Shown: positions 1 to 64,000 of the stretch, one piece after another | Position numbering within the stretch: position 1 is the first letter of the stretch | Layout of the letters: every line of letters starts with the position of its first letter | Program-made: the position numbers and the translations under genes | From: Phoenix dactylifera | Taxonomy: Eukaryota; Streptophyta; Magnoliopsida; Arecales; Arecaceae | Reading direction: 5' to 3' | Assembly (NCBI RefSeq): GCF_009389715.1 | Contig: NW_024067782.1 | Coordinates: 558,001 to 622,000, forward strand | DNA length: 64,000 nt | Notes under the pieces: model-generated | Told to the model about the DNA's origin: nothing | Databases searched by the model: none | What the model saw: only the letters and a program-made list of their open reading frames with translations

Positions 1-26
1 GAGAGGGGAGACTCGAGGGGTCTCAC

Positions 27-317
27 ATGTGGGAGGGCGAGGGCGTCGAGGAGTGCAACGAGGTCGCCGACGATGTGCAGGGCGGAGTAGGAGGCGACGT
101 CAGGCGGCGCGTCGGTGTCGCCGTAGCCACGGAGGTCGGGGGCGATGGCACGATAGCCGCGGGCGGCGAGGCCGGCTATCTGGTGGCGCCACGAGTACCA
201 GAGCTCAGGGAAGCCGTGGAGGAGGAGCACCGCCGGCCCCTCCCCCTTCTCCACCACGTGCATCCTTATCCCGTTCACCTCCACCGTCCGATGCGAGATC
301 CCCGAAGCCCCCTCCAT
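27..317 (-). CDS. Soluble epoxide hydrolase (alpha/beta hydrolase), first exon, partial
   Basis: The minus-strand ATG at 315-317 opens 97 codons that end at a clean GTGAGA donor (26-21) in phase 0; the rest of the gene lies off the left edge. The peptide starts MEGASGISHRTVEVNG and carries the oxyanion-hole motif HGFPELWYSWRHQ at residues 34-46 and DLRGYGDTDAP at 61-71. Both are hallmarks of plant soluble epoxide hydrolases (EPHX2-like). The family opens epoxides of fatty acids to vicinal diols, in cytosol or peroxisome. The nucleophile elbow (GHDWG) normally follows directly after this point, so it should be in the next exon. No signal peptide is visible. GC-rich codon use matches the other monocot-type genes here. 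Related alpha/beta hydrolases (dehalogenases, strigolactone receptors) are less likely because of the exact HGFPELWYSWRHQ string. Confidence 0.85.
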
Positions 318-1548
318 CTCTCTCTCTCTCTGAGGACTCTGCCTTCCTTCTTCCCTATATGTAGCATATGTTCCGTCTTTTTGCATGGAGTCGGCAACCC
401 CGCCGGTCGCTTCGCATCCAGAAGTTGTTGATAACGGAAAAAAATACGCTTCGCCTTCATTTTGTTCGCTTGGAAAAGATTTCGTGTGGGCCCACCCGCC
501 AAGGGCCGGTCCGACTACTGAAATGTCCAATATCTAGAAGAAATCTACGCCCACGACCTAAAAGCCAAGGACATTCTTTTGAGCTCGCTCAAAACAATCC
601 AAGTAAATACAACGATGGCGGATATCCCATGGCGCTCCGGCGTAACAAGGCATGCGGAAAATTGGCAATTGATTGGCTTACCATTTTATTTAAATACTCT
701 TTAATATTGTCCAATAATACGTTTTGGACGGCGTTTCTTTAATTGATAGAAGGTTATTAACTTATTCTATCGATTCCAGTCATGGGTGATTTCTAGCCAC
801 CTATTAGTTTTCGTCAGCTGACAAATAATTTTATGGTTCGAAGGTACCAACTCATCAATCTATGAAAAGTTTTGACAGGTAGATCAAGTGACGTGGATAT
901 AAATCGCATGTTTATCAAGATTTAGAAAATTTAAAATATGCATGAAATGTAACAAATTGCATTAGGACTATGTGACGGGATTCTACAACAAATCTTTATG
1001 TTTGATTGTTAAATATTTTGTTTTCTAATTCTTACGAAGTTATCTATATTCGAATGATTTAATTTAGCGGCAATTAATTTTCAATCCTCCAGATGACCAT
1101 GCTATAACAAAATATCCATGTTTACTGGAACTTCTATATCTAATCCCCACTTAACGGTCTTCATAATTCTCGGTTCTTAATAGCCATTCCAGTATTCTAA
1201 AATCCTAAAGATTTCCCCCACGACCCCCACTAGAGATGGTTACAGCACGTTGATTATTCTCGATATCCTGAGTAATCCTAATTAATCGTATTCCGTTAAG
1301 GTAATTCCTCATAGCACACATCAATGATGATCTTACACGCATACCCCAAATCTGTTATTTATGCAAATCGGTTCTTTAATTAACTGGCCCAAATCTCATC
1401 ATTCTCTTCGCAGCAAATATTGAAACCGCTTCTTTATTCAATTGCCCCAAATCTTTTCTTCCCTCCTTTGCCAAATCTCTTCTTCCCCATTTGTTTCTTT
1501 TTCTCTATAGATGGTGAACTGAAAACATTCCCAATTCTTGTCTATTAG
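318..1548. other. Intergenic region upstream of the epoxide hydrolase
   Basis: A CT microsatellite lies just upstream of the epoxide hydrolase ATG (319-331), followed by a weak TATA-like CATATA at 354-363 on the minus strand. From about 640 the sequence is AT-rich and I see no coding signal. The phrase GCCCCAAATCT plus CTTC-rich filler recurs three times at 1386-1490. The upstream boundary of the following LINE could not be fixed. Confidence 0.5.
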
Positions 1549-2778
1549 TGCATAAAAGGGGTTCGCAAAGAAGAATTCTCTCTACTTTATTTTATCTTTC
1601 TCTTCACGGCGGACACCGACGGCTGGCAGAAGCCGGCGAAGGTGGCTCGCCGCCGGTCCCCGTTAGCCGTTGGGGGGGACGGCCACCCGGATACCTCCTT
1701 CGGCCCCCTCCTGGTGGACTCGGCCGATGACCTCCTGGCTGAGTCTGGGGACCCGGGGCTGAGTCGACGACTCGGCAAGGCCCCGATGCGGGCTGATCCT
1801 GAGCCCAGCCAGGCGGCCGCGGCCCGAGCCAAAACCCAGAAGCGGCCCAGGCCGCAGGCGGGCCTTGGCCCACTTGGGGGTACCGGGCTGGGGGCCCAGC
1901 TGGCCCTTGTATCTGTGGGCCGAGGGAACCCAACCGGGCCCGCCCAGCGCAACCGGGCCCACGAGGCCGGGCGCCGGGGTCGCAGGCCGGTGGGTGCGGG
2001 CCGGGGCGCGATCCGCGACGCGGGCGTGGCCCACGCAGTCGGCGCAACCCGCGCTGTTGGCGCTCTTTGCGCCATCGGCGCACCGACTCCTGGGGACGTG
2101 TCGGGCGCGGAGAACGCGCCCGGTGCTGGGGTTGAGCGGGCCCAGGATATGCTGGGCCCATGCGATGATGCGCGCGGCCGATGGGCCGCGCGGTCTGCTG
2201 GGGAACCGCGGGCGCTGGGCCCTCAGGCCCAGCCCGCAGTTGACTCTTTGGGCCACGTCACATTAGGCCCACAGGCCCACTCAGATACGGGCCTGGGGGG
2301 TCGGACTGGACTTGCGCTGCAGTGCCAGAGCGAGGAACCAGCTGGGCCTTTTCGGTTTAGGCCTCCTCATCAGGGAGCAGATTTGGAGCTGGGTCCCCCC
2401 GCACACGACGATCATGCTCTTCTCACTTTGGGCGTGACGAGTGGGGTTCAGCCAGGGGACGTGCGGGTGGGCACTGACCATGATGGAGTCTTTCGGTTTG
2501 GCCCTTGGCCTCCGGCTGGGGATGAGCAGCGGGAGGCTGCATCCAGTGGGAGTGGGGCCAGGGACCACCTCGTGCCGCTTTCGCAGGGGTGTCAGGCCGT
2601 ACCGCTGATGACGGGAGGGGGCACGGACCACACGACTGCTGTGCAGCGTATTAGGGCGGCAGTCATGCAGGTCGTATCTGGTGAGCAGCGGGAGGGCCCA
2701 GGTAGCATGCTTGAGGCTGGCCCCGCGGCCCAGGGGGAGGATGGGTCAGAGGCCGACTACGTGGACTGTGATCCATGA
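1549..2778 (+). pseudogene. LINE ORF1 remnant (C-terminal linker part only)
   Basis: The frame is open from 1549 to the TGA at 2776-2778, but the first in-frame ATG is at 1786, giving at most 330 codons. The product is rich in Gly, Ala, Pro and Arg and is low-complexity. Plant L1 ORF1 proteins normally start with a DUF4283 RNA-binding domain followed by a CCHC zinc knuckle, and neither is visible. What remains resembles the variable linker that lies between the knuckle and ORF2. The stop overlaps the ORF2 start (ATGA), as usual for termination-reinitiation in such elements. Likely a 5'-truncated ORF1. Confidence 0.6.
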
Positions 2779-5700
2779 GGGTCCTAGCCTGGAATTGTAG
2801 GGGGGCGGCCAAGCCGTCCTTCATGTCATCCTTCAAACGGTTAGTGCAAGTTCATTGTCCGGAGATCTGCTTCATTAGCGAGACCCGGCTATCTGGTGAG
2901 GGGCTTGTACGTTTGAGACGGCGCTTGGGGAGGGACTGGGAGTCATACGCAGTCGATTCCCGAGGGCTGTCGGGAGGTATCCTGCTACTGTGGAGGCGAG
3001 GGGTGGCGACCTTTGATGTCTTCCACAACTGCCCCCAACAGGTAGTTATGGTTGTCTCGGCACCGGATGTTGCCCCATGGGTTTTGTGTGGGGTGTACGC
3101 GAGTACGGATTATAGGGTCAGGAGAGTCCTCTGGCAGGAGATCACCAGCCTTACCACCCAGGGTGTCCCGACAGTTGTAGTTGGCGACTTTAATTACATA
3201 TTGAGTTTGGGTGACAAGAGGGGCGGGGCAGCCTTTATGGATAGAGCGGACAGGAGGGAGTTTCGCGCTTTTGTGTCGCGTACTGGCCTGGTGGACTTAG
3301 GGTTCTCTGGACCTCAGTTTACTTGGTGCAATAATCAGCTCGGCAGTGCTAGGGTTTGGGAGCGTCTAGATAGGGCCTTTGCGTCCCCGGACTGGATCCT
3401 CCATTTTTCTACTTGCAGGGTTAGTCACCTACCTCGGATCGCCTCAGGCCATTGCCCCTTGCTGATCTCCACATCATCGGGACCTAGTCATCACAGCCCC
3501 TTCCGCTTTGAGAAGGTTTGGCTATCATACCCCCAGTCCTGGGATATTGTCCGTGAGGCATGGCGCATCCCGGTGCGTGGAGATGCTATGCACCGGGTGT
3601 CGCGCAAACTAGAATTGGCCAAGAGGCGTCTTCGGCGGTGGAACCGTGAGACTATGGGTGATATCTTCCGGAGAGTAGAGGGGCTAGAGACTGCGATCTC
3701 TGAATTGCAGCGGAAAGAAGATCTAGAAGGTGCGCTCTCGGTGGATGATATGGGTGATCTCCGGGGGCTTCTAGCGACCCACCACTCACTACTACGGCAG
3801 CACGAGATCTTCTGGCGACAGAAATCTCGAGTTCAGTGGGTACGTGAGGGTGACCGCAATACTAGTTTCTTCCATCGGACTACAATTATCCGGAGGCAGC
3901 GGAGCACGATCCACTCGCTGCGAGACGTGTCTGGACATCGGGTGGAAGGTGAGCCTGCCATTCGCCAGGTTTTGCTGGATTTCTTCCGTGACAGATGGAC
4001 GGAGGATGAGGAGTCCGGCGACAGAGACCATCCCATGAGGATGGATGCGAGAATCGAGGATACTGAGAACGCAGCCCTGGTCCGACCAGTGTCCGCACAG
4101 GAGGTTCAGGAGGCAGTCTGGGCTTTGGCTCCAGACAAGGCTCTGGGTCCGGACGGGTTCCCCCCGTTCTTTTTCCGACAGTATTGGGGTATCATTCGGA
4201 CAGCAGTGGTAGAGGCTATTCAGTGCTTCTTCTCTCAGGAGATGATGCCGGATGATTGGAAGGCTACCTTCATCACGCTCATTCCGAAGCGTCAGGAGGC
4301 GGCGGAGCCCGGCCATTTCAGACCCATTAGTTTGTGCACAACCTTGTATAAGGTTGTGGCCAGAATAATGGTCCGAAGGATGAAGCCCTTACTGCCTGGC
4401 ATTATCAGTCAGGAGCAGAGGGCTTTTATAGCTGGCAGAAACATCTCCCATAATGTTCTGTTGGCCCAGGAGATGATGTGGGATCTGCAGCGAGCATCGA
4501 AGCGACGTAGCTTGATGGCTATTAAGCTGGATATGGAGAGAGCTTACGACAGGATCAGATGGAGATTTCTTCAGCAGGCACTCGAGGCGTACGGTTTCCA
4601 TAGACAGTGGATCGATTGGATCATGGGGTGTGTCAGGGGGCCAAGGTTTTCTATCTTGGTCAACGGCACACCTTCACCTTTCTTCGAGTCCACCATGGGG
4701 CTGCGTCAGGGATGCCCTCTATCACCTTATTTGTTTATTCTTTGTGCTGACATTTTGTCTCGTGATTTGCAGAGGGTGTGTGCCCGCAGAGAGCTCAAGG
4801 CCTATGTCCCCGCCCCAAGGGCTAATCCTCTTTCCCACTTACTTTTCGCTGATGATTGCCTTCTTTTGGCCAGGGCGCGGGTTTCTGATGCACGGGTCCT
4901 TCGGAGGGTAGTGGCGGACTATTGCGTGGCGTCAGGTCAGAGAGTTAATTTCCAAAAGTCAGCAGTCCACTTCAGCCCGAGCACGGAGAGCAGGGTCAGA
5001 CAGGAGATCCGAGGGATTCTACAGATACCTCAGCAGGAGGAGACATTGACCTACCTGGGAGTTTCTATCACAGGCCGCAGACTGCGGGTGGCAGAGTGCT
5101 CCTACCTAGTGCAGCGGGTGGAGAGCAGGTTGGAGGGATGGAGAGCGGCCTCCCTGTCTATGATGGGGAGACTGACTTTGATCAGATCAGTGTTGGGGTC
5201 CATGCCAGTATACCTCATGGCCAACACCGTGGTTCCGAAGACGACCTTGCTGAGGGTCGAGCGACTGCTGCGATGTTTCCTGTGGGGGTCATACGGCGGA
5301 GGCCACGGGGTGCACTTGGTGGCCTGGGAGCATGTCTGCCGGCCTACCAGTGAGGGCGGTCTCGGGGTGCAGTCCCTACTGGAGCGGCGCGAGCTTTTCA
5401 TTGCTCGGCATGCAGCTCGGTTCTTGTTAGAGCCACACGGGCTGTGGAGTCAGGTGATGGCGGCCAGATATGGCCGTGAGAGCTCAGAGGCGGCACGGAG
5501 AGCGCGGCGAGTCTCCTTCATGTGGCGTGAAATTGGGAGGTACTTGCCGACGGTGTCAGCAAACACCAGGTGGCTGATTGGCGATGGGCGGAGTATTGAT
5601 GTGACTACGGACCCATGGGTGGATACCGTTCGACTGAGGTGCTGGCCGACCATGATCGATGCTGAGGCAGTGGAGGGGTTGCGGGTCTTCGATCTTCTTG

Positions 5701-6911
5701 CCCCAGGAGAGTCAGCATGGGATGACGCTAGGCTACGTCAGCTGTTCGGAGGATATCTAGCTGAGAGGATCCGGTCCCTTCCGGTGCTAGGTTGCGGGGG
5801 CCCTGATGTCAGGGTTTGGGGCACCTCTTGCCGGTCTAGTGTCAGTCTGGGAGACCTCGCCGATGTTATCCTGCAGGAGCATGAGCCAGGGCAGGACTAC
5901 ACTTGGATCTGGAGGTCTGGACTTCATCCGAGGGCGGCACTCTTCTTATGGAAGGTGGCATGGGACCGCCTTCCGACGAGAGCAGTGCTGAGCAGGCGAG
6001 GTTGGGGGATCCCTGCGGAGTGCGGGACATGTAGTGTTGAGGAGTCGGTCGACCACGTGCTCTTCCAGTGTACGTGGGCGAGGTCGGCATGGCTGTGGGC
6101 AGGGTTCCCGCAGGGGGTTTGGTGTGGGAGGCTTCAGTTTTTACAGATGATGCAGCAGTGGCTGGCCCGGCCTCGGACATGTCAGGAGGCTATTCGAGCG
6201 ATCTGCACAGCACATCAGATCTGGCTGGCGAGGAACGCCCGCACCTTCGGTGAACGCAGGGTGTCACCGAGGTTCGTTGCGGAGTTCGTGCGAGTCCAGG
6301 CATTGGAGATCAGACTTTCTTCAGATGGACCTTTGATAGCTTGGGACACCTGGGGTTCCCTCTCTGCTCCGGCAGCTCCTCAGCAGGTGTTTTTCACCTG
6401 GGAACCCCCACCCCCGAGTTTTCTCAAGGTCAACTTCGACGGATCGGTCCTGGATGGAGGTGCGCGAGGACGTGCGGGTTTTGTGATACGGGACCCGCAC
6501 TCCAGAGTGGTGGCAGCAGAAGGCTGTCAGTTGTTCGGTACGTCGGTTCCCGGGGCAGAGCTACGAGTTGCCTGGGCGGGTCTTCGATATGCGAGGCAGG
6601 TACTGCAGGCTGGCGCGATTGTCTTGGAGGGCGACTCGGCCACAGTTATCAGTTGGATCCAGGAGGAGCTGAGGGGTGAGGGCTCAGACCACCCCTTGGT
6701 TCGGGATATAGGGACGATGTGTGGGGTTGGGGTGGCCATCCAGGCCAAACATGTATTCAGAGAAGCTAATGGGGCAGCCGACTGGGTGGCTGCCTTCGCG
6801 GCTCATCATTCAGGGTACACCTTTTGGGTGGGGGAGGGGGAGCTGCCACTGGCTCTCCGTGAGTTAGTCTTTTTTGACTTTATTGGGTGTATTCGTACAC
6901 GTACTGTATGA
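2775..6911 (+). CDS. LINE ORF2: APE endonuclease, reverse transcriptase, RNase H
   Basis: 1378 uninterrupted codons. Residues 1-230 form the APE-type endonuclease (WNCRG at 7-11, SETRLS with Glu36, GDFN at 137-140). The closing SDH motif is SGH at 224-226, so the catalytic Asp is replaced by Gly. Residues 445-760 are the reverse transcriptase (KLDMERAYD with Asp586, GLRQGCPLSPYLF, and FADDC with Asp693/Asp694). A zf-RVT cysteine/histidine cluster starts near 1083 (CGTCSVEESVDHVLFQC). An RNase H domain (RVT_3 type) follows from about 1220, with KVNFDGS (Asp1222) and LEGDS (Asp1287). The protein would nick target DNA and prime reverse transcription of its own RNA. The open frame suggests recent activity, but the endonuclease change and the defective ORF1 argue against this copy being self-sufficient. 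Confidence 0.92.
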   Translation: MRVLAWNCRGAAKPSFMSSFKRLVQVHCPEICFISETRLSGEGLVRLRRRLGRDWESYAVDSRGLSGGILLLWRRGVATFDVFHNCPQQVVMVVSAPDVAPWVLCGVYASTDYRVRRVLWQEITSLTTQGVPTVVVGDFNYILSLGDKRGGAAFMDRADRREFRAFVSRTGLVDLGFSGPQFTWCNNQLGSARVWERLDRAFASPDWILHFSTCRVSHLPRIASGHCPLLISTSSGPSHHSPFRFEKVWLSYPQSWDIVREAWRIPVRGDAMHRVSRKLELAKRRLRRWNRETMGDIFRRVEGLETAISELQRKEDLEGALSVDDMGDLRGLLATHHSLLRQHEIFWRQKSRVQWVREGDRNTSFFHRTTIIRRQRSTIHSLRDVSGHRVEGEPAIRQVLLDFFRDRWTEDEESGDRDHPMRMDARIEDTENAALVRPVSAQEVQEAVWALAPDKALGPDGFPPFFFRQYWGIIRTAVVEAIQCFFSQEMMPDDWKATFITLIPKRQEAAEPGHFRPISLCTTLYKVVARIMVRRMKPLLPGIISQEQRAFIAGRNISHNVLLAQEMMWDLQRASKRRSLMAIKLDMERAYDRIRWRFLQQALEAYGFHRQWIDWIMGCVRGPRFSILVNGTPSPFFESTMGLRQGCPLSPYLFILCADILSRDLQRVCARRELKAYVPAPRANPLSHLLFADDCLLLARARVSDARVLRRVVADYCVASGQRVNFQKSAVHFSPSTESRVRQEIRGILQIPQQEETLTYLGVSITGRRLRVAECSYLVQRVESRLEGWRAASLSMMGRLTLIRSVLGSMPVYLMANTVVPKTTLLRVERLLRCFLWGSYGGGHGVHLVAWEHVCRPTSEGGLGVQSLLERRELFIARHAARFLLEPHGLWSQVMAARYGRESSEAARRARRVSFMWREIGRYLPTVSANTRWLIGDGRSIDVTTDPWVDTVRLRCWPTMIDAEAVEGLRVFDLLAPGESAWDDARLRQLFGGYLAERIRSLPVLGCGGPDVRVWGTSCRSSVSLGDLADVILQEHEPGQDYTWIWRSGLHPRAALFLWKVAWDRLPTRAVLSRRGWGIPAECGTCSVEESVDHVLFQCTWARSAWLWAGFPQGVWCGRLQFLQMMQQWLARPRTCQEAIRAICTAHQIWLARNARTFGERRVSPRFVAEFVRVQALEIRLSSDGPLIAWDTWGSLSAPAAPQQVFFTWEPPPPSFLKVNFDGSVLDGGARGRAGFVIRDPHSRVVAAEGCQLFGTSVPGAELRVAWAGLRYARQVLQAGAIVLEGDSATVISWIQEELRGEGSDHPLVRDIGTMCGVGVAIQAKHVFREANGAADWVAAFAAHHSGYTFWVGEGELPLALRELVFFDFIGCIRTRTV

Positions 6912-6940
6912 AAACCCATTTTCAGCAAAAAAAAAAAATG

Positions 6941-7703
6941 TTGAAATCGCATTTTGCATCATTTCTTCATCCCTTCATGCTCTTTCAACTATCATGGCTT
7001 TAAAGAACATAGGTAACCTGTTTTCATGGTTATTTTTGTTATAGTAACAAAGCTCATATGATTTTCATCTCTGAGGACATAAATGTTGATCAAATTTACA
7101 ACAAAATAGTGAAAAATGTAGAGACAACTATCTCTTACAATGATAAAAGTAAAATTTTATATTCCAAAAAAGTCTAGAATGCTAGTTACGCTCATGGGCA
7201 ATAAGGATGTTCAAAATATACATCAAATACACATCAACTTAAATATTGCGGTAATCGAGATGGTTATTAGTCATTCACCATGCTTGACTGAAGTTTTTAG
7301 TGTGGTAATCGATATGAGGTAATGCACAAAATCTTTGCATTCCTTTTTCGTTTGCTATTTTTTGTTTTAATTAGTGTTGTAGTGTATATACAATGGCTTC
7401 ATGTATGTACGTACAAATTACGATATGCGTATGTGCAATTTATTTTAGGCGCAAAATTTATTGTAAATATATAAAAAAAATTTCTAAAATATTGCAGAGT
7501 TAGCGGCCCATCCCAAAATGTTGAGTGTAGATAAAGTTGCAAAAATGATTCAAAGAGTGCCTTATCGTGTTTTACCTCTTTTGGTAGCTTAAGTAATTTC
7601 TATTGATTTGTTGAAGAAACTAGAGTCATTATTGAAGAGGAACTTAGTTAAAGAAATTCTTTGGATGCTTGCAAAAGCTATATAAAGGGTGTTGGTAAGG
7701 AGC
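6941..7703. other. AT-rich intergenic sequence, no gene seen
   Basis: Nothing recognisable on either strand beyond very short chance frames. Confidence 0.5.
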
Positions 7704-8850
7704 TCAAAAATATGGAAACTCTTCATGACACAATTTGCAAAGAACCGGGGTAATAGTTCGTCCAACTTTGCTTACCTTAGCAGGACCTGCAGCAGTCTCA
7801 CCAAATTCGTCATTTGCCATGAGACCCTTCTCTTGGAGGATCTTCTCAATACATGATAGCCTCTTATCGAAGAGAACCATCCGTGTGTCCTCCCCTTTGA
7901 CATCCCTAAATGTTTGAAGGTCCTCTAATTTAAAGCCATGTGCGATAAAGGACCTCTCAACCATTGTCATACATATCTCTAAAAGATCCATCGGACGTCA
8001 TTCGCTTTAACTAGATAACGGTAACTAAAAAAACATAAATTATCCTAATAAGTGTATGCATTAAACTGTGTCGACAAGCGAGTGGTGTATACCAAATAAA
8101 GATACTTGCGTGCCAAAGGATTATAAATGTGTGCTACCAAGAACTAATAATATGCAGAGACATGATAGGTGCGTGGTGGGCGAAGTTAACTGTGTGCCAA
8201 CAAGTAAAAAGTGTGTGCCAAATGAAAATAAATGTATACCAAGAGTTTCTAAATGTGTGCTACCAAGAACTAATAATGCGCAGAGACATGATAGGTGTGT
8301 GCTAGGTGGAGTTAACTATATGTCGGCAAGTAAAAAGTATGTGCCAAATAGAAATAACGTGCTAGAGGATTATAAGTGTGCTACCAAGAACTAATAATAT
8401 GCAGAGACATGATAGGTGTATGCTGGGTGGAGTTAATTATATGTCGGCAAGTAAAAGGTGTGTGCCAAATAGTAATAAATGTGTTCCAAAGAATTCTAAG
8501 TGTGTGCTACAAAGAAATAAGAGTATGCATAGACCTCTCCTCTCTCATGCACACCCTCTTACAATCTCTCGTCTCCTCGCTTCTCTACCATAGCCTGCAC
8601 TTGTGGCCTTCCTCGCGAGAGAAGGTACAACTCCTCCATTCTAGGTTCTAGCTTTTCGATCACCTAATACAGACAAAAACTTAAGTTATGCATCAACTTA
8701 AAATAATTGTGATGCTAGAAATGAACATTCAAACCTTAAATCTTCTTAAGTTCTTCATAACTTCAGCGATCGCATCCACCTTACAAGGGAATGGTGTGTT
8801 ACTCCAGCGCAGGAGGCGTGGATACATGAATGGTGGCTGATGGCTTCCAG
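7704..8850 (-). pseudogene. Decayed multi-exon coding remnant, unidentified (possibly transposon-derived)
   Basis: Three minus-strand pieces look coding. (a) About 8735-8850, ending LRRFK at an AAG|GT donor. (b) 8560-8663, starting after TATTAG with VIEKLEPRMEELYLLSRG; it joins (a) in phase over a 71-nt intron. (c) 7704-7991, an open frame with FKLEDLQTFRDVKGEDTR and KRLSCIEKILQEKG. A tandem repeat block (8085-8540) separates (b) from (c). Piece (a) contains YPRLLRWSNTPFPCKVDAI, which faintly recalls the linker of Ulp1-containing MULE/CACTA proteins, but I cannot name the family. No start codon or full gene is visible. Confidence 0.35.
8085..8540 (+). repeat. Tandem repeat, period about 121-126 bp, about 3.7 copies
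   Basis: The phrase GTGCTACCAAGAACTAATAA recurs with starts at 8131, 8257 and 8378 and in decayed form at 8504. Each unit is itself built from shorter pieces such as TGTGTGCCAAATA plus an A-rich tail. On the plus strand one frame reads a cysteine roughly every seven residues (CVPxxxKCV pattern) over 8068-8394. Confidence 0.75.
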
Positions 8851-8915
8851 AAGGCTGTTCGCATGCTCAACATCCTATGCCTGCCAAAAACGAATGTAAC
8901 CATCATATTTCAACT

Positions 8916-8917
<2 letters not shown>

Positions 8918-8998
<81 letters not shown>
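8918..8998. repeat. (TA)n microsatellite
   Basis: About 40 uninterrupted TA units. Confidence 0.97.
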
Positions 8999-9000
<2 letters not shown>

Positions 9001-9208
9001 AACAATGAAATCATAAAGAAACATAAAGATGCTTATCACCAAAGCAACCGTGCAGTCATCTATATACCTTACAAAGCAGATCCCTTTCCGGAGATACAAT
9101 GCCAGACACCCACGCATGCGAAACAGAGGGTGACTTGGTGAGCGAAGAGGAAAATGTGGAAGAGTGTGGAAGTCGGAAAGCCAAAAATTAGTATGTGGAT
9201 GCCATAGA

Positions 9209-9570
9209 GATAGAGTTTTCACAGATTTCGGTCGGACGGAGGAGTGGGGCAGTCGGGAGGGCTTGGAAAAGAAGGGTTCCGAGTGGCCATAGAAAAATGA
9301 GTCAAAATCGAAAAAATCGGATAAGCGAGTCACAGGTCGGACGAGCGAGAAGGCGGAATGAGATAGAGTCTGAAAATTGAAAAGGAGGCTTTGACAGAAT
9401 AGGTGTCGGTCGAAGTTGGAAGGGTTTCAAAAGAAAGATTAGTGCCAACCGACCTTAGGAAAATGAGTCGAAATCGGAAAAGTCGGATGAGCAAATCGCA
9501 GGTCGGAGGAGCGAGGAGGCTGAGTGAGAGGGAGTCGAAAAATCGAGAAAGAGGGTTCAACAGAATAGCA
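9209..9570. repeat. Two-copy tandem duplication, period about 166 bp
   Basis: The stretch beginning AAATGAGTC[AG]AAATCG at 9295 is repeated at 9461 with the same following order (TCGGAT[AG]AGC, CAGGTCGGA[CG]GAGCGAG). The copies differ by scattered substitutions. No coding meaning is evident. Confidence 0.65.
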
Positions 9571-9695
9571 GTCGAAAAATCAGGAAGTGACTTCGACATA
9601 ATAGGAGTCAGAAATTTGGGAAGGAGTATTTGGGGATGACAGAAAGTGAAGAGCATTTTCGTCCTCAGGGATCTATGGTTAAATATAGAGTTACT

Positions 9696-9726
9696 TGTGG
9701 ACCGGTTGTTAAAAAACCAGTCCACA
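9696..9726. repeat. Short hairpin
   Basis: TGTGGACCGGTT (9696-9707) pairs with AACCAGTCCACA (9715-9726), 11 of 12 positions, around a 7-nt loop. A short (TA)n run follows at about 9790-9811. It could be part of a small inverted-repeat element, but no ends were found. Confidence 0.5.
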
Positions 9727-9811
9727 GGGACCAACCGTTAAAGCAAGGTCCGAGGATAGACTGGCCATTAAGTTTCCCTTTAATTTACCGGTATATATAT
9801 ATATATATATA

Positions 9812-11147
9812 AAGCATGAAAGAACTTTCTTACGTTGCTTGCCGTCATTCACATCAAAATGATATTGGACTGATGTAGCATTCACTTGCTATTCTTTTTG
9901 TGCCATGGCTCCCCAGAAAAAGGTTGTGCGATCGTTCAACACTCTGTAATCATAATATTTTTAGTGGTTAGGAAAGAAAAAGGCAACTTGAGCAAATCAC
10001 AAGTAAATTATTATGACAATATATGGCATGAATGCGATTTTTTCTCAATAAACATGATATTATTCTTGGCTGCCTTTGATTGAATTGCTAAATTAATTGC
10101 GAACCTCGATTCAGTCCTACGCTCGCTCAAATTTTGACCGAGCTGCGCGTTCCTATGGTTCAAAAATTCTCTGTTGTGTTTCTCGTGTAAACCCCTCGTA
10201 GAGAGAAGCTCTGAAGTCTGAGATCCCCAGCCTTTGGTCGCCATGGAACCCCACCCTTGCTCTGTCCCTTTCTCTCTCCTCCTCGCTTCTTTTCTTTCCC
10301 CTCCTCATCTTCTTCAAGGCGGCTGGAACCTTGGACCTTTGCATCACTGGTGGTGAAGATTCAACAACAGGGATGGGACCAGTGATAAGTATGGGTTGGT
10401 GGTTTAGGATTTGCGGATTGTGTTGAGAGAAAAAGAGCCACCGATGATTAGATCGGCAAGGAGAAGGTCGCAGTGATGCCGTGATGGTGAGGTAAGCATG
10501 GAATGGGCTTGTCGAGGGTCGGCCAGAGAAGGATGGAAGCCATGAGTAGTGGTCAGTCTGGCGAGGATGGGTGTCCCGTGTTTGGCTTAACAAGAGAAGG
10601 TTGGTGAAGGCAGGGGGGCTCGAGTTCCTGCAGGAAGCCGGGTGGGTTACGTGGCAGGGATGTCCCCTCTGCGATGCCAATGGAAGGCAGCTCCCCTAGC
10701 TTGGTATAATCGATTTAATTTCGTTATTCTTCTTAGAAACGTTACTAGAAACGCGACCACTTGGAAATGAAATTGCCACAATGGAGCATGTACGTAGGAT
10801 CATGAGTTGCTTAAATGTCTTATTCCAAGCTATAAGACGCTTCTACAACTGAGCTCCTACAGCATACGTGATGCTTCATTTCATTAGCAGAAATACAGAG
10901 AGAGAGTATCCAGTTAAAGCATCGCCATGTCATTGCATTATTATTCATATTTCTATTAAGCACATCAACATATAACCCTACCACGAGGGACATGCTTATT
11001 AAATATTTCTATAGCACAAACATTTCTGCCAACTGCCCACAAAGCAAGTAACCTGGGAAACAGCATCATCCCTCTCCTTAACCCGCAACCGGGCGCTTCC
11101 GCCACCTTTTAAGAGCTTCTCAACATTTCTAGTACTCCTGGCCTACC
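9812..11147. other. Intergenic region downstream of the subtilase
   Basis: No convincing gene. A 175-codon minus-strand frame at 10153-10680 is low-complexity (Ser, Pro, Arg) and without a recognisable domain. The last about 100 bases before 11148 should hold the subtilase 3' UTR. Confidence 0.45.
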
Positions 11148-13532
11148 CTAATACGGCTGCTGCCATGTCACTGCAACCGGACTCCTCACTGTGTGCTTGC
11201 CGTCGCTCCATGTCACTGACCCGAACTCCGTCCGTGAATTCCCCGCGAGCAAGTTAACAGCCTCCGCCGAAACCTTAACGACGAACTCCTGCTTCTGCCC
11301 TTTGCCTTCGAACACCAACTTCTGAGGCTCCACCACCAGTCGCACTCCTTCTGGTTCTCTGATACTGGCGCTGTACTCTGACTTCTCCTCTCCCACATTC
11401 ATCACCGTCCGATGAACCAGAGCTTCGAGCTTGCTAGTCCCGGATTGCTCCAGAACCACCAAAACTGATGGGTAATTGAGATCCCAAGGCTTCCGAGTCT
11501 TGTCCGAACAATTCGCTTGTCTCTTGGTTATGATCCCGATGGCGGCGCTGCTGTAATTGGAGCTGCACATGAAGTCCAAGTAATCGTCAACCGTCAGATC
11601 ATAGACCAGACCAGGATCGACGGCCTTCTCCGGGTCCACATGCCCGGATCCATAGGCCCATTCGGTGGACCTGTTTCCCGTGCCCTCGTCCACCAAATCT
11701 TCGCCCGTGTTATCGGCGACATAGGCCGTCGTCATCAGTGCCGACTTGATAGCCGCCGGCGACCAGTCCGGGTGCGCGGCCTTGAGCAGCGCCGCCACCC
11801 CGGCGACATGAGGACACGACATCGACGTGCCGGAGATGATATTGAACTCCGTTCGGCGCCGGTCGGCCTTTAACTCCGTCGGACTCACCCCGTCCGGCCA
11901 GGCAGCCAGGATGCCGACACCTGGCGCGATCACGTCCGGCTTGATGACGTTCGTGGAATGCAAGCTGGGCCCGCGCCCGGAGAACCCGGCCACCGTCGGT
12001 GCGGGCTTGACGCCGACCTGGGTCCCGCGGAAGTGCAAACGGACACGTGGATCGCTGTTGGCGCCGATGTACGCCTTTATGGCTCTCCCGGCCTTATAGC
12101 CGATGGACACGGCGGGGAGGACGTTGGCGTCCGGGGTCACGCCTTCCCCGTCGGTGAGAGCGTTGGCCAGGATCATCGCGGCCCCGCCGGCGTTCTTCAC
12201 GGCCAATCCCTTCTCGGCGCGCGGAACCGCGCCGCGCTCGCAGAGCACCACCTTTCCGCGTACCGCCGCCGGGTCCAGCGACCCGTTGAGGCAGTAGGGG
12301 GCGGAGGACCGGAACCCCGGGGCGGACGTGGACACGTTTCCCGCGTACACAAGCGGGAAGGACCGCCTCCGGGAAACGCGTATCCCGTCGTGGATGGCGA
12401 CGCCGATCACGACGGTGCCGTCGCCGAGCACGACGTCGGCGGGGAATCGGCGGTCGATAGACCCGGCGCCGACGGTGGTTATCCAGGGGGCACTGTTGGC
12501 GACGGTTGACTCGCCAGGGCCGCCGTTTCCCGCAGAGGCGGCGACGAAGACCCCATGCTCGATCGCGCCGAAGGCGCTGATGGCGACGGGATCGAGATGC
12601 GTGGGGACGCTGCCGGCTCCCAGGGAAAGGGTGACGATGTCTGCACCGTCGGTGACGGCGGCGTCGACGGCTGCGAGGATGTCCGAGTCGTAGCAGCCAG
12701 TGGACCAGCAGGCCTTGTAGACGGCGACGCGGGCGCCGGGAGAGACGCCGGAGGCGACGCCGGCGGCGTAGCCGAGGAAGGAGGCGTTGGCGGTGACGAC
12801 GCCAGCAGCAGTGGAGGCGGTGTGGGTGCCATGGCCTTCGGAGTCGATGGGGGAGAAGATGTCGGGACCGTTACTGGCACCGCCGTGGGTGGCCGCCAGA
12901 TAGCCATTTGAGAAGAAGCGGGCTCCGACGAGCTTTCGGTTGCAGGCCGTGGACGAGAAGGAGAGGCCGACGTCGCAGGAGCCGTTCCAGCGGGAAGGGG
13001 GTGGGGGCAGGCGGCCATCGTCGGCGAAGCTCCGATGGTCTGGGCGGATGCCGGTGTCAACGACGGCGATGACCACGGAGGAGCCGGAGTCGGCGGCAGC
13101 GAGGAGGGAGTTGGGCTTGGAGTCCGCGGAGACGAGGCCTAAGAAGAGGGGGGTGCGTGTTGTGTGGAGTTGGCGGGGCCGGTCGGGGAGGACGGCGAGG
13201 ACGACCGGGTCGGACTGGAGAAGCTCGGCCTCCGCCGGGGTCAGCACGGCGGAGAAGCCATGGAAGACTGCGCGGTACACGTGTAGGAGCTTCCGGTTGC
13301 CACGTGTCGCCCGGGAGGATCTCTCGAGAGAGTCGGTGGAAGAGCGGAGGGTATGGAGAGTGGAGGAGTACCACTGCTCGACGTCGGCAAACACAGAGGG
13401 TTTAAGGTCACCCCGGACGCGAATGATATAACATTTTCGAGCACTAGTATCGGCAGCATCGCCGCCGGGAGAAGAAAGGAAAAGGATGGAAACCGAGACG
13501 ATAAGGAGAAGGAAGGAAGGGGAGAAGGCCAT
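11148..13532 (-). CDS. Subtilisin-like serine protease (plant subtilase, SBT1 type)
   Basis: One uninterrupted 794-codon exon, as is usual for SBT1 genes. An N-terminal hydrophobic signal peptide (about residues 1-26) predicts secretion. An I9 prodomain follows (about 34-124). The peptidase S8 core carries the full catalytic set: Asp159 (VVDTG), His234 (GHGTHTAS), oxyanion Asn336 (SAGNGGP) and Ser570 (SGTSMSCPHVAG). A PA domain is inserted at about 395-485 and a C-terminal fibronectin III-like domain lies at about 690-790. Length fits the family (about 750-800). It should be autoprocessed and act in the cell wall on peptide precursors or wall proteins. The start is the first Met, directly before the signal peptide. 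A TATA box lies 65 nt upstream. GC-rich with no sign of decay, unlike the relic copy at 17 kb. Confidence 0.95.
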   Translation of the reverse strand: MAFSPSFLLLIVSVSILFLSSPGGDAADTSARKCYIIRVRGDLKPSVFADVEQWYSSTLHTLRSSTDSLERSSRATRGNRKLLHVYRAVFHGFSAVLTPAEAELLQSDPVVLAVLPDRPRQLHTTRTPLFLGLVSADSKPNSLLAAADSGSSVVIAVVDTGIRPDHRSFADDGRLPPPPSRWNGSCDVGLSFSSTACNRKLVGARFFSNGYLAATHGGASNGPDIFSPIDSEGHGTHTASTAAGVVTANASFLGYAAGVASGVSPGARVAVYKACWSTGCYDSDILAAVDAAVTDGADIVTLSLGAGSVPTHLDPVAISAFGAIEHGVFVAASAGNGGPGESTVANSAPWITTVGAGSIDRRFPADVVLGDGTVVIGVAIHDGIRVSRRRSFPLVYAGNVSTSAPGFRSSAPYCLNGSLDPAAVRGKVVLCERGAVPRAEKGLAVKNAGGAAMILANALTDGEGVTPDANVLPAVSIGYKAGRAIKAYIGANSDPRVRLHFRGTQVGVKPAPTVAGFSGRGPSLHSTNVIKPDVIAPGVGILAAWPDGVSPTELKADRRRTEFNIISGTSMSCPHVAGVAALLKAAHPDWSPAAIKSALMTTAYVADNTGEDLVDEGTGNRSTEWAYGSGHVDPEKAVDPGLVYDLTVDDYLDFMCSSNYSSAAIGIITKRQANCSDKTRKPWDLNYPSVLVVLEQSGTSKLEALVHRTVMNVGEEKSEYSASIREPEGVRLVVEPQKLVFEGKGQKQEFVVKVSAEAVNLLAGNSRTEFGSVTWSDGKHTVRSPVAVTWQQPY

Positions 13533-13596
13533 TTGGAGGAGGTAAAGGGAGTGCTGGGAATTAAGCTACGAAGGGAGAGTGGGTATCGGATATATC

Positions 13597-13604
13597 TATA
13601 TATA
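13597..13604 (-). promoter_or_regulatory. TATA box of the subtilase gene
   Basis: CTATATATAG on the minus strand, 65-72 nt upstream of the subtilase ATG, leaves room for a start site near 13570 and a short leader. Confidence 0.6.
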
Positions 13605-15464
13605 GGAAGGGATAAGAGAGCAGCGATTAAGAAGGCGGGGAGAAGCGGTGATGCATTCCATGAAGGATGTTGTTGGTTGATTTCATGAGCGAGAAAGGTG
13701 GCGGGGTTTTGGCAGAGCGCGATGCAATGGTGCATTAGAAAGCGCAAGGAAGGGGAGGTGTAACCTGGGGCGGAGAAAAAGGTTGTTGCTGAAAGTTTGG
13801 GAAACGGACGAGAGAGGAAGAGTGAGAAAGGAGCTGGTGAGATGAGCGAGGACGTGGGCAGAGGGACTGGGGACGGATGGAACATTTGACTGGTCGAGTC
13901 TACAGTGTGACCCCTTTTTTTGGGTAGAACAGCCCGACTTCACTTTATCGCTTGTTTTCCGGGGGGGTTTCAAGTAGAGCTGGCTGCTGGCCAGCTGTGA
14001 CGCAGGTGGCGGTTCCTGCTACGTGCCAGGGCAAGGCCATGCATGATGGTTGCTTTGAGGTCACTGTGCTTTGGCTCGTTCGGAGAACGCTCGCACTGTG
14101 GCTGCAAGTAGCTTGCATTGGTGTCCATTTTGTCTTTGACCTCAAGCGCGTGACACGGTTTCCTCGCTGTAACTCGAGCCCAATAAGTTCGATCTGTAGA
14201 AACTTCTTCATCAAACTTTGACCCAGACATCCGACAGTGGGAACGGGAGAGGGAGTGGGAGGGAGAAGAGAGACACAAAAGAGAAACTAAACAATGAAGC
14301 AACCAACCAAAGACCACTATGGTGCGCAGGCCGCGCAGCAAAGTACTGTGCCATTTTTGATGATCGTCCGCAAGAGGTGGGTGATCAAATAACTAATATC
14401 ATATATGATATGGCATGTATTTATAAACTATTTTATTTGATATTCATTCATCTTCTAATAGCAGCCATCAACAATCGCAAAAGATACGTACTCATGCATC
14501 CTACACCAATTATTTGGGGGAGAAAAAGTCATGCTGAAGCCCAACTTGATTCAAAATAGGAACAATTAGGTGTGAACCTAGCCACATATAATTATATTTT
14601 TGATAATATTTATTTTTCATCACATGCTGAGTATGTGTCTACATTGGACATTGGCTCAACCGCACTACACAAAATTTTGGTTGTATGATGGTGCTATCAT
14701 GGCTGCATGCAAAATACTTCCTTAATCTAGAGTTGATTTTAGCAATTCCACCTTACTGATACCAAACATAGGAGATCTTGAAGTATATGCAAGATCCCAA
14801 CGTGATCCAGAACATGAGCTAAAAGATTATGAACCCAACCGCATGTAGTAAATTTTGGTAAGCTGCAGACTGTAAACTTTATGGGCTACGGTTTTGCATT
14901 AGACAAGGTCTCAGTGAAAGAGCGATCTCCAATTCATGTTCCTAGCGGCACGTAGAGAAATACATATCCATGATGCCATCTAACATAAGTCTTACATGGT
15001 TAAGGTATATATGCAAATGAGCCGGGTCTCTCGGGCTGACCTGAAAGGTGGACTTAAGACGTTAATTGCTGATGAAGGGGGGTTTTTCGCGACAAACAAT
15101 GTCTGATAACTGTCGTTACTCATTTCCTCCCAAATGATTTTCACAACATTGCCATCTTGCATGACCTGAACAAACATTTATATCTGGAAGCCCAGAATAT
15201 CTGGTAACATCCCAATTGACTGAAGATCTTGATAGATTGGAAAACCAGCAGAGAGAGCTCTCTCACCACATGGATCATGCTTGGTGTTTTTGAATCCTTT
15301 TTTTGATATTTATTATTAATTTATATGAATTTTATTGTTAACCAAGAGAATGTGTATAACATATGCTACATTCTGATAGCTAACACATTCCCTTGTTGCT
15401 AGATTCCATGTTTTCATCGACTACATCAATCATTTGCATGTCCCTCCCTCCCACCAGTGACATG
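13605..15464. other. Intergenic region, no gene seen
   Basis: Upstream region of the subtilase. Frames at 13683-13973 and 13945-14560 are short, overlap on both strands and show no domain. From about 14380 it is AT-rich. Confidence 0.45.
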
Positions 15465-15682
15465 TGTTAGCATAATTTTAGGGTGTAACAACCTACATCA
15501 ACCATAATATTTTTTTTATTGGTGTGATTCTGTATCAACCTATATTATTTTTCTTTATTAGCATGATCTTGTTAGAATGATTTTAGGGATCACATGATAA
15601 CTTGTATCACCTATAATATTTTTCTTTATTAACGTGATTATATATCAGCTTATATTATTTTTTCTTATATGGAGTCTGTATA

Positions 15683-15769
<87 letters not shown>

Positions 15770-15852
15770 AAGATGTACCGAATGTGACGGAACAAAAAAA
15801 TAAAATTACTTTTTTTCTCTTATTTTTCTCTTCTTCTGCAGATATTTTAACA
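15465..15852 (+). repeat. Left LTR of the small Copia-like relic
   Basis: Starts TGTTAG and ends TTTTAACA. It contains a long (TA)n run at 15686-15762 that the right LTR lacks. Confidence 0.75.
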
Positions 15853-16654
15853 TGGTATCAAAGCCACCGATCACCTAATTTGTCGCCAGCATCTCTGTCT
15901 TTGTTGTGGCCAACGTTGCCATGTCTAGAAGATTTGAAGACCTACACTCTCGATCTATCGATCTCTATCCCTAGGTGAAGATCCTCTAGTATTTGCTCCT
16001 CTCCACCTCTTTTTTTCTCAGGGCCAGATCTTTAGCCGTCTTTCCTCACTGTGGCTCGGTCCTTTGCTCTCTATCTCTGATTTTATTTGCTGCCTCCAAG
16101 TTCTTTACCATCCAATCCGACGTCTCTTGCTCTACTTCCATGGTGCTTCCGTTTACGAGAACCATCGACTTTCGGTTGCCTTCTCTCCGAGCTCTGTCTT
16201 CGCAACAACTGTTACCTTTTATGTGTCTTCTCGCTGCCACATTATCAGACAAGTCAATCAACCAATGCTCCTCTTTCATGGTGCCTCCATCTACGAGGAT
16301 CGTCAACTTTCGATTGTCTTTTCTCTAAGCTCTATCCTTACTGCAACTGTCATCTTTTATGTGTTTTATCACTATCATATCATTAGACAAGTCAATCAGC
16401 CATATCGACAGACATATCAGTCTATCATGTCAGTCGGACACATCAGTCTACCATATCGGCTTTTGAGTTGTTATGTCAACTCTTAATCTCCTACATCAGC
16501 TTCTAAGCTGTTACAACAGCTCGTGTCCTGCTATATCAAACTCTATGCTGCCACATCAATTCTTAATTACCACCATGTCAGCTTTTGAGCTGATACTTCA
16601 GCTTCTGATCTATTACATTAGTTTCCGGTACATTCGTGATCTAGTTTCCAAACT

Positions 16655-16995
16655 CAAGTTAGCACATACAATACTATCTAGAGATCATATAACAATCTGC
16701 ACCACTTATAATATTTTTTTTTAATTAGCGTGAGCCTTTATAAACCTATGTTATTTTTTTTATTAGCATGATCTTGTTAGAGTGATTTTAGGTATCACAT
16801 GATAACCTGTATCACCAATAATATTTTTCTTTGTTAGCATAATTATATATTATCCTATATTATTTTTTTATATGGAGCCTATACATGAGTATATATAACT
16901 CCTAAGACGTACTGAATGTGACGGAATAAAGAAATAAAATCAATTTTCTCTCTCTTTTTCTCTTATTTTTCTCTTCTTCTACCAATATTTTAACA
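16655..16995 (+). repeat. Right LTR of the small Copia-like relic
   Basis: Aligns with the left LTR apart from the (TA)n expansion. The start is approximate because the first about 50 bases have diverged. Confidence 0.65.
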
Positions 16996-17084
16996 ACATG
17001 CTTATTGAGCATACATCTATATGCCATAAACATTTCTATCATCAATTATTTCTCTTACCATGCGTCTCCCACACATTCTTTGAC

Positions 17085-17915
17085 TCCCGGCCAGCTTAGT
17101 TTGGCTGATGCCATGACACTGCAATTAGACTCCTCACGGTATGCTTCCCGTCGCTCCAAGTCAGTGATCCAAACTCCGATCACGAATTCCCTGCTGGCAA
17201 ATCCATAGGTCCCGTCGAAACCTTAAGCACAAACTCCTGCTTCTACCCTTTGTCGTCGAACACCAACTTCTCTGGCTCCACCACCACCTTCACTCCTTTC
17301 GGTTCTTTGTTATCGGCAGTGTCTTCCGACTTTCCTCCTCAGCCCTCATCGCTGTCCGATGAACCACAGCCTCAAGCTTGCCAACATTGGATTGCTCCAG
17401 AACCACGGCAATTGACGGGTAATTCAGATCCCAAGGCTTTCCGGCCTTCTCTGAACAATTCACATCCCTCCTGGCTACTGTAATTAGAGCTACATTAACC
17501 ACTCCAAGTAATCATCCATCGTCAGATCATAGACGAGGCCAGGATGGAGGGCCTTCTCCGGGTCTATATTCCCGGACCCGCTGGCCATCCGGTGGACGCA
17601 TTGCCCAAGTCTCATCCACCAAATCTTGGCCCATGTTATCATTGGCGTAGGCTGTTGTCATCAGCGCCGACCGGATGGCCGCCAGCGACCAGGCCTAGCG
17701 CGGAGGCTTGAGCAGCGCCACCACGCTGGAGGCATGGGGGCATGCCATCGACTTGCCGGAGATGATATTGAACTCTGCTCGCCGCCGATCTGTCATCATC
17801 CCCATTTGGCCCACCCCATCCGGCGAGGCCGCCAGGATGCTGAGACCCGGCGCGACCACGTCCGGCTTCGTTGACGTGCAGGGAGTGCAAGCTGGGCCGC
17901 GCGAGAAGGGTCGGA
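17085..17915 (-). pseudogene. Partial subtilase pseudogene
   Basis: Minus-strand copy of the 3' third of a subtilase, parallel in order to the intact gene at 11148-13532: C-terminal Fn3-like end (AVTLGVS vs AVTWQQP region), then the KPWDLNYPS segment near 17400-17440, the catalytic-Ser neighbourhood, and a trace of IKPDVVAPG near 17850. It stops at 17915, where an LTR-type repeat begins. Several frame breaks, and parts of the catalytic-Ser block are altered. It is a decayed duplicate of the neighbouring gene family; no start or prodomain is present. Confidence 0.8.
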
Positions 17916-18390
17916 GTTTTAACTTGAAAAAAAATAATAATAATTTTAAAAAATAAATATACTAGCTTTATCTCCTAAATTTTAAATAATTTAAAAACTT
18001 TATAACTCTTATTTTTTTTCAATGCTTTTTTTTTAAGGAGAGTTGCGACTCTTCTGGAAAAAACTTTGGTTCCGATTTCCACACGGATGCGATATTTCTA
18101 AAACATCGCATTTTCGGAAATGCTGCACTATTTCGATCACCGGACAGAGTCTATAAATAGGCTCTGGATCTAGTGTTTTGGATAACTCAATCTATGTTAT
18201 TTCTCTGTTTCTTGAGACGAAACAGAGAATTTCTCTCTTCCTTTTCTTTTTCTCTTCTTTCAAACCTTTTTTCAAGTTTTTTTTTTATCTGGACAATTGA
18301 AGGAGTCGATCGAGTCAAGCCTCCCTAGTAATCGTACTCGTTAGAGAAGAATCAAGCGGAGTCGGATTATTGTACCTTAGAGACGAGATT
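17916..18390 (+). repeat. LTR-like copy A
   Basis: Carries a TATA box (TATAAATA near 18152-18160) and the phrase CAAACCTTTTTTCAAGTTTTT. Its left edge abuts the subtilase pseudogene. Confidence 0.55.
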
Positions 18391-19588
18391 ACCGTAAACT
18401 TGCATGTAGGGGTGAATTACGTTCTTAGGGTAATGTATATCGCACACCTCGATCTAGACAAGCTCTTTTTGATCTTCTGATTTTTTTTAGTAAATTATTC
18501 CTTTATAATACTTCTATAAAATAAAAATATAGCAATTTTTAGGTAAAATATTTTCAACAATCTATGAACATATTTTTAAATGTACTAAAAATTGCTATAT
18601 ATATATGTTTATCAAAATTTAATTTGATATAATAGAATTAGATTTAGTTTAATTATATAGCAATTTAAAAAGCCTTAATTTCATTTAGAATGTTATTTTC
18701 TTCAATTTTTTTTTTAAGAAAGTCATATTGCTCGAAAATAGTGCAAACAGATTTCTACAACTTTAAAAGCACTACAAAAATTTTCTGCATATTTAAAATT
18801 TTTACAGAATTTTCTACGTCTTTGAAAATGGTACAACTTTAAAATCCATACAGATTTTCTACAACATTAAATTTTGTGCAATCTATTTTCTGTAATCTTT
18901 AATTTTTGTGCAGAATTTTTTGTACCTTTAAAATTTGTGTAAAAAACTTCTGCATTTTTAAAAGCTGCATAAAAATTATTGTTGCTTTAAAAAAATGTAC
19001 ATATTACTAGTTGTTCTCAAAATACATATTGCTGTTTTAAAAAAACATACAGAAATTACAAAATGATATTACTTGTTTATACTTCTTAGTGTGGTTATTT
19101 AATTTTATTGATATTATTATTCGTTATTGCATTTATTTCAAACCTAAAATCTAATTTAAAATCTTACAATCAGAAGAGTACTAACAAAAAGATGAACCAG
19201 AATATCCAAATTTATCATAAATTTGTAAGTTGACTCAAAAAGAGTAATGTCAATTTTTTGAAATTCGTCAAGTACAAGAAAAACTATAGGGATGGGGCTT
19301 AAGCCCACTATTTGATCACCGATAGTGGATATCCAATCTTTGTAATTAGAGATCCCACGAAGGAGGTTATGGTAGAAACGAAGTTCATTAAGTAACCATG
19401 TCAAAGTACATTTTTTGGAGTATATCTCCTTCTATCCCTATAATAAGCACTTTTATCAGTGACAAAAATATATATTGAAAATGTTGAGTTATACTCTTAA
19501 TGAGTCTAAGATAGAAAATCTGCAGGGTATTAGGTCACAAATATTCTAGAAGGACTTATCTATGTGAGAATTATCGTATAGGCCATGA
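18391..19588. other. AT-rich low-complexity region
   Basis: Irregular recurrence of TTTTCTGCA and CTTTAAAA phrases at about 18740-19060; no gene seen. An 82-codon frame at 19156-19404 (minus) has no recognisable domain. Confidence 0.45.
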
Positions 19589-20429
19589 CTACACTACAAA
19601 AGAAAGGATATCTTCCGACGGTTTTTTTGGTCTCTACCGACGCTTTTAAGCATCGGCGAATTTTCAGCCCACGCACCATAAAGCGTAGGTCAGACGTCGG
19701 GCAGGTGGGCGTGGGTCCGGTTTTTGCCGACGCTAAGAAAAAGCGTCGGCAAAAACAGGGCTTTCCCGACGCTAATAAAAGCGTCGGCAAAAACGACATT
19801 TGCCGACGCTTTAAAGTGTCAGGAAAGCCCAAAGTATGCCCAGTTTTGCCGACGCTTTAAAGCATCGGCGTAGGCATGCCACAACTTTTATTTACTAACG
19901 CTTTAAAGCGTCGGGATTGCTATTTTTTAAAAAAAAGTAAAAATATGAATGTAAATTTTCATCAATCAAAAGACCTGAAGCGTACTCAAATTCCACCATC
20001 CACTGTTGCATATTGCTTCTAACAGTACTCAGGAAGGAAATCAGATATTACATTGACCGAGAAGTATGAACCAAAATCTCATGCTTCACTTGAGCAGGCC
20101 CCTCCATTGCATATCCACTGTATTCCATGTGATCCAGCCATAAACAATGTCTACTTCTTTCTGCGTGGTAAACAAAATGCAACAATTAGATGAAAATACC
20201 TGATAAAAAATTGACATCAGTAAATAAGCAAATAGGCGCACTAAGTTCTTTTTTCTGAAAAAAAAATTTATGGCAAACACACTAGATATTGTACGTTGAA
20301 GAAAAGATTATTGGTGTGGTATGTGTTAATTAGTGTTTGTTTCCCATTTGGAAATTATAGAGATAAGACTACAATGTTGCATGGGGCAAAGATCAGAAGC
20401 AGAAGACACAATAGCCAATCAATACAAAC

Positions 20430-20645
20430 CTGCCCCTTTTAGCTTTTGGGACAAGTAAACCCCATTTCTCAAGGCTTTTGAAACGATCCCTTGCAAGAGT
20501 GCAACATCCCTAAACAAAATAATAGGTGTGCTAAAATTCAGATGTAGCCAAGAGCTGAAACCGGAAGGAATCAATATATAAATGAGAACCTAGTGAGTAC
20601 CTTCAGCTTACGCAGAGACCCAGAGATTTTCTATATCAAAAGAAC
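20430..20645 (-). pseudogene. Captured fragment of a ribosome biogenesis factor (NOP53-like)
   Basis: Two small exons. 20601-20645 reads ISGSLRKLK after a CAG acceptor and ends at AAG|GTACTC. The next exon starts at 20509 and reads GCCTLARDRFKSLEKWGLL followed by VPKAKRGR. This matches my recollection of the C-terminus of plant NOP53 (GLTSCR2), a nucleolar factor for 60S assembly. A stop codon sits in the first exon. Intron and splice sites are kept, so genomic DNA rather than mRNA was captured. Confidence 0.6.
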
Positions 20646-20800
20646 CTGAAGATGATCAAAGCACATATTAGAGGTTCTAAGCAATTTAAAACAATCAATT
20701 CAAAATTCACAAGAATCCCCCTTTTTTTTAGCAAAACAGAGGGAAGGACCACAATACATAAAAGTTCCAGATGTTTGGAGCACTTAAGAAGCTTCATTAC

Positions 20801-21042
20801 CTTAGGCATTTCAAAGCCAAGTAGCTCAATTTCTCACTGAACATAAGCTCCTTCAGGAACACTAGAAGGCCTGTTCATGAAATCTCATTAGTATTTTCAA
20901 GTGTTTTGTTCAAAAACCAAGATAGCCAATTGTTTAGAAAATTGACCTTGTAAACTTATCATATGCATAATCTGGAGAGCAAGCAACAAGCGAGATCTCT
21001 TCAGGAAGCATTAAACGAACACACATTTTCTTGTAGTGCATC
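20801..21042 (-). pseudogene. PAS1: Captured fragment of PASTICCINO1 (FKBP-type immunophilin)
   Basis: The exon ending at 20947 reads MCVRLMLPEEISLVACSPDY then AYDKFTR. A 76-nt intron follows (GT at 20946, AG at 20871). The exon 20801-20870 reads PSSVPEGAYVQ, a TGA where Trp is expected, then EIELLGFEMPK, ending at AAG|GTAATG. These strings fit the last FKBP-like domain of plant PAS1, a regulator of very-long-chain fatty acid synthesis and cell division. Phases across the intron agree. The piece has no start and is not a working gene. Confidence 0.7.
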
Positions 21043-21055
21043 TTCACATTCTCCG

Positions 21056-21290
21056 CCCGATTCCTAGGATCCCACAGATATCCTTCTCATCTTCATATGA
21101 TATCCTTCATCACATCCCTCACCTTCCGATTCCTAGGATCCCATCCTCGCGCTCAGATCCAGCGGCTCCATCTGCACCACGTCGACCCCCTCGACGCCGG
21201 CGATCGCCTCGATCTCCGCCAGCCCCGCCGCCGTCTCCACCTGGCACATCACCAGCAGCTCCTCCAGCAGTATATTTCCAGCACAGCAGC
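21056..21290 (-). pseudogene. Captured fragment of an HpcH/HpaI-type aldolase
   Basis: The frame reads ELLVMCQVETAAGLAEIEAI, then AGVEGVDVVQMEPLDLSARMG, the substrate and metal-binding core of the plant HpcH/HpaI aldolase family (2-keto-3-deoxy-L-rhamnonate aldolase-like). After MG a short deletion shifts the frame, and DPRNRKVRDVMKD continues near 21100. The phrase WDPRNR occurs a second time near 21060-21080, so the end of the piece is partly duplicated. It directly abuts the PAS1 fragment in the same orientation. Confidence 0.75.
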
Positions 21291-21734
21291 AGTCATCAAG
21301 CATCAAAGAAAAAAAATCAAAGAAAGAGGGAGGGCGGAAATACGGACGCGAAGGGAGAGGGCTCGACGAAAAGAGCAATGCGTCAAGGCCTGGAGTTGGC
21401 CTCGGCATCCTCCAACAGCGGCGGCGCTTCCTCGACCTCCTGTTCCTTTAGCTCTTCTATCGTCATCTTCCTCGCCGACGCCGACACCAAGACCGCCGCT
21501 CTCCTCCGCTTCTTTTGGCATACGGCGAGACGCCGCGCTTCTCGCGAGAAGCAGGGGCTTCTTGCAACCCAAGACAGAGCACAAGAAGAAGAAGGGAGAA
21601 GAGGGGGGCCAGGAGAAAGAGGAGGAGGAGACATGGGAGAGAAGGGGAAGGAAGAAAGATTTATAGAAATATCGTAGGGGCGCGGCGCTGGAGGCGATTG
21701 ATTGGGGAGTTTGCTAAAAGACTGTGAAGAGCGC

Positions 21735-21760
21735 GGGGGGGGGGGGGGGGGGGGGGGGGG
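21735..21760. repeat. Poly-G run of 26
   Basis: Homopolymer inside the CACTA element. The exact length is doubtful in any assembly. Confidence 0.9.
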
Positions 21761-22249
21761 TGTGGGTGCGAAGGAGGGAATCTGAGACTCTCCAATTGGT
21801 GCTCTTCCAAGTATATTCCTGTGGGGGATGGAATAACAATGCGATGCCGGGGGCATAGGAGGCTAGACCCAATTAGCGTCGTCTTAAGCCGGCGACTACA
21901 ACAACGCTTATTAGCGTCGTGTTTTGCCGATGCTTGTGGGCAAGCGTCGGCAAAAAGCGTCGGTAAAACCGACTTTTCCTGTAGTGCTAGGAGTTTGGGC
22001 TAACTCTAGTAAAATTTTTATAAAAAATCAAGGTACTAATCGTAAGGCCAAACCCCAATTGATATGTGCTGTATGTGTGATAAGTAGAAGTTCGAGTCAA
22101 AGGACGTCTAATCTACTATAGTTCCTTCAGATACATACTATCAACACTAAGTGAGGTTCAAGTATACATGACACCTCACCCATTGCATAGTATAAATTGC
22201 CCAGATTTTTTTCTATTTATTTATTTAAATTTAAATCTTTTGTACGGAT

Positions 22250-22601
22250 TGTTATAGTTTTATCTGAAAAAATAAAATTTAAAAAATAAATATACCAATT
22301 TTATCTTCTAAATTTTAGATGGTTCAAAAACTTTAAAACTCCTATCTTTTTCTTCAAATGATTCTTTTGGAAGAGTTGCGACTCTTCTAAAAAGAACGTT
22401 GGTTCCGATTTTTGTAGGATGCAATGTTTCTAAAACATCGCATGTTCGGAAACACCACACCATTTCGATCACCGGATAGAGTCTATAAATAAGCTCTGGG
22501 TTTCGTATTTTGGATAACTCAATCCACATCACTTCTCTACTTTTTGAGATAAAATAGAGAATTTCTCTCTCCTTTTTTTTCTCTTCTTCCAAACCTTTTT
22601 T
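22250..22601 (+). repeat. LTR-like copy B, left part (split by a LINE)
   Basis: Parallels copy A at 17.9-18.4 kb including the TATA box. It resumes at 24699-24812 after the LINE insertion. The 14-bp TCCAAACCTTTTTT at 22588-22601 is repeated at 24685-24698 as the LINE target duplication. Confidence 0.7.
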
Positions 22602-24684
22602 TTGATATAGTGGTTACTCGCACTAGTCGTGTTTGAGTGCACCCAACAAATCAGAAAAAAGTATATGGCAAAGACGAGTCAATTCCTGATCCTCCTAAAT
22701 AAACTCTCCTGTATGATGCACCGATAGACATGAGAGGCCCATAAGGAGCCACACTCTCCTGCAAGCCTTCGAATATCTCGGAGGAGTGAGTGCTGATCGT
22801 CATAGGTGTGCTCCCCTCGAATCCACTCAATCACTAATTGAGTCTCCTTCCAAGTGAATGCTATCAACTTCGAGCACCCGCATCGCATAGATGATCCCCT
22901 CCCAAGCCACCCTCAGCTTAGCTCCACATGCTGTCTCATTAAAGGTACGTCGTCCTCCAGCCACAACAAGTCTGGCGTCGCAGTGCTTGACCATAAAGCC
23001 AATCCCTCCTCTGCCTCCAGACTGAGAGGTGCTGCCATCAAAGTTTACCTTGAGAGTGCCAGGAGAGGGGGGCTCCCATGATACAAAGATCACCCTGGTC
23101 GTTGTAATAGATGAGTGGGAGCCCTAGATGTCCCTGGTTATCCTAGATAAAGTCGCCGCATCCTCATGTGCGCCCTTCTATCCTCAAAGATTCGAGCATT
23201 GCTGTCCATCCAAATATGGTAGGCCACATAGGCGCTCTTGATGGCCCATTCCTTCCTGAGGGGGACACCTCCAAGTGGCCTAAGGGGTCCTCCATCGAGT
23301 AGGGCTGTTAACGAGCCGAGCCGAGCCCGAGCCTCCGCAGGCTCGGCTCGGCTCGTTTCACCATCCCCGGCTCGGGCTCGGGCTCGGGCTCGGTACCGAG
23401 CCCAGTATTGGGCTCGGGCTTGGGCTCGTGAAGCTCGTTTGCCCGAGCCCGAGCCCGAGCGGCGAGCCCGAGCCCGAGCCCGCCCCATCCTCATCCTCGT
23501 TCCTGTCTCCGTCGACCGTCGGAGAGAAGAACGAGCAGCCGCCAGCCGAGCTCGGTTCCGACGGTTCCTCGGAGAAGAATGAAGGAAGGAAAGAAAGAAA
23601 AGAAGAAGAAGAGAAGAAAGAAGGATAGAAAGAAAGAAATAATAAAAAAAAGAGAAGAATGACTCACCTCGTCGCGTGCGGCAGCCGCCGGCTTCGGCCG
23701 CGAGCACCGCCGGCACGGGCTTTTGCCGCAGGCACGGCCGAGGATGCCACGGGCGCCGCGGGCTCGGCCGCGGGCGTCGCCGGCCGCGGCCCGACCATCC
23801 CGTGCGAGGGACTCCCCTCCTCTGTCGCAGTCTCGCCGCCGTCGCCGGTGGAGGAGTCGGCAAAGAGGGGAAAAGAGAGAGGGAGAAACGGAGAAGAAAG
23901 AGGGGGAGGGACAACCCTATCCAGTCTCCGATCGAAACCTCCGGAACCGAGCTCGGCATCGGCGGCGGAGGGAGGCAGCGAGGCATCGGCGGCGGAGGAG
24001 GAAGGCGAGAGGGGAGGGGAGGGACACCCGGAGGGGAGGGACATCCGGAAGAGGGGAGGGGAGGGACACCGGACACCCGGACGCTTCTGGAGAAACCCAG
24101 AAGAAAGGTCCGAAAGGAGAAGAGAGAAAAAAAAAAGAAAGAGGAGGTGGGACCGTGGGACTGTGGGAGGGAAGGATTAAGTGATTAACGGATTGGGGTT
24201 TGGGTTAACGGGCTAAGTCCGAACCCAAACCAATCCAATTCAATTTTGGAGCCCTCTTTTGGGCTCGTTTGGGCTCGCGAGCTGCTCGGGCTCGAGCTCG
24301 GGCTCGGGCTCAGATTTAAACGGGCCTCATTTTGGGCTCGGGCTCGGGCTCGTTTGACTAACGAGCCGAGCTCGAGCCGGGCTTTTACCGAGCCGGGCCC
24401 GAGCCGAGCCCGAGCAGCTCGGCCCGTTGACAGCCCTACCATCGAGTGAACGACTTACACCATGCTGGGCGGAGCTCCCAGGCCCATGGCACAACTCCAT
24501 ACCTAAGCCACCCATGGGCGCTCAAAAAGAACATGGTTGATCGTCTCCACCACCTATGGGCACTACTCACATGTCGAGTTGACTCTCACTTCCCTCCTGG
24601 CCAACACGCCCCCGGTCGGCAGACATCCCAATGCCACCTTCCGTACAAACAAGGCGATACGCAAATGGACGCGCTGCCCCAACC
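22602..24684 (-). mobile_element. 5'-truncated L1-type LINE inserted in LTR copy B
   Basis: Minus-strand 3' end of an ORF2. The order along the minus strand is a zf-RVT region (24450-24680, with RLPTGGVLARRE and NHVLFE), then the AYHIWMDSNARIFEDRR segment at 23140-23290, then an RNase H domain at 22679-23093 (LKVNFDGS, LRVAWEG, LEGDS). These are the counterparts of residues about 1060-1340 of the open ORF2 at 2775-6911. A 14-bp target duplication (TCCAAACCTTTTTT) flanks it and the tail is a short T run on the plus strand. It is interrupted by a hAT at 23300-24438 and carries stops and shifts. Dead on arrival by 5' truncation. Confidence 0.85.
23300..24438. mobile_element. Non-autonomous hAT transposon (1139 bp)
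   Basis: Ends are TAGGGCTGTTAACGAGCC and the reverse complement of TAGGGCTGTCAACGGGCC, with a perfect 8-bp target duplication CCATCGAG (23292-23299, 24439-24446), which identifies the hAT superfamily. Both sub-terminal regions (about 170-200 bp) are dense arrays of GAGCCCGAGCCC/GGGCTCGGGCTC motifs. The middle is GC- and GA-rich with long frames on both strands but no recognisable domain and no transposase. Confidence 0.9.
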
Positions 24685-24811
24685 TCCAAACCTTTTTTCA
24701 AGTTTTTCTTTTCATCTGGGTAATTGAAGGAATCGATCGACTCAAGTGTTCCCAACGATCATACTCGTTAGGAGAGGATCGGATTGAACCAGGTTGTTGT
24801 ACCTTGGGGAT

Positions 24812-26038
24812 GAGCTAGACCAGAACCGGAGTCACCCTCGCAAGTCGGCTTGTCCTCAGGCAGAGAGCGGTGCCCAGCCACCATTGTCAGTTGCTGCCAC
24901 CCGTGCAAGTTCGGCGGTGAGCAGAGGGAGCTCGGGCGGTTGGCCGGGGACTGCGGCCTCGAGGGTGACGACTCGGGCATGGACCCGATCGTCTTCCTTG
25001 GCCGCAGCAATCCTTTTGCAGCCCGTGGCGGCCGAATCTGAGTGGCTGCTAACACGGACCGTAGATCGGCCACTAGGTCTCCTCTCCGAAGCTAGAACCT
25101 AGCTCCTTTCGGATGCCGCTCGTCTCCACCACCATGGTCATCCGCTCCGGCCCCTCCTCCTCCAACACCAACACCGAAAATCTGCATGACTCTTCTGCAT
25201 GCTCAATTCACCCACACCAGTAGTAGAACTCGGGCACGTCCTCGTAGGCGAAGGGCTGCCAAAGCACCCTCACCTTCTCTTTGATATGGACATCGGGCAG
25301 CAACGAGACGGTGGCATCAATGGCCACCCTCACCCTAGCAAACCCCTTGACTCTTTGCTACTCGGTGAACCCGTCAACGACAATCGGCCGGATCATCGCC
25401 TACATGATCCGAAGGATCGTCTCGCTCGACCAGTACTCAACCGGGAGCCGAGGCAGCCGGATCCAAACCACCGCCGTTTTGACGGCATATAGTTCTGACA
25501 CGAAATCAGGAACCCTTGGCTCCATGGCAAGCAACTGGCCCTCCATCACCCATGGCCCGCCGGTCAACACACTGTCTCGGTCCGCCTTCGACTTGAAACG
25601 GAGGACAAGATGGTCATCGACGAGAGGCACCACCACCACCTTGGCTTCCGTCTTCGCTCGGGTGGCAACATCCCTAGCCACCCACTCCGCCAGCACACAA
25701 TGTCCCAAACTTCGGACCACCACCACACAGTCCTCTCATTTCCTTTGTGAAGCCTCGATCGGCTCCTCCGACAGATCGAGGACTGCCGAGAAGAGGCCTT
25801 GGAGCTTCTCCACCTCTGCCTCCAAAATGGGGTGCGTGGCCCATCCCCCAGGCCTTGCTCGACCACTTGTTGCCTCCCCCTATGCCGGCAGATCCCGACT
25901 CCCCCCGTCCCAGGGGCGCCATCCACCATCTTCCCTACTTTGATTTTCTCTACCATGGCCAATCTCGCATGATTCTCAAAGCATTCGCTGGAGCGAACTA
26001 GCTGTTAGAACCCCTCTAGCTAACCACATTTATACCTG
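24812..26038 (-). pseudogene. LINE ORF1 fragment (DUF4283 and zinc knuckle)
   Basis: Minus-strand remnant. At 25400-25726 is a DUF4283-type domain (VVVVPLVDDHLVLRFKSKAD, GGPWVMEGQLLAMEP, VWIRLPRLPVEYW). Downstream a decayed knuckle reads YEDVPEFYYWCG..IEHAEESC near 25180-25245. This is the N-terminal RNA-binding half of a plant L1 ORF1, the very part missing from the LINE at 1.5-6.9 kb. It carries several stops and shifts. It abuts LTR copy B at 24812 and is cut by the hAT target site at 26039. No matching ORF2 follows, so it is a separate, internally deleted LINE piece. Confidence 0.75.
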
Positions 26039-26046
26039 CTTTCTTG

Positions 26047-29000
26047 TAGGGCTGGAACTGGGCCGGGCCGGGCCACACCCCTACCCAAGCCCGGCCCGAA
26101 ATTATTTTCCGGACTTCGGGCCGGGCCGAGGCCCGAACAGTTTTACAGAAACTCGGTCCGAGCCCGGCCCGAGCCCGATTGGGCCAGCCCGATCCCGAGC
26201 CCGGCCCGATCCCGAGCCCGACCCAGTTTACATGATTAATTGAGCAAAGCTTGAGCTTGGCCCAATCATAGAGTGAACCAAGAGCTTCAGCTTGCCTGGC
26301 TTACTTGGGTCCTGTAGAAACATGTACAGTAAGTTTCTTTATTGCATGGCTATACCGTTGCTACAAATTCATCCAACAATACTTTAAGTGTGTTAAAACA
26401 TGGCCCAGCTAACAAAATTCTCAATAATCCTATCAAAATTGGTAGATTTGAAATTTGGAAGGGCATTTAAAAAAAATTGGATAGGTAAGCCAAGCTATAG
26501 AAGAAAACTTCTTCCAGTTCAACAGCATGGCAAATCCAGACTCGTCAACAGTACCAAGCCTATAGCAGGAGAAGTAAGCGAAGAGGGCCATCCTACCTTT
26601 AGTCTATCGAGGGAAAAGAAAAAAACAATCCAAGATCACTTTCTAAACAGTATTAAAGAGTGTTTTAGATTCAAGATCTACACTGGAATAGAAAATAGCA
26701 ATGCTTAGCAGTCATGCTTTTAAACAGTCAAATTTGTAGTAGTTATAAATGATAGATCAACTGCATAGAGGAAAATTTCACAGAGGTGTATGTGTAAATA
26801 CAAGTACATGAAAACATACAAGCAAAAATGTCCACAAGCAAACAACAGGAGATAAAAAAGAAAAAAACCAAGATGAAGATTCTGTCCACAAGCAACGACC
26901 TACTCAGCTTAAATCAAATATGAGATGGACCAAGTAGGCAATCAGACAGATCATTAACAAAATACCACAATCAAGAGGTTTCCTGCCAAATGAATAAATT
27001 TCTAGACTTTATCTTGGCACGACCAATCTGCTCAAACCAGTCCAACAATTCTAAAGAGCATCTGATGGTTTGAAGACAACTTGAAAAAAATTCATTCCAT
27101 GCTATAGTCCTAAGCAGTTCTGTGCAGAGTTAGAATTTTTGAATGACAACATGCAAAGGAAACAGTAGGTTATGCTAGCTCCGATCAGGTAAAAGGATCA
27201 GTGCAATTTGACACTTCAACGATACAACTGCAATCAAACAAAAAGATTCCATCAAAAATAGGAGGATAAAAAAAATCATTGGTCTGAAGTCGTTGTTCCC
27301 TGCACAATAATATATTCATCATATCCATGTAATGGAGAAACCCCCTGAAGTCGACTTCAGGCCTGCAGTTCAAAAACATACAACTCTCATAAAATTTTGC
27401 AACAAATAACCATGATCCATATGAAAATAACCATGATCCACATGAAAATACTCCATCAACAAACATACTTGATACTTTAGGTATGAACTAGATCTAATGA
27501 GAGTATCGTCATTCAGTTCTCCCAAATTGCCCACTCCAAGGTGTCGTCATCTACATTCAACGTTACAGAACTCGAGCAATTTGCAACTGTTAACACACAA
27601 ATCAATCATACATATTTAAATTATAAGTACAATAAGCAAATAAAAAATATTAGATAAATTTAAAAGATTTATATACCTTCATCATATTGTTCACGAAGCC
27701 AATCTTGGATACAAACTAAGGCTTCTACGGTAGATGGGCTCAAAGAGCTTTGATACTGATCCACAACTCTACCACCAGTGCTGAATGTCGACTCAGATGA
27801 AACAGTGGAGACTGGAATAGCTAGAACATCTCGAGCTATTCTTGATAGTTTAGGATAGACTGCCGCATTGCTCTTCCACCAAGCCAAGATGTCAAACTCC
27901 TTATTCTCCAAATCAGGAAGCACATCATCATCCAAATAACTATCTAGCTCGGATCTCTTAGGGCGTTTTGAAGAAATCTGACTTCTAAATTGAGCAAAAT
28001 CCATACCAATTTTTTTTTTGGAAGAAACTGAACTTATATCATTTTGTCCATCAAAATTAGATGTTCGCTCACTTGAACTCATAGAGGGTTGCATTCTTGT
28101 TGCATCTACATACTCATTATACAATTTAAAAAGACAAGCACGAATATAATCAATCTTTTTCTTGCACTCCTCCAACTCAAATGCCTTTTGATAACAAAAC
28201 TCTACAAATATCAACTTTGATCTGGGATCCAAAATAGAAGCAATTACTAACAAATTATTGCACTGAGACCAATATTTGTTAAACTTCTTTAACATCTCAC
28301 TTGTTAATTGCTTCACTATTTCATCAGTATCGATACTTTCATCCATCAACAAAGCCCTAATTCCCTAAACTTCTTTTCGGTATAAATTGGATGTGGGATT
28401 TTTACAACCAGAAAATACTTTAGTGGCATCAAGAAAGGCTTCTAAGAATTTAAGAATTATAGAAGTCTTTTTCCATTCATCATTGATGGGGCATACACAT
28501 GAATGCTCAGTTGCATATCTAATAAGAGCATCTTTATAACCAAGTGCATCATGCAACATTTCATAAGTAGAATTCCACCTTGTAGGAACATCCAAAGTGA
28601 GTTCTTTTCTAGCAGAAAGTTTCATATGTTGTACAATTTCATTAAATGCTTGCATTCGGGATGGGGATGCAGAGACATATCTAACAATTTCTCTTATACA
28701 TTCAATAGCTTCATGAATGATTTTCATTCCATCCTGAACCATAATATTTAATAAATGTGCACAACATCTAATATGACTGTACTCTCCACTAAACAACATT
28801 GCATAACAAAAGTGATCTCGGAGCCTTCTCATTACAGCATCATTTGTGCTGCAATTATCCAAAGTAATAGCACATATTTTACAATCCAATTCCCATTCAA
28901 CAAGACATTTTCTTATAGTATCTTCAATTGCAATGCTGGTGTGAGGGTATGGGAGTTGCTTGAAATTAATAATCTTCTTATGTAGAATAAAATCAGAATC

Positions 29001-31164
29001 AATATAATGTGCTGTGAAAAAAATGTAACAAATTTTCTGATTTGATGTCCAAATATCAGTAGTGAAACTAACCTGAGAACTTAGGTTCTTGAATAGCTAA
29101 AAATAACAGAATACCTGCCAAAAGCTTCACCTCGGTAAAACCTTTGGAATACAGATCGTCGAGCCGCCGACAACTCCCCAGGTTCACTAAAAGAGGGGTA
29201 CTCCGCGAAAGACTATTGAGTGACCTGTCGAGCTGATCCGACGAGCATTTTCTATACAGACATATGCCCAAATTCTCCAAGTTTTTCATGTTGTCTGGGG
29301 AAGGAGTTTTTCTCTTCTTGATACAAAGCCATACAATCATATCTTATAGTCTTACGACCCATAATTTTGAATAATGGTTGAAGAGATCTCATAAAATCCA
29401 GAAAAATATTGTGCTCAACAATACGAAATGGAAGCTCAGCACATATGATAAATTTTGCAAGAATTTTTTTACTGTCTTCTTGATTGAATTTAAAAGACTT
29501 TATGGGATCTTTTGAACTTGGTAGTAAGAGCAACTGATTAGTTGGATTCTTTTGATACTTGCAAACATTTTCTAAATGGCATTTTAGATGACTCGTTCCT
29601 CCTTTAGTGCTCTCACTTAAAACTTTTTACAATATTTGCACTTAGCTATTGACCCTTCAGAATTTTTTTTCTCGATAAAGTGATTCCATACCCAAGATCT
29701 TTTTTAGAAGAATTGTCACAATCATTTCAACAGTATCTTCATTTCTATCATCCTCATCCCTTAAATGTTCAACAATCTCATTTTCACCTATTTTAGAATG
29801 AGACATTAGTAAAAATAATCTGCCCACATAAAAAAATAAATATCACAAATTTAACCTATAACAAAATAAATATCATTAAATTTTACCTATTTAAGAAAGA
29901 GCTCAAATCTTTCCAATTAAAGCCTCAGATATGTACGAAGATAGAATGCACACAACAATAAACAGCAATAAGAATAGGAATAACCACTGTCACAATTATC
30001 CGTAAAAAGAAACAAAGCATAGGAAGGTTTAGGGAACATGAAACTTCTACAAAGGCTACGCTTAACTATGCTCAGAAATGCATGCCACTGTTATAGTTAA
30101 CTTTAGTATTGGTTAAGCATGTTTCAGAAGCATAATATTGTGCCTGCATTTCACTGACAATGGTGCAACTCTGTAATATTGAACAAAGCTACTTAGTCAG
30201 GGATAAGGAACACCTAGATGTGTGGATCATTAACCATATAAATTTCAAAAGATCATGCTTGCAGTTAAGTGGATAGAATTGAAAGACAGTTAATATTCTA
30301 CTATGCAAACATTGCATGCAAGATTGAAGTTTCAGTTGCAATGACACCTGAAATTCAGTTTTGGTCAGTTTCAGTAGTTCAACCGAATTTAATCCTTATA
30401 CTATGCTAGACTAACACAACACCACCATCCGACTCTAGAACCAAAATTCCAAACAAAGAGATCATAATTCTTTTCAGGGATCGAAAGCCCTCAGATCGCG
30501 ATGGGGGTGAAAGCCCTCAGATCGCGATAGGGTGTGATAACAGTCGAGTACGGTCAACGAGCTTGGACGGTTGACGAGCCCTCAGATCTAGGGTTTTACC
30601 ACTTCGCCGAGCTTGGACGGTCGACGATGACGATTGGCGACGAGCCGACAAGGAGAAGCGGAGAAACCCTAGCTCCACACCTCCACCGCTCGTCCGCTCT
30701 GCGCCTCTACATATCCCAACCAAAAGGAAGAAGATCATTCGTAATCGTACCTCAAAATCTAGCTTCGTCGACGATAGGATGGTCAGAACTCCTCTTCACC
30801 ACTTCGCCGAGCTTGGACGGTCGACGACGACGACCGGCGACGAGCCGACAAGCGGAGAAACCCTAGCTCCACGCCTTGTCGCCTCCACCGCTCATCCGCT
30901 CCGCCTCAGCGCCTCTGCAAATCCCTTGGGCAAGTTGGCAATTGGGTTTAGCCGCGATTCAGCAGACTGCAGACACATCCGGTCACCGCGATTCGGGCTG
31001 GAAGTGGGCTCGGGCTTGGATGGGCCCGGGCCGGGCCAATGAAATACCCGAGCCCGGCTCGAAATAGAAATGGGCTTAATCATTCAGCCCGAGCCCGGCC
31101 CAAAATGCATTGAGCCTAGCCCATAGCCCGGCCCGCGGGCGGCCCGAGCCCTCTTCCAGCCCTA
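26047..31164 (-). mobile_element. hAT transposon with decayed transposase gene (5118 bp)
   Basis: Ends TAGGGCTGGAACTGGGCC and reverse complement of TAGGGCTGGAAGAGGGCT, with a perfect 8-bp target duplication CTTTCTTG (26039-26046, 31165-31172). Sub-terminal arrays of GGCCCGAGCCC motifs cover about 26060-26230 and 31010-31160. The transposase gene lies on the minus strand (27513-29806). Between 26240 and 27500 I see only AT-rich DNA. On the other side (30480-30960) the leader shows duplications: AGCCCTCAGATCGCGAT twice near 30490-30525, and an about 80-bp block at 30598 repeated at about 30798. Confidence 0.92.
27513..29806 (-). pseudogene. hAT transposase (BED finger, RNase H-like core, hATC), broken
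   Basis: Minus-strand ATG at 29804-29806 (MSHSKIGENEIVEHL). A BED-type zinc finger follows at about 29600-29700 (CKYCKKV, TSHLKCHLENVC), reached only after a frame shift. The core has FTTDIWTSNQK (29010-29050), TLDNCSTNDAVMRRL (28820-28865), HIRCCAHLLNI and TRWNSTYEML. The C-terminal hATC part has LDPRSKL, DILAWWKSN, RIARDVLAIPVSTVSSESTF. A 90-nt intron (27587-27676) joins ...QYDE in phase to a last exon ending DDDTLEWAIWEN and TGA at 27513-27515. Breaks seen: the shift in the BED region, about 190 bp of foreign-looking sequence at about 29075-29270, and one TAG near 28361. It would have cut and pasted hAT ends. Confidence 0.88.
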
Positions 31165-31172
31165 CTTTCTTG

Positions 31173-31425
31173 GCAGTTCTTGTCCAAAATATTGTTGAGA
31201 ATCACAACTTTGGTGTACACCGGGCTCAGGCTGGGCTTTATCCCAAGGTCAAGACATTCTAGTTACGCCTGAACCAAGACCGACCCATCTTTCGAGCTTA
31301 CCTTCTAGGGCTAACCCCTGTTCTTAGTCTTTGAGCCACACCTGACAACCATTATTTTAAAATTTTTTAAAAGATCAAAAATATTTTTAAAATATTAAAA
31401 TAAATAATTAAATATTATCAACAAT

Positions 31426-31456
<31 letters not shown>

Positions 31457-34339
31457 TATTCTATTAAATTTATATATCATTAACAACTGTCAATTAAGTT
31501 TACAAATACATTAAACAAAAAAAATAATATAAGAAACAAGAGTATGGGACAGAAAATAAATTTAGCAGAAGTCGGTATCCTAAACATAATGTAGAAAGAG
31601 AATCCATAATAAATGTACCTTATTCTACATTAGGGAGACGGACACCTAGAAGTACAAGGAGCGGAAGATCTACCTTGCTTTTATGTTTTTTTCTTTCAGA
31701 TGATACTGCTATAGTGATCATCAACGGCTACCAAGATATGCCTCAATTATTCTTATTTACTTTTATGACTTTTTGTATTCTAATTTTCTGCATCGTGTCT
31801 ATGAAAATTCTATACTTCAGTCAACAAACCTAAAATAGAATCCGAGGGGCAAGGTTTGAGAGAGAGGGGGAGGCCTTCCAACTCTGGATCCCTCCCCAAA
31901 AAAGAGGGAAGAGGGTAGAGAAACTGCCGATGGAAGAGAGCAGCGTTATAGATATAGTTAATTTGGAAAGAATAAACGGATGCAATGAAGCAATTGATGA
32001 GCTAGGTTTCATAACATAGGAGAATAGGAGGTCCACAGGAGGAAATGGATTGTGATTAATTAAGATGTGATTTTATCAGAGAAGAAGAATGGCTAGAGCG
32101 AGAGGCAGAAGAAAGGGAGAAAAAGGATGCACCACATCATCCACAACAATCGTACTTATACTATTTTATTTAATTTAAGAGAGGGAATTTTAGTTAATTA
32201 CATAAGGACGGCCGAGAAACTTTACTATGTATTTTTAGGAGTACTATTAATTAGATTTATTAAAATCATCACTTGTCTCAAAAGCTTAAGCCTCGTAGGT
32301 GAGCCCATCATTTGAAATTTTTAATAATGGAGTTAAAGAGTGCAGAGACAGGGTTTGAACTCAGGACCTCGCTCTGATACTATATTAAAATTACCACTTG
32401 TTTCAAAAACTTAAGTTGATAAGATGAGATAGATTTATTTATATATTTTATATTTTCTTGTATTATTGGTTAGATTCAAGGATGTTGCACTCAAAATTTC
32501 AAAAAGGGGCCTGCAACAGAGTTTGCCATGGCAAATCAAAAGCTGTTAGGCTAAACCAGGAATTGGTCAATTTTGTGCAACTCAAAAGCTGTCGTTAGTT
32601 TTTCTCATCTTTGGGATAGTCAGTCTATGATGTCAATGTTTAGTTCCCCTCCATTTGGGATCTTTACTGTTCTTTTTCTTTTCCGGTGAAATTATCATCA
32701 TCTCTGTAACTTTTTTTTGTATAGTTTTTCGTTTTTTAATAATATCAGGTATATTTTCCACCTTCAAAATTTAAATGGTGGACCTCTCAGGGTTTCAAAC
32801 AAGAACCGAGCTAATAACTGCTGACCAAGATAATATTATCAAAAACATGATTGTAGCAAACTAAATTGTGATGAGAAAAGACAAAATTTTCAGAAATCTT
32901 CTGTCAGTTATCTGATTAGGCTTACCAGTTTAACTGGTCCGGTTTCAGCTCATGTCGCATTGAAAGCGAGATTATGAATGATTCAACTGATAGCTCGACA
33001 GGTGTAAAGGATGGTGTTTTGTTGGCTGTGTCTCGTGGGCTCAATGGCTCCTTTTGGAGGAATTATTGGTTGAACCAGATCCACCATCTCAATTATTTAT
33101 TGGATCAATATAGAATCAGCTCGAACACTCCAATTCTAGGTAAAATTGGTCTATTCTCACCATTCATATCCTGCCACATGTTTTTTTATCACATCAAACA
33201 ACATGGAACTCGACGTGCCTAGTACATACGAACAATGGTTTCCCAACAACAATCGCCGCCACTCTAGCCAATTCTATTTCATCTTTGATAACCCATTTAA
33301 CATAAGCGCCAAGCGAACCTTTTCTTTATCGTTCCAATTTTATCAGATGTCTCCAAAGAGATTAGCCTGCAGTTTTATTCTACAACGTCAACTTCTCCTC
33401 TCTTATAAACTTTCATTGTGAGCACAATTTGATCTAATAAAGAAAAACCATTTGGGGCATTTTTTGCCTCCCTTTCGGTCCAAAAAAAAAAAAAAGAAGA
33501 GAGAGAGAAAATCATTCGGCACCTGCATAAGCAAAATTAAAAAGCTTCAGAGCCATCCGTATGTAGCATATAAAATACTAGTGAGGCAGGGGCCGCCTTT
33601 TTGTCGATCTAGATGAAGCAAATTGTTAATTGGTAGTTAATTTGTTTTAGTTACTTTTTATTTTTACCATGTTAGATGAGTTTTTAATCACTCAATATTA
33701 AAATTATAGCTAAACTAATGTTTACTCTTAATTAAAAACATTAAAATTTCAACCTTCCATTCCAGACATACCCGTCCACTTCAGCAATTATCCCCCCAAT
33801 AAGATGGAGCCAGGATCTTTCTCTCTCTCATATCTCCTCAATTATTCTCAACAATCTCAGACTATGCTATGCGATATTTATTGTCACAAATTCACAAACA
33901 TCCATCCAAATCTATCTAAAATATGATGTCAGACCCTTCTCAAGGTACCAACTTTCCATGCTTATTTATTTTTCATAAGTAAATTGACAAAACTCTTTGA
34001 CATTGTTCCAATTGACCATGACTTGCATGCTACAAACGAGGTTCATGGTTACGTACTGATATGGATGGACCCAACATCCCAACCACAAAGTTCCAACTTG
34101 AAACGTAGACCTTGTGATTTCCATCTGATGGCTCCAACTAGGCTTGCACACAATATTCCCTGTATCTCAATGAACACCCTACGAAAAGAATAGCAAAGGC
34201 TCACCCACTTCGCTGCGGTACATACGAAACCACCGCCTTTCCCTTCTCTCTCTCTGCTGCTAATATAACAACCCCATGCTCCCGCCGGAGCCCACTTCAT
34301 TAATGCGCGGCTCCGGTGTCGGCGCGTGAATGTTGGCAA
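31173..34339. other. Intergenic region upstream of the GRDP gene
   Basis: Mostly AT-rich. Contents seen: (TA)n near 31430-31456; a possible degenerate retroposon 3' end near 32640-32760 (T-rich, TTTAATAATATCAGG); an A run at 33482-33494 after a LINE-like tail phrase; no gene. Immediately before the GRDP ATG the sequence becomes CT-rich (34240-34256). Confidence 0.4.
32259..32460. repeat. Degenerate direct repeat, possibly TRIM or SINE derived
   Basis: TTAAAATCATCACTTGTCTCAAAAGCTTAAG near 32260 recurs as TTAAAATTACCACTTG with TTTCAAAAACTTAAG near 32386. Between them lies GGGTTTGAACTCAGGACC, a phrase common in small plant retroposons. No clean ends or target duplication seen. Confidence 0.3.
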
Positions 34340-37300
34340 ATGTCGGGTACGAATATCACGCCGGTCTCTCCCTCCTCCGATTCGCTCGCGACCCGGAGTA
34401 ACTACGAGAGCAGCGGCGGGAGCACCTCGGGCCGCCGCGGGAACCCCCGCCTCTCGCTGGATCTGGTCACCGCCGGTCGTTGGCACCTCTCCTTCCTCCG
34501 CTCCTTCGCCGGCTCTCCTCTCCTCGACAACCCCACCATCATAGCCCGATCCATCCGACGGTCCGGTCCCTCTCCGATCAAATACGTTTCCTCCTCTGGA
34601 CCACCTGATCGAGGCCTGAGATTGGGTTTCGCTTTTGTTACAGGTATGAGGAGCTCTGGATGCCGCTCATCGCCGAGCTCTCCAAGGCGGCAGCGCCGTA
34701 CGCCGCCCCGATGCTCCTTCCGCCGGCGGACGTCCACTGGGTCTGGCACTGCCACTGCCTCCTTCCGGTAAGCCTCGAATGATGCGATTTGCCCTCGTAT
34801 GCCTCGTAAATATCCCAACTCTGGCACCGGAGATCTTTGCCTCAGGCGAGCTACCGCGAGTACTGCGTCTCGAGATTTGGGGAGCTGATTGATCGGCCGG
34901 CGATATTCGACGAGGAGAACGAGGATTACGCCTCCGGCCGGTGCCGGGAGATCTGGGGCCTCCGGTACCCGTCCGAGCCGTTCGACCCCGAGATCGCCGA
35001 AGACGATGAGAGCGGAGCAAGCGGCGGCGGCGATCTCTTCGCGGCGGTGGCGAGGTACGGGTCTCTTTACTCCCACTTCTCCGACCCCTTCGTGTCCGAG
35101 ACCGTCCACCTCGTCTTCGCGAGGCGGAGGTACCTCAACTTCCTCCACATCTCGCGGCGAATCGAAGAAGAAAAGGGGCTCCGGATGGTGCCCACCTCGG
35201 ATATCCTCCTCATGTGGCTCACCCACCAGGTGATTCCGCTTAAAGTTTCGACTTCTACGCGAGATTTGACATAAATTTTGGGTCTTTGAACCGATCAATG
35301 GGATTTACCGTATGGGGCAGAGCTTTCCGGGGAGTTACGCGAGGGACACGGAGGGGATGGGGGATTTGGGGCGGCGAGTGGTGTCGTTCGGGGAGGCGAC
35401 GGCGGCGGAGGAGGCGGAGGCGACAAGGAGGGTGTGGGAAGAGGCGTTCGACGAGCCGTACGAGAGGGCGGGGGGCGGGGATCGATCCGGCAGCGTCGCC
35501 GTCGCGGGTGTTCCTCAACTGGGAGGCGGCGGAGGCCGACGTTAACCGGAGGTACAAGTGCTTGCACCCGAGGTGCCTCATGGAGGTAAAGTTGCATACG
35601 TTTCCCAAACTAGTTTCCCGTTCCTCGTTTCGGTTTATTCCTTTGATTTGTGGTCCTATTTAGGAGGGGGCCCCTTTCGTTTCCCAGCAAAGTTATTGGC
35701 TTTGTGGGTGGGGATGATGTATATTTGTTGAAGTGGGAAACAGTTTGTCTTTTCATGCTAAACTTTGGTTGGGCCTGTTGTTGGTTTTATATAGATTTTA
35801 GTTTGCTAGGCCCAAAGCCGGCCCATTGCTAGCAGTATGAAAGATGAACTCTAAAAAAGACCGCTTCGTCTTGATGAATTTGTAATTTATGTTTGTTTCC
35901 TTAATATTCTCTCGATCAGAAATATATGTATATACTTATCAGAGAATTTGGAATCCTGCTTTTACCTGTGTATTGTAGTCTATAGATGCCGATTATATGT
36001 ATACATATATATGTATGTATGTCTATGTATGTATATCTATCTATGTATATCTATATATGTATATATGTCTATGTCTGTGTCTCTGTCTCTATATATGTGT
36101 ATATGTATATATGTTGAGAAAAAATACAATTAAGAAACAATGATGCCGCAAACTTTTTTTTTCTCTTTATGTAATTAAATAGGTTATCACTCACCAAACA
36201 ACAATCATCTCTACAATCTACTTAAGCAATTAACAGGTAAAATAATTAAGCACTCCAAAAACAAAAGCCCTTCTATGTGAAGGAAAAAAACTATGGAATA
36301 TAGTCCGGCGAAAAACTTTCACTATTTAGAATAATGGGATTATAATAAATCCTCTCTAGTTCAACTAGAGGCTGCACAAACATCAACAAGATTTAATCTT
36401 GATTTCCACAATAATAACATTCATCACCAATAAGACGGATTTCAATAATAAACAACAAAATAGATAATGGTTCTTACCAAGTATTGATGCTTGACATAAT
36501 CAATAGAGAAGACTTTTCAATGATCCAAACCGTTCAATCTGTAGCTCTCAATGCCAGAAACAACATATTAAAATTTCAGCCAAATTTGGATAAAATCAAC
36601 CATCCTATCATTCGACAATGTAGCACCTTTTCTTCCTCTTCTTCTAAGTTTTTTCTTTTTCTTTCTCTTCTGTTTTTGTAGAGCCCCGCACTCCACAGTT
36701 TCTTTAGCAATTTACTCACCCAAGCCGGCGGTTCCTTCTTATTCTTTTTTTTAATTCATATGAGATGGGTCCCACATGAGGAGGGACCACACCAACAAAT
36801 CTCCCCTTCCGACTCATGTGGGGGTTCCACCAAGCCTGCTGTCTTTCTACAAGCAATAATTTTTTTCATGGACAAAGTTTTAGTCATTATATCCAATCCA
36901 TTATCATCGGTATGGATTTTTTCAAGACACAGTAACTTCATCTCTAAAGCATCATGAGCCTAATGAAATCTCACATCAATATGCTTGAATCTCGAATGAA
37001 ATGTTGGATTCTTTGGGAGATAGATGACACTTCGGCTGTCACAATAAAGCCTGTATTTCTCTTGTTATAGGCCCAATAGAAAATTTTTTATCTACAAAAG
37101 TTCTTTACAAGCTTCTGTAACTGCAATATACTTGGCCTCTATAGTGAACAAAGCAACATAGTTTTGTAACTTAGATTGCCATGACACTACTCCTGAAAAA
37201 GTTATCCAGTATCCTGATGTGGATTTTCTAAAATGTATATCACCAACCGTATCTACATCTATATACGCATCCAACACAGGTTTACCATTACCAAAACATA

Positions 37301-40300
37301 AACAGAACATTAGAACCATTACCAAAACATAAACAGACTCTAGAAGTGTTTCTGAAATACCTGAGAATCCATTTGACAGCTGCCCGATCCAGGGTTAGAA
37401 AGAAATCGACTTACAACACCAACTGCATGAGCAATATCCATCCTTATACAAACCATGGTGTACATCAAACTACCAACTGCGGATGCATAAGGAATCTTCT
37501 TCATTTCTTCTTTATCTTTCTGACTTGTAGGACATTGTTTGGAACTTAACTTAAAGTGATCTGCAAGTGGAGAGCAAATAGGTTTGGACTTGCTCATGTT
37601 GAACCTTTTCTAATATTTTTTCGATATATCTCTCTTGGGATAACCAAATCTTTCCATTCTTCATGTCGCGTAATTCTCATGTCAAAAATTTGTTTAGCCG
37701 TCTCGAAGTCTTTCATGGCAAAGAATTTGCCTTAACTTTTTTTTCAAGCTTTCAATTTTCTAGGCACCATGGCCAACAATCAACATATCATCTACATAAA
37801 GCAAGAGAATAATAAAATCTTCATAAGTGAATCTATTAATAAACATACAATGATCAAAAGTGGTTTTACTATACCTATGGTCCATCATAAATGAATCAAA
37901 CTTTTTATACCACTGTCGAGGTGTCTCTTTGAGCCCATACGTGCTCTTCTTTAATCTACACATGAGATGCTCTTAGCCTTTAATTATGAACCTTTCTAGA
38001 TGCTTCATATAAATTTCCTCCTCTAAGTTACTATGGAGGAAGGCAATTTTGTTCAATTTTAAAATTCATGCTTGTAGATAAACCAAGAATAACTCGAATT
38101 GAAGACATCTTGACTACAGATGAGAAAATTTCTTCAAAGTCAATATCCTTTTTCTGACCAAAACCTTTCACATCCAATTGTTCCTTGTACCTTGGCTGTG
38201 AGCTCCTTTTCAGGCTTCAACTTGAACACCCACTTATTTTTGAGTGCTCTCTTACCTTTAGGGAGTTCCATCAACTCAAATGTGCAGTACTCATGCAAGT
38301 ATTTTATCTGCTCTTGCATAGTTTTTAACCACTCTCTCTTTTGTTAATGATTTATAGCCTCTTTGTAGCATTCTGGTTCTCCCCCATCAGTGATCTATAG
38401 CCTTTCACAACCAACTATTCCTTTTACCTTGGTTGTGAGCTCCTCTTCAGGCTTCAACTTGAACACCCACTTATTTTTGAGTGCTCTCTTACCCTTAGGG
38501 AGTTCCATCAACTCAAATGTGAAGTTCTCGTGCAAGTATTTTATCTCCTCTTGCCTAGCTTTTAACCACTTTCTCTTTTGTTAATGATTTATAGCCTTTT
38601 TGTAGCATTCTGGTTCTCTCCCATTAGTGATCATCACATACTCAGGAGAATATCTCTGAGAAAGTCGGTGCTCTCTAGGAGATCTTCTCAATTGAGGCTC
38701 AATTGGTGGTTATGGAGAGGCTTGCTCAACATACTCATCCGACACATCATTGTCAGGTGTGGGCCAATCAACTGTGTTACCATCATCTTCGTGTATATCT
38801 TTTCTATTGCCATCATTCATCATGGCTGGAGGTACTGGACCCAGATCAACATAATTTCTATTAACAGACTTTGGCTTCTCAACCTTTTCAAAATCTTTAA
38901 TAGTCTGGTCTTCTAGAAACACCACATCTCTGCTTCTGATAACTTTCTTAACCAAACTCTTCATGTGCATAACCTAGGAAGATATACTGTTTAAACTTGC
39001 CATCAAGCTTGGATCTCTCATCTTTAGAAATGTGAATAAATGTCATGCAGCCAAATACTCTCAAGTGATCATATGACACATTTTTTCCAATCCACACTCT
39101 TTCTAGTACATCATCTTTAAAAGAAGCTGAAGGAGAAAGGTTGATTAAATCCACTGCAGTTCTTATTGTTTCACCCCAAAAGGATTTAGGCTATTTAGTA
39201 TGAGAGAGCATACTCCGAATTTTTTTATAAATAGTACGGTTCATTCTCTCAGCAACTTTATTATATTGAGGTGTTTTAGAAATGGTTTTCTCAAGCCTGA
39301 TATTATGATCTCGATAATATTTCTTAAATAGACCTCTGTATTCACCACCATTATCTGCTCAAATACACTTCAGTTGTCTTCCTATTTCTCTTTCAACACT
39401 AGCATGAAAAATGATTGAATACATCGAGTATCTGGTTTTTTAAATTTTAAAACAAAAGCCCATACATTTCTAGAATGATCATCAATAAAAGTAACAAAAT
39501 ATAAAACATCACCAAGAGTTCTAACATCCATAGTTCAAACATCAATGTAAATTAAATCTAAAACGCATGATCTTCTATATGGAGGGAATTTATGAAATGC
39601 AACTCTATGTTGTTTGCCAGCTAAACAATGAGTACAAGTCTCTAGGGGCATACTTTTTATAGAAAGGAATTTTCTTTTGGCCAGAATATTAAGTCCCTTC
39701 TCACTCATGTGTCCAAGCCGCTTATGCTATAATTTAATAGAGGAGTCTTCAATTGCATTGACCTCCCCCTTGCTCAATTTTGCTTGTATCATGTAAAGTG
39801 TGCTTGATTTATTTTCTTTTGCTACCACTAGATAACCTTTGGTAAGCTTCCTTTTTCCTTCATCGAAGTGGTTGTGGTAACCTTCATCATCAATTACTTC
39901 AGTAGAGATCAAGTGGAGACGGATATCTAGAACATGTCTTACATTTTTCAACAATAGTTGACATTAATGTCAGTTTCCAAGCAAACATCTGCCATGCCCA
40001 CAATCTTAGTTACTCTATCATTTTCCATCTTGACACTAACAAAATCACTAGTGTAGGATGTGAAGAAGTTTCGTCGAGAAGTAACATGAAAAGAGGCATC
40101 TGAGTCAACAACCCAAGTACAATCCTAGCATGTAAGGTTTATACAAGCATTATCACAAATAATACCGACATCACCATTACATGCAACTGCTGTTATATCA
40201 TTTCCTTCCTTCTTTTCTTCACTTCTTCCCCTTGATTGCTCTTTTTTAAATTTTCTGCACTCTTTTTTTTTTCATGTGCCCTAGCTTGCTACAATAAAAA

Positions 40301-43300
40301 CATTTGATCTCTTTTCTAAATTTGGATATTTTTCTGGACTTATCGTGATTGTTAGAATTTTGCAAGATTCTAGTATTACTCCTCCCCTGCCTTTCTGTAA
40401 CTAATGTCTCTGACTATGTAGTCACATTATGCTCTATTCTTCTGGTCTCGTCATTAAGCATACCATCTTTTATCATTCCCAATGTTACGACACCATTAGG
40501 AGCTGAATTATTAAGTGATGCAACCAGAGTTTTTCAACTATCAGGCAAGGAGCTAAGCAACAATAATGCTTGCAACTCATTATCTAACATAATTTTCATA
40601 GTATTTAGCTGATTTACCACATTCTGAAATCTACTCAAATGCTCGGCCACTGAACTTTCCTCCTTATACTGCATATTCACAAAGTTTCTAATCATGAATG
40701 CTTTGTTCTGTGCAGTTTTTCGCTCATAGAGACTCTCTAATTTCTTCCATAAACTATGGCCATTAGTCTCCATAGCAATCTGATGAAAAACACTATCATC
40801 TGTCGACTGCCTGATTAATCCAATTGTCTTTCTATTCATTTTTTTTCACTGCTTAATAGAATCTATCTCGTTCGTCTCTCAATCAATTAGGTATTCGATA
40901 AAGAAGAAGAGTTTCCGTTGCTGAGTTTTGTCACTTGGTTTGGCACTATCTTCTTCAATAGGATTATACAATTTTTTGCAAAATAGTAAATCTTCCATTC
41001 GAGGCTTCCAAATTGAATAGTTGGAATATGTGAGTTTGACCATACTGTCACCTAAATGCTCTTCCATTTAATCAACACAAGAAAAATTCAGCCACTAGCA
41101 ACCTGCTCTGACACCACTTTGTTGGAAAAAAATGCAATCAAGAAACAATGATGCTGCAAGATTCTTTTTCCTTCTTTGTGTAATGAAATAGGATATTACT
41201 CGCCAAGCAACAACCATTTCTACAATCTACTCAAGCAATTAACAAACAAAATAATCAAGCAATCCAGAAACAAGAGACAACACAATTTTTAACATGTAAA
41301 ACCCTTCTATATGAAAGAAAAAAACTACGGGACTTAGTCTAGCCAAAAACTTTCACTATTTAGAATAATGAGATTCCAATAGATCATCTCTAGCTCAACT
41401 AGAGGCTACACAAACATTAACAAGATTTAATCTGGACTTCCACAACAAGAACATTCATCACCAATACGATGGATTTCAACAATAAACAACAAAATGGAGA
41501 ATGGATCTCACCAAGTGTTGATGCTTGAAATAATCAATAGAGAAGGCTTTTCAGCGATTGAAACTGTTCAATCTGTAGCTCTTAATGCTGGGAACAACAT
41601 ACTGAAATTTTAGCCAAATCCGAATAAAATCAACCATCCGATCATCCGAGAAAGCAGCACATTTTCTTCCTCTTCTTCTTCTCTATTTTTTCTTTTTTTT
41701 TCTCTTCTGTTTCCGTAGAGCCCTGCACTCCATGGTTTCTTTAGCAATTTACTCGCCCAAGCCGGCAGTTCCTCCTTTTTTTTAAAATTCAAATGAGGTG
41801 GGTCCCACATGAGGAGGGACCACATGCACCAACAATATGTGTCTCTGTGTGTGTGTAAACTTGACCATAGAATTTAGAATCCCTCATTAACTTGGCATCG
41901 AATTCTTCTGAAGGCAATCCTATGATATTTTGTCTTAATGCGAAGATCCTTGATGCACAAATCAAAGTAACATTGCACACTTGAAAGATTCTTACTTTAT
42001 GCATTTGCTCAAAAATTAGAAAAAAGTACTTTGCACCCAACTTGAAGATCCTTTTGCTAATTTGTTAATGTGTCGTTGTGATGTTGGTCATAGAGCCACC
42101 CACAACTCTTATGATTTTAGTTTCTATTGCTACTTCTTTCACTTGATTATTTATTACTATTTTAGTAGGCTTTTGATGTTTATTTCAGGTGGAATGTAGG
42201 TGATGTATTATCTTCATCTGTAATACTGTATCTTCTTAGGCAAGTTGTCAATAATGCTTGTTTCCAAGTTTGATGAAGTTGTAGTTATCACATACTGCTG
42301 TAATGGAAACAACACCTGCAGAAGTCAATCTTAATCAATAACCAGTGGTCGTTGTTTGCTCATGGTCGATTCATGTAATCCTTAGTTGGACTTCATAATG
42401 CTCTTTCTTTTCTTCCATCATTTTCTATATACTCTTCTTTGTCTAGTTCATTCAAGAATCATGCATTTCCGAGGACCTCATAATGGCACGTGTTTTTTTG
42501 TAATGGGATTAAGTTGATTGAGAATCAGAGTATATTTTGGTCATTCTTTTCAGAAAGAGATGAGCATCATTTTCTGTAACTCCCTCATCCTTTCTTCTGT
42601 AATTAAAAAAATATTAATTTTAGACCTGTAGTCTGTGAAATCTGGTAATTTAGTCCATTAGGCTTCATTGGATGTTGAATTAATTTCTGGTTACAGGTCT
42701 GCGTATTCCTCAAAGGAAAATGGGAGGAAAAAGAGGCTAAAAATTTGGACAAGATATTTCTGCGGTTGAGAACTGTCAGGTGTCACAGAGAGATGAAGAT
42801 AGACCAGCCGGTATCTGAATCATCGTCTGAGACTTGGCAGAGAACATGGAATCTTTACTGTGAATTTGGCACCAGAGGCATTGCAATGGAGCTACGGCAA
42901 AATGGAAGTAGTTGCTTAAGAAATAGCAAGTTGCTTAAATCTCTAGTCTTCCTGTGGAATGACTTGCTGCGGGCAACTACTCTCACTCTAACAATAGAGA
43001 TAGAGATGCAAGTGAGAGCCATGACATCAATCACACCCCCTATTCAGGCCCCTTACTTCTTAAAGTGTGTTCCAGATAGAGTAACAGATGATGGTGGTGC
43101 AATGATTTCAGATGTGATACTGCGGATGAATAGATATCGCCCACAAGGTGGTCGATGGTTATCTCGCACAGTTCTTGATCATGCTGGAAGGGAATGTTTT
43201 GTGATACGAATACGGTAAAAACTTTATTGCCTTTTGATATTCATGCAAGTCACTAGAAGATATGGCGAGTTATTGAATGAGTTTTGATGGATTTGTGTAG

Positions 43301-45170
43301 AGTAGGCAGAGGGATTTGGAGAAGAGGAGCTGAAACTCCAACAGCAATAAAATGGGAGGACCGAATCACAGAAGTACGAGAAGGCCCCTGGAAATATGTG
43401 GGCGGTTCTGTTGGCACTGCACCTGGTAAGACATGACCTAATAAGATATGAATCATGTATTGCTAGAAAAGGCAAGCTTATAATGGCAAGCTAAATTTAT
43501 TTCTTAGTCGAATGATATAAAAAGCTATCTGCTCTGAGTTTTTCATTATATTATTAAGAGATGCTTGGATGTTCTCCTGTGATTGTAGGGAAGGTGGTGG
43601 GCACCGCAACACCTAAGAAAGAAAATCTACTAGAGAAGAAGGCAACTTGGTCTCTATCAACAGGTGATGTCCTGACAATACAATGGGAAGATAGACTGGA
43701 AATTCAACTTGAAAATGAAAATTCTACTGAATCGGTATTACGTACATACTTCTTGTACTCCATGTACTTCATTATTCCATCGGCATAATTTTAGTAAAAG
43801 CTAATACCAAAGGTTTATAATGAAAGGCGATTTATAAAATTTATGCACTGATAATGGTGGCTTTGATATTTTTTAATTCGTTGCCATATATCCTCTTTAA
43901 TTTATAAATTATCCACTTTTTTTTGTAAATTTTCGCCGTCTCAATGCTAGAATGTATCTTGCATCTATTTCTTGGGCACAACTTTCCTCTGTCTTGATAA
44001 AAGTAAGGAGCTGAGGGGGTGGGGGGGGACATTCTTCAAACAATAAAAAAAATCAGTTTATATTTGACTTTGCGCACGAAATGACAAAGCTTTGAATAGG
44101 GTTAAATGCTGATAGCAGAACTGCAAAAGCATGGCTTGCCTTTGAGATATGAAGATTGATTGGCTGAAATAAGGATTCGGGGATGATTTACTCAAATTAG
44201 GATAAACTTTGCGTTAGGTTTGTGTAAGAATGCAGAAAACCTTAGAAGTGGAAGAAAATCTGGAGTTTTTCTTCAATTAGTGAAGTCTAAGAAATGTTAA
44301 GGCTAAGAGCTGCTACAGTTGAAGCTAAAACTTGCACGTGCTTTTTTACACTATTGCATTTAAAAAGAGGTCAAAACATAAGGAAGATATTGAGTATCTA
44401 AATTGAGAGGTTTTATTTTCTGAATTAGGCTCATGGTACCATTTTTTTAAATTAAACTTAAGTGCTTAATATTGGCCCGAAATAGTAAGGTCGCAGGTCT
44501 TATATTTAGTCACCATGTGATTCCTTTTATCTATGCTTTCTAAGTTAACTCCACTCCATTTAGTAAAATTCCTACTCCGAACAAAGTTTGTTTCAAGGTT
44601 ACCAACATTTTATTTGGTTGTTTGGGCCATTACTACTTTGCCTTGAAACACTGAATGGCTTCTATTATGATGCTAATTCTTATTCAGGCGAAGCTGTTGA
44701 GAGGGAGAAAACTACAGTACCAGGTAAAGGAGGTTAGCCCATCAGACAGGCAGGATGAGGAGGAAGCGCAGTACTTTACACTAGTTCGATTTACCTCGGA
44801 ACATCCAGATGGAAAAGCTACAGCTCTTCTAAACTGGAAGTTGTTTGCAGTAGAGTTTTCACCAGAAGAGGATGCGGTGCTAGTGCTGCTCTTGTGCATG
44901 GCTATAATACGAACCATTTCAGAGATAAGAAGGGAAGATGTCAGTGGCTTATTACTGCGCAGGAGAGTGAGGGAAGTGAAAGCAGGACACAGAGACTGGG
45001 GCTCGGTGATTCTGCCTTCATCTTCGTCATGCTTGTCTCCCCATTTACAACCTTGGTATTGGAATGCTGAGAAAGTATTAGCCTCAGCAGATGATGGCAG
45101 GGGGCCGACTTCTAAGTATTCCCCTGCTGATGGGAAGGACCTACTGTATAAGCAAGCAATCATACCTTGA
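34340..45170 (+). CDS. GRDP-type (DUF1399) protein gene, eight exons, frame broken in exon 4
   Basis: Exons by splice signals and phase: 34340-34560, 34644-34767, 34846-35229, 35321-35585, 42697-43214, 43301-43425, 43589-43734, 44688-45170 (TGA). They would give about 754 residues if exon 4 were in frame. The N-terminal half has the DUF1399 marks HWVWHCHCLLP (about 105-115) and ILLMWLTHQ (about 235-243). The C-terminal half has FLRLRTVRCHREMK, SITPPIQAPYFLKCVPDRVT, DHAGRECFVIRIR and LVRFTSEHPDGKATALLNW. It resembles the plant glycine-rich domain-containing protein family (developmental and stress roles, function poorly known) but lacks a glycine-rich tail. Exon 4 is 265 nt, one too many: a G-rich run at 35469-35480 has an extra G, so the frame fails there. 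Intron 4 (35586-42696) holds a Copia element. The first donor (ACG|GTCCGG) is weak. Confidence 0.85.
35586..36111 (+). other. Intron 4 of the GRDP gene, part before the Copia element
   Basis: Begins GTAAAG. The last about 110 bases (36000-36111) are an irregular TATG/TCTA microsatellite. A similar TCTCTGTGTGTGTG run follows the element at 41835, so the insertion went into a simple repeat. Confidence 0.7.
36112..36795 (-). repeat. Copia LTR (3' LTR on the minus strand)
   Basis: Matches the copy at 41122-41834 along its length, including the CT-rich TTCTTCCTCTTCTTCT stretch and the GGTGGGTCCCACATGAGG-type end. Confidence 0.88.
41122..41834 (-). repeat. Copia LTR (5' LTR on the minus strand)
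   Basis: Flanked on the inner side by the primer-binding site (GTGTCAGAGCAGG on the minus strand). Confidence 0.88.
41835..42696 (+). other. Intron 4 of the GRDP gene, part after the Copia element
   Basis: AT-rich; ends with the acceptor TTCTGGTTACAG at 42696. No other feature seen. Confidence 0.65.
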
Positions 45171-46742
45171 AGAAACCTTGACTACATTCACAAGGTTCCC
45201 AACATCAACAGGATATACTTCAGATGAGATTATGTGTGTTTCTTGGTTAAGGACTCTTTTTCCTTTTTATTTCCTCTTTATTTCTTTAGAGAGAGAGAGA
45301 GAGAGAGTTCATCCTTTCAGTAATGTGGTGTGTGCAGTAGTGCAGCTCTGTTTGGTATAGCTTCACATGATATTGAGTGCAGACTGGTTCAGTTTGTTGT
45401 CTTCTGCTTGGGTCCAAGTGCAGTTTGACACAGATCTAGATCAAGTATGGCAAGGAGTTAATGATGTCATGGGCCCTTGCATCATTTACCAAGAACAACA
45501 TGAATAATAGCTGTATCTTTGATGCGGGCTGCATATATTTTAATACTCAACTTTTTAAAATAATGGTGCATATTTTGGCTTTACATTACAATTCCTTCTC
45601 TACCTGAACCTTTATATTAGTCTGCACGCCGGTATTTTTTGAGCAGTATATCATAATTGCATTCAACCTACGATCCATTAACAATGTATATAGCAATAAC
45701 TTGAGTTATTAGCATGCAGTTTAGAACATCTAAGGGTATAACAGATTGTTATTGGCTCAAACTTCAGTAGCATAAGTGCTCATAGTCCCCCTTAAGAACT
45801 CGAAATCACATAGGGGCTGTCGCATTAATGGAATTGCCATCAGGTCAAATGAGACTTCTCTTCTGGTCAAAAAATGAATGATGATTTGGAAATGAGCAAC
45901 TAAATGATTCTTATTTGTTCTTCTTTTATCAGGTTTGGAGCTCTGTTTTCTTAACACTAAGAAATGCCTATGCCTCTGCTGGTGGTGGTTGAGCTTCACC
46001 TTGCTGCGATGATTTATATAGTGTGATAATTTTCAACTTCTGATCTTTGTTATGGTTAGGAATTTCCATTGCTCATCATATAATTGACACCAAATTATAA
46101 ATTAACTATTTATGGTTAGGAACTTCTAATAATTAGCTTTTTTCGGTGATTTGATTCGGGTTGAAATCATCCTTCGATAAATAGGATGAGTATAGAGTAG
46201 AAAGGTGGGGGTTATCCCTTTTAACCTCAAACCGAGAAACCAAAAAAAAAAGTTTCTAAATTATGACAGAGAAATTATCTTCCACCGTACCAACTCAAGC
46301 ATCAGAGTTTTGCGGGAAAGGTTTATAAATGCTGATCCTTTGTTATCGACCAGACTATTAATATAATGGTTAATCAAATGGCCTGTCAGCTACCTGTCAT
46401 CAAATGAGTGCGTTTGAGATGCTCCTGTTACTGATAATGACTCTGACTACTAAATTAATCACCCATAACCTAAGCTTACCATAAGACAAAAATGTTGATA
46501 AATATAAAAACTTAAGAAAAGGAACAATAAATGCATTACCAACCTATGGAGACCATTACTTCAATCCAATAAGAACACAAACACTAAAGCTGAAAGATCA
46601 CAGGAACAGGACAGGACAGGACAGGAAACAAATTTGAAAAGGAAATAAATACACTAAAGCTGGTCCTTCACCTCACCAAGTAATTAAGTACTCACAATAA
46701 ACCTTAATGAGAAGAAAGTATGACAAATATCAAATTACAAGC

Positions 46743-46781
<39 letters not shown>

Positions 46782-46788
46782 GTTGAGC
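45171..46788. other. GRDP 3' UTR and intergenic region between convergent genes
   Basis: GA microsatellite at 45289-45307; AT-rich beyond 45450. ACAGG is tandemly repeated near 46600-46625. A (GA)n run at 46744-46774 lies just downstream of the ERF stop codon, probably in its 3' UTR. No gene seen. Confidence 0.5.
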
Positions 46789-47516
46789 TTAGAAAAGAAG
46801 GTCCTCAAAATTCCAGAACAGCTCCTCGTTGGAAGCAGGACCGCCCTTCCGACCGCCGGCGTTTGCACCGGACTGCGGTGGAGCCGCCGCCATCGCTGTC
46901 GCGGCCGAGCCCCCCTCCATGGACGGCACCTCAAAGAGATCCGCACACGACCCGTAGACCATCGCATCCTCCCTCAGCCTCCCTGCTTCCCCACCGGTGG
47001 CGGAATAAGACCCGCCGGCACCACCGCCGACACAGTAAGGGCGATAGCGGTGCTGGCGTGCGGCCTTCGCCGGCAGCGGCGAAGGATCTTCGTTGGGGAA
47101 GTTCACCTTGGCCTTGCTGCCCCGGATCCGGCGGGCCTCCCGGTCGTAGGCCCTAGCGGCCTCCTCGGCGGTGCTGAAAGTTCCTAGCCACACCCGGACA
47201 CCCTTCGCCGGGTCGCGGATCTCCGCTGCCCACTTTCCCCACGGCCGCCGGCGGATCCCGCGGTAAAGGTTCTTCCTTTCCTTCTTCTTCGTCTCTGAAT
47301 CACCGCAAGAACCCATCATCACCTATCAACTCCTCTGGAGAACGGCACCCAAGGACGAAAATAGGAAGAAGAAAATAAAGAAAAAATAAGGATAAAGGCG
47401 TCACCTTTTGGGGTTGGATCGGTGCAGGGGCCGAGCCAGAGTTCCGCGGAGGCGACGAGGTCCTGGGGTTGGCTCCGAGGAGGGAGGAGGTCGGAGATGA
47501 TGGCCCCTCCGCACAT
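46789..47516 (-). CDS. Group VII ethylene response factor (AP2/ERF) with N-degron exon
   Basis: Two exons: 47405-47516 (112 nt) encodes [16 protein letters not shown] to DPTPK and ends AAAAG|GTGACG; 46789-47294 starts after TTCAG. The join gives [14 protein letters not shown] in phase, 205 residues in all. The intron is 110 nt. MCGGAII is the signature of group VII ERFs: after Met removal, Cys2 is oxidised by plant cysteine oxidases and the protein is degraded through the N-degron pathway when oxygen is present. The AP2 domain lies at about 47-105 ([32 protein letters not shown]) and binds GCC-box or hypoxia-responsive elements. A C-terminal acidic/aromatic tail ([12 protein letters not shown]) is a likely activation motif. 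A TATA box stands about 150 nt upstream. Confidence 0.93.
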
Positions 47517-47662
47517 GGTTCCTCCGTTCTTCGCTCTTCCTGGGTCTCCTCCGCTGCAATGGAGAAGAGAAGAGAAGAAGAGGGGAGAAAGGAGGGGAGT
47601 GGGCTCAGAGGGGAGATGAACGTGAGGGAGGCGAGAATGAGAAAAAGACCAAAAGAGAGAGC

Positions 47663-47670
47663 TTTATATA
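47663..47670 (-). promoter_or_regulatory. TATA box of the first ERF-VII gene
   Basis: TATATAAAG on the minus strand, 147 nt upstream of the ATG, followed by GA-rich leader sequence. Confidence 0.65.
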
Positions 47671-48068
47671 GCGATGCTCTCTTTCACTCTCTCTCTATCT
47701 ATCTGTGTCTTTATGGGCCATTAACAAAAGGGAAAAGGGAAAGTAGGAGGGAGACAGAGAGGTGGGTGGGCGCAGGTTCTTGGATCCATGGCGTGTGTCG
47801 CGAGGAGCAGAGCGATGAGGGGGGCGTGGACGCCATCTTTCTCCCGGATGGGCCCCAGCTGGCCGCCGCAGATCAACTCTCGATCACCTGCCCTGCACGA
47901 GTGAGAGGGGGAGTCCAAATTTAAATGGCTTTTAACCTCTTATCTAATCAAAATTCAACTCCTATTTTCATAGATGTGTTTAGGGTTTGGCAAAGTACAC
48001 TAATCTTGCTTCTCTTAAAAAAAAAAAAAAAAAAAAAGGTAAGAAGTGAATTGAATGAGGTTTATGCA
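47671..48068. other. Upstream region of the first ERF-VII gene
   Basis: Short CT tracts (47680-47700) and an A run at 48020-48038. No specific cis element can be asserted. The Tat-like element begins at 48069, under 0.6 kb from the ERF start codon. Confidence 0.4.
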
Positions 48069-48935
48069 TGTTGCTGGAAATTGGACCCGGAGACGGCCGT
48101 CGGCTGAGAAGGAGGAGCTCCGGCGAGAACTGGTGGGCGGCGATCCGTCGGCGGGCGGCGTCCTCCGGGGGACCTGCAAAAAAGCCGGTGGCCGGGGTTT
48201 CCGGCGCCGGCCCTCCGATGCCTAAGTCAGAGGGGGGCTTAATTTTGGAGAAGGAGAGGGATTGTATGTAGAAGTCCGAAGCCTCCTTTGGAAGGAAGAA
48301 GCCTCCCCTCCCTTTTAGAGGGAGAAGCTCCCCTTTTATAGGGAGAGTGGCAGGATTACCTGTGACGTGACTGGGCGAATTAATGGGTTACCATCACGAT
48401 TGGACGTGGGCGTGTGAAGTAATGAGTTGCCGTGGATGGCCCGCTCCCATCATGGGAGGAGATGGCGTGTAACCAGAGCTTGCTTGTGGCGCGCAGTGCA
48501 GTACATTTTTGGGAATGGTGAGGCGTTGACAGTCGTAACAGGGTAGGGTCCCTGATTGATATGTCGTGGTGTGGCCGGCAAGTAAAGCATGGTGCGGTGA
48601 GGCTGCTGCAGGGCATGGCCGCAGCATATAGACGACGAGGTCGGCCTTCTGAGGTCAGCTCGGCCTTCTGAGCTCGGCAGCCTTCTATGCTCGGCAGCCT
48701 TCTGGTCTCGGCCTGCTGAGCTCGGCAGCCTTTTGAGCTCGGCCTTCTGAGCTCGGCAGCCTTTTGAGCTCGGCTTTCTGAACTCGGCAACCTTCTGTGC
48801 TCGGCAGCCTTCTGGTTTCGGCCTTCTGGGCTTGGCAGCCTTCTGAGCTCGGCCTTCTGTGCTCGACCTTTTGAGCTCGGCAGCCTTTTGATTTGGATGC
48901 TTTAATTTGTGGGTGGTCCATTTTTCCCCCCAACA
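48069..48935 (-). repeat. LTR of the Tat-like element (3' LTR on minus strand)
   Basis: 867 bp, including a run of CTCGGCAGCCTTCTG-like short repeats at about 48645-48900 that is shorter in the other LTR. Confidence 0.85.
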
Positions 48936-49440
48936 CTACCCCCCGACTTCCGAGTTCGAGCTGCTTTTTGGCTTGGGCGAAGGAAGTAGTCCAGTCATCG
49001 ATCATCCTGTAATATAGCCAAATATGTATAGAGATGTACGTGCCAAGTAGGGTGTACCTCTAATGCAGTTGGAGTTAAGTGCTTCAGGTCGACTCAGCAG
49101 CCTTCTTTGGCTTGTGGTCGACTCATTTCTCAAGAACGTCGAGACGGCGCGGCAGATCTTCCGTGTCGCACTTCTCCCAGCTGACAGGGCGAAAATTCAA
49201 GCCATGAGCCTTTTGTACTGTCAGAGTCGAGCGTCTCACGCCGAGGACGACAGCTTTGCTCCTCGACTATCTTTTGAGGACGCTCTTTTGCTCGGGGTCC
49301 GCTTTCTGGGGACGCCGGCACAATAGGAGAAATAGTTGCCATTGGAGATCTGTGTGAGCGTTGCTTTATTGTCATCCACAAAAATTTTGGGGGCGCTTTG
49401 TTGTCAATCACGAATGTTTCGGGGGGGCGCGAAGGTACTA

Positions 49441-50060
49441 TCCCGTCATCCCGAGGTCGAGGGAGCTCGGGCTCACTGTCGACTCGTCGGGGCATCTCGA
49501 TCTTAGTCGAAGAGGCGCTACGGGGGGCCGCGAAGGTACTACCCCGTTGTTGGTGTTGAGCGCCACGGAGGGCCGCGAGGTACTACCCCGTCTTTCCGAA
49601 GTGTCGAGGGGTCTGGGCACGCACTGTTGACACTCGGGGCATCTCGACCTTAGTCGAGGAGGTGCTACAGGGGGGCGCAAAGGTACTACCCCATTGTTGG
49701 TGTTGAGCGCCACGGAGGGCCGCGAAGGTACTAACCCGTCTTTCCGAAGTGTCGAGGGGTCTGGGCACGCACTGTCGACACTCGGGGCATCTCGACCTTA
49801 GTCGAGGAGGCGCTATGGAGGGCCGCGAAGGTACTACCCCGTTGTCGATGTCGAGCGCCACGGAGGGCCGCGAAGGTACTACCCCGTCTTCCCAAAGTCG
49901 AGGGAGCTTGGGCTCGTTGTCGACTTATCGGGGCATCTTGACCTTAGTCGAGGAATCGTGCACAAGGTCGAGGGGTCTGGAAACGCACTGTCGACCTGCG
50001 ATGCTTTCCGAGGTCGAGGGGTCTGGGAACGTACTATCGACACTCGGGGCATCCCAAACT
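49441..50060. repeat. Tandem array, period about 147 bp, about 4 copies
   Basis: GGCATCTCGACCTTAGTCGA-type phrases start at 49491, 49638, 49786 and 49932, with a shorter step to 50050. GGGCCGCGAAGGTACTACCCCGT-type phrases recur inside each unit. This lies inside the element at 48069-51903. Confidence 0.85.
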
Positions 50061-51235
50061 TAGTCGGAATCTTTGAGGGAGATCGAGACCGAGCTCGATA
50101 TCGACGCGGCGGGGCGTTTCAGGCTCAGCTGGGGCATCCGAACTTGGTCGGAGCATCATTGGAGACACATACAGGAGATGAACTTCGTTCGTTGGCGATC
50201 GTGCGCCCTTATTCGGAGCGGGGCGACGTTGGAGATAGAGATACCCGTAGGTCGTTTTTTGGATTCTCCGATCTGAAAATAGATAAAATATTGAAATTAT
50301 TTGAAGCCAAAGTGACGTCCTGTACCTTTTGGAGATATTTTGATGGCTCTCGAGCTTCGAAGTCCCTCAGGACTTGGCTCAGCACCGACCTTCTTTGGCT
50401 CGATTTTCTGGGAGGTGTTCTGCGCTCGGGCTTCGGAGCTCGGCGGCCTGCTGAGCTTGGCCTTCTGTGCTCGGCGGCCTTCGGAGCTCGGCAGCCTTCT
50501 GAGCTCGGCATTCTGACCTCGGCAGCCTACATGAGCTCGGCCTGGATGAGCTCGGCAGCCTTCTGAGCTCAGCAGCCTGCATGAGCTCGGTCTGCATGAG
50601 CTTGGCCTGTATGAGCTCGGCGGGGGCTTCTGTGATGGCAACGCTCTGAAGGAGAGCAACGTCGCGGGCGCCGTCCTGAGGACTTACACCCGTGAGGAGG
50701 GAGTACATGCTGGTTTCTTACTTGCTGCCGGAAGACAGAAGACTTTGAAGGACAATGGGATTTAATGGGGTTGTACCCTTTGCTACAGAGGCTTACAATC
50801 CCATTTTAAAGCTCCATAACTCTCCTTCTCCAGACCTCAGTTTTTATTTCTCTTTCTCTCCAACTCGTTGATATGAGACTTGGACTACTACTTCTCACTG
50901 GTTGCCCCCACATACGTCGTTGCAGCGGGAGCCATGCCTGATTCGAGATGGCTCAGGAGAAAGTTTCTTCCTCTGCTTAACATAAACCCATGGAGGCGGC
51001 ACAGGAGGGGCCTCCACTTGTTGCAGGCTTTGGGCTGCAATGGCTAGCGCTTGGACTTGCTGCACTAGCGTGTCGAAGTGCTCGGGTTGGACTTGTGGAA
51101 CTTGATCTACCGGAGGCCTTAGTGGCGAGTTCTGGACTGAGTGTCCAGGACTTGGTACGCGATGCCGGGGGCGTTAGAGGCTCCCTTACTCCTTAGCATC
51201 ATGGCCACGACTCGGGCCCTTCCTCTAGCGCCAAC

Positions 51236-51903
51236 TGTTGCTGGAAATTGAACCCGGAGGCGGCCGTCGGCTGAGGAGGAGGAGTTCTGGCGAGAACTGG
51301 TGGGCGGCGATCCGTCGGCGGGCGGCGATCCGTCGGCGGGCGGCGTCCTCCGGGGGATCTGCAAAAAAGCCGGTGGCCGAGGTTTCCGACGCCGACCCTC
51401 CGATGCCTAAGTCAGAGGGGGGCTTAATTTTGGAGAAGGAGAGGGACTGTATGTAGAAGTCCGAAGTCTCCCTCCTTTTAGAGGGAGAAGCTCCTCTTTT
51501 ATAGGGAGAGTGGCAGGGTTACCTATGACGTGACTGGGCGAATTAATGGGTTACCGTTGGACGTGGGCGTGTGAAGTAATGAGTTGTCGTGGATGGCCCG
51601 TTCCCATCATGGGAGGAGATGGCGCGTAGCTAGAGCTTGCTTGTGGCGCGCAGTGTAGTACATTCTTGGGAATGGTGAGGCGTTGACAGTCGTAGCAGGG
51701 TATAGTCCCTGATTGATATGACGTGGTGTGGCCGACAAGTAAAGCATGGTGCGATGAGGCTGCTGCAGGGCATGGCCGCAGCATATAGACGACGAGGTCG
51801 GCCTTCTGAGGTCAGCTCGGCCTTCTGGGCTCGGCCTTCTGAGCTCGGCAGCCTTTTGATTTGGGTGCTTTAATTTGTGGGTGGTCCATTTTTTCCCCCA
51901 ACA
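51236..51903 (-). repeat. LTR of the Tat-like element (5' LTR on minus strand)
   Basis: 668 bp, collinear with the copy at 48069-48935. Confidence 0.85.
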
Positions 51904-51908
51904 ATGCA

Positions 51909-53293
51909 TCAGAGAAATGGAGTGTTTATGGAGAGGTAGGCAGACTTTAGACACCAAGAGTAACCTTTCAAACAAGAAGCTTGCATGGATGACATAAATG
52001 ACTATGTACTTGTTTTATTTGACTACGAGAACACGATGCGTGGTTTAATAGTTTTCATGGTCATACTTGGCCCATATGTAGAGCTTACAGAATGATTAAT
52101 GGAGCCCACAGAAATAAGAAACATGATTGGCATGGTATACTACTGATGTGATGCATATGGTGTAGGATGTAATTTCTCCTATAGTTGGCTTTACGTGGTC
52201 TAAAAGGATGTGAACGACAACTTTTCATCAGAAAGAATAATCATACAAGGTTGAAGACAAAGCCATTTGAGTTGTATTTTGTACAAATATAGAATGCGTT
52301 ATTGCACTTTGCTGTTGATGCTACAATCCACTACAATGTTAATTGTTTGCTATAGATTAGGTATTTAAGTCAAAAGAGTATTTGGTAGATAGTTTTAATT
52401 GTATTAATTACTATTTTCTAAAATTAATTTGATCAAAATTAGTTTTTTTATTTATTTCATTCAGTAAATATAGTTGAACTGTTATTATTTGGAGAGGAAA
52501 GCAATTTGTTCAATCAAAGGAGCTTGCATGGATGGCATGAAAGACACCATATCCACCTTTGCCTGATCTTAGTGTTGGGAGAGATATCATTTGATAGCTT
52601 GCATCATCAATTGAAGAACTCCGCAGTTGGTCTTACCCGTGATTTGATGGCTTTTATAGACATTTTTGTTCGAAAATAAAGTCTTTCGGGTTACCTATTA
52701 CAAATTTGTATGCATCATTACATTTTATTAGTAATGTGATAAGCTACTGTAATGTTAGTTATTGTCTTGCATGGATTATACCATTGTGCATGGAATGAGT
52801 ACCTAATTGATGCTGATAACAAAATCAATCATATTTTTTTCAAAAGATGATTTGACAAATACTCTTCCCTCGCACATACATATTAATTTTTTCTTTTGAG
52901 TAATTCAATAGTGCATGTTAAGCAACATATTTATACGAAAAAAAGATTGTTTACAAGTGGACATGCATTTGTTGATCTCCATTTTAATATTAATGAATGT
53001 CAAACTTTAAAGAAAAAATCATATAAACAAGTTATATAGCTAATGTTTGGCTCTTTTGCTGCAGGCATACAACTAGCAACCATAAAATTTAATTAGACAA
53101 AGTAAAAAAGAAAAGTTACAAACTAGTTATCCTTTACATGCAACATTTCTTTGTTACTAAAATAAATCTCGGCTTAAGGAATAAAGTATATCTCTAGTTA
53201 AAATATAGTAGAAATATAAATAAATAATAAACTTGTCAAACGAGGGTTGCTATTTATTTTTATATATACTAAATAAATTTTCCTATCTAAAGC
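51909..53293. other. AT-rich intergenic region
   Basis: No gene. GCTTGCATGGATG[AG]CAT occurs near 51981 and 52527 in a loosely similar context, perhaps an old duplication. Confidence 0.4.
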
Positions 53294-53871
53294 TGTTGCG
53301 GGATTTTCACCCCGGTGACAGCCCAGTTCCAACCGAGCTAGCAGAGAAAGAGTACTGCGTTCCTCCCGAGGTATTGTCCGCTTTGGCGAGAGCAGGGATC
53401 GTCTTCCCGCCGCACGGTTTTGCCCTTCAAAAGGCGCCTCGAGAGGAAAGGAACTACGCCTCCTTTATAAGGCACAGAACCTTCCCGCTGCTAGCCGATG
53501 TGGGACTAAGTTCGGCACCCCCCCATGACATAGCCCCCCAGCGGGAAGGTTCCGTGCCGGTTTTACCCGGGGGCCCCCACAGTCCTGGAGGGTAGTCTGT
53601 GGCAAGGGGACCGTTCTCAACAAAAGCACCATCTGTTGCGGGATTTTCACCCTGGCAACAGCCCCAGTCCCAACCGAGCTAGCAGAGAAAGAGGACTGCG
53701 TTCCTCCCGAGGTATTGTCCGCTTTGGCGAGAGCAGGGATCGCCTTTCCGCCGCACGGTTTTGCCCTTCAAAAGGTGCCTCGAGAGGAAAGGAACTATGT
53801 CTCCTTTATAAGGCACAGAACCTTCCCGCTACTAGCCGATGTGGGACTAAGTTCGGCACCCCCCCACGACA
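53294..53871 (-). mobile_element. TRIM-type element, left arm (minus orientation)
   Basis: LTRs at 53294-53530 (237 bp) and 53634-53871 (238 bp) with a TATA box (TTTATAAGG) in each. The interior of 103 bp, read on the minus strand, starts GATGGTGCTTTTGTTGAGAA (a tRNA-primer-like start) and ends in a purine tract (GCTGGGGGG). Too short to code for anything. Confidence 0.85.
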
Positions 53872-53894
53872 TAGCCCCCCCACGGGAAGGTTCC

Positions 53895-54720
53895 TTTATA
53901 GTTGTTTTTCCTGTAGCATATCCACGAGGTCGACACCCTGGTATTCATTGCCTCGGAATGCCAGAACGAGTCCTGGCAACTCTACCGGCAACTGGAGCTG
54001 GCCAAAAAGAAGATCGCCGAGTTGGAGGCAGCGCTGGCGGAAGCTGAGGCGAGGAGAGAGGCTACCGAGGCCGGACGGCGAGCAATGGCGGACGAGCTCG
54101 AGGAGGAGCGGGCCACGCACACACTGGCAAGGTCGGAGTTGCGCGCCTCCGAGGCGCGCCTTGCCGAGGCCCGCGCCGAAGCCGCTAGCCTCAAGTATGA
54201 GGGCGGGGTGCTCCGCCTGAAGATCGAACAACTCGAGACTCGAGAGCGGAGGGCACTCGAGCGGGCCGAGAATGCTATGGAGCTCTTCAAGAGGTCGGAG
54301 GAGTTCCGCGATATGTTGGAGGAGGAGACCGTGGACGGGTTCCTCCGGGGCTTCGAGAATTTTTGAAGGCAAATGGCTCGGTACTGCCCCCAGTACGATC
54401 TGTCAGGGATCCGACCGAGGTCGGGATTCGGCGATGAGTTCGATCTGCCCTCCGGATTTGAGGATGGGGAGGAGGCCGCCGAAGCCGAGGTCGGGGGAGA
54501 GGTTGCCGAGCCCGAGGCCGCCGAGGTCGGAGCTGATGCAGCCGAGCAGGCGACCTTGGAGGTTCCTCCAGAGGAGGCCCATAAGGGCGTTCCGGAGGTC
54601 ACTGACGAGCCCTCAGCCGAGGTCACCGCGGGGGGCCTCGGGCCGACGCCCGCCGAAGTCCCTCGGGTCATCATTGTAGATGACCCCGAGGTGGAGACTG
54701 GGGGAGCCGCCGACTCTTAG
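53895..54720 (+). pseudogene. 3' part of a Tat-type antisense ORF (coiled coil, acidic tail), fossil
   Basis: An acceptor-like TTTTTCCTGTAG is followed by a frame rich in Glu, Ala, Arg and Leu (QLELAKKKIAELEAALAE..., to about 54366), a clear coiled coil. An acidic Glu/Ala/Val/Pro-rich frame follows (54373-54720). This is the usual C-terminal half of the putative gypsy-type transposon protein (PF04195 family). The piece is broken. Confidence 0.6.
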
Positions 54721-55931
54721 GATGTAGCTTTTCTTTTGCTTTCTTTTTGTAAACCGGTTCGGCCTTTAAATGTAACCAGACCATAATCTTGTATTCGGCC
54801 TTTAGGCCTTTATTAATGAAGGAATTCTTTTTGGGATCTTGCACTTGTCTTTCCTTTCCTTTTTCCTTCTGCTGTAAACGAGGTCGGCTTTCAAACTTGT
54901 TGTACGGCCGACCTTCAATTTCGTACTTCGGCCTTCGGGCTTTTTACTAACGAAGGAATTTTTTTTTGCAACTTCGTGCCTACTTTTTTCTTTCTTCCGT
55001 GTAGTAAGTGGGTTTTTACCTTAGTCGTCAGAATTAAGTTATTCCCGATGAATCCTCCCAAGTCCTCGAGCTCGGTCGACAGACTTAGGCTCCGATCACG
55101 TTCGCCGGGTTGTTAGGCTTAGCCTTAGCAAAGATTTTAGGCTTTGAGCTTAGACTTTTAGGAAAATTTGCTAAGTCTTTGAGCTCGGACTTTGAGGGGG
55201 TCTCGCTAAGCCCCTTAGCTTACCTCCAAGGAGAGATCTGCTGAGCCCTTGGGGCTCGGCTTCCAGATCGCCGAAGCATTTAGCTCGGCTTTCAAAGAAG
55301 TTTCGCTAAACATTTAGATTTTCTTTGGAAAATTTAACCAAGCCCTTGGGCTCGGCTCCTGGGCCGAGCTCGCCAAGACTTTGAGGTCGGGGTCCGAAGG
55401 GACCCTGTGCCCACATTGGGCATTTAGATTTATCCTTTGGGAACTTTTACCGAGTCTTGGGGCTTATACGAGCTTATTAAAGCTTCGAGGCCTGGCTCCG
55501 AAGGGGTCCCGTGAGGCCAAGGTTGAATTTTCATGCTTTCCGGTTCCGAGCTTGGTCGGGGTTTTGTCGATCATTACGTAGTATAAATAAACAGAGATAG
55601 CGATCTAGATACTGGGTTGAATCGTACCTCCTATTTCATCGGAGTCGGTCATCTTAGTTCGAGGGGAGTGACTCCGCTCGGCCTCTAGGGATGTCCCTTG
55701 GCTAGCCGTTTGCTTCCGTGAACAATGTGACCCATTGCGGGGGTGGCGCCTTGGCGTGATCCTCATGCGGCAGTATTCCCCGCACTAGCCGAGTCAGAGG
55801 GGAATGGCGCCTTCCCTTCGAGGTAATGTCTACCAGGGGCACGTCGGCAAGTCGGAGGGTTTGCGAAGGTATGACTTTATCATTGGAGTCCTCGGGCGGC
55901 TGCACAGATACTACTTTGCTGTAGCGCCAAC
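54721..55931. other. Body of the composite between antisense ORF and LTR
   Basis: Non-coding. Repeats of CGGCCTTTAGGCC-type and GAGCTCGGC-type phrases (54760-55580). On the minus strand the end next to the LTR is a primer site, GTTGGCGCTACAGC (about 55918-55931). Confidence 0.5.
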
Positions 55932-56936
55932 TGTTGCTGGAAACTGGGCCCGGGGGTGACCGTCGGCTGAAAAGGGGGAGCTCCGGTGAGGATCAATGGG
56001 CTGTGGGTGGTGGCGGTCCGTCGGCGGGTGGCGTCCTCCGGGAGACCTGCAAGAAGAAGCCGGTGGCCGGGGGTTTCCGGCGCCGGCCCTCCGATGCTTA
56101 AGTCAGAGGGGGAATATGAGCAAGAGCAATTTTTTCAAAGTTTCAGTCCTCAGCCCCTTTACGGTAGAGGAATTCCTCTTTTATAGTGGGGTGCTGGGTT
56201 ACCTGTGACGCGACGGGTCCAGGTTACTGTACGGCTGAGCACGTCGCATAAATTGATGCACGATCATGGGAATTAATGCTTTGTCGTAGAGAATGAGGTC
56301 GGAATTATGGAGTTGTCATGGCTGATTGATCACAGCCGAGCTGATTTGCCGTGGAGGATTGGAGATCCGTAGACAAAAGGAGCCATACGCGTTAAATGTT
56401 GAGTAAGCCGGAGGTCTGCAGAGACCATGCGCATTAATTGTCGCGTAAGCCGGAGTTCTACAGAGACCATGCGCATTAATTGTCGCGTAAGCCAGAGGTC
56501 TGCAGAGACCATGCGCATTAATTGTCGCGTAAGCCGGAGGTCTGCAGAGACCATGCGCATTAATTGTCGCGTAAGCCAGAGGTCTGCAGAGATCATGCGC
56601 ATTAATTGCCGCGTAAGCCGGAGGTCTGCAGAGACCATGCGCATTAATTGTCGCGTAAGCCGCCCAAGGCGTAGTTCCGAGCTGGGCCGTAGGAGGACGT
56701 GACAGTGGCGGGCAGTTGGTGAGGTCTGACTCCTAGAGATTGGATGCCTTCTGAGGTCGGGCGTTCTCTAGGTCAGGCATTTCGAGGTTGAGAGTTCAGG
56801 TTCGGATGCCTGGTCTGGCGACAGGCCGTCCGAGGTCGGGCACCAGGTCGGCCGTCCGAGGTCGATTATCCGAGGTCGGGCGTTTGAGGTCGGTCGTCTG
56901 ATCAGATTTTTGGGGTGACCTGTATTTCCCTCAACA
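55932..56936 (-). repeat. Single LTR of a Tat-like element inside the composite
   Basis: 1005 bp, TGTTGCTGG...CTCAACA on the plus strand. The first about 180 bases closely resemble the LTRs at 48069 and 51236. The rest differs and contains a 42-bp minisatellite. A purine-tract-like CTACTCCCCGAC borders its right side. Confidence 0.8.
56400..56672. repeat. 42-bp minisatellite, about 6 copies
   Basis: GAGACCATGCGCATTAATTG starts at exactly 42-bp steps: 56421, 56463, 56505, 56547, 56589 (one change) and 56631. Because 42 is a multiple of 3 it produces repeating frames on both strands, which are not genes. Confidence 0.95.
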
Positions 56937-57282
56937 CTACTCCCCGACATCCGAGTCCGAGCTGCTAGCGAGCTGGGACGTGGGAAGTAATTGCTTTTAC
57001 ATAGTGGTGGGGGTTATGGAGGTTTAAATTACGCCGAAGTTCCGCACGCTTCGAGGCGCCTTTAATGAGGGAAGAGGAAACAATGCCCTTTCGTCCCTCG
57101 AGGTTGCTTCGAATAGCGGACCCATGATGGAGCCCCGAAATCCGATGAGACGGCGCCTTGATCCCGTATCTGAGACGTCCGTTCGGAATAAATGCGCTGT
57201 TTCGGCTTTCGGAGTTGACACGCAGCGCGATCTAGACGGAAGGCGGGATTCAGCCCCGCCGATCTGGGCCGTTGGGGAGGTC

Positions 57283-57290
57283 TATATAAA
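57283..57290 (+). promoter_or_regulatory. TATA box upstream of the antisense ORF
   Basis: TCTATATAAATCCCC within GC-rich surroundings, about 250 nt upstream of the ATG at 57540 on the same strand. It fits an own promoter for the antisense ORF, opposite in direction to the LTR. Confidence 0.5.
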
Positions 57291-57539
57291 TCCCCCGACT
57301 TAGCCCTAAAAAGGTCCTGCTTGTTTATTTGTTTTTGCTGCCGTTTTCTCTCCCAACTACGACTGAGTCTTTCCGGCGATATTCGGAGGTGATTTCTGGT
57401 GGTATCCAGAGACAACTCCCGGTGACCCCCTAGTAGGTTGTCTCCCACATTGGCTCGGAAGTCCTTTTCTCTGCTTCCCTCCCTTTTTGGTCATTCTTTT
57501 TTCCCTTTTTCCCTTCATTTTCCTTTTTCTTCTTCTGGG

Positions 57540-58032
57540 ATGGGTCTCGGTCCTGGTGAGGTTGGGTCTACCTTGATCGAGGAGGAACTGGATCTGGTCC
57601 GTTCCCGGTTCTTCTTCCGACCCGAGTTTCATCTCAAACTTGCAGGGTCGAAAGACCGGGTAACGAGACCTCCGCCAGGTCGGATCGGGGTGTACACTGA
57701 TGCACTCTGGGCCGGCCTGTGGTTCCCCCTCCATGAGTTCGTGAATGACTTGCTGGTGGAGTATCGACTCGTCCCAGCACAGCTCACTCCGAACTCGTGG
57801 AGGACTATTGTTGGGTTTGCGTCCCTCTGCCTTGCGCACGGGATCCTGACCTTGGTGAGTGTCTTCCGCCGGTGTTTCATGCTAAAAACAAACCCGGCGG
57901 ATGTAGAGTGGTTGTACTTTGCCTGGAGGAGCAGTATGTCGCTCTTCCGAGGTGCCCCTTCCTCTATTTATGAGTGGAAGGGGAGATTTTTCTTTCTTGC
58001 GTCCGAGCTCTCGTGGGGGTTCGACCCGAGGT
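57540..58032 (+). pseudogene. 5' part of a Tat-type antisense ORF (PF04195-like), fossil
   Basis: Starts MGLGPGEVGSTLIEEELD and runs through RIGVYTDALWAGLWFPLHEF and PNSWRTIVGFASLCLAHGIL to a truncated end at the right TRIM arm. This is the conserved N-terminal block of the putative gypsy-type transposon family. Truncated by the arm. Confidence 0.7.
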
Positions 58033-58081
58033 GGGGGCCCCCGGGTAAAACCGGCACGGAACCTTCCCGCTGGGGGGACTA

Positions 58082-58664
58082 TGTCGTGGGGGGGTGCCAA
58101 ACTTAGTCCTACATCGGCTAGTAGCGGGAAGGTTCTGTGCCTTATAAAGGAGGCGTAGTTCCTTTCCTCTCGAGGCGCCTTTTGAAGGGCAAAACCGTAC
58201 GGCGGGAAGGCGATCCCTGCTCTCGCCAAAGCGGACAATACCTCGGGAGGAACGCAGTCCTCTTTTTCTGCTAGCTCGGTTGGGACTGGGGCTGTTGTCG
58301 GGGTGAAAATCCCGCAACAGATGGTGCTTTCGTTGAGAGCGGTCCCCTTGCCACAGACTACCCTCCAGGACTGTGGGGGCCCCCGGGTAAAACCGGCACG
58401 GAACCTTCCCGCTGGGGGGGCTATGTCGTGGGGGGGGGGTGCCGAACTTAGTCCCACATCGGCTAGTAGCGGGAAGGTTCTGTGCCTTATAAAGGAGGCG
58501 TAGTTCCTTTCCTCTCGAGGCGCCTTTTGAAGGGCAAAACCATGCGGCGGGAAGGCGATCCCTGCTCTCGCGAAAGCGGACAATACCTCGGGAGGAACGC
58601 AGTCTTCTTTCTCTGCTAGCTCGGTTGGGACTGGGGCTGTTGCCGGGGTGAAAATCCTGCAACA
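58082..58664 (+). mobile_element. TRIM-type element, right arm (plus orientation)
   Basis: LTRs at 58082-58319 and 58424-58664 (TGTCGTGGG...CGCAACA), each with TTATAAAGG. Interior 58320-58423 starts GATGGTGCTTTCGTTGAGAGC and ends GCTGGGGGGGCTA. Very similar to the left arm, in inverse orientation. A partial interior precedes it from 58033. Confidence 0.85.
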
Positions 58665-61600
58665 AATGCCAATAAATATGTATATGTAACATATTGACGT
58701 AATAAAACACCTTCACAAATGTTTTAACGGCTGCTGAAATGTTGTTATGGCCATTATGTTGAAATTTTGTGAGGCATTAACACAAGCACTCAAGAATGGC
58801 CACCGTGGGTGTGGGTTTGAGCTGGCAAAGAGATATCCTATTTGATGAGAAATTATACCCTACACTACGTGCCTATAAGACTATGCATACAACCAATCCC
58901 AAGCATTTATTATTATGAACCTCATTCATCAAGCATTCATCTCGATGCACTACTATAGAAACAAGCAGCAGCTGTGATTGGCTTCATGCTTGACTATATG
59001 GTGCATATAATGTAAAAAATAGTTTCTCGAGTACACCACCGTGGTTGTGTTCTACTTCTTGACCCATCAATATCTCTCTATGTGTGTGCTATATAAATAG
59101 GCCAAATCTGTGAAGCCCTGCAGTGATATACAAAACTTATGACCAAGGAGAACTATTCTATCTTTAGAAGAAAAATAGTTCAATTAATTGCTGAGGCCTT
59201 CAAAGTCATGGGACGGCTTGCTATTATTCTTTCAGTCAGTTTAGGCGAAAGTGGTTGGATAGCTGTTGGAGCATGATCGTGGATTGTTTTAATCTATTGA
59301 TTCGTTCAAAAAACAAAGATATTGATCTCCTTTGAAAAAAATGAACATTAAAGCTCCTAAGATGATTTGGTTTAAAGAAAAATTTATTTGGAAATTGAGT
59401 AATTACTTAGTTCTCGCACTCCTCCATTCGAAGAGGTACCAAGTATAAAACTTAACAAGTATTTTTAAAAAAAATTAGATTTGGATAATTCTGTTGGATG
59501 GTCTTCATTCCATTTCATCCAAGAGAGATCGCAGAGTAACTAACGCTATATTCATTTTGCTACACAATTTTTTTAGCTATTTTATCTTTGTTTATTTTTT
59601 CCCCATCAGTTTTAAAGCTTAATAAATTCTATCAAACTTTTACTTTGAAAATATTTTGACATATATTAAAATACTGAAATTGGGAGATTGAAAATATTTT
59701 TTTTTCCCTCATGTCATTTGTTTAGGTGGGCACCCTAGACTGGCTCTTTGACTGATTTCAAAATGATAAAATTGTTTGAAATGCAACCATACTGATTTGC
59801 AATAAGTATATTTAAGAAAGCATTCTTGCAGTTTCAATATCCTAAACATGTCTTTGTCTATCTGTCACTTAAAAATGTTTTATTGATAGAAATCTGGCCA
59901 AAAGTTGCAAATGCAAACATGTAGCTAATGTGATATATTTATGTGTGACCTGCCACTAATTCAGCATGAATAATAGTTTAGACCATTGTACCGAAAGAAC
60001 AATAATTTATGGCTACTTCGAATTTTTGGTATTCAAATCTTTAAAGTATTTTAGTCGTCGATCGAGTCATTCTGTTAATTAGTCATGTAATCTACATGCT
60101 GGCTGAACTCCATGACATAAATAGTCAAGTTTTAGGGCCTGGTGTCAAACTATTGGCTTGGTGGCTCATCTCATATGACTAGATTTGAATCCATAACATA
60201 ATTTAAAGCAATATGAAGTTCATGAGTGGTGCACAACCTTTTTGCTTTTTATTTTATTTCTGCTTGCCAATTCATTTAAATCCAAATTTCAAACAATAAT
60301 TGATATAAAATACTCAACATCACTCTTTCATTAGTCAGGTATCTAATGGGCAGAGAGTGGCCAAATATTAATATCAGTTTTTAGTAGGTGATCAACCAAT
60401 GTATGCATGCAGTGCTGATTGAGGAGCTAAATCTTATAGCTAAGCCAAGGATTATACTATATTTTGATAAGGATTTGCTCCATGGCATAAACAATTTTAA
60501 ATACAGTGCAGCAGCCAACTTTCATTAACAATATTGGCGGTTCCTGGGTTCGACAAATTGCATGATATCAAACATCACCTTAGATTCGATGAAAATGACT
60601 CGATTTTTGGACTAACATGTTGCAAAGAATCTTGGAATGGATGGCTCAAACTCCAGGAGTCAAAACCATGGGGCCAACATTAGTATATGACAATAAAAGA
60701 GAGATTTCCTGATAGCTTTCGAGGAAATTCAGGTTGTTGAAGAAGATTTCTTCAGTCTATGGGAGAAGGAAAAGGCTCTCAAATGGTTTGCCCTTTTTTT
60801 TTTGATAATGCATGGTTAATTTTCTCCAAATCATTTGACTATGAAACATCATTAAAAGGACCCAAAAATACCACTCTCTAGTGCATAAACCTCTTGCGGG
60901 TACATAGAGGCCCCTAAAGTCCTCCATTTTGCTCTTTATGGCAGTAAAATGCTCATCTTTTTGGATGAACGAAGAAATCAAAGGAATGAAAGTTTGCTGA
61001 GAAGAAAGGATGGCAAAACTCTTTCTTAACCTTTTATATATTCTTTGTGCGCCTTGCTCACAGAATTTTAAACCTCTATCAAAGCTTTCTCATATTATCA
61101 CAAGCCATCTACGAGTTGGCCACCAGGCACCAGTGGACTCAGCTTGGGCCAATCATATTTAATTTTATTTTTTTGGGTGACAATCATATTTAGTATGCCT
61201 AAGTCGAGGCCGAAAAGAAAGCACATACTAAACCCCATCCATCAAATACAGAATGCAATTACTCATGAACCAAATGGGCCAGAAATTATATAATTGGTGA
61301 ATTAGGTAATAAACAAACACTCATGTAATTCTTGATCTTACTTTTTTAGATGAGAGACGGGTGATCTATGTATATTTGTCAAATATATAGATGAAGCCAC
61401 AACTACATAACAAATTCTTCCTCTACTTTCAGTCATGTGTGTTAACATGTTGAACTTTTCTCGGGCACTAATTAAGCCCTCTTCATTCAACCATGAATGA
61501 ATGAATTATTCATTCTTGCTCGGAGAATTACGGGATAAAAGGCAGCTCGTAGCTACATACATCTTCTTCCTTCAAATTTAATCAAGCATATACCACCTTT

Positions 61601-61892
61601 GCATGTGCATGCATCTTGGGCTGCATCCTTTGCATAAAAGAATAATTGATTTTTTTTTACAATATCGATTGTTGAATTGTACCGTATCTCAAAATACTCC
61701 AAACTTTATATTTATACAAACTTCGAAGAAATATTGAACAACCCAATGATGGATTCATGTAAAAGAACCTAAATTCTTATATCACGCAATAGATACGTCC
61801 TCTCCTATATTTGATGCATCAATCTTTTAGCTGCTCTAGATTAGCATGCCAAGACATGGACATTGATAATCCCTAGAACGTATAAGATTCGC
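58665..61892. other. AT-rich intergenic region, no gene seen
   Basis: A TATA-like GCTATATAAATAGGCC at about 59086-59101 is not followed by a usable frame. The short frame at 60757-60981 (minus) has no domain. Confidence 0.45.
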
Positions 61893-62275
61893 TTTTTTTT
61901 TTTTTTTTTTTGATCGAAGAGAGTATGCTATTCTTCAGTAAAGCCCATGCTCCAGTGCTGCACATCATGGCAATCCGTCTCCATGATCTGAAGCCTGTCC
62001 GAGTAAAGAGTCGTTGGAAACTTGTGCCTCTCGCCGAGTCCCGAGCTCAAGATACACAGAATCCATGGGCACCACCTGCGTAGATCCGCACACCGAAAGA
62101 GAGCCCACAGATCGGACATTTTTCCCTCGCTTTCCTAAAAAAAGCCAAATATTCCGCATCCAGAATCCGACAAAAAGCGTTACCATAATCGGCAGCCCGT
62201 TGACCGGTCGGTTTCTAATGTTGATCAAACGAGGGGCGGGAGTTCGAATCCCATCCATTTAATCCCACGCGACAT
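61893..62275 (-). mobile_element. Retroposon-like block with poly(A) tail (SINE or LINE end)
   Basis: A run of 19 T at 61893-61911 on the plus strand reads as a poly(A) tail on the minus strand. It adjoins about 360 bp of GC-richer sequence unlike its AT-rich surroundings. A tRNA-B-box-like GAGTTCGAATCCC occurs at about 62229-62243. No target duplication or matching A box was found, so the class is uncertain. Confidence 0.35.
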
Positions 62276-63186
62276 CCCGGTGCACTTATTGTGTTTCACG
62301 CATATAAATATTTATGCGGTCGCCTCTACAGGTTTTTTTTTTTTGGTTGTTTTCTCTGCACATAAACTAAAAATATAATCCATCCATCCATCTATGTGAA
62401 ATTTTTATCTATTTATATACTCCTTAAAATAAATAGTAAAAGTCATTGATCATACTCGTCTAACTGATCAACATACGCTAAAATGCTAAATTATATTATT
62501 TTTTATTTCTATTTCATGAAAAAATAATATTTTTTCAAGAAAAAAATTTCTATCCTATATCAAGCTCTTTCCATTTTTCTCATGCACTCTTTCTCCCTCT
62601 CATATCCAACTAAAGAGAGATTTTCTATTTCAATTTCTGCATCCTCTCTATCCATCTTAATTATTTGAGAAAAAAACTTCTAATTATTGAATCGTCTAAA
62701 CCTTTCTCTTCCCCAATTCTAACCTATCAAACGGATGCGTATGGTCAGTCAATTACATGTCACCATAAATATTTAATATTGCTAGAAAGAATTATGAAGT
62801 ACTTCATCTACTTATTATTGATTTGCTTGGTAATTGAATGTGAAAACTTCTTGAATATTTAAAAAAGCAATGATGTGTTTAAAAGGGTAATAAATAAGAA
62901 AATATTATTACTGGGTGAAATATTTTCAAATTAATGGATAAAGGAACTATGCCTTCGCATCAAAATTCAATAATAATATGGATAAATATTTAAAATTTAT
63001 CAAATAAGAATTAATTATAAAGTTCATTACTGTCATTGATATCCATGCTGGTTCTATTTAAAAAGGAAAAGAAATGATAACCATTTTTACAAAAAAAAGA
63101 CGAAAAAAAGAGGTGATAACCATGTCTAAAGGGTCCCATAAGCTACGATACATCAAGGCCGTTCATCAAGATACTCTTTCCATAGA
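62276..63186. other. AT-rich region downstream of the second ERF-VII gene
   Basis: No gene. T run at 62332-62344. The ERF 3' UTR should occupy the last few hundred bases. Confidence 0.45.
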
Positions 63187-63849
63187 TCAGATGAGGCGCA
63201 CGTCACCGCACCGCCCACCGTTTCCCCATCGGCTTCCGTTTCCCCGGCCCGGCACGTACGTCGACTCCACGGAATCCGTCGCCGACGAGACGGAGCACGA
63301 CGACGCGGGCGACGGCGACGACGCGAGGCTCTCCACCGCTGCCGCAGCTCGGGGCCTCTTGGCTATCGGGCAGATGGAGTGGGGGTCGGGGAAGTTGAGC
63401 CTGGCCTTGGCGCCGCGGATCTCGCGGGCGGCAGCGTCGTAGGCGCGGGCGGCCTCCTCGGGGGTGGCGAAGGTCCCCAGCCACACCCTCGCCCCCTTCC
63501 GCGGGTCCCGAATCTCCGCCGCCCACTTCCCCCACGGCCGTCGCCGGATTCCCCGGTACGCGTTCTTCCGCGGCCGCCGCAGCCTCGCCCCGGTCTTCCC
63601 GTCCTCCTGGGCCGCCAACACCGCCTTCTTCTCGCCCTCATCGCCGCCGCCTTAAAGTTCACCAAACAAGGTAACGGAAGTAAAAGAATCGATAAGATGG
63701 GCCGCGGGACATGTCATGGAGATGCAGGGGAGGAATAAGGTGGTACCTTGAATAAGATCAGATGGTTCCGACGGCCAGAGATCCGGCGCGGGGAGCTCGC
63801 GGCCGCCGTTGGCGGCGACAAACTTCGGTACGTCCGTTCCTCCGCACAT
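63187..63849 (-). CDS. Second group VII ethylene response factor with N-degron exon
   Basis: Exon 1 is 63747-63849 ([16 protein letters not shown] to SDLIQ, ending CAAG|GTACCA). A 96-nt intron ends TTTAAG. Exon 2 is 63187-63650. The joined frame is 188 residues. Met-Cys-Gly-Gly keeps the Cys2 N-degron, though TDVPKF departs from the usual AIIxD continuation. The AP2 domain lies at about 65-123 ([36 protein letters not shown]). The tail is Ser-rich and lacks the aromatic EELFW-type motif of the other copy. Without the first exon the frame has no ATG near the domain, which supports the two-exon model. Role as for other ERF-VIIs: oxygen-controlled activation of low-oxygen and ethylene-linked genes. 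Same strand and intron phase as the ERF at 46789-47516, so probably an old tandem duplicate. Confidence 0.9.
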
Positions 63850-63916
63850 CTTTCTTACCGGCTATGAGAGAAGGGGATGCCGTTTCAAGTGACTTCGGCC
63901 TGTCTCAGCTGCAGAG

Positions 63917-63925
63917 CTTTATAAA
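63917..63925 (-). promoter_or_regulatory. TATA box of the second ERF-VII gene
   Basis: TTTATAAAG on the minus strand, about 70 nt upstream of the ATG. Behind it lies a GA/CT microsatellite (about 63950-63989), a common feature of plant promoters. Confidence 0.65.
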
Positions 63926-63947
63926 GATTAAAGGAGGGGTTGGAGGG

Positions 63948-63949
<2 letters not shown>

Positions 63950-63989
<40 letters not shown>
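63950..63989. repeat. (CT)n microsatellite
   Basis: About 20 CT units in the upstream region of the second ERF-VII gene. Confidence 0.95.
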
Positions 63990-63992
<3 letters not shown>

Positions 63993-64000
63993 GAGTTATT

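Follow-up and report, generated by a model that had tools for sequence, protein, structure and literature searches.

The window (the whole 64-kb stretch analysed, G000:C135:558001-622000 of a 773-Mb genome assembly) contains a CACTA element of 2,395 bp, about four fifths of which is host DNA, all of it on the minus strand (Table 1). The element starts with CACTACAAAAGAAAGG and ends with CCTGTAGTG, and its terminal inverted repeats begin with CACTA (CACTACAAAAG... and CACTACAGGAAAAG...). It is bracketed by a perfect CTA duplication (CTA/CACTACAAAAGAAAGG...GACTTTTCCTGTAGTG/CTA), and the CACTA ends that an earlier note on this DNA had placed at 19592 and 21986 were borne out. A target-site duplication of 3 bp and short subterminal repeats present in both orientations are marks of the CACTA superfamily; nine sister copies carry perfect duplications of their own. 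With no more than one mismatch allowed, the subterminal motif GCCGACGCTTT was found nine times in the window, always within the element, for a chance expectation of 0.73, and none of 100 shuffles reached nine. No match to transposase families was obtained in the 10 frames and 5 pieces of the element that were scanned, and the ends and the host pieces together account for all 2,395 bp. The lack of a transposase match in these frames, a cargo derived from host genes found elsewhere in the genome (four parental loci) and the presence of multiple copies, i.e. transposition after capture, are the features expected of a Pack-CACTA element.

Other features of the window were recorded as well. They consist of a LINE (2772-6905, plus strand) with one open frame of 1,378 codons carrying endonuclease, reverse transcriptase, zf-RVT and RNase H-like (RVT_3) domains; a stop-free subtilase gene frame of 804 codons (11151-13562, minus strand) with S8, I9, PA and fn3_6 domains; the C-terminal part of a hAT transposase (27672-28361, minus strand; Dimer_Tnp_hAT, E 3.7e-33); and two AP2-domain frames (46792-47319 and 63190-63648), about 16 kb apart and both on the minus strand.

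Table 1. Components of the CACTA element and its borders, in window positions.
Feature	Position	Strand	Remarks
Target-site duplication CTA, left copy	19589..19591	.	flanks the element
5' terminal inverted repeat and subterminal repeats (GCCGACGCTTT, both orientations)	19592..19957	+	78-94% to sister elements
NOP53 piece	19958..20655	-	parent G000:C1:7706172-7706893, 95%
PASTICCINO1/FKBP piece	20650..21028	-	parental locus G000:C3:23683399-23687300 (L019), 98%
CACTA tip relic (CACTACAAGA on the minus strand)	21029..21038	-	absent from both neighbouring parents
HpcH/HpaI aldolase piece, internally rearranged	21039..21266	-	parent G000:C17:3741771-3742493 (L034)
GT4 glycosyltransferase 5' piece	21267..21857	-	parent G000:C12:844820-845405, 87%
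3' subterminal repeats and terminal inverted repeat	21858..21986	+	right end of the element
Target-site duplication CTA, right copy	21987..21989	.	flanks the element

The limits of the captured blocks were defined by a DNA search of the same genome (40 of 1104 candidates scored) and by BLAST of the element against the fetched loci. Four pieces were traced in this way to parental loci on four contigs (C1, C3, C17 and C12), and all four are in sense orientation on the minus strand. The earlier note had spoken of at least three unrelated host genes and had recognized an HpcH/HpaI aldolase, PASTICCINO1 (PAS1) and a NOP53-like factor on one strand; these three genes stand, with parental loci on C17, C3 and C1 respectively, and the number of genes is four. 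A parent was found for every piece, at the level of exons and, where the parent has introns, of introns as well.

The NOP53 piece comprises part of exon LQVLLTEEISGSLRKLK, an intron, exon GCCTLARDRFKSLEKRGLLVPKAKR, a second intron, the terminal exon and the presumed 3' UTR, and its alignment to the C1 locus covers the two introns and the last exon. The stretch at 20040-20170, previously suspected to be a fourth captured exon, is the terminal exon region of NOP53; a separate capture at this place was rejected because the parent holds that stretch contiguously. The parental exons of C1, joined as one query, match Pfam Nop53 (E 1e-8, profile positions 365-399 of 399) and the solved NOP53 chain 8fkz (E 9.4e-5). 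In the genome search (8 of 8 candidates scored), Pfam Nop53 had a single match, at C1:7716524-7716682; it is an N-terminal exon about 10 kb upstream of the captured part and on the same strand as the captured gene.

In the PAS1 piece, two partial exons are separated by a GT-AG intron, and the first part of the following intron is included as well. The joined exons of the parental locus on C3 gave FKBP_C at E 2.5e-16, and we take this FKBP-type gene to be PASTICCINO1. As had been proposed, two of the pieces keep correct GT-AG introns; they are PAS1 and NOP53, whose introns align to those of the parents. Taken alone, these two pieces are too short or too damaged for Pfam, which matched neither of them, and against the PDB the PAS1 piece gave weak FKBP matches (E 0.04 and worse) and the NOP53 piece no match. 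The parental locus of PAS1, L019, is putative as a working gene: its next exon, read by eye, seems frameshifted. When the 3.9 kb of L019 were used as query (40 of 58 candidates scored, the full-length match of L019 to itself being trivial), the other loci stopped by base 1694, save for stretches within 2250-2396, and the following PAS1 exons were carried by L019 only. The idea that L019 is a mere further copy of the element was rejected, since it alone extends into these exons.

The HpcH piece is recognized by Pfam (HpcH_HpaI, E 4.7e-9) and, read by eye, is internally scrambled in the window copy. Its closest relative among six HpcH loci compared is the C17 parent (91%, the other five ranging from 86 to 90%), an open frame of 369 codons; the parent being one uninterrupted frame, the piece could not have kept an intron. 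The 3.7 kb of the C17 parent are devoid of CACTA ends and subterminal motifs. A paralog with an intact frame is present on C18.

The fourth piece contains the 5' flank, the first exon (transit-peptide-like) and the start of intron 1 of the C12 gene, the frame of exon 2 having served to place the splice donor by eye. The GC-rich frames at 21300-21620, already pointed out as a possible further capture, correspond to this flank and first exon. The downstream exons on C12 are those of a glycosyltransferase of family 4 (E 3.9e-21 and 4.8e-8; joined exons E 7.7e-18), presumably SQD2. A run of 26 G occupies 21735-21760 in the captured 5' flank, compared to about 7 G in the C12 parent, and is either a homopolymer expansion or an assembly error.

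The borders between pieces were then considered. Ten bases, TCTTGTAGTG, lie between PAS1 and HpcH and are found at that place in neither parent. They correspond to the outermost ten bases of a CACTA element, such as the one on C8, whose left end is CACTACAAGAAAAAC, and they are directly followed by HpcH-derived CATCTTCA. The residues NVKMHYK, presumably what had been read as the start of PAS1, turn out to be HpcH-derived AENVKM plus this 10-nt tip. The tip relic is also seen in the alignment of three related loci (L009, L014 and L017), and L010 shows a tip-like match, then CAT. HpcH and SQD2 are joined through a 2-nt filler (the last two bases before the SQD2 piece), and the joins of the terminal repeat to NOP53 and of NOP53 to PAS1 are short overlaps. 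In the subfamily of the window copy, the SQD2 5' flank and transit-peptide exon would have replaced the upstream HpcH part, which L014 keeps at the place now occupied by SQD2. Several junctions of the window copy are common to sister elements.

Other copies with the same ends, for which the earlier note had proposed to search, are numerous: an exact match to the first 20 bases of the element was obtained at 164 places in the genome (80 forward, 84 reverse), for 0 occurrences of the reversed pattern used as control. Among the 25 stretches scanned (the window slice and L009-L032, several of which are parental loci), complete elements flanked by perfect 3-bp duplications were found in ten (CTA, TTG, TTA, TTG, CGA, ATG, GCA, TGT, ACC and TCT); one of the ten, L028, starts with TACTA instead of CACTA. 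Eight further end pairs, one each in the window slice, L012, L021, L023, L025, L028, L030 and L031, were dropped as shifted or due to chance. L009 and L010 have unequal 3-bp flanks (GTT, TAA). They were counted as one insertion in a duplicated segment, and not as two insertions, because their outer flanks are 100% and 99.6% identical over 500 bases.

The architecture NOP53-PAS1-HpcH-SQD2 is found in the window copy, L009 and L010, and reduced forms of it in L011 and L012. In L014, NOP53 and a portion of PAS1 are combined with an HpcH frame that is contiguous; in L017, the upstream part of HpcH is joined to PAS1 and the NOP53 end. L016, L018, L020 and L021 have the final 82 bases of NOP53 joined to PAS1 and to the upstream HpcH part (Pfam E 1.6e-21, profile 2-120, in L016), together with a piece which, from its reading in L016, we take to be TTL-like; Pfam gave nothing convincing for this piece of L016. 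L026 and L028 associate another piece with PAS1 and the upstream HpcH part, and the module beside PAS1 in L026 has no Pfam match. Finally, two short elements contain most of the HpcH frame, one on C8 (L037; 1,317 bp, duplication TTA) and one on C11 (L036; 1,451 bp, duplication GCA, tips mutated). The family is a mosaic, with modules shared and swapped between elements.

The modules differ in abundance. HpcH stretches number 79 in the genome, genes included (100 of 100 candidates scored), and at least 48 stretches match the PAS1 locus (40 of 58 candidates scored). Five copies of the element (two within a single duplicated segment), the parent and weaker pieces carry SQD2 (9 of 9 candidates scored); these other matches are 124 bases on C2 and weaker ones on C221 and C364. 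SQD2 is probably the latest addition, since five element copies carry it compared to the 48 PAS1 and 79 HpcH stretches; we infer the order of captures from copy number and shared junctions, and not from a dated tree. An exact CACTA end of this family is found at C2:890368, about 0.4 kb away from the 124-base match (G000:C2:889847-889970), which possibly represents another element with an SQD2 fragment. L023, L024, L025 and L027 share several kb, including a longer PAS1 stretch, and look like further mobile PAS1 copies.

The coding capacity of the window copy was analyzed piece by piece, and no open chimeric frame remains. The presumed SQD2 start is changed from ATG to ATT, and each of the four pieces holds one stop: a CGA has become TGA in SQD2, a TGG has become TGA in PAS1, a GAG has become TAG in NOP53, and a TAG is found at a rearrangement in HpcH. 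With the presumed start lost and four stops gained, a chimeric protein from the window copy is ruled out. L009-L012 keep both the ATG and the CGA that became a stop in the window copy. An alignment of the window copy to L009, L010 and the parents, 1,755 columns long, shows 24 substitutions private to the window copy, of which 15 are C to T or G to A changes; a further 18 occur in the window copy as well as in both L009 and L010.

Raw dN/dS values of element-borne HpcH were 0.21-0.49 relative to the parent (six comparisons) and 0.33-0.38 between element copies, for 0.26 between the genes L034 and L033. The constraint suggested by these raw values was rejected because the private changes in L035-L038 match a neutral expectation adjusted for mutation type and CpG context: nonsynonymous changes number 13, 6, 16 and 13, for 12.2, 8.5, 13.6 and 12.5 expected, the totals of private changes being small (21, 14, 24 and 21). 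L036 and L037 possess both ends and a duplication, L035 and L038 one end and subterminal motifs only. The HpcH frames of L036 and L037 are nearly complete and stop-free (365 and 329 codons), and change as expected under neutrality despite being open.

The element is very probably a non-autonomous Pack-CACTA whose cargo was built stepwise in ancestral copies and is now a decaying passenger. Its movement would be of the cut-and-paste type, by a CACTA transposase supplied in trans. Ancestral copies would have gained the HpcH piece, the PAS1 piece and the 3' exons of NOP53, the 5' end of the GT4/SQD2 gene having probably been added last. Neighbouring elements mobilised as one via their outer ends would have left the 10-nt inner tip between PAS1 and HpcH, and the remaining joins, with their short overlaps and 2-nt filler, would be those of error-prone repair. 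The cargo would since have behaved as a passenger, decaying by mutation and coding no joined protein in the window copy. The former suggestion of several separate captures lined up in one orientation is supported by the four genes from four contigs, and is to be amended in that the window copy did not itself capture each of them anew, several junctions being shared with sister elements. Four pieces would face the same way by chance in 1 case out of 8, and their common orientation is therefore weak evidence for selection.

Fusion of neighbouring elements has been proposed as a capture mechanism (PMC8903248, Gisby and Catoni 2022), and the tip relic, taken as the inner end left by one of the two elements that fused, fits this published model; a relic of 10 nt is short, and it could be repair filler instead. 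If each piece had been captured directly, e.g. by gap repair after excision, and without fusion of neighbouring elements, the short overlaps and the 2-nt filler at the other junctions would find a ready explanation in repair-based joining. We consider this rather unlikely: a CACTA tip is located exactly between two host pieces, and modules recur in new contexts, such as the NOP53-PAS1 junction in L016-type elements, whose cargo is otherwise different.

A broader proposal, which we regard as improbable, is that the family acts as an assembly line for gene-like units, in which modules would be swapped with sense orientation and gene-part order kept, and from which some less damaged sisters may be transcribed as spliced chimeras starting in the imported 5' region. 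It is very improbable that the window element is itself a functional chimeric gene of the minus strand, with the SQD2 promoter and first exon, HpcH and PAS1 in the middle and a NOP53 terminal exon. Such a gene would be consistent with four pieces in sense and in the 5'-to-3' order of gene parts (first exon, internal parts, terminal exon), with the splice sites kept, with the presumed start ATG and the CGA codon still intact in all four of L009-L012, and with the soybean element Tgm-Express1, whose fragments are described as spliced into chimeric transcripts (PMC1947982). It is contradicted by the start loss and the stops in SQD2, PAS1, NOP53 and HpcH of the window copy, and by the HpcH frames of four related copies, which change as the neutral expectation predicts. 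As for one contiguous host gene, which the earlier note had named as a refuting outcome, or a segmental duplication without any transposon, this reading is practically excluded by parental loci on four contigs, so that the pieces are not one host gene, and by the terminal repeats, the duplications and the multiple insertion sites.

The Pack-CACTA reading places the element in a named class, the Pack-CACTA or Pack-TYPE transposons (PMC8903248; PMC13317346). It resembles the Pack-CACTA described there in being non-autonomous, with terminal repeats, captured coding DNA and a family with added segments (PMC8903248). Two examples detailed in that paper are a Pack-PIF with two donor genes and a Pack-Mariner with one. 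The present element differs from these two in packing exons, introns and a 5' flank from four donor genes into 2.4 kb, and in bearing a 10-nt relic of an inner tip where two pieces meet. Tgm-Express1 of soybean, a CACTA element of 5.7 kb in an F3H intron, is reported to contain exons as well as introns from five host genes unrelated to one another, and its chimeric splicing was demonstrated by RT-PCR (Zabala and Vodkin 2007, PMC1947982). The element studied here is likewise a CACTA with several host-gene pieces including exons and introns, but it is of 2.4 kb and has broken frames. Pack-MULEs have Mutator ends and longer target duplications, in contrast to the CACTA ends and 3-bp duplication found here. 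In Pack-MULEs as in this element, a DNA transposon has captured fragments of host genes (PMC1947982).

No report on this combination of genes was found in the literature searched, and among the matches listed for CACTA in date palm no title reports such an element. Multi-gene CACTA capture is already known, and the present element is a well-resolved further example. It is a compact case, with the parents and intermediate mosaics in one assembly, and the order and mechanism of multi-gene CACTA capture can therefore be traced in the sequence itself. Physical support for the neighbour-fusion model comes from the tip relic between two of the pieces. The family also carries a warning for annotation: many of the aldolase and FKBP fragments of this genome are carried by transposons and should not be taken for genes.
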